Shown: positions 1 through 22,933 of the stretch, piece by piece | Layout: each line of letters begins with the position of its first letter | Position numbering within the stretch: the first letter of the stretch is position 1 | IMG/VR virus record: IMGVR_UViG_3300042515_002697 | Coordinates: 1 to 22,933 of that record | Source of the DNA: a virus | Reading direction: 5' to 3' (one strand) | Length of the DNA stretch: 22,933 nucleotides | Made by a program: the position numbers and the translations under genes | The notes under the pieces: generated by a model | What the model saw: only the letters and a program-made list of their open reading frames with translations | What the model was told of the DNA's origin: nothing | Databases searched by the model: none

Positions 1-5
1 TTCAA

Positions 6-203
6 ATGACGATGAGTGATGGTGGTAAAGGTTCTAAACCAAGAGCATTTAGTGTTTCGCAAGAAGAATATGAGAAACGATGGGATGCCATCTTTGGTCG
101 TGATTTGAAAGAAGACCTTAATTTGAAGAATGAGTTTCAAGATATATTGTCCACCGAAGATTGTCTTTTGGAAAGTTTTGAAAAAAGAAAAACGGGGGAT
201 TAG
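6..203 (+). CDS. Small conserved phage protein of unknown function
   Basis: Encodes 65 residues, hydrophilic and charged, with an N-terminal Gly/Lys-rich segment (MSDGGKGSKPR) followed by a helical stretch with the motif EYEKRWDAIFG. I recall short proteins of this pattern in T4-like phages of aquatic bacteria, with no known function. Two in-frame ATGs are possible, at 6 and 12; the second gives the MSDGG start that I believe is typical, and too little upstream sequence is present to judge a ribosome site. The stop codon (201-203) lies inside the acceptor and D-arm junction of the following tRNA-Ala, so gene and tRNA overlap by 10 nt. No membrane segment or catalytic motif is visible. Confidence 0.75.
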   Translation: MTMSDGGKGSKPRAFSVSQEEYEKRWDAIFGRDLKEDLNLKNEFQDILSTEDCLLESFEKRKTGD

Positions 204-269
204 CTCAGCTGGGAGAGCAGTAGCTTTGCAAGCTAAAGGTCAACGGTTCGATCCCGTTATCCTCCACCA
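194..269 (+). tRNA. tRNA-Ala (anticodon UGC)
   Basis: Acceptor stem GGGGGAT (194-200) pairs with ATCCTCC (259-265), followed by A and an encoded CCA. The D-arm GCTCAGCTGGGAGAGC, T-loop TTCGATC and the anticodon loop TTTGCAA (225-231) are all in place, giving anticodon TGC at 227-229. The outermost anticodon-stem pair looks mismatched (G220/A236). It reads GCN alanine codons, GCA best, as expected for a supplementary phage tRNA. Its 5' end overlaps the stop codon of the upstream gene. Confidence 0.95.
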
Positions 270-275
270 TTTTAT

Positions 276-351
276 TCCGGAGTAGCTCAGTTGGTAGAGC
301 AGGTGACTGTTAATCACCCTGTCGCTGGTTCGATCCCAGCCTCTGGAGCCA
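276..351 (+). tRNA. tRNA-Asn (anticodon GUU)
   Basis: Acceptor TCCGGAG (276-282) pairs with CTCTGGA (341-347, one G-U), then G and encoded CCA. The D-arm and T-arm (GCTGG TTCGATC CCAGC) are canonical. The anticodon is GTT at 309-311 in a GTGAC/ATCAC-type arm. It lies 6 nt after tRNA-Ala, so both probably come from one transcript. Asparagine supply may matter because the exported protein at 5828-7090 is very Asn-rich. Confidence 0.95.
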
Positions 352-367
352 AAAATATAAGTATAGT

Positions 368-835
368 ATGCGTAAGTTAAATTTAGATGAAGTGAAACAA
401 TTTATTGATGCACAATCGCCAGAAACAAAAATTTATCTTGGTTGCGATTCTGAACGGGTAATTGTGAATGATGTTTGGCATGCCGATTATGTTCTTGCAA
501 TTGTTATTCATATTAATGGTAATAATGGTTGTAAAATTTTTGGCGAGGTTCATCGTGAAAGAGACTTTGACCAAAAGCAAAGTAAACCACGATTTCGCTT
601 AATGAATGAAGTTTATAAAGTTTCCGAATTGTATTTAAAGTTAGCTGATGTACTTGATGGTCGACATGTAGAAGTTCATTTGGACATTAACCCAAATGAG
701 ATGCATGGATCAAGTTGTGTTATCAATGAAGCAGTTGGTTATATACGAGGCACTTGTAATGTGATTCCTCTTGTGAAACCAAAAGCGTTTGCAGCTTCGT
801 ATGCAGCAGATAGATTTAAAAGTTTAGCGGCCTAA
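368..835 (+). CDS. RNase H-like fold protein, YkuK/DUF458 type
   Basis: Encodes 155 residues. The motif IYLGCDSER (about residues 22-30), the strand-rich segment that follows, HLDINPNEMHGSS (about 103-115) and a C-terminal ASYAADR give three widely spaced acidic positions. This is the pattern of the YkuK-like family, which is predicted to have an RNase H-like fold and perhaps nuclease activity; no substrate is known. The start ATG is 16 nt after the CCA of tRNA-Asn with no purine-rich ribosome site, so the mRNA 5' end may be made by tRNA processing. The stop is 2 nt before tRNA-Gly. Family assignment is from motif memory; function is inferred. Confidence 0.7.
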   Translation: MRKLNLDEVKQFIDAQSPETKIYLGCDSERVIVNDVWHADYVLAIVIHINGNNGCKIFGEVHRERDFDQKQSKPRFRLMNEVYKVSELYLKLADVLDGRHVEVHLDINPNEMHGSSCVINEAVGYIRGTCNVIPLVKPKAFAASYAADRFKSLAA

Positions 836-837
836 AT

Positions 838-910
838 GCGGGTATCCTCCTGGGAGAGGACTTAGCCTTCCAAGCTAACGGAGTCGGTTCGAATCCGGCT
901 ACCCGCTCCA
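838..910 (+). tRNA. tRNA-Gly (anticodon UCC)
   Basis: Acceptor GCGGGTA (838-844) pairs perfectly with TACCCGC (900-906), followed by T and encoded CCA. The anticodon stem TTAGC/GCTAA closes loop CTTCCAA, giving TCC. The T-arm is GTCGG TTCGAAT CCGGC. The D-arm is unusual: TCCTC/GAGGA around CTGGGA rather than the common GCTC/GAGC. It decodes GGA/GGG glycine codons. Only 6 nt separate its CCA from the next start codon. Confidence 0.93.
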
Positions 911-916
911 ATAATT

Positions 917-1330
917 ATGTTACTCACACAGAAAAAATCAACAAATGTAATCGTTAATGGCACTTTCGATATTTTGCATGTTGGGCATTTAAAGTTGCTT
1001 GAATATGCAAAGTCTCTTGGTGACCATTTGACTGTTGCTATTGACACTGATCGCCGAATTAAAACGAAGAAGGGCCAATCTCGACCAATAAATAATGAGT
1101 ACGAGCGTAAGACTATGCTTGAACATTTGAAATCCGTCGACCAGGTAATCATCTTTGATTCTGACGAAGAACTTATTGATCTTGTGAAGAATTCTGATAT
1201 AATGGTCAAAGGTTCTGATTACAAAGGCAAGTCAGTCATCGGCGAAACATACTGCAAGAAAGTGATTTATTATGACCGCATCGAAGGTTATTCAACTACG
1301 CAAAAAATTCAGAGTATTGTTGATCGGTGA
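917..1330 (+). CDS. hldC: D-glycero-beta-D-manno-heptose 1-phosphate adenylyltransferase (HldE C-terminal domain as a separate protein)
   Basis: Encodes 137 residues, one complete nucleotidyltransferase domain. The signature NGTFDILHVGH (residues 14-24) holds the HxGH-type nucleotide-binding site; RPINNEYERKTML, IMVKGSDYKGKSVIG (95-109) and GYSTTQKI (124-131) follow the order of the HldE/RfaE adenylyltransferase domain. In the known pathway this enzyme transfers AMP from ATP to heptose 1-phosphate, giving ADP-D-glycero-D-manno-heptose in the cytoplasm. The kinase half of HldE is the next gene, so the bacterial fusion is split and in reversed order here. The close relative glycerol-3-phosphate cytidylyltransferase is the main alternative, but the kinase and epimerase neighbours favour heptose. 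The start has no ribosome site and sits 6 nt after a tRNA. Confidence 0.85.
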   Translation: MLLTQKKSTNVIVNGTFDILHVGHLKLLEYAKSLGDHLTVAIDTDRRIKTKKGQSRPINNEYERKTMLEHLKSVDQVIIFDSDEELIDLVKNSDIMVKGSDYKGKSVIGETYCKKVIYYDRIEGYSTTQKIQSIVDR

Positions 1331-2042
1331 TGATTGTGTTGATGTATATCGTTATGGTGTAGTTGAACGATTATCGCCTGAAGCTCCAGTTCCTGTTTTT
1401 AAATTTTCCTATGATGAAACAAAGCCGGGTATGGCTGCAAATGTATTGGAAAATTTAAAAGCATTAGGTTGCGATACTGATTATTTTCACGGCGGAACTT
1501 CCAATAAAACAAGACTGATTGATTTGCGAAGTGGTCAACACATTGTTCGTATTGATGATGATTGTGAATGTGTGCCCGTAACTCTTAATGGTGATTTGAA
1601 TTTAAATCGTTACGATGCAATCGTAATTTCAGATTACAATAAAGGTTCTGTTTCATATGAATTGATTCAAAATTTAAGAAAGTTTTTTGAAGGTCCTATT
1701 TTTGTTGACACGAAGAAAAAAGATTTGCAGCGCCTTGATGGTTGTTATATCAAAATAAATTTATTGGAATATAATTCACTTCAAACCCCAGCATTTGATT
1801 CGAAGATGATTGTTACAATGGGTGAAGAAGGTGCTATGTTTAACTCTAAAATTTACCCAGCGCCAGAAGTTGAAGTGGTAGATGTTACTGGCGCCGGCGA
1901 TACCTTTCTTGCCGCACTTACATACAAATTTCTGTTAACATCCAATATAGATAAGTCAATAGAGTTTGCAATTAAAGCCAGTTCAATTACTGTGCAACAT
2001 ATGGGCGTTCATGCTCCAAAATTGGAAGAAATATGCGACTAG
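1272..2042 (+). CDS. hldA: D-glycero-beta-D-manno-heptose-7-phosphate kinase (HldE N-terminal domain as a separate protein)
   Basis: Encodes 256 residues of the PfkB/ribokinase fold. FRVLLIGDDCVDVYRYG (from residue 13) and ERLSPEAPVPV (32-41) closely follow the start of bacterial HldE, KPGMAANV (51-58) is the substrate loop, VISDYNKG (118-125) is internal, and DVTGAGDTF (204-212) is the catalytic and anion-hole motif with the base Asp210. The known reaction phosphorylates heptose 7-phosphate at C1 with ATP. It is shorter than the roughly 310-320 residue bacterial domain, with the segment after residue 74 and the region near 170 cut down, so the lid may be reduced. ATG 1272 overlaps the upstream gene by 59 nt; homology begins just after it, so translation is probably coupled. 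Confidence 0.82.
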   Translation: MTASKVIQLRKKFRVLLIGDDCVDVYRYGVVERLSPEAPVPVFKFSYDETKPGMAANVLENLKALGCDTDYFHGGTSNKTRLIDLRSGQHIVRIDDDCECVPVTLNGDLNLNRYDAIVISDYNKGSVSYELIQNLRKFFEGPIFVDTKKKDLQRLDGCYIKINLLEYNSLQTPAFDSKMIVTMGEEGAMFNSKIYPAPEVEVVDVTGAGDTFLAALTYKFLLTSNIDKSIEFAIKASSITVQHMGVHAPKLEEICD

Positions 2043-2389
2043 AAGGTTTTGTTGAAAAAGGTTGGGGCCACGAATTAATTTGGTGCACCAATGAAAAGTA
2101 TTGTGGTAAATTGCTCAAGTTTAATAAGGGTGCAAAATTCAGTATGCACTTCCATGCTGAGAAAGATGAAACTTGGTATGTTTTAGATGGACAATTTATC
2201 GTAAGAGTTATTGATACGAAAGATGCAAAACAAAAAGAATATCTTTTGGAAGAAGGAAGCACTTGGCGTAATTTTCCTCTCCAACCTCATCAATTGGTTT
2301 GCATAAAAGAAGGCACTATTATTGAAGTTAGTACGCCCGATAGTGTTGAAGATAATTATCGTGTGATGCCGGGAGATTCACAAAAATGA
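2033..2389 (+). CDS. Single-domain cupin, possible sugar-phosphate isomerase
   Basis: Encodes 118 residues forming one cupin barrel. The first cupin motif has His39, His41 and Glu46 (MHFHAEKDETWYVLDG), and His86 in PHQLV supplies the usual fourth metal ligand. The lead-in GWGHELIW and YCGKLLKFNKGAKFS resembles the cupin domain of type II phosphomannose isomerases. It overlaps the kinase gene by 10 nt and is followed by the epimerase with a 4-nt overlap, so it is clearly part of the heptose operon. No GmhA (sedoheptulose-7-phosphate isomerase) is visible in the window; this cupin could fill that step, but that is inference. A non-catalytic or regulatory sugar-binding role is the alternative. 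Confidence 0.8.
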   Translation: MRLEGFVEKGWGHELIWCTNEKYCGKLLKFNKGAKFSMHFHAEKDETWYVLDGQFIVRVIDTKDAKQKEYLLEEGSTWRNFPLQPHQLVCIKEGTIIEVSTPDSVEDNYRVMPGDSQK

Positions 2390-3150
2390 AAATACTGTTG
2401 ACGGGTTACAAAGGTTTTATTGGAACAAACATGTTCCAAGCATTGAAGCAAAAACATGAAGTTGTTGGCTTCGATTGGAGTGATGATTTTCCAGATGTGT
2501 CTGGTTTCGACTGGGTGATTCATCTAGGTGCGATTAGCGCTACTACAGAAAAAGATGTAGAAAAAGTTATGCGTCATAACTATGACTTTTCTGTGGCACT
2601 TTATGAAGACTGTGTATTCAATGATGTAAATATGCAATACGCTTCTTCAGCCCAGTTGTATGGACTCGGCACAAATTTTAGTGAAGATGCGCCTGTAGAT
2701 CCTCGCTCACCATATGCTTGGTCAAAGTATCTTTTCGAGCGCTATGTTCGTATGAATCAATCGCCTGAGATTATTGTTCAAGGTTTTCGGTATTTTAATG
2801 TTTATGGTCCAAATGAGGCGCAGAAGGGTGATCAAGCAAGCCCATTTACAAAGTTTCGCAAACAAAAAGAAGAACTTGGTTATATCACAGTATTTGAGCC
2901 TGCCGGTAAATATAAGCGAGATTTCATTCATGTGAATGAAGTAATTGATTATCAAATGAAATTTTTGAATGTGAAAGAGTCTGGCGTTTGGAACATTGGC
3001 ACCGGCCAAACAATGAGTTTCTTGGAAGTAGCACAGTCTATTGGTGGTGAAATCCGAGAAATTCCTATACCAGTTCATATTAGGCCCTTTTATCAGGAAT
3101 ACACTTGTGCTGATATGACGAAAACTTGGCAAACTTTAAATAAAATATGA
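2386..3150 (+). CDS. hldD: ADP-L-glycero-D-manno-heptose 6-epimerase
   Basis: Encodes 254 residues, an extended short-chain dehydrogenase/reductase. It has the NAD(P)-binding TGYKGFIG (6-13), HLGAISATTEKD (46-57), which matches the HldD HEGACSSTTEWD segment, the catalytic YAWSK pair Tyr110/Lys114, GFRYFNVYGPNE, KRDFIHV, and a C-terminal IPIPVHIRPFYQEYTCADMTK region that parallels HldD substrate-binding sequence. The known reaction inverts C6 of ADP-D-glycero-D-manno-heptose to the L form used in LPS inner core. It is shorter than the roughly 310-residue E. coli enzyme, mostly through a trimmed C-terminus and middle. It overlaps the cupin and carbamoyltransferase genes by 4 nt each, so it is translationally coupled. 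Confidence 0.85.
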   Translation: MKILLTGYKGFIGTNMFQALKQKHEVVGFDWSDDFPDVSGFDWVIHLGAISATTEKDVEKVMRHNYDFSVALYEDCVFNDVNMQYASSAQLYGLGTNFSEDAPVDPRSPYAWSKYLFERYVRMNQSPEIIVQGFRYFNVYGPNEAQKGDQASPFTKFRKQKEELGYITVFEPAGKYKRDFIHVNEVIDYQMKFLNVKESGVWNIGTGQTMSFLEVAQSIGGEIREIPIPVHIRPFYQEYTCADMTKTWQTLNKI

Positions 3151-4802
3151 GGATAATGGCTTACACTGCCGCACACGACAGTTCGGTTTGTGTTATTAAT
3201 GACGGAGATGTGGAATATTTTTGTAAAGAAGAAAGACTGTCTAGAGAAAAAAGAGACGGAGCTCCTTTCTTGGCCGTGCAAAAATACAAAGAAAAATTTA
3301 ATGGTAAAATTGACCATATATTGTTTTGCACACCTACCAATTTGCCCGGAGCCGGATATAATTTTGTTAACTATATAAGAAAAAATTTTGGCGTAGAACA
3401 GGAAAATTACTCAGCATTAAAACATCATATTTGTCATGCTAGTTTGGCTTTTTACAATAGTGGATTTGACGAATGTTTAGTTTTCACAATCGATAGAAAT
3501 GGTTCTTTATTTTTTATAAATGAAAAACCAGTATGCCGTGAGTCGGAGTCGGTTTTTGTGTGTTCAGGAAATAACACAATTAAACCTGTTTATAAGTCAT
3601 TTTGGGTAATGAATGGCCATGAGTGGGATTTGTATCGAATAAAAACTCAGTTGCGAGAATATTATGGTGATGTAGATTTGGAAGTTGATAGTCCATATTC
3701 AATAGTTAAAGTGTATGAAGCCGCAACAACTTTAATAAAACAAAATGTACTTGAAAATGGCAAAACAATGGGTTTATCATCTTATGGTAGAAATAAAGAA
3801 TATGATCCACTTTTTATAAAAAATAGACCAATACCAAATCACTTTGTTCAAATGTTTGATTTAGACAATGAACACGGAGCTGTACATTTTTCAGATTCTT
3901 TGCATCTAATTGAAAAAAATATAACACCAGAAAACTTTCAATATTATGCTGATAAAGCTAAGCAAGTTCAAGTACAAACGCAAGAAGTGGTTTGCAACTT
4001 AATTGAAAAATATGTTAAACTTACAGGAATTAAAAATGTTTGTTTAGTTGGTGGTTATGGTTTAAATGTCGTTGCGAATGGTTTTTATATTAAAAAATTG
4101 CCAAATGTTAAATTTTATTTTGAACCTATAGCTGATGATGCTGGCATTTCAGTTGGCGCATCAATGTTAAAGTATTCTGAGTTGACTGGTGAGAAACCCT
4201 TGAGCATCAAAAATAATTTTTTTCATTTTTATGATTTCGAAGAAAAAATTAATGAAGGAGAGCAATCTTCGCTTGAAGAAATTTGTAACTTGTTAATTTC
4301 TGGAAAAAGTGTGGCTATATTTGAAGGACAACCAGAATCTGGTCCTAGAGCTTTAGGCCATCGTTCAATATTGTTTGATCCTAGAAATAAAAACGGTAAA
4401 AACTTAGTCAATAAAATTAAAAAAAGAGAATGGTACAGACCATTTGCTGGAACAATATTAAAAGAAAAATTTGAAGAATATTTTGAATCACATGGATTAA
4501 CAGAATCTCCTTATATGACAATTAATTTTTCATGTAAAGAAAAAACAATTGATTTTGTTCCAGCAATCGTGCATGTAGATAACACTTGTAGGATTCAAAC
4601 TGTTGAAGACGGATTTTTTTATGAGTTATTGGAAATGTTTTATGAAAAAACAGGATGTCCCATGCTTCTGAATACTAGCTTTAATTTGGCTGGTGAACCT
4701 TTGGTACAAACTAAAAAAGAAGCTTTAAAAACATTTAATAATACTACTTTAGATGCAATTTATTTCGTAGATGAAAATAAAATAGTTAAAAAAAATGACT
4801 AA
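3147..4802 (+). CDS. O-carbamoyltransferase (NodU/CmcH/TobZ family)
   Basis: Encodes 551 residues, near full length for the family. The N-terminal Kae1-like half starts with AYTAAHDSSVCVINDG and carries His93-x3-His97 (HHICH) of the metal/carbamoyl-adenylate site, then VCLVGGYGLNVVANG for nucleotide binding. The C-terminal half has EGQPESGPRALGHRSIL (about 393-409), the signature of the YrdC-like carbamoylation site, and LLNTSFNLAGEPLV. Known members make carbamoyl-AMP from carbamoyl phosphate and ATP and pass the carbamoyl group to a sugar hydroxyl. A second ATG at 3156 is also plausible as start. From here to 5418 the DNA is visibly richer in A/T runs than the surrounding genes, which suggests separate acquisition. 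The acceptor is unknown; a heptose glycan or modified nucleotide are options. Confidence 0.88.
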   Translation: MRIMAYTAAHDSSVCVINDGDVEYFCKEERLSREKRDGAPFLAVQKYKEKFNGKIDHILFCTPTNLPGAGYNFVNYIRKNFGVEQENYSALKHHICHASLAFYNSGFDECLVFTIDRNGSLFFINEKPVCRESESVFVCSGNNTIKPVYKSFWVMNGHEWDLYRIKTQLREYYGDVDLEVDSPYSIVKVYEAATTLIKQNVLENGKTMGLSSYGRNKEYDPLFIKNRPIPNHFVQMFDLDNEHGAVHFSDSLHLIEKNITPENFQYYADKAKQVQVQTQEVVCNLIEKYVKLTGIKNVCLVGGYGLNVVANGFYIKKLPNVKFYFEPIADDAGISVGASMLKYSELTGEKPLSIKNNFFHFYDFEEKINEGEQSSLEEICNLLISGKSVAIFEGQPESGPRALGHRSILFDPRNKNGKNLVNKIKKREWYRPFAGTILKEKFEEYFESHGLTESPYMTINFSCKEKTIDFVPAIVHVDNTCRIQTVEDGFFYELLEMFYEKTGCPMLLNTSFNLAGEPLVQTKKEALKTFNNTTLDAIYFVDENKIVKKND

Positions 4803-5418
4803 TATTATTGGGAGCGTTTTGAAGGTTAATAATTACAAAGTAATAATTTTAGATAATTATTATACATCCGAAGAATATGATTCAATTTTTGAAGAATGTT
4901 TATTTTTAGGTTCAACTGAAAAAATGTTGTCAGCAGATAAAACAAAAGCTGCTATGGCTACTGATGGTTTTCTTGAAAAACAAAACTACGGTATATTCAT
5001 CAATACACTTTATAATCAAAAAAATATTTCAAATATTCTTCATCACAATAGGAAAATCTTTAAAAAAGAAATAACCGAAGAACTTGAAAAGATAGATATC
5101 ATTTTTAGACAAATAAAAAATTCAACTATAGATTCTACTCTTTTGAGTTACTATGAAGATGGTGATTATTACCAAGCACACCATGATTGTAGTTCGATTA
5201 CGGTGTTAAGTTGGTTTTTTAAAACACCAAAGAGTTTTTCTGGAGGTGATATTTATTTCGAGAAAGATAAAAATTTATTTATTGAATGTAAAAACAATCG
5301 AACAATTATTTTTCCATCATTCTTAATCCATGAAGTCGAAAAAGTCAAAATGAATTCGGATAAAATTGGAAAAAAATTTGGAAGATTTTGTTTATCACAA
5401 TTTATTAATTTTATATAA
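4795..5418 (+). CDS. 2-oxoglutarate/Fe(II)-dependent dioxygenase (prolyl 4-hydroxylase-like fold)
   Basis: Encodes 207 residues. The C-terminal half shows the facial triad: His129-x-Asp131 in YYQAHHDCSS, and His179 in PSFLIHEVEKV, with Arg197 (GRFCLSQF) placed to bind 2-oxoglutarate. SGGDIYF is the usual strand between them. The N-terminal 110 residues are helical and charged with no recognised domain. Members hydroxylate proteins, nucleic acids or small molecules; the substrate here cannot be read from sequence. It overlaps the carbamoyltransferase by 8 nt and shares its A/T-rich composition, so the two probably arrived and act together. The stop lies 2 nt before tRNA-Val. Confidence 0.82.
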   Translation: MTNIIGSVLKVNNYKVIILDNYYTSEEYDSIFEECLFLGSTEKMLSADKTKAAMATDGFLEKQNYGIFINTLYNQKNISNILHHNRKIFKKEITEELEKIDIIFRQIKNSTIDSTLLSYYEDGDYYQAHHDCSSITVLSWFFKTPKSFSGGDIYFEKDKNLFIECKNNRTIIFPSFLIHEVEKVKMNSDKIGKKFGRFCLSQFINFI

Positions 5419-5420
5419 AC

Positions 5421-5495
5421 ACCGAGTTAGCTCAGCGGCAGAGCTACGCCCTTACAAGGCGTGGGTCAGTGGTTCGATCCCACTACTCGGTACCA
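5421..5495 (+). tRNA. tRNA-Val (anticodon UAC)
   Basis: Acceptor ACCGAGT (5421-5427) pairs with ACTCGGT (5485-5491), then A and encoded CCA. The anticodon stem ACGCC/GGCGT closes CTTACAA, giving TAC. The T-arm is AGTGG TTCGATC CCACT. First of four closely spaced tRNAs. Confidence 0.95.
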
Positions 5496-5496
5496 G

Positions 5497-5573
5497 GCCC
5501 CGGTGACGGAATTGGTATACGTGTTGGTCTTAGAAGCCAAATTTTAGGAGTTCGAGTCTCCTCTGGGGCACCA
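5497..5573 (+). tRNA. tRNA-Leu (anticodon UAG) with a short variable loop
   Basis: Acceptor GCCCCGG (5497-5503) pairs with CTGGGGC (5563-5569), then A and encoded CCA. The anticodon arm TTGGT-CTTAGAA-GCCAA gives TAG at 5531-5533. The T-arm AGGAG-TTCGAGT-CTCCT (5546-5562) leaves only ATTTT (5541-5545) as variable region, whereas bacterial tRNA-Leu normally has a long class II variable arm. The leucine-like 5' portion (GGAATTGGTATAC) supports the Leu call. One base separates it from tRNA-Val. Confidence 0.88.
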
Positions 5574-5579
5574 AATAAA

Positions 5580-5665
5580 GCGACTGTGGAGAAATTAGGT
5601 ATACTCAAGGCACTTAAAATGCCTCGGCTTCGGCCATGCGGGTTCAAGTCCCGCCAGTCGCACCA
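5580..5665 (+). tRNA. tRNA-Leu (anticodon UAA), class II
   Basis: Acceptor GCGACTG (5580-5586) pairs with CAGTCGC (5655-5661), then A and encoded CCA. The anticodon arm AGGCA-CTTAAAA-TGCCT gives TAA. A proper long variable arm (CGGCTTCGGCC region) is present, in contrast to the preceding tRNA-Leu. The T-arm is GCGGG TTCAAGT CCCGC. It reads TTA/TTG. Confidence 0.94.
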
Positions 5666-5670
5666 AATAT

Positions 5671-5748
5671 CTGACCGTAGCTCAGTAGGATTAGAGCAAC
5701 AGCCTTCTAAGCTGTGGGTCGGGGGTTCGAATCCCTCCGGTCAGGCCA
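5671..5748 (+). tRNA. tRNA-Arg (anticodon UCU)
   Basis: Acceptor CTGACCG (5671-5677) pairs with CGGTCAG (5738-5744), then G and encoded CCA. The anticodon arm ACAGC-CTTCTAA-GCTGT gives TCT, reading AGA/AGG. The T-loop TTCGAAT is canonical. The late promoter for the next genes begins 7 nt after its CCA. Confidence 0.94.
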
Positions 5749-5754
5749 AAACCT

Positions 5755-5762
5755 TATAAATA
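5755..5762 (+). promoter_or_regulatory. T4-type late promoter (TATAAATA)
   Basis: An exact match to the T4 late promoter consensus TATAAATA lies in the 79-nt gap between the tRNA-Arg and the ATG at 5828. Late promoters of this kind need the gp55 sigma factor and the gp33 co-activator; gp33 is encoded at 21467-21691. Transcription would start a few bases downstream and give a leader of roughly 60 nt. This predicts late expression of the exported-protein block at 5828-10289. Confidence 0.7.
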
Positions 5763-5827
5763 CCAAGTTCGATATATATTTTGCTCTTCTTTTGATTGTC
5801 GTAAATGAGTCAATCATAGGAGACAGA

Positions 5828-7090
5828 ATGAAAAAACTTTTAGTCGCTTTGTTTATGCTTGCGACTACTAGTATGGTCTACGCACAGACAACTAGTACAC
5901 AGTCCACTACAGGTGGCACTACAACAAGCACAACTACACCCATCAATCAGGGTAGTTATGATTCAAAGACCTTAGTAGACACTAACTCTACTTCGAATAG
6001 CACAAGTACCGTTACGACAAATAATAACAGTACGAGCACAAGCACGACCACTAGCAACAGCACAGTTAACAGTACAAATGTTAACACAAACAACAATGTC
6101 AATAGTGGTACCGTCACTTACAATAACAATAATAACAATGTGCAAAGTGGCACAGTAACAAACATCAATCAAAATACCACAAATGGTACTATCACGAACA
6201 ATAACAATAATGTGATGAGCGGTTCTGTTACATACACAAACAATAATGTACAAAGTGGAACGGTTACAAACAATAACAATAATGTAAACACAAATAGCTC
6301 TTCATCAACAAACACAAATACCAATCACAACATCAATAGCGGCACACAAACATTTAATAATAACAATGTAAGTACCAGCACATCAACAAATACAAATCAC
6401 AATATCAATTCTGGTACAATGACATACAATAACAATAATGTCAGCACTAGCACTAATATTAATAGAAATGAAAACACTGGTACAATGACGAATAACAATA
6501 ACAATGTTAACACATCAACCAGTACCAGTACAAACACGAATGTTAATACTAGCACAAGTCAAAATACAAATGTGAATCAGAATATCAATTCTGGTACAAT
6601 GACATATAACAATAATAATGTGAATCAGACAACAAGCACAAATGTAAATCAAAACAACAGCACATCAACCGCAACCAATGTTAATCAAAACATTCAGTCT
6701 GGTGAGATGACTAACCGTAATATCAATCAAAGTGAAATTACACAAAGAGTCGTTCAACCTCCACCAACTGCTATTGCTCCTGCAATGATGAGTATGGGTA
6801 GTGATTTGTGTGTAACTGGTGTTTCTGGTGCTACACAAACTCAAGTCTTTGGTTTAAGTTTTGGTGGCACAATGCGTGACCAAAACTGCGAAAGATTAAA
6901 ACTTTCTAAGACATTATTTGATATGGGTATGAAGGTAGCCGCTGTCGCTACTATGTGTCAAGACCGTAGAGTGTTTGATGCTATGATGGCCGCCGGCACT
7001 CCTTGCCCATATGAAGGTTTAATTGGTGAACAAGCTAAAGTCGCTTGGGCCGCAAATCCAGACAAAATTCCTAAAGCTATAAGAGAATGA
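5828..7090 (+). CDS. Exported Asn/Thr/Ser-rich repeat protein
   Basis: Encodes 420 residues from ATG 5828, preceded by a good ribosome site (AGGAG, 5818-5822); the open frame runs further upstream into the tRNA but the signal peptide fixes this start. Residues 1-20 are a Sec signal (MKKLLVALFML...SMVYA, cleavage before QTT). Residues about 65-315 hold some ten imperfect repeats of the form (N)(I/V)(N/Q)SGT-x-T-x-NNNN, separated by Ser/Thr/Asn tracts. Residues about 325-420 form a distinct globular domain with four cysteines (DLCVTG, DQNCERL, TMCQD, TPCPYEG). Regular TxT repeats suggest a beta-solenoid or fibre, exported to periplasm or surface. I do not recognise the family. It overlaps the next gene by 4 nt. 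Confidence 0.85.
   Translation: MKKLLVALFMLATTSMVYAQTTSTQSTTGGTTTSTTTPINQGSYDSKTLVDTNSTSNSTSTVTTNNNSTSTSTTTSNSTVNSTNVNTNNNVNSGTVTYNNNNNNVQSGTVTNINQNTTNGTITNNNNNVMSGSVTYTNNNVQSGTVTNNNNNVNTNSSSSTNTNTNHNINSGTQTFNNNNVSTSTSTNTNHNINSGTMTYNNNNVSTSTNINRNENTGTMTNNNNNVNTSTSTSTNTNVNTSTSQNTNVNQNINSGTMTYNNNNVNQTTSTNVNQNNSTSTATNVNQNIQSGEMTNRNINQSEITQRVVQPPPTAIAPAMMSMGSDLCVTGVSGATQTQVFGLSFGGTMRDQNCERLKLSKTLFDMGMKVAAVATMCQDRRVFDAMMAAGTPCPYEGLIGEQAKVAWAANPDKIPKAIRE
6088..6730 (+). repeat. Internal degenerate repeat array (Asn/Thr-rich)
   Basis: The DNA of this stretch is built from aacaataat-type and gtacaatgac-type units coding for SGTxTxNNNN repeats. About ten copies can be counted, diverging in spacing. 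It also includes an identical 26-nt direct repeat at 6401-6426 and 6581-6606, exactly 180 nt apart, showing recent duplication or recombination inside the array. Confidence 0.85.
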
Positions 7091-8886
7091 AAAATTTCTT
7101 TGTTGCTTTGATGATTTTTGTTTCATCAATTGCGACTGCTCAAACAATAAACACGCTTGATCCAACTCAAATTTATACCACAGGAAATGTGGTGCAACCG
7201 ACTGTTTCTGGTACAAACACGACACCATGGGTAAATGGTGTTTACCAAGATAGTTTGACTTGTTGGACTTGGGGTAATCCTGGCTATTGTGGTCCAAATG
7301 CTATTGTACGACCTGGCAATAACATCAACTTTTCATTCGGCACTACAAATCTATATCAGATGCAACTCATATCCAATCTTCTTCCAAATTCAGGAACTGG
7401 ATTGCGTGTGAACGGTTATAATTTTAGTTTCATGGCGAAAAACGGCAATGGTTGGGACGATGGTCGAATTGACTATCTTAACGCATATGTGAGTTTTTAT
7501 GATTCAAAAGGATCAACTGTTTTCAATCAAAACTATAATTTAACATATAAGTTTGATTGGACAAATTTTAGTTTTTCGCAAAACTTCACAACGCCATTCG
7601 CTACAAAAGATTTAGGAAGTGTTCAGTATGGTTTTGTGGGTCGTGATAACAATGGTTGGGCTGGGCCATATGGACCTGAAGTTTACAATGTGAGTTTTAG
7701 TTTGAAATACTCGGTTGATCCATGTTTTAACAATCCATTGTATAGTTCTAGTTGTCCTGGTTTTACTGAAGCACTTGCAAAATTAACACCGGCAGCACCT
7801 ACAAACACAACCGAAACTGTAACAAACACAAGCACAACAAGTTCAACGCTTCAACCACCAACAACAACGGTAACACAAACACCAGTAGTTGAAACAGTTT
7901 CAACCACAACAACGGCACCATCTGTAACATTAACATCATCTGTAAACAACAGAGAAACAACTGTCAATTCAAATGGCGTTTTAATTGGTTTAAGTGTTAT
8001 TGCTAGAAATCAACAGAGAGAACAATCTATAGCAATGCAAGCTTCACAGAATGCAATTGCTGCAACTGAACAAACCGCACAGCAAGCACAACAAGAAGCG
8101 GTTAGTGTTGCTCAGTCTTCAAGTTCATCCAGTAACCAAAATTTCAATAGTTCTCCTTCAAGAAATAATTTGATAGTACAAAGAAGCGATGCGGCAGTTT
8201 TACAGACACAAACCACACAATCGTCATCTATCATTTCATCTTTTACACAACCAGGTGTGCAAACTTCCGTTGTAAGAACGAATGACACAAATAGACTTGG
8301 TTTAACAAGTAACACTTTTTCAGATGGTTCAAATATACAATCGACAGTTGCAATAAATTTATCTCAAGAACAAACACAAGTTGCACAATCACAAGTAACA
8401 TATTCATTATTACCGCCTCAACAACAAGTACAACAGATAGCGACACAATCTTTTAGTTCGTTTGTAAATGAAACCTCACAAACACCACAAAATTTATTGT
8501 CATCAAACCAACAAACTATCACATCAGTATCTGAAATTTCCATGTCTGATTCTCAAAAGTTTTTAACTGATAGAACAAATCCTATAAATCAAATAATAGA
8601 AGGTCGTGGTGTCGATTTACAAACAACAACATCTGTACAACAGAAAGCAAGCGTAAACACCAATGCATCTGATAATGAGATTGCCGGTGGTGTCAATATT
8701 TCTAGAATGGCAACCACACCTGTTGGATACAATCAATATTTGAACCTTGTAATTGCAGATGCGGCTTTTTATGCACCAAAAGAAATTTATAAAGGACAAA
8801 GAAATGTTGACAATGTTCGTGCTTTGCGACAAATGAGTTCGGACAGGCTACACCAAGAAATGGTCAATCAACAATACAGAAGGTAA
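7087..8886 (+). CDS. Large exported Ser/Thr/Gln-rich protein with N-terminal beta-rich domain
   Basis: Encodes 599 residues. Residues 1-18 are a Sec signal peptide (MKNFFVALMIFVSSIATA, cleavage before QTI), almost a copy of the preceding protein's. Residues about 20-215 form a beta-rich domain dense in Asn, Gly, Tyr and Trp, with cysteine pairs at each end (LTCWTWGNPGYCGPN and DPCFNNPLYSSSCPG) suited to disulfides in the periplasm; a carbohydrate-binding sandwich is a guess. Residues about 225-540 are a low-complexity Ser/Thr/Gln stalk. The last 55 residues (YNQYLNLVIADAAFYAP to HQEMVNQQYRR) are again ordered and look conserved. The ATG overlaps the upstream stop (ATGA). Function unknown; a virion-associated or surface-exposed role fits. 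Confidence 0.85.
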   Translation: MKNFFVALMIFVSSIATAQTINTLDPTQIYTTGNVVQPTVSGTNTTPWVNGVYQDSLTCWTWGNPGYCGPNAIVRPGNNINFSFGTTNLYQMQLISNLLPNSGTGLRVNGYNFSFMAKNGNGWDDGRIDYLNAYVSFYDSKGSTVFNQNYNLTYKFDWTNFSFSQNFTTPFATKDLGSVQYGFVGRDNNGWAGPYGPEVYNVSFSLKYSVDPCFNNPLYSSSCPGFTEALAKLTPAAPTNTTETVTNTSTTSSTLQPPTTTVTQTPVVETVSTTTTAPSVTLTSSVNNRETTVNSNGVLIGLSVIARNQQREQSIAMQASQNAIAATEQTAQQAQQEAVSVAQSSSSSSNQNFNSSPSRNNLIVQRSDAAVLQTQTTQSSSIISSFTQPGVQTSVVRTNDTNRLGLTSNTFSDGSNIQSTVAINLSQEQTQVAQSQVTYSLLPPQQQVQQIATQSFSSFVNETSQTPQNLLSSNQQTITSVSEISMSDSQKFLTDRTNPINQIIEGRGVDLQTTTSVQQKASVNTNASDNEIAGGVNISRMATTPVGYNQYLNLVIADAAFYAPKEIYKGQRNVDNVRALRQMSSDRLHQEMVNQQYRR

Positions 8887-8890
8887 AAAA

Positions 8891-9511
8891 ATGTCAGAAG
8901 AAAAAGTAGATGTAAACAAAAAGATAGAAGAAGCTGAAGCAGCAATGAAGAAGTATGCTTCTAAAGATACCGTCATTAGTATTGGCGGTTATGAATTTAC
9001 TCCAGCCAAATTGATGGTCGCTGCCACACTTGTCAGTTCAACTCTAGGTGGTCTTTATGGTGCATTTGAAGTTTATAAAGACTATCAAGGCATGAAAAAG
9101 AAAATTGCCGAATATGTGTCGCCAGATTTGTCTGAGTTTGATAAGCGCTTGGCTGTAATTGAAGAGAATAGTCAAAAAACATCCGACTACACTCGGGATA
9201 TCAAAAATGATTTGAAGAGTGATATTCGCCGCAATGAGTCTGTAACAGAACAAGTTGAACGCAGCGTAAAACAGGCACAAAGAGAAACTGAAAGTGAAAT
9301 GCGTGAGATGCGTAAAGCTGTTCGTGAAGATTTAGAAAAAGCCAGAACAGAAGCTAATGCAATTCGTAGGGATATGGAAAACACACGAAAAGAAATAAAC
9401 AATGAATTTGCACAAGCACGCCGTGAAATTAACAAAGAAGTGGTTGAGTTGAAAAAAGAAGTTGATAGTAAAATACAAAAGGCAATGGACAACCCATTAG
9501 CAAATAAATGA
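8891..9511 (+). CDS. Membrane-anchored coiled-coil protein
   Basis: Encodes 206 residues. After a charged helical head comes one hydrophobic span at about residues 39-60 (AKLMVAATLVSSTLGGLYGAF), then a long, highly charged helix from about 85 to 195 with heptad-like spacing (EQVERSVKQAQRETESEMREM and repeats of this style), typical of a parallel coiled coil. It probably sits in the inner membrane with the coiled coil on one side. The start follows the previous stop by 4 nt, with ribosome site GAAGG at 8879-8883. The next gene overlaps by 4 nt, so it belongs to the exported/envelope block. No catalytic motif; function unknown. Confidence 0.82.
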   Translation: MSEEKVDVNKKIEEAEAAMKKYASKDTVISIGGYEFTPAKLMVAATLVSSTLGGLYGAFEVYKDYQGMKKKIAEYVSPDLSEFDKRLAVIEENSQKTSDYTRDIKNDLKSDIRRNESVTEQVERSVKQAQRETESEMREMRKAVREDLEKARTEANAIRRDMENTRKEINNEFAQARREINKEVVELKKEVDSKIQKAMDNPLANK

Positions 9512-10005
9512 TCGACCCCATTTCAGCACTAGCCGGCATTCAGTCGGCTGTTGCGTTAGTTAAAAAAATATCTAAAACTGTAGATGATGTTGCATCATTA
9601 GGTCCAGTTTTAGGTAAATATTTTGATGCTAAAAGCAATGCAACAAAAGCTGTAGTAGAAGCAAAGAAGAGTGGTAAAAGTTCTAGTATGGGCGCAGCCA
9701 TTCAAATTGAAATGGCTTTGGATCAAGCACAACAGTTTGAAAGGGAATTACAACTTCTTTTCATGCAAGCCGGAAAAATTGATGTTTGGAATAAAATTAA
9801 ATCTAGAGCAGCTGCAATGGATCTAGAAGCAGCGCATGAAGCACGAAGAACAAGAGAAGCTGCAGCCAGAAGAAAAAGACAAATTTTAGAAGTGCTAGAA
9901 ATGTCTGTTGCTATAACAATACTTCTTTTGTTTGTGATTGGACTTTTTTGGGGTGGTTACGAACTCATTCAATATTGTAATACTACAGGAAGTTGTGGTG
10001 GATAA
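9508..10005 (+). CDS. Tail-anchored membrane protein
   Basis: Encodes 165 residues. The N-terminal part (MIDPISALAGIQSAVALVKK) is an amphipathic, weakly hydrophobic helix; residues 60-128 are helical and rich in Ala, Glu and Arg; residues about 131-152 are a strong transmembrane helix (VAITILLLFVIGLFWGGYEL), followed by a short tail with two cysteines. Basic residues just before the span (RRKRQ) suggest that the large N-terminal part stays in the cytoplasm. I recall similar MIDPI-starting proteins in T4-like phages of aquatic bacteria, without known function. It overlaps the coiled-coil gene by 4 nt and may be its partner. Confidence 0.8.
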   Translation: MIDPISALAGIQSAVALVKKISKTVDDVASLGPVLGKYFDAKSNATKAVVEAKKSGKSSSMGAAIQIEMALDQAQQFERELQLLFMQAGKIDVWNKIKSRAAAMDLEAAHEARRTREAAARRKRQILEVLEMSVAITILLLFVIGLFWGGYELIQYCNTTGSCGG

Positions 10006-10008
10006 CAT

Positions 10009-10185
10009 ATGAAATATTTTATTCTTTTGCTTTCTTTAACACTTGTTGCTTGTGTAAATCCAGTGGAAAAATGTGTTGAAGAAAAACAAAAAGCTTGGCG
10101 AGAAAAAAATCCAAAAGCTGATTATGCTAAGTCAAGTGCGGCAAACGAAAAGTTTAGAAAAGAATGTGGCGGACACACGAAATAA
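10009..10185 (+). CDS. Small lipoprotein
   Basis: Encodes 58 residues. MKYFILLLSLTLVACVNP is a lipoprotein signal peptide with lipobox LVAC, so Cys15 would be lipidated after export. The mature part of 44 residues is charged and helical with two further cysteines (EKCVEE, KECGG) and ends HTK. It starts 3 nt after the tail-anchored protein gene. A lysis lipoprotein (o-spanin-like) was considered because of size and lipidation, but the proline-rich linker usual for that role is absent. An envelope-anchoring partner for the neighbouring exported proteins is equally possible. Confidence 0.75.
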   Translation: MKYFILLLSLTLVACVNPVEKCVEEKQKAWREKNPKADYAKSSAANEKFRKECGGHTK

Positions 10186-10289
10186 TGTTTGATTTTTGGG
10201 TAAAAATGTGGTTGATAAGTTTATATTTGCCGTATGACATGATTGCCAAAATAAATGAACCAAGAAAAAAATTGCCGCCTTGTGGTTGA
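10185..10289 (+). CDS. Tiny membrane-associated peptide (34 residues)
   Basis: Start and upstream stop overlap in TAATG, a pattern of coupled translation. The peptide begins MFDFWVKMWLISLYLPYDMI, which is amphipathic to hydrophobic, and ends with a basic Pro-rich tail (NEPRKKLPPCG). Its last codons overlap the -35 element of the downstream promoter. No family recognised; the coupling and membrane character support it as real, length keeps confidence low. Confidence 0.45.
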   Translation: MFDFWVKMWLISLYLPYDMIAKINEPRKKLPPCG

Positions 10290-10314
10290 CAATTAGTTTT
10301 CTCTCTGTTAAACT
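10286..10314 (+). promoter_or_regulatory. Sigma70-like promoter with TTGACAATT box
   Basis: -35 TTGACA at 10286-10291 and -10 TAAACT at 10309-10314, spacer 17. Predicted start near 10321 gives a leader of about 23 nt carrying an AAAAGGA ribosome site before ATG 10344. One of five copies of the TTGACAATT box in the window. Confidence 0.7.
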
Positions 10315-10343
10315 GACAATCTAAATTATGAAAAGGAATCGTA

Positions 10344-11411
10344 ATGGCTCGTTCTCGTACCCGCCTAGTTCTGGATACTGAACCAAAGTTTTCGGGTGAA
10401 GTCACTAAGGCAGACATTTCTAGCGCTCTGTCATGGTATTCACAAAATAAAGAAAATAAGGACGCACACAAGTATGCTGCCGATTTTCTGAAAAAGAAAC
10501 ACAAGCTGGATGTTGGTTCAGCAATTAAGAAGAAGTCATCTACTTTTGGTTTCGTTTGTCGAATTGTATCAAATGGTGCTATTCTACCTGAAGAGAATCG
10601 TCTTTGGCTTGAGAATGAAATTGAAAGCTTAAAAAATGTTAAGGTAGTTGAAAAACCCGTACAAACTTCAGACAAAAATGTAATCAATATTCAAGACCGA
10701 ATTCGTGAGAAGGCTTCTGAATGTATTGGTGAAGTTGAAGGTCTCATGGATGAACTCATTCTTTCTGATTTCAAATCAAATGTTTCTCCGTTTGCAGTCT
10801 TTCACAAAATGGAAGTCAAAGGTGCTCACACACGATTTATTGTTGATGTATTCAAGAAGCGCCGGAACGAATTTGATTTGGTGCTAAATACTACAGACAA
10901 AGAAGTTAAAGAAGGTTACTCCAACTTCTCTAAAATTCAATTGAAGAAGTTGGTTGGTTTTTGTGATCAAGTGATTCTCGATTGTGAGAAGGTGACACAA
11001 AGCTCGGTTAAGAATCGAAAGCCTAGAAAGCGTAAATTGAAAACGCCTGATCAACTTGTGGCAAAAGTGAAAGTGTGTGAAGAATTTAAAGAACTCAATT
11101 TGAAGTCTGTTGATGTAAAGTCAATTCTAGGAGCAATGCAACTGTGGGTTTACAACACAAAACAACGCAAAGTGGGTTGTTATCACGCAAACGATGCTGG
11201 TGGTTTCTTAATCAAAGGCACAACACTGCAAAATTTCAACGAAACGAAATCGATTCAGAAAAAACTTCGGAAACCAGAAGTGTCTCTGCCAGAGATTTTG
11301 AGTGCAGGAAAAGTAACGCTTCGTAATTTTATGGACGGCATTCGTGCTGTCGAATCGTCATTGAATGGGCGATTGAATGCTGACATTATTCTTTTAAGGA
11401 TTGTAAAATGA
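10344..11411 (+). CDS. Conserved phage protein of unknown function, 355 residues
   Basis: Encodes a 355-residue, strongly basic and helical soluble protein (MARSRTRLVLDTEPKFSGE start). There is no signal peptide or membrane span. A Lys/Arg-rich patch near residues 225-240 (NRKPRKRKLKTPDQL) could contact nucleic acid. The C-terminal 110 residues contain MQLWVYNTKQRKVGCYHANDAGGF, reminiscent of a compact beta unit. I recall homologues in T4-like phages without assigned function. A clear promoter (10286-10314) and AAAAGGA ribosome site precede it, and the next gene overlaps by 4 nt (ATGA). Confidence 0.82.
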   Translation: MARSRTRLVLDTEPKFSGEVTKADISSALSWYSQNKENKDAHKYAADFLKKKHKLDVGSAIKKKSSTFGFVCRIVSNGAILPEENRLWLENEIESLKNVKVVEKPVQTSDKNVINIQDRIREKASECIGEVEGLMDELILSDFKSNVSPFAVFHKMEVKGAHTRFIVDVFKKRRNEFDLVLNTTDKEVKEGYSNFSKIQLKKLVGFCDQVILDCEKVTQSSVKNRKPRKRKLKTPDQLVAKVKVCEEFKELNLKSVDVKSILGAMQLWVYNTKQRKVGCYHANDAGGFLIKGTTLQNFNETKSIQKKLRKPEVSLPEILSAGKVTLRNFMDGIRAVESSLNGRLNADIILLRIVK

Positions 11412-11869
11412 CAATATACTTTGATGATGAACGTGATTATTCTCCTGTGATTGAGGATTGGGTTCGTGAGTTTATTTCTACAATGGATGACGATGAAGAT
11501 TTGTATCCAGGAAATGATTCTGGTGATGCACCATTCGGCGTAAAAATTATCTTTGATGGTTTTGGTGATAAAGAATGGATGGATGAAAATGGTGAATACC
11601 AGTATCAGGAAAATGGCAACACAGAGATGAAATCTTTCGCTGTGTTTGTTCACAAAAATTCTTTGTCTGAAGAGTTTCCTCCACATGAACTAACACCTTG
11701 GGCTCTTATTCATCGGCCAAAAGAAGAAGTTTGCATTTATGTTTGGTATGATGAAAACGCTGATGATGTTGAAGTGATTCCTTTTGAAGACAACAACTCT
11801 ACCGAATTGGATCACAAATTTATTACCGATCTAATTTTTGCCATTCAAAAAAGAGACCAGCCCGACTAA
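11408..11869 (+). CDS. Acidic hypothetical protein
   Basis: Encodes 153 residues with very high Asp/Glu content (for example MDDDEDLYPGNDSGDAP and YDENADDVEVIPFEDNN) and several Trp/Phe positions. No domain recognised. The charge would suit a DNA-mimic or a partner of the strongly basic product of the upstream gene, to which it is coupled by a 4-nt overlap; this is inference only. Confidence 0.75.
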   Translation: MTIYFDDERDYSPVIEDWVREFISTMDDDEDLYPGNDSGDAPFGVKIIFDGFGDKEWMDENGEYQYQENGNTEMKSFAVFVHKNSLSEEFPPHELTPWALIHRPKEEVCIYVWYDENADDVEVIPFEDNNSTELDHKFITDLIFAIQKRDQPD

Positions 11870-11894
11870 CATTGCCGCAATAACTATATAATGG

Positions 11895-11903
11895 TGTTAT
11901 ACT
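11895..11903 (+). promoter_or_regulatory. Extended -10 promoter for the RNase H gene
   Basis: TGTTATACT combines a TG dinucleotide with -10 TATACT (11898-11903); no good -35 is seen at standard spacing. The expected start (about 11910) is only about 3 nt before ATG 11913, and there is no ribosome site, suggesting a near-leaderless mRNA. Confidence 0.55.
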
Positions 11904-11912
11904 GAGCACACT

Positions 11913-12761
11913 ATGATTATTTTTGACTACCAACAAATTGCGATTTCTAATCTGATGGAACAGATTGGTTCGTCAAAATCTTCTGTCGATGAAAATCTGG
12001 TTCGGCATATGATTTTGAATACCATTCGAACCTATGTGAAGAAGTTCAAAGAGTCTCATGGTCCTGAAGTTGTGATTGCTTGTGACAATCGTAACTATTG
12101 GCGCCGTGAGTTTTTTCCACACTACAAGGCCGGCCGTAAGAAGGCACGAGCCGCTTCTGGCCACGATTGGACCTCCATTTTCGAATCTCTGAATAAGATT
12201 CGTGAGGAATTGAAAACTAGTTCGCCATATAAAGTGATTGATGTTGAAGGCGCTGAAGCCGATGACATTATCGGCGCCTTGGTGCAAAAGTATTCTGGCA
12301 CCGAAAAGATTATGATTCTTTCCAGCGATAAGGACTTTGCTCAACTGCAACGATATGCAAATGTTGAACAGTTTTCGCCCATTCTAAAGAAGTATATCAA
12401 AGAACCATTTCCACTTGTTCAACTGAAGCAACTCATTATTCGTGGAGATAAGGGCGATGGGATTCCTAACATTCTTTCTTCTGATGATGTTTTTGTGGTG
12501 GGTAATCGCCAGAAACCTATAACTGAAACAAAAATCATCAAGTGGTTGAACCAGGATCCAAAAGAGTTTTGTAATGATGAAATGTTGCGTAATTTTACTC
12601 GCAACGAAATGATGATCGACTTGACAAAGATGCCTGAAACTCTAAAACAGAATATACTAAATACATATGAAACTGCTAAGGGAAAGTCGAAGCAGGAATT
12701 TATGAACTACATGATTGCGAATAGACTGAAAAATCTGATTGAAGTCGCACATGAATTTTAA
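11913..12761 (+). CDS. rnh: T4-type ribonuclease H / 5'-3' flap exonuclease (FEN family)
   Basis: Encodes 282 residues, close to T4 RNase H (305). Acidic metal-binding residues appear in family order: Asp5 (IIFDYQQ), Asp58 (ACDNRNYWRR), Glu115/Asp117/Asp118 (EGAEADDIIG), Asp139/Asp141 (LSSDKDFAQL) and Asp179/Asp182 (RGDKGDGIPNI), the last within the helix-hairpin-helix region. The known enzyme removes RNA primers from lagging-strand fragments and trims adjacent DNA during phage replication. It has its own extended -10 promoter and no visible ribosome site. In T4 this gene lies near 33 and 59; here those are about 9 kb away. Confidence 0.9.
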   Translation: MIIFDYQQIAISNLMEQIGSSKSSVDENLVRHMILNTIRTYVKKFKESHGPEVVIACDNRNYWRREFFPHYKAGRKKARAASGHDWTSIFESLNKIREELKTSSPYKVIDVEGAEADDIIGALVQKYSGTEKIMILSSDKDFAQLQRYANVEQFSPILKKYIKEPFPLVQLKQLIIRGDKGDGIPNILSSDDVFVVGNRQKPITETKIIKWLNQDPKEFCNDEMLRNFTRNEMMIDLTKMPETLKQNILNTYETAKGKSKQEFMNYMIANRLKNLIEVAHEF

Positions 12762-12771
12762 ATGAGAAAAA

Positions 12772-13197
12772 ATGAGCGCTGAAAAACTATATTCTGAAAT
12801 TTTTGAAGAATTTGATCGAGCACAAACAAAACAAGAACGATTAAGTGTTCTGAAGAAATACGACCATCCTAAGTTTCGTATGTTTCTTCAAGCAGCGTTT
12901 CATCCAAATATTGTTTTTGATGTAAAAATTCCAAAATACAGGCCTGCACCAGAACCCGCTGGGCTGAACTTCACCTATCTTGATTCTGAGATGGCTAAAT
13001 TGTATCGTTTCGTAAAAGACCATCCATCTCGACCGGCCGGCCTTGATGAAAAGAAAAAAACTGAACTTCTTTTGGTGGTCTTAGAATCTCTTCATAAAGA
13101 TGAAGCAACTCTTCTTGAGCGCCTACTCAAAAAAGACTTAGGCATTAAACATCTAACTCCAAAACTCGTATCTGAAGCCTTTCCCGACTTGCTATGA
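12772..13197 (+). CDS. Conserved phage protein resembling a DNA ligase N-terminal helical segment
   Basis: Encodes 141 residues, all helical and soluble. The C-terminal stretch LLERLLKKDLGIKHLTPKLVSEAFPDLL echoes the motif at the end of the N-terminal DNA-binding domain of ATP-dependent DNA ligases (DLR-G...NKVFPGLI type). The nucleotidyltransferase core with the KxDG lysine motif is absent, so it cannot be a ligase alone. I recall that short proteins of this kind are conserved in T4-like phages. It follows the RNase H gene by 10 nt, so a lagging-strand repair role is a reasonable guess. It overlaps the glycosyltransferase gene by 4 nt. Confidence 0.78.
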   Translation: MSAEKLYSEIFEEFDRAQTKQERLSVLKKYDHPKFRMFLQAAFHPNIVFDVKIPKYRPAPEPAGLNFTYLDSEMAKLYRFVKDHPSRPAGLDEKKKTELLLVVLESLHKDEATLLERLLKKDLGIKHLTPKLVSEAFPDLL

Positions 13198-13946
13198 AAG
13201 TTGCTGTCGTAACACCGACCATTGGTTCTGAGCATTTGAACCAGTGTTTAGAGTCCGTTCAAAACCAAACTTACGAAAATCTCACACACTACATCTTTTT
13301 GGATGGTGAAGAACACTACGAAAAGATTCATCCAGTTTTATACAAAAACGCTGGTCAAAGAACAATCAAAACAATCCAACTTGAAGAAAATATCGGCAAA
13401 GGCTGGTATGGTCATCGTGTTTATGCTGCTTGTTCGTTTCTTGTAAATGCTGATGTGATTTGTTACCTTGATGAAGATAACTGGCTTGAATCTAATCACA
13501 TTGAAACAATCGTCAGTAAGTTGGAATCTGGTTATGATTGGGTTTATTCTTTCAGAAACATCCACGATAAAAACGGAGAATTTATTTGTGAAGATAATTG
13601 CGAATCACTTGGCAAATGGCCTGTATATGTCAATCCTTCCATATATCACATTGATACCTCGACTTTTGGAATTCGGCGTAGTGTTGCTCTTGCTATTGGC
13701 CATGCCTGGTATGGCCAATGGGGAGCTGATCGCCAATTCTTTTCAGCCTTGAAAAAACATTTTCCAAAATTTGACGGTACTAGACAATACACTTGTAACT
13801 ATCGACTAGACGGAAATCCAAAATCCGTCACTAAAGAGTTTTTCATTCAAGGTAATCAAAAAACGCTAGAAGAATATAGCGGTGAATACCCTTGGAAGAA
13901 AAAACAGGTTCTATCAGTAGGACCTGGAATTACTTTAATTGACTAA
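13194..13946 (+). CDS. Family 2 glycosyltransferase
   Basis: Encodes 250 residues of the GT-A fold. MKVAVVTPTIGSEHLNQCLESVQNQTYENL is the classic GT2 opening, and YLDEDNW (Asp93-x-Asp95) is the DxD-type motif that binds the metal and nucleotide-sugar diphosphate. A YGQWGADRQFF segment at about residues 178-188 is in the place of the acceptor/ED region. No membrane span, so it acts in the cytoplasm. Donor and acceptor are unknown. A link to the ADP-heptose operon at 917-5418 is possible, for LPS or phage DNA glycosylation, but not shown by the sequence. It overlaps the upstream gene by 4 nt. Confidence 0.85.
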   Translation: MKVAVVTPTIGSEHLNQCLESVQNQTYENLTHYIFLDGEEHYEKIHPVLYKNAGQRTIKTIQLEENIGKGWYGHRVYAACSFLVNADVICYLDEDNWLESNHIETIVSKLESGYDWVYSFRNIHDKNGEFICEDNCESLGKWPVYVNPSIYHIDTSTFGIRRSVALAIGHAWYGQWGADRQFFSALKKHFPKFDGTRQYTCNYRLDGNPKSVTKEFFIQGNQKTLEEYSGEYPWKKKQVLSVGPGITLID

Positions 13947-13963
13947 GGAGAATATTTTCTAAA

Positions 13964-14113
13964 ATGCAAACCGGCGCCAAAAAAATCATCAAACCCGAAA
14001 AGACTAAATTTAGAAAGAACAGGGAAGATGAACAGAAGCGACAGCTGAAAAACAAACATCACGATAAATCTTTTTATCGTCTTTTGAAACAAGAAAAAGA
14101 ATATGTCTTATAA
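13964..14113 (+). CDS. Small basic protein, 49 residues
   Basis: Starts MQTGAKKIIKPEKTKFRKN and ends LKQEKEYVL; more than a third of residues are Lys or Arg. TAAGGAGA lies 13 nt upstream of the ATG, somewhat distant. The end overlaps the next start (ATATGTCTTATAA). It may bind nucleic acid. No family recognised. Confidence 0.6.
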   Translation: MQTGAKKIIKPEKTKFRKNREDEQKRQLKNKHHDKSFYRLLKQEKEYVL

Positions 14114-14270
14114 AGATCATCTCAAACAACGGATTCAAGAAATCAAGTTACATATTGCTAATAGCGAAGGTCAAGCCGAAGCTTTACAAAAAGAACTAGA
14201 AAAACTTGAATTGCAAGAGTTTGAGGAAGAACTCCGAGAAGAAAATACTCAGGTTCTCCTTAAAGGCTAG
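14103..14270 (+). CDS. Small coiled-coil protein, 55 residues
   Basis: Begins MSYKDHLKQRIQEIKLHIAN and is a single charged helix rich in Glu, Gln and Leu with heptad spacing (ALQKELEKLELQEFEEELRE). It overlaps the preceding basic gene by 11 nt, so the two are probably co-translated. The hairpin at 14272-14291 begins right after its stop. Function unknown. Confidence 0.6.
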   Translation: MSYKDHLKQRIQEIKLHIANSEGQAEALQKELEKLELQEFEEELREENTQVLLKG

Positions 14271-14271
14271 T

Positions 14272-14291
14272 TTGTTGTAAAAAAACAACAA
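14272..14291 (+). other. AT-only hairpin ahead of a promoter (copy 1)
   Basis: TTGTTGT (14272-14278) pairs with ACAACAA (14285-14291) around an A6 loop. It lacks a GC stem and a U-run, so it is not a normal intrinsic terminator. The box GCTCTTGACAATT follows immediately, as in copy 2 at 14705-14722. Confidence 0.55.
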
Positions 14292-14296
14292 CGCTC

Positions 14297-14324
14297 TTGA
14301 CAATTTAGCCATTTTCTGTAGGAT
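14297..14324 (+). promoter_or_regulatory. Promoter for the SWIM-protein gene (TTGACAATT type)
   Basis: -35 TTGACA (14297-14302) and -10 TAGGAT (14319-14324), spacer 16. Counting 7 nt past the -10 puts transcription start at 14331, which is the A of the start codon. Confidence 0.65.
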
Positions 14325-14330
14325 GGCAAC

Positions 14331-14714
14331 ATGCAAGTCATAAAAGAAACTACAGTTTGGAACACGGATTATCCCGTGATTAACCATACTTATTTACTTG
14401 ATAATTCAAATCACCTTATTGCGTATGCTCGTGGTGATACTGGTGAAATTATTATTAGTAAATCACAAAAAATTACTATTGATAAAAGGTATCGGACATT
14501 TAAAATAGTAAAACATCCTGGTTTAGAAAAATTAGTAAAAACTGAAAAACAGGATGGTGTTCGATTATTTAAAGTACAATCTGGTCAAAAAGTATATAAT
14601 GTAGAAATTCGGGAGAATGGATATATTTGCACTTGCACTGGATTTAGTTTCCGTGGAAAATGCAAGCACGGTGTGGCTGTTGTAGAAAAACTACAGTCCA
14701 AAAATGTTGTTTAA
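14331..14714 (+). CDS. SWIM zinc-finger protein
   Basis: Encodes 127 residues. The C-terminal SWIM motif is complete: Cys100-x-Cys102 ... Cys111-x-His113 (YICTCTGFSFRGKCKHG), a zinc-binding unit used for DNA or protein binding. The N-terminal part (residues 1-65) is a separate beta-rich domain containing ARGDTGEIIISKS. It is a single gene between two hairpin-plus-promoter modules, and its own promoter seems to place the mRNA 5' end at the start codon. Its stop codon TAA sits in the loop of the second hairpin. Early expression and a regulatory or recombination role are plausible; exact function unknown. Confidence 0.82.
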   Translation: MQVIKETTVWNTDYPVINHTYLLDNSNHLIAYARGDTGEIIISKSQKITIDKRYRTFKIVKHPGLEKLVKTEKQDGVRLFKVQSGQKVYNVEIRENGYICTCTGFSFRGKCKHGVAVVEKLQSKNVV

Positions 14715-14722
14715 AAACAACA
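14705..14722 (+). other. AT-rich hairpin ahead of a promoter (copy 2)
   Basis: TGTTGTT (14705-14711) pairs with AACAACA (14716-14722); the loop holds the stop codon of the SWIM gene. GCTCTTGACAATT follows 8 nt later, as with copy 1. No U-run. Confidence 0.55.
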
Positions 14723-14733
14723 GCTTAGAGCTC

Positions 14734-14761
14734 TTGACAATTGCCAGTCCTTGCGTATAAT
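14734..14761 (+). promoter_or_regulatory. Strong sigma70-like promoter (TTGACA / TATAAT)
   Basis: Both hexamers match consensus: TTGACA at 14734-14739 and TATAAT at 14756-14761, spacer 16. Predicted start is about 14768, one base before ATG 14769, again suggesting a leaderless transcript. Confidence 0.78.
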
Positions 14762-14768
14762 GGACTAC

Positions 14769-15020
14769 ATGATGAAAAGACAACCTGATTCGCAAATCGC
14801 TTGGGAAATGCAAGCGTATGGTTCGACCAAAGCCGACATTCTTGAGTCGGTTACGGATTCGATTTCTTTCAAGTTTTCTGGTCCCGGTATGGTGATCGCT
14901 TCGTATCTTTCTGATGCTCAGGAAGTTATGTCGTTTGGCGATACTGAACGGGCTCGGCAGTATATCAACATTGCTAAAATGTTGATGCAAGAATTCAACC
15001 TCGGTTTCAAAACTATCTAA
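14769..15020 (+). CDS. Small conserved hypothetical protein
   Basis: Encodes 83 residues from ATG 14769 (a second ATG follows at once at 14772). A longer reading from a TTG at 14751 is rejected because it would start inside the promoter. The sequence (MMKRQPDSQIAWEMQAYGST...) is mixed helix with FKFSGPGMVIASYLSDAQEVM; no membrane span or motif recognised. No ribosome site is seen, in line with the leaderless prediction. The next gene follows 10 nt later with its own ribosome site. Confidence 0.72.
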   Translation: MMKRQPDSQIAWEMQAYGSTKADILESVTDSISFKFSGPGMVIASYLSDAQEVMSFGDTERARQYINIAKMLMQEFNLGFKTI

Positions 15021-15030
15021 GGAATTTATC

Positions 15031-15408
15031 ATGGCTTATATGAACCAAGAAATGAAAGCTAAGATCGCTAAGAATCTCAAGCCCGTTTTGAAGAAGTTTG
15101 GTGTTAAGGGTACTTTGTCGGTTTCTAATCATTCGACAATTGTGCTAACGCTCAAGTCTGGTAAGATTGATTTTTTTGCTGATTACGGTGATTCTGAAGA
15201 TGCCCGTAAGTTTGGCATTGATGTAAATCCTTATTGGTTCCATGAACATTTCACTGGTACTTCAAAGGTTTTTCTGACGGAAGCATTCCGTGCCTTGAAG
15301 TCGGCTGATTGGTATGATGAGTCGGACATTCAAACCGATTATTTCAATACTGCTTATTACTTCCGCATCAATGTCGGTAAGTGGAATAAGCCTTATATTT
15401 TGGAATAA
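15031..15408 (+). CDS. Conserved phage protein of unknown function, 125 residues
   Basis: Preceded by AAGGAA at good distance. The protein begins MAYMNQEMKAKIAKNLKPVLKKFGVKGTLSVSNHSTIVLTLKSGKIDF, continues with a Trp/Tyr/Phe-rich middle, and ends SDIQTDYFNTAYYFRINVGKWNKPYILE. This opening and ending are a pattern I recall as widespread in large myoviruses of many hosts. It is an alpha/beta soluble protein with no catalytic motif that I can name. It is co-transcribed with the preceding small gene. Confidence 0.82.
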   Translation: MAYMNQEMKAKIAKNLKPVLKKFGVKGTLSVSNHSTIVLTLKSGKIDFFADYGDSEDARKFGIDVNPYWFHEHFTGTSKVFLTEAFRALKSADWYDESDIQTDYFNTAYYFRINVGKWNKPYILE

Positions 15409-15412
15409 AAAA

Positions 15413-15568
15413 ATGATCCGTGCAGTTCTTGGATTCCTGATTTTGTTTGGTGTGGCTGGCACACTTGATGCCGACCACCATGTTGACCTGATTATTCTCA
15501 CCATTATTGCCGCATTTGGCACTGCCTTGTTGTATAGTGGTGTTTCTAGTATCAAGTTCGAAGAATGA
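15413..15568 (+). CDS. Small two-span membrane protein, 51 residues
   Basis: ATG 15413 gives MIRAVLGFLILFGVAGTLDADHHVDLIILTIIAAFGTALLYSG, two hydrophobic segments separated by a short acidic/His turn. A longer open frame upstream overlaps the preceding gene and is rejected. The hairpin topology places both ends on the same side of the inner membrane. I recall similar short membrane proteins in T4-like phages. It overlaps the next gene by 4 nt. Function unknown. Confidence 0.72.
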   Translation: MIRAVLGFLILFGVAGTLDADHHVDLIILTIIAAFGTALLYSGVSSIKFEE

Positions 15569-15903
15569 TTATTCATACTTACCAGAAGTCCAAGAAGCGC
15601 AAGCTAAATGCCAAGCAGCGTGAGCTTCAGGCATCATGGGATGAATTGGTCAAAAAACACGCACCAAAAAAGCCCGTGAAAATTGTAAAAGTTATTTCTT
15701 CGCCGGTTGTTTCAAAACCATTTGTGCGAGAAACACCTAAGTACCCCAGTTTGGATTCCTGGCAAGGCACGGCGACTAAACCAATTCAAGGTAAAGTGTA
15801 TACTGGCACTCTGATGAAAGGTATCGGTACTTTGCACAAGTCCAATGCTGTGCCAATCTTTACTGATGAAGAAGCCAGAGATCAAGCAGCAATGCGTAGA
15901 TAA
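15565..15903 (+). CDS. Conserved basic phage protein, 112 residues
   Basis: The N-terminal half is very basic (KSKKRKLNAKQRELQASWDEL, KKHAPKKPVKIVK) and the C-terminal half contains YPSLDSWQGTATKPIQGKVYTGTLMKGIGTLHKSNAVPIFTDEEA, which I recognise as a conserved segment shared by many phage and some bacterial small proteins with no known role. It is coupled by ATGA overlap to the membrane protein before it and followed 1 nt later by another small membrane protein. Confidence 0.78.
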   Translation: MIIHTYQKSKKRKLNAKQRELQASWDELVKKHAPKKPVKIVKVISSPVVSKPFVRETPKYPSLDSWQGTATKPIQGKVYTGTLMKGIGTLHKSNAVPIFTDEEARDQAAMRR

Positions 15904-15904
15904 A

Positions 15905-16030
15905 ATGGAAATCGTTTTAACAAACACAACCATCTTTATGTTAGGCGCTTTTGTTGGCGCACTAATCGGCCGGATGGCAACATTTGGCATCTTAGCAGTA
16001 ATATTTTTATTTACTTTGATTGTTAAGTGA
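15905..16030 (+). CDS. Tiny membrane protein, 41 residues
   Basis: ATG 15905 gives a peptide that is hydrophobic almost throughout: MEIVLTNTTIFMLGAFVGAL then IGRMATFGILAVIFLFTLIVK, with a small-residue packing motif (GAFVGALIG) and one Arg in the turn. It starts 1 nt after the upstream stop and overlaps the next start in TGATG. One or two spans. A holin-like or membrane-remodelling role is possible but not supported by a motif. Confidence 0.62.
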   Translation: MEIVLTNTTIFMLGAFVGALIGRMATFGILAVIFLFTLIVK

Positions 16031-16290
16031 TGAATAGCCAAGAAATTCAAAATGCCGTTTATGAGTGGGCGCTTACTAAAAATTTTACGGCACCTTATGG
16101 CGTTTTGACAGGTGAATTTACCAGCCAAAAAGGCACCAAGTATCGTGCTGTAACTTTTGGTCGAGCTCGTACACTTGATGCTACGGTTGAAATTTACAAT
16201 CGTAACTTTATCATTCTGAGAACCAGTCGAGATGGTTCTGAGGTTTTTAACGATTATGTCACTTTGATGGCGAAATTGGAAGCACTATGA
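16030..16290 (+). CDS. Hypothetical protein, 86 residues
   Basis: Start ATG 16030 overlaps the previous stop (TGATG); a GTG three bases earlier is less likely. The product (MNSQEIQNAVYEWALTKNF...) reads as a small alpha/beta domain with central strands (TKYRAVTFGRARTLDATVEIYNRNFIILRTS). No motif recognised. It overlaps the next gene by 4 nt in a chain of coupled small genes from 15413 to 16755. Confidence 0.72.
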   Translation: MNSQEIQNAVYEWALTKNFTAPYGVLTGEFTSQKGTKYRAVTFGRARTLDATVEIYNRNFIILRTSRDGSEVFNDYVTLMAKLEAL

Positions 16291-16508
16291 TTCGAAATAA
16301 GCGAAAGAATGAAAAGCCTTTGATTGACCTTTCTGGTCCTCAAGGCAATGCATTTTATTTGATGGGCGTGGTTTTGAACACTTTTCGTAGGTCTGGTGCG
16401 CCTGAACTAGGCGAATCAATTGTTGAAGAAATGCAAAAAGGCGACTATGAGCATTTGCTTAAAACCTTTGATTTGTATCTTGGTGACCATTTTGATATTG
16501 TGAGGTGA
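16287..16508 (+). CDS. Conserved small phage protein, 73 residues
   Basis: Contains LIDLSGPQGNAFYLMGVVLNTFRR in the first half and EEMQKGDYEHLLKTFDLYLGD in the second, a pairing I recall from many phage hypothetical proteins. Helical and soluble. It overlaps the upstream gene by 4 nt. Function unknown. Confidence 0.75.
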   Translation: MIRNKRKNEKPLIDLSGPQGNAFYLMGVVLNTFRRSGAPELGESIVEEMQKGDYEHLLKTFDLYLGDHFDIVR

Positions 16509-16512
16509 TTTG

Positions 16513-16755
16513 ATGAGCACTACATTGAGAAGTTTTCGTTCACCGCCTTGGGAAGTTTCCTTTTACAAAGGCATTCCCATTGAAAAGTATTCACGGCAGT
16601 CCATGAAGTTGATTCGGGAAATTGTTGGTTGTCCTGTTCGTGTTATGTTTCGTGGCCCTCGCTCAAGTGATTTTGATCGTTCGCCCATGACTCGGCGATC
16701 CACTTGCTTGAAAAAGAATGCTGTGACTTTTACCGTTTATAAAGATTATCGGTAA
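16513..16755 (+). CDS. Basic hypothetical protein, 80 residues
   Basis: ATG 16513 is set by a ribosome site GAGGTGA (16502-16508) that overlaps the upstream stop; a TTG three bases earlier is less likely. The product is Arg-rich (MFRGPRSSDFDRSPMTRRSTC) and starts MSTTLRSFRSPPWEVSFYKG. No family recognised. It is the last gene before the promoter at 16771. Confidence 0.68.
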   Translation: MSTTLRSFRSPPWEVSFYKGIPIEKYSRQSMKLIREIVGCPVRVMFRGPRSSDFDRSPMTRRSTCLKKNAVTFTVYKDYR

Positions 16756-16770
16756 ATATGCAAAATGGGC

Positions 16771-16799
16771 TTGACAATTGCTCATACCTGTGTTACACT
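16771..16799 (+). promoter_or_regulatory. Sigma70-like promoter with CTTGACAATT box
   Basis: -35 TTGACA (16771-16776) and -10 TACACT (16794-16799), spacer 17; predicted start near 16806. The leader carries AAAGGAAA before ATG 16834. Confidence 0.68.
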
Positions 16800-16833
16800 G
16801 TACCTTCAAAATTAAATCGAAAGGAAATATATT

Positions 16834-17295
16834 ATGCCTCGTGGTAAGTCTACTAAGTTGAAGCCGTTTGAAAAGTTGCTGATGATTATGAAGTCTGGCA
16901 GTCCTGTCACGATTGAAGAAATCGATGCTACTCTCGGCAAAGAAATCTACATGTATCGTCTTTCGACCTACATGTGGCACATTAAGACCAATGCTAATGG
17001 TGTTGTCAAAGCCATTAAAGATGGTCGCAAAGTGACTGCTTATCAAATTATCAATGTGAAAGAAGTCGAAGAATATCTGAAGCGAACTGGTGTCGCTAAG
17101 AGTGGCTTTGTTCCTGGTCAAATTGAAAAGAAGCCGTCAATTGCTAAGTTGGCCGATCTGAAGGCCAAGCCTGCACCTAAGGCTAAGGTCAAGAAGACTA
17201 AGAAGGTCGAAGTTGTTGTCCCTTCGAATGCAGCAATTGAAACTTCTACTGATGAAATTACCATCACTGAAGTTACTGAGACAACTGCTGAATAA
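16834..17295 (+). CDS. Putative winged-helix DNA-binding protein with charged tail
   Basis: Encodes 153 residues. Residues 10-90 (PFEKLLMIMKSGSPVTIEEIDATLG, then YMYRLSTYMWHIKTNANGVVKAIKDGRKVTAYQIIN) have the helix-turn-helix followed by a beta-wing pattern of winged-helix domains, with an HIKTNANG recognition-helix region. Residues 105-135 are an Ala/Pro/Lys linker, and the C-terminus is Thr/Glu-rich and acidic. It has its own promoter and good ribosome site and stands alone, so a regulator of phage transcription is plausible. The domain call is by pattern, not by search. Confidence 0.72.
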   Translation: MPRGKSTKLKPFEKLLMIMKSGSPVTIEEIDATLGKEIYMYRLSTYMWHIKTNANGVVKAIKDGRKVTAYQIINVKEVEEYLKRTGVAKSGFVPGQIEKKPSIAKLADLKAKPAPKAKVKKTKKVEVVVPSNAAIETSTDEITITEVTETTAE

Positions 17296-17395
17296 TTTCA
17301 AAGTAGGGGGGAGTGGCGGCTGCTTTAATCCCTTGAGGACTCCGTTCACCCGCTGATTCTTAAACGACCGTAATTTAGGCGCCCCTAAGAAAACT
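17296..17395 (+). ncRNA. GC-rich, possibly structured leader or intergenic RNA element
   Basis: This 100-nt gap is richer in G and C than its surroundings. TAGGGG near its start can pair with CCCCTA near its end, enclosing GGAGT/ACTCC; a local hairpin TTAGG-CGCC-CCTAA lies just ahead of the next start codon. No open frame or U-run terminator is seen. It may be a leader regulating the gene at 17396. I could not match it to a known riboswitch class. Confidence 0.35.
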
Positions 17396-17638
17396 ATGGA
17401 ACAAACTGAATTCAAACTAAGTCACCACACTTGGAAAAAACGACACTTTGATCCTAATAGTGTTGAAGACATTAAAGAATACAAACACTTTCTCGAAAAC
17501 AGAAAGTGGGACGGAAATTGTCCTTTTGTTTTGGAATGGCCACATCTCACAATGACCGATATGATTCGTACTAAACTTATCGAAGCGCATATTGATAACA
17601 TGATTAAGGCCGCAGTAAATGAACATATTCTACCTTGA
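17396..17638 (+). CDS. Conserved small phage protein, 80 residues
   Basis: Contains the motif FLENRKWDGNCPFVLEWPHLTMTDMIRTKLIE, which I recall in T4-like phages. It begins MEQTEFKLSHHTWKKRHFD. Soluble and mixed in character. No purine-rich ribosome site is obvious (TAAGAAAACT upstream of ATG), and the preceding 100 nt look structured. It overlaps the following gene by 20 nt. Function unknown. Confidence 0.72.
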   Translation: MEQTEFKLSHHTWKKRHFDPNSVEDIKEYKHFLENRKWDGNCPFVLEWPHLTMTDMIRTKLIEAHIDNMIKAAVNEHILP

Positions 17639-18209
17639 TCCAAATCCACAAGTTTGTGCAGAAATGCATTGTGACAAACATGTGGTTAAAATGATTATTG
17701 AGTATGCACAATTAATGTCAACTGCTCACCGTGTGCTCGATGGCGAAGAGTATACGGATTTAACAGCAAATGGCCGGCGAATTAAGCGTTGGCGTTTGAA
17801 TGATGCTCGTGAGCCCGACCTGATGAAGGCTTCACACATTAATCATCCAAGCGGCATTTGGTGTCGTTCAAATCGTGACAACTACATTTGGTTGTATCAC
17901 ATGTGGTACAATCTATGCAAAGAGTACACTTATCGCTATGGTAAAGTTCATTCTTGCACCAGACTTAACGATCACTTATATTTTCCGCCAAATAAAATTA
18001 TCAAAAGTCAATTTTATCCGCCAACGCCAGCCATGCCAATTGAAGCAAAAGTTATAGCTGAAGTTGAAATTCCTGGCCGCAAATATGATACACTTTTGTC
18101 GTATCACAAATACTATATAGAGCATAAGAATCGTTTTGCAAAATGGACTAAACGGAGTGTTCCAGTTTGGTACATTGAAGGACTAAATAAACATAATGCC
18201 AACGTATAG
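17619..18209 (+). CDS. Conserved phage protein with CDKHVVKMI motif
   Basis: Encodes 196 residues beginning MNIFYLDPNPQVCAEMHCDKHVVKMIIEYAQLMSTAHRVLDG. This opening is strongly conserved in a family I recall from aquatic phages and some bacteria, usually annotated as hypothetical. The invariant-looking His/Cys/Asp/His cluster (MHCDKHVV) suggests a metal or active site. A second cluster HPSGIWCRSNRDNYIWLYHMW follows near residues 75-95. Soluble; an enzyme is likely but the reaction is unknown. Overlaps both neighbours (20 and 14 nt). Confidence 0.8.
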   Translation: MNIFYLDPNPQVCAEMHCDKHVVKMIIEYAQLMSTAHRVLDGEEYTDLTANGRRIKRWRLNDAREPDLMKASHINHPSGIWCRSNRDNYIWLYHMWYNLCKEYTYRYGKVHSCTRLNDHLYFPPNKIIKSQFYPPTPAMPIEAKVIAEVEIPGRKYDTLLSYHKYYIEHKNRFAKWTKRSVPVWYIEGLNKHNANV

Positions 18210-18492
18210 ATTTTTGAACACCGATACCGGTGAAGAGTTTGAAGACTTTGTTAGCAATTCTCGAAAAGAAGAATTGTTGGAAAAGAATCCACACATACGC
18301 CAATTGCCATCGGCGTTTGCAATTACCAGCATGACTGGTAGCCTCGATTCAAAAACAGACAATACTTGGAAAGAAGTTCTTTCTAAAGTATCAGAAGCCC
18401 ATCCCGATAGTCCGCTTGCACAGAGATATGGCAAGCGCACGATACACCAGGCGAAAGCCAAAGATATTTACAGTAAGTGGAAAAACAGTTAA
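18196..18492 (+). CDS. FmdB-like protein lacking zinc cysteines
   Basis: Encodes 98 residues. MPTYRFLNTDTGEEFEDFVSNSRKEELLEKNPHI follows the start of the small FmdB-type zinc-ribbon proteins (MPxYxFxCxxCG), but the positions where cysteines normally sit are replaced, so no zinc site is expected. The second half is helical and basic. I recall such variants in T4-like phages. It overlaps the previous gene by 14 nt and is the last gene before the terminator at 18518. Confidence 0.72.
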   Translation: MPTYRFLNTDTGEEFEDFVSNSRKEELLEKNPHIRQLPSAFAITSMTGSLDSKTDNTWKEVLSKVSEAHPDSPLAQRYGKRTIHQAKAKDIYSKWKNS

Positions 18493-18517
18493 TTGTGATT
18501 GAAGATTTTTCAACCGA

Positions 18518-18558
18518 GGGAGACATTCATTGAACATGAAGTCTCCCTTTTTCTTTTT
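18518..18558 (+). terminator. Strong intrinsic terminator
   Basis: GGGAGAC (18518-18524) pairs with GTCTCCC (18541-18547); the stem can extend through TTCA/TGAA with one bulged A. It is followed directly by TTTTTCTTTTT (18548-18558). It separates the upstream operon from the PhoH gene, whose ATG is 15 nt after the U-run, so the PhoH unit may rely on partial read-through or on a promoter I could not see. Confidence 0.9.
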
Positions 18559-18572
18559 AAAGGGCAGGACTA

Positions 18573-19256
18573 ATGGCAAAAAAACTACAGAATCAACAGA
18601 ACCATTTTTCTCTAAGAAGAATCAAGCCTTTAACAGTAAATCAAGAGGAAACATTTGATGCATTCAATCAAGGTAAACACCTACTCTTACATGGTGTTGC
18701 AGGAACAGGTAAAACATTTATATCTCTCTATCTAGCATTAAATGAAGTTCTCAAAGGAAATTCTTTTTACGATAAAATCGTTATCATTCGTTCTGTAGTT
18801 CCTAGTCGTGATATGGGATTTCTCCCAGGAAATGTAAAAGAAAAAACGAAAGTATACGAAGAACCATACCGAGAAATCTGTGATGATTTGTTTGGCCGAG
18901 GTGATGGTTATGACATACTGAAGACCAAAAAACTTATTGAATTCGGTACAACTTCATATTTGCGAGGCATAACTTTCAAAAATGCCATTGTAGTGGTTGA
19001 CGAATCACAAAATATGAATTACCATGAGCTTGATACGATCATCACACGAATCGGTGATAATTGCCGTATTGTGTTTTGTGGTGATTATCGACAAAGTGAT
19101 TTAAACTCAAAAGAGCGTACAGGTTTGCTTGAGTTTATGAAGATTATCGATAGAATGGGTTGTTTCGATAAGGTCGAATTTGGTGTTGAAGACATTGTTC
19201 GATCCGAATTGGTGAAAAATTATATTGTGACAAAATTGGAACTTGGTTTTGCGTAA
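18573..19256 (+). CDS. phoH: PhoH-like ATPase
   Basis: Encodes 227 residues, the P-loop domain only. Walker A GVAGTGKT (41-48), the PhoH motif IIRSVVPSRDMGFLPGN (71-87), TTSYLRGITFKNAIVVVDESQN with Walker B Asp143/Glu144, and FCGDYRQSD (sensor) are in the family order. PhoH proteins are ATPases with reported RNA helicase/nuclease links and are common in phages, where their role is unsettled. A ribosome site AGGA precedes the ATG. A strong terminator lies just upstream. The exonuclease gene overlaps its 3' end. Confidence 0.92.
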   Translation: MAKKLQNQQNHFSLRRIKPLTVNQEETFDAFNQGKHLLLHGVAGTGKTFISLYLALNEVLKGNSFYDKIVIIRSVVPSRDMGFLPGNVKEKTKVYEEPYREICDDLFGRGDGYDILKTKKLIEFGTTSYLRGITFKNAIVVVDESQNMNYHELDTIITRIGDNCRIVFCGDYRQSDLNSKERTGLLEFMKIIDRMGCFDKVEFGVEDIVRSELVKNYIVTKLELGFA

Positions 19257-19908
19257 CTTTGAATTTGTAAAATTAGAATCACTAGACTACGATCTAAAAG
19301 CAGTAACTACGGATGATGGAAGAGTGTACGAAACGCCAACTGGCGAAAAGTATCCTTCCATCACCACCGTTCTTTCATCGTATAACAAAAAGGCTATCTT
19401 TGAATGGCGTGAGCGTGTAGGTGCTGAAGAAGCAAATCGTATTGCTCGAAAAGCCTCAAGCCGTGGGACTAAACTTCACACAGTCTGTGAGAAATATCTT
19501 TTGAATGAATCAGATGGCATGAAGTTTAAAACCATGATGCCTGATACTAAAGAATTGTTTCTTCAATTGAAACCACACATTGACGAAAATGTTGGCCGTG
19601 TGTTTGGTATTGAGCAGGCATTGTTTAGTCATCGGTTGAAAATTGCTGGTCGTTGTGATTGTATTGCAGAATGGAATGGCCAACTTTCAATCGTTGATTA
19701 TAAAACAGCATCAAGAGAAAAATCTGAAGATGGTATTTTGAATTACTTTATGCAATGCACTGCCTACGCAGAAATGTTTGAGGAGCGAACAGGATTGCCA
19801 GTGAATCAAGTTGTTGTTGCAATTGCGGTTGAAAATGATAAACCACAAATCTTTGTCAGAGAGAAGCATAAATATATTAATGAGTTATTGAAGTATATTG
19901 CTGTATGA
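19249..19908 (+). CDS. PD-(D/E)XK exonuclease (RecB/MGME1-like)
   Basis: Encodes about 219 residues. YPSITTVLSSYNKKAIFEWRERVG and ASSRGTKLHTVCEKYL are the helical N-terminal features; the nuclease core is Glu122 (GIEQALF), Asp137 (GRCD) and Asp150-x-Lys152 (IVDYKTA), followed by the Gln of MQCTAYAEMF (motif IV). Such enzymes degrade single- or double-stranded DNA from ends. No ATG is available upstream of the conserved region. TTG 19249 is preferred because GGA lies 8 nt upstream and it gives a start (MRNFEFVKL) like relatives I recall; TTG 19243 is the alternative. The stop overlaps or abuts the acceptor half of the tmRNA. Confidence 0.82.
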   Translation: MRNFEFVKLESLDYDLKAVTTDDGRVYETPTGEKYPSITTVLSSYNKKAIFEWRERVGAEEANRIARKASSRGTKLHTVCEKYLLNESDGMKFKTMMPDTKELFLQLKPHIDENVGRVFGIEQALFSHRLKIAGRCDCIAEWNGQLSIVDYKTASREKSEDGILNYFMQCTAYAEMFEERTGLPVNQVVVAIAVENDKPQIFVREKHKYINELLKYIAV

Positions 19909-19960
19909 AGCAGAGAGAAAAGTGTTCTGGACGGCGGTTCGATTCCGCCCAGGTCCACCA
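19905..19960 (+). ncRNA. tmRNA acceptor piece
   Basis: The T-stem GGCGG/CCGCC closes loop TTCGATT (19938-19944), then acceptor strand CAGGTCC, discriminator A and encoded CCA (19958-19960). TGCTGT at 19899-19904, at the end of the exonuclease frame, could pair with ACAGCA (20122-20127) of the coding piece, so the true 5' end may lie a few bases inside that gene. Confidence 0.85.
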
Positions 19961-20079
19961 AAAGCATGGCAGCGAAAGACGCCTAACCAGCGACCCCACC
20001 TACAGGGGAGGACACGGTGAATCATCGATTGTTGTGGTGACGATTGTATGTATTCACACCGCAGTAGGATGCTTTTGAT
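19961..20079 (+). other. tmRNA intervening segment, highly structured
   Basis: It joins the mature 3' and 5' ends and would be removed. AAAGCAT (19961-19967) pairs with ATGCTTT (20069-20075), extending the acceptor stem region. Inside are a GCG-AAAGA-CGC hairpin, CCCC/GGGG (19994-19997/20005-20008) whose loop CCTAC (19999-20003) matches GTAGG (20064-20068) to form a pseudoknot, and CGGTGAAT (20015-20022) opposite ATTCACACCG (20052-20061). Confidence 0.75.
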
Positions 20080-20275
20080 GGGCCTGTATTGGTTTCGACA
20101 GGGCAAAGAGTAACAAAGTGGACAGCACGGCAACGCTAAAGCCGTTAGGGTTGGGACTACCCGGCCGTAGAAGCAAACCAAGTAAATGCAAACGATGAGC
20201 GTTTCGCATTAGCAGCCTAAACGCTGCTTAGGGTTCGGTGGGTTCCTCGTAACAGAATACCCACCATTTCACATC
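20080..20275 (+). ncRNA. tmRNA coding piece
   Basis: Runs from the acceptor strand GGGCCTG through the pseudoknot-like G/C region (CACGGCAACGCTAAAGCCGTTAG area), the tag frame (20188-20220) and a terminal helix GGTGGGT/ACCCACC (20237-20243/20259-20265) with a GTAACAGAAT loop. The 3' end is placed just after this helix; a further hairpin at 20289-20303 may mark the processing limit. Confidence 0.85.
20188..20220 (+). other. tmRNA proteolysis tag reading frame (ANDERFALAA)
   Basis: Resume codon GCA at 20188, then codons for NDERFALAA and stop TAA at 20218-20220. The ending ALAA is the signal read by ClpXP and related proteases. The whole tag is of bacterial type and resembles betaproteobacterial tags as I remember them. 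Confidence 0.93.
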
Positions 20276-20288
20276 TTATTAATGTTGC

Positions 20289-20303
20289 GACTTTTGAAAA
20301 GTC
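20289..20303 (+). other. Hairpin downstream of tmRNA
   Basis: GACTTTT/AAAAGTC around a single G, so in practice a 6-bp stem with a TGA loop. It lies between the tmRNA coding piece and the wall hydrolase ribosome site. No proper U-run follows, so a processing or 3'-end stabilising role is as likely as termination. Confidence 0.5.
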
Positions 20304-20334
20304 CAGTGGATTAAATTTCTTTGAAAGGAGACAA

Positions 20335-20892
20335 ATGGGTTCAAGACTAATACTTGCAGGCCTATTGTTGTCGAGTGTCATTTTAATGCTAACAGCAATT
20401 CATGTTGACACTAGAAGCATTCTACCAATGAAAGCGCCATTTAAAGCACTTGCGCCAGAAGCTCAAAAACAAATCTCTTGTTTGGCCGAAAACATTTATT
20501 TCGAAGCGAAGAGCGAACCAAAAGAGGGTAAAATCGCTGTTGCTTTTGTCACTTTGAACCGCCTCAGAACCGGCAACTATGCAGACACAATATGTGGCGT
20601 GGTTACTCAGAAAACCAACGGTGTTTGCCAGTTCTCGTGGTATTGTGACTCGAGCATTACCAGTAAGCGCTTGACAATTAAGAACAGTCCAGTATATAAT
20701 GATATCTTAGAAATGTCAACATATCTTTACCTGAACATTCATAGGGTACAAGATGTAACGAATGGTGCGACATTTTATCACGCTGACTATGTAAATCCTG
20801 GTTGGCAATTGAAAAAGGAAAAGCAAATTGGCAGACACATCTTCTACAAACGAAACGGAGATCAAATTGACAGAAACAAAACTATCATATAA
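20335..20892 (+). CDS. SleB/CwlJ-type cell wall hydrolase (probable endolysin)
   Basis: Encodes 185 residues. Residues about 4-22 are a hydrophobic segment (RLILAGLLLSSVILMLTAI) without a clear cleavage site, so it may be a signal-anchor that carries the enzyme into the periplasm. The Hydrolase_2 domain follows: CLAENIYFEAKSEPKEGKIAVAFVTLNR (49-76, with catalytic-type Glu57), GVCQFSWYCD and ATFYHADYVNPGW. The fold cleaves peptidoglycan glycan strands and is common as lysin in T4-like phages of aquatic bacteria. A strong AAAGGAG ribosome site lies 5 nt upstream. An internal promoter at 20671-20700 lies in its coding region, and the next gene starts inside it. Confidence 0.86.
   Translation: MGSRLILAGLLLSSVILMLTAIHVDTRSILPMKAPFKALAPEAQKQISCLAENIYFEAKSEPKEGKIAVAFVTLNRLRTGNYADTICGVVTQKTNGVCQFSWYCDSSITSKRLTIKNSPVYNDILEMSTYLYLNIHRVQDVTNGATFYHADYVNPGWQLKKEKQIGRHIFYKRNGDQIDRNKTII
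20671..20700 (+). promoter_or_regulatory. Consensus promoter inside the hydrolase gene
   Basis: TTGACA (20671-20676) and TATAAT (20695-20700), both perfect, spacer 18, within the CTTGACAATT box shared with other promoters here. Expected start is about 20707, giving a leader of about 160 nt for the next gene. It sits in coding sequence, which keeps confidence moderate. Confidence 0.6.
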
Positions 20893-21115
20893 TCGAGCAA
20901 ATCGTGACTTGATTACGGTTATGGTAGCACTTACGATTGTATCTTGTACCGCAATTGTTGGTGCAATTGTTTATAATTTGAATGATCGTAACAACATGGC
21001 AAAAAACATTGAAGCTGCCATCGCAAAGGGCGTTGATCCTTTGTCTGTAAAGTGTGCATACGAAACTAATCCAAACTCTGTTTGTATTGCACATTCTCTC
21101 ACTGGTAAGAAATAA
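20867..21115 (+). CDS. Small single-span membrane protein, 82 residues
   Basis: TTG 20867 is chosen as start because GGAG (20857-20860) lies 6 nt upstream; a TTG at 20828 would add 13 residues but has no ribosome site. The product has one transmembrane helix at about residues 18-37 (VMVALTIVSCTAIVGAIVYN) and a conserved-looking C-terminal part NIEAAIAKGVDPLSVKCAYETNPNSVCIAHS with two cysteines. I recall this tail (AIAKGxDPxxVxCAY) from T4-like phages. It overlaps the hydrolase end by 26 nt, so it may take part in lysis or envelope control. Function unknown. Confidence 0.75.
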   Translation: MTETKLSYNRANRDLITVMVALTIVSCTAIVGAIVYNLNDRNNMAKNIEAAIAKGVDPLSVKCAYETNPNSVCIAHSLTGKK

Positions 21116-21132
21116 TTTTTGGAGATTATATA

Positions 21133-21477
21133 ATGAAATTCACGCTTGTTTCACACGAAGAATTCGCCGGCAGCAAGTTGACGCTTGAGTTTGATGCTGT
21201 GAGTCTTTCTGATGTTCTTCCACGATTTGAAGATTTTCTTCGTGGTTCTGGTTTTGTTTTTGATGGTGTAGTAGACATTGTTGAATTCGAAGACTCTGAT
21301 GTTGATTATGAAATTGGTGAAAAAGTCTTTGATAATTTGGTTGCAGGTTTGAATGGAACTAGTGCTGTGCAAGACCAAGCTGAATTGTGTAGTGTTTGTG
21401 GTATTTCAAAGGCTCGAATGGAAGGACACACTTGTTGGGACGAAAAGTGCCCAATGAAGGAGTACAATGCCAACTAA
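21133..21477 (+). CDS. Conserved phage protein with C-terminal zinc-ribbon
   Basis: Encodes 114 residues. The N-terminal domain (MKFTLVSHEEFAGSKLTLEFDAVSLSDVLPRFEDFLRGSGFVFDG) is a conserved pattern I recall in T4-like phages; an acidic linker follows; the C-terminus carries Cys-x2-Cys (LCSVCG) and a second pair (CWDEKCPM) 14 residues later, fitting a zinc knuckle. Ribosome site GGAG at 21121-21124. It overlaps gene 33 by 11 nt and may be part of the same control unit. Function unknown. Confidence 0.78.
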   Translation: MKFTLVSHEEFAGSKLTLEFDAVSLSDVLPRFEDFLRGSGFVFDGVVDIVEFEDSDVDYEIGEKVFDNLVAGLNGTSAVQDQAELCSVCGISKARMEGHTCWDEKCPMKEYNAN

Positions 21478-21691
21478 GGACGAAATGAAAAAGTTTGCTT
21501 TTGCTATCGATAGCATGGTAGCAAACACAGATTACACATATCTAGAAGCAATTATAGAATATTGCAAAGAAACAGGACTTGAAATAGAAGTTGCTGCTTC
21601 ATTGATTAACTCGTCACTCAAAACTAAAATTGAGTCGCAAGCAATGGAGCAAAACATGTTGAAAATAAAAACATCACGACTACCAATATGA
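21467..21691 (+). CDS. 33: Late transcription co-activator gp33
   Basis: Encodes 74 residues, shorter than T4 gp33 (112). The central helix region MVANTDYTYLEAIIEYCKETGLEIEVAASLINSSLKTKIESQAMEQNML parallels T4 gp33 (YLEATTAFLEEN ... KIQSEAIDENLL). In T4, gp33 binds the beta-flap of host RNA polymerase and links it to the sliding clamp gp45 so that gp55-directed late promoters fire. The T4 N-terminal extension is absent; the C-terminal end is a short basic-hydrophobic tail (KTSRLPI), where T4 carries its clamp-binding motif. Position directly before gene 59 agrees with T4 gene neighbourhood. Ribosome site GGAG at 21459-21461. Confidence 0.83.
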   Translation: MPTKDEMKKFAFAIDSMVANTDYTYLEAIIEYCKETGLEIEVAASLINSSLKTKIESQAMEQNMLKIKTSRLPI

Positions 21692-22305
21692 TAACTGGTT
21701 ATGAGGCATTTGGAATTTTTCAAGCACTCAAGCTGCATTTCAATTCAGACAGTTATGATTTCTTCAAGTACAATGGCAAGAGTAAAATCTCTGTAGATTC
21801 TTTTGAAAATCGTAAAGACAAGTATCATTTCTACAAGCTATCTCGTAGACTTAGCAACAAAGATGAGTTGATTCTTTTCATTGTTGCTAATTTGTTGAAC
21901 AATGATAATTTGTGGGTCGGCGATTTGTTGACCGAAGAATCCGAAACTGTTTATCGTGAGCGTATGAAAGTCATTCAAAGTCTCTCGTACACTTTTGAAA
22001 ATGATTGTCGAAAACTCTTTGATGGTATCGACAATCCAAATGATTTGTTGCAAAGTGACGATGGCGACTATCCAGTTCTTTTGCGTATGGCTTTGCGTAA
22101 AGAAATTTCAATTGAAACGTTGTGTATTTTGAATTCTATTCTGAAGTTCTTTCCGATGTGGTCACGAAAGATTACCGATACAGTTCGATGGCCAGACTAC
22201 CGAAGGAAAGTTCTAAAGTTTGCCGCATTTCTGTCTTTTGATGATGTAAAATACAAGTCTATTCTGAAAAAAGTGATTACTGAAAATGAAAAAGCTATAT
22301 CTTGA
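21688..22305 (+). CDS. 59: Replicative helicase loader gp59
   Basis: Encodes 205 residues against 217 in T4. Similarity to T4 gp59 is plain in the N-terminal half: YDFFKYNGKSKISVDSFENR, then KDKYHFYKLSRR (T4 RDKYFFQKLSEK), LILFIVANLLNNDNLWVGDL (T4 ALIFISNLVANQDAWIGDI), and VYRERMKVIQSLSYTFENDCRKL. gp59 binds forked DNA and gp32 and loads the gp41 helicase for recombination-dependent replication. ATG overlaps the gene 33 stop by 4 nt, so loader and late activator are coupled. It overlaps the next gene by 20 nt. Confidence 0.9.
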   Translation: MITGYEAFGIFQALKLHFNSDSYDFFKYNGKSKISVDSFENRKDKYHFYKLSRRLSNKDELILFIVANLLNNDNLWVGDLLTEESETVYRERMKVIQSLSYTFENDCRKLFDGIDNPNDLLQSDDGDYPVLLRMALRKEISIETLCILNSILKFFPMWSRKITDTVRWPDYRRKVLKFAAFLSFDDVKYKSILKKVITENEKAIS

Positions 22306-22783
22306 TATGGATGGCGTCTTGGCCGATTTTGACAAGCGCTATCACGAATTGTTTAATGAATCTCCGGCAGATTCCCGAGGAAACAAAAACTTCAGTCCAA
22401 ATTGGACCGTTTTTGTAGAAGGCAAAAACTTTGCCTCACTAGATATGTTTCCTGGTGCCGAAGAACTTTTGCAATTCGTGAGGATGCTTGAAGATAAAAA
22501 TTTGGTAGAAGTTGAAATCCTATCATCTTCAGGTGGTGAAAAATACCATAGTTTGGTTGAAGCGCAAAAGCGAGTTTGGCTAACTACACATGGAATTCAT
22601 TACAAGCGCAACATTGTACCTGGTCGCCGGTTGAAAAAAGACTATGCAACACCAGATACAATTTTGATTGATGACACGCCCGATGTAATTGAAGATTTCA
22701 ATCGTGCTGGTGGCATTGGCATTCTTCACGAAAATGCGGCAGACACTATTGAACGCCTCAAATCTATCTTTCAAATTCACTAA
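22286..22783 (+). CDS. HAD-superfamily 5'(3')-deoxyribonucleotidase
   Basis: Encodes 165 residues. Motif I is LDMDGVLADFD (Asp7 nucleophile, Asp9 acid/base), motif II is EILSSSG (about 74-80), a conserved Lys follows (RRLKKDYA), and motif III-IV is ILIDDTPDVIEDF. This pattern is that of the NT5C deoxynucleotidase branch, which removes phosphate from deoxynucleoside monophosphates and would shape the phage nucleotide pool. A heptose bisphosphate phosphatase (GmhB) role was considered because of the heptose operon, but the DMDGVLADF start favours nucleotidase. Overlaps gp59 by 20 nt; no terminator visible after it. Confidence 0.82.
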   Translation: MKKLYLDMDGVLADFDKRYHELFNESPADSRGNKNFSPNWTVFVEGKNFASLDMFPGAEELLQFVRMLEDKNLVEVEILSSSGGEKYHSLVEAQKRVWLTTHGIHYKRNIVPGRRLKKDYATPDTILIDDTPDVIEDFNRAGGIGILHENAADTIERLKSIFQIH

Positions 22784-22791
22784 ATATAACT

Positions 22792-22863
22792 ATGCTCTGG
22801 TCAGCACTGTGGGAAGCGCAGATAGACAATACTAGAACAAGGTTCGAATCCAAACTAGAGCAT
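22792..22863 (+). pseudogene. Decayed tRNA-like element
   Basis: ATGCTCTGGT (22792-22801) pairs with ACTAGAGCAT (22854-22863) in a 10-bp stem, and a perfect T-loop core GGTTCGAATCC (22841-22851) lies at the right distance. But the T-stem has only two pairs, no 5-bp anticodon stem forms, and TCTA stands where NCCA is expected. Best read as a degraded tRNA or a tRNA-like processing signal. Confidence 0.4.
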
Positions 22864-22933
22864 CTAAATTATGTTTTTGTGGATAATCCGTTTACACTCC
22901 GTTAATATACCGTCATACGAAAGGAAAATATAT
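22864..22933 (+). promoter_or_regulatory. Leader of the next gene (ribosome site at window end)
   Basis: The window ends in CGAAAGGAAAATATAT, nearly the same as the leader CGAAAGGAAATATATT before ATG 16834, so a gene very probably starts just beyond. TTTACA at 22891 and TTAATATAC at 22902 are promoter-like, but no clean -35/-10 pair with good spacing is visible. Confidence 0.45.

Follow-up and report, generated by a model that had tools for sequence, protein, structure and literature searches.

The DNA analysed here (the window) is 22,933 bases of a virus record and carries the T4-like genes for PhoH, an exonuclease, gp33-like and gp59-like proteins and an RNase H-like exonuclease. The window phage is a freshwater-type, T4-like (Kyanoviridae-like) aquatic phage. 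Downstream of the PhoH and exonuclease genes lies a complete circularly permuted tmRNA gene (19897–20271, plus strand), followed by an endolysin gene and the gp33- and gp59-like genes (Table 1). The 5′ end of the tmRNA gene lies within the final codons of the exonuclease gene. Further features of the window are a run of sugar-nucleotide genes at 917–4802 (heptose kinase/adenylyltransferase-like, epimerase, NolO-like carbamoyltransferase), whose predicted products suggest glycan synthesis or modification, and a predicted protein rich in Asn/Thr/Ser repeats at 5714–7090, which matches phrog_20531 (function unknown).

Table 1. Features of the tmRNA locus and the evidence for each
Feature	Position	Strand	Evidence and remarks
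PhoH-like protein gene	18573–19256	+	phrog_170, E 8e-82; syntenic in relatives and Melnitz
PD-(D/E)XK/Cas4-like exonuclease gene	19243–19908	+	phrog_298, E 3e-67; stop codon 19906–19908
tmRNA acceptor piece, first in gene	19897–19960	+	RF04321 and RF01850 alignments; covariation in 116 relatives; mature 5′ end approximate
Intervening segment (spacer), 119 nt, removal expected	19961–20079	+	sequence and fold
tmRNA coding piece: acceptor 5′ strand, D-like region, P2a and P2 3′ strands, tag frame, 3′ hairpin	20080–20271	+	ARAGORN, Rfam, covariation
Tag reading frame: resume codon GCA, ANDERFALAA, stop TAA	20188–20220	+	ARAGORN; variation among 87 ten-residue tags favouring third codon positions
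SleB-type cell wall hydrolase/endolysin gene, 3′ of tmRNA	20335–20892	+	phrog_938, E 1e-21
gp33-like late transcription coactivator gene, downstream locus marker	21467–21691	+	phrog_254, E 4e-16
gp59-like helicase loader gene	21688–22305	+	phrog_269, E 2e-56

ARAGORN reported a permuted tmRNA (tmRNA*) at 19868–20311 with the tag ANDERFALAA. The acceptor piece with its CCA comes first and ends at 19960, and the coding piece starts at 20080 after the spacer. The 3′ strand of the acceptor stem, CAGGTCC (19950–19956), is followed by the discriminator A (19957) and an encoded CCA (19958–19960) and pairs at seven of seven positions, including G3–U70, with the 5′ strand GGGCCTG (20080–20086). The T arm reads GGCGG-TTCGATT-CCGCC (19933–19949), and P2 is formed by TGCTGT (19899–19904), which begins within the final codons of the exonuclease, and ACAGCA (20122–20127). 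The ends of the spacer, AAAGCAT and ATGCTTT, are able to pair according to the sequence and its predicted fold. An initial sequence-only reading had described a full permuted tmRNA with the acceptor half and CCA upstream of the coding half, the tag ANDERFALAA, a 7-bp acceptor stem and boundaries at 19960/20080. ARAGORN and RF04321 bore out the first of these and ARAGORN the second, and the stem and boundaries are exact in the sequence. Its gene extent of 19905–20275 was near exact in location but began a few bases too far to the right, as P2 starts at 19899 and the gene at about 19897.

Rfam matches were taken at the gathering threshold. The tmRNA_permuted model (RF04321) aligned to 19899–20220 over model positions 1–213 of 213 with 123.9 bits (E 3.4e-24, cut-off 47), and beta_tmRNA (RF01850) aligned to 19839–20271 with 120.4 bits (E 1.5e-36, cut-off 84). 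Both matches are far above chance and span the full length of their models. The check by permuted-class covariance models that the sequence-only reading had proposed thus came out in its favour. The alpha model scored 46.5 bits, under its cut-off of 50. Because the beta score exceeds both its cut-off and the alpha score, the window tmRNA is, as judged by these models, of the beta type (the betaproteobacterial subtype, RF01850).

Like the betaproteobacterial permuted tmRNAs described by RF01850, for example that of Cupriavidus, the window gene shows this gene order, tRNA-like domain and style of tag, and the window and Cupriavidus share 97.6% identity over 42 nt of the acceptor piece. However, the Cupriavidus gene reaches 284 bits with the beta model. 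The window gene differs from the betaproteobacterial form in its longer spacer, in a longer loop of the first post-P2 stem and in the deletion of the final RF01850 stem from its alignment, so that not all of the model stems after the tag are present. Complete beta-type permuted tmRNAs with the tag ANDEKFALAA also occur on large plasmids or chromids of Cupriavidus (L206 and L207, both at 544–875; L208 is similar), at sites where the plasmid gene table, which leaves out RNA genes, lists no feature.

Relatives were gathered in two ways, as viral contigs with the conserved acceptor-piece pattern and, independently of the tmRNA, as contigs encoding an exonuclease relative. In each of 116 unique aligned viral tmRNAs the seven P1 pairs and the five T-stem pairs all form, whereas in shuffles of the most variable stem pairs only 48–68 of 116 still pair. 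Compensatory change in the acceptor and T stems is extensive: P1 pair 4 is C–G in 57 sequences and G–C in 58, and pair 5 occurs as six standard pair types (about 58 in shuffles). The alanine identity pair G3–U70 is invariant (116/116) and the P2a pairs form in 114–116 of 116, with the outer P2 stem less conserved than the others. CCA is encoded in 124 of 125 viral permuted tmRNAs, and spacer length is not conserved (25–214 nt). Among the 87 ten-residue tags, positions A1, N2, A9 and A10 are nearly fixed and changes there fall almost wholly on third codon bases; nearly all relatives retain a complete frame and the AA end.

On this comparative evidence the window tmRNA is a real, selected gene, because the stems covary, G3–U70 is invariant and tag variation is confined largely to third positions. 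Stem pairing, tag bias and a free spacer together are the pattern that a working two-piece tmRNA would leave in its sequence. It is very improbable that the gene is a neutral passenger or an attachment-site relic from a host chromosome, without a role. Its presence is indeed polymorphic, and two contigs (L138/L139) differ cleanly in having or lacking the whole gene at the same site. However, perfect stem covariation and third-base bias persist across deep divergence, and the locus is of a virulent T4-like type. The gene is also whole, where an attachment site would be expected to leave only a fragment; that origin was rejected on synteny, completeness and covariation.

A number of the viral permuted tmRNAs have long tags of 23–31 residues (L017, L025, L037, L044, L065, L071, L072, L077, L083 and L097), and the long-tag group further includes L008, L032, L062, L066, L101 and L117. 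Many of the 23–31-residue tags share NADTFDFSAMSFTGN ahead of differing ...ALAA ends. They look translated, because their codon variation is mostly synonymous. None of the listed tmRNAs with such a tag was placed at the exonuclease–gp33 locus.

When relatives were collected by their exonuclease, at least 56 of 78 carried a permuted tmRNA (ARAGORN, plus 9 more through RF04321). ARAGORN and RF04321 found none in the remaining 22, including a 157.7-kb contig, and the gene is therefore dispensable. In a pattern scan, 54 of 103 permuted tmRNAs had the exonuclease just upstream or gp33/gp59 downstream. The order PhoH–exonuclease–tmRNA–gp33–gp59 is common to the window and Melnitz, a Methylophilales phage (MZ577097) that is likewise T4-like and aquatic with a permuted two-piece ssrA behind a PD-(D/E)XK nuclease gene (PMC9004378). 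In contrast to the window, Melnitz has an alpha-type tmRNA with the tag ANDNYVPVDYALAA, and a glutamine riboswitch was reported for it (PMC9004378), of which Rfam gave no match in the window.

This neighbourhood also bears on whether the gene could stem from host chromosome contamination or a chimeric contig. The gene's good score with a bacterial subtype model would agree with such a source, but phage genes flank the tmRNA on both sides, numerous independent viral contigs contain an identical or similar gene with its flanks, and this order recurs in the cultured phage Melnitz. The conserved phage neighbourhood refutes host contamination, and we give this explanation next to no weight. The initial description of a phage-borne, structurally intact and functional-looking gene is upheld by these flanks, by all of its stems and by the covariation in the 116 relatives.

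The same reading had called tmRNAs rare in phages, which for this phage group is contradicted both by the frequency above and by a published set of 133 unique phage tmRNAs, of which 53 are two-piece, 50 of these being of marine or aquatic origin (PMC9004378). Aquatic phages were thus already known to carry two-piece tmRNA, and it is not rare in this group. What goes beyond published findings in the literature searched is the conserved locus, the patchy presence and an apparent exchange of tRNA-like and tag modules. As in the window, a tmRNA is encoded by several mycobacteriophages, Bxz1 and Wildcat among them, and by Bacillus phage G (PMC4131195). These are different phages with the gene at a different locus, and their tmRNAs are, as far as is known, of the standard one-piece form.

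Two further observations concern the distribution of these genes. The cultured Kyanoviridae member Synechococcus phage BUCT-ZZ01 (ON615601) has a permuted tmRNA with the tag ANDETFSMALAA at L215:5802–6220 that is unannotated in its record. An identical 31-nt alpha-type acceptor piece is found in at least 120 viral contigs (L217–L295); 13 of 80 examined contigs have it at the exonuclease–gp33 locus, and it mostly lies elsewhere.

The Melnitz gene scores 106.7 bits with the alpha model and 25.0 with the beta model. Different subtypes thus occupy one and the same phage position, beta in the window and alpha in Melnitz. While the position is conserved, the tmRNA sequences do not follow the phage tree. 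Comparison of tmRNA and exonuclease distances gave a non-significant Mantel r of 0.10 (216 of 2000 permutations were as high), leaving phage-wide co-inheritance of the two unsupported outside close kin.

The two tRNA-like halves of the gene vary together (r 0.86), whereas their correlation with the post-tag region is only 0.11–0.12, a low value that partly reflects fast change of the 3′ region; the safest cases are thus the 8 pairs that share the 3′ part but differ in the tRNA-like domain. In the clearest, L134/L135, the flanks are 97.6–99.7% identical and the tag and 3′ end are the same, but one contig has a beta-type domain and the other an alpha-type domain (T loop GGCAGTA); the hybrid junction of L135 is seen in one contig only, and for that case an assembly chimera is possible. 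Conversely, L179/L183 and L181 have an identical tRNA-like domain with different tags and 3′ ends. Tags and 3′ ends overall vary more freely than the tRNA-like part, and the two modules apparently reassort. Because the permutation puts both halves side by side, one recombination event could replace the whole tRNA-like domain and keep the tag. Such a swap would perhaps adapt the molecule to a new host's SmpB, synthetase or processing enzymes. We tentatively propose, as one possible reading of these patterns, that the permuted tmRNA may be a resident locus of T4-like aquatic phages, with its tRNA-like domain acting as a cassette that can be exchanged.

The origin first suggested from the sequence, capture from a host with a permuted ssrA, survives in part. 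A beta-type permuted ancestor fits the window gene, but a recent capture is not supported, given the phage locus shared with Melnitz, the module exchange and the polymorphic presence. Tag-based patterns run twice through a full collection of 84,980 genomes gave no match, and since these patterns fixed the pre-tag bases they say little about the donor. No DNA similarity to the window tmRNA gene was found among isolate phages.

A near-consensus sigma70 promoter lies just upstream of the tmRNA in 42 of 122 relatives, compared with 5.2 in shuffles, but none could be recognised ahead of the tmRNA gene in the window. T4-type late promoters (TATAAATA-like) were in only slight excess (47 of 122 versus 35.7 in shuffles) and are not claimed. 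A search for SmpB (PF01668) in 36 viral records, of which several exceed 150 kb, gave no match; function is therefore presumed to depend on host SmpB.

The window, from a T4-like (Kyanoviridae-like) aquatic phage, probably encodes a functional circularly permuted tmRNA of the beta type, and a role in ribosome rescue is likely. The transcript, perhaps a run-on from the PhoH–exonuclease operon, would be cut by host tRNA-processing enzymes at 19960 and 20079/20080, with loss of the spacer, and the two pieces would remain paired via P1 and P2. Following alanine charging by host AlaRS, host SmpB and EF-Tu would deliver the tmRNA to ribosomes stalled on broken mRNA. Translation would resume at GCA 20188 and add AANDERFALAA for ClpXP. 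Ribosomes may thereby stay available to the phage during destruction of host RNA and DNA. In T4 infection host SsrA remains intact while host tRNAs are degraded, and the authors of that work suggest a similar benefit, the freeing of ribosomes stalled on broken messages (PMC9697503).

A charged phage tmRNA might instead serve mainly to outcompete or retarget the host tmRNA, by sequestering SmpB or altering the choice of degraded proteins. The freer variation of tags and 3′ ends would agree with this, as would the tag-less tmRNA of phage DS6A, which resembles an inhibitor of host tmRNA (PMC4131195, PMC11915505). However, the complete tag frame and AA end kept by nearly all relatives would be needless for a pure decoy, and we consider this alternative to ribosome rescue unlikely.

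Permuted tmRNA is common in a large group of aquatic T4-like phages, most of them uncultured, where the gene is under selection and keeps its position. Naturally swapped tRNA-like domains and tags allow testing of which part must match the host, and ribosome rescue looks like a regular part of host takeover by these phages.
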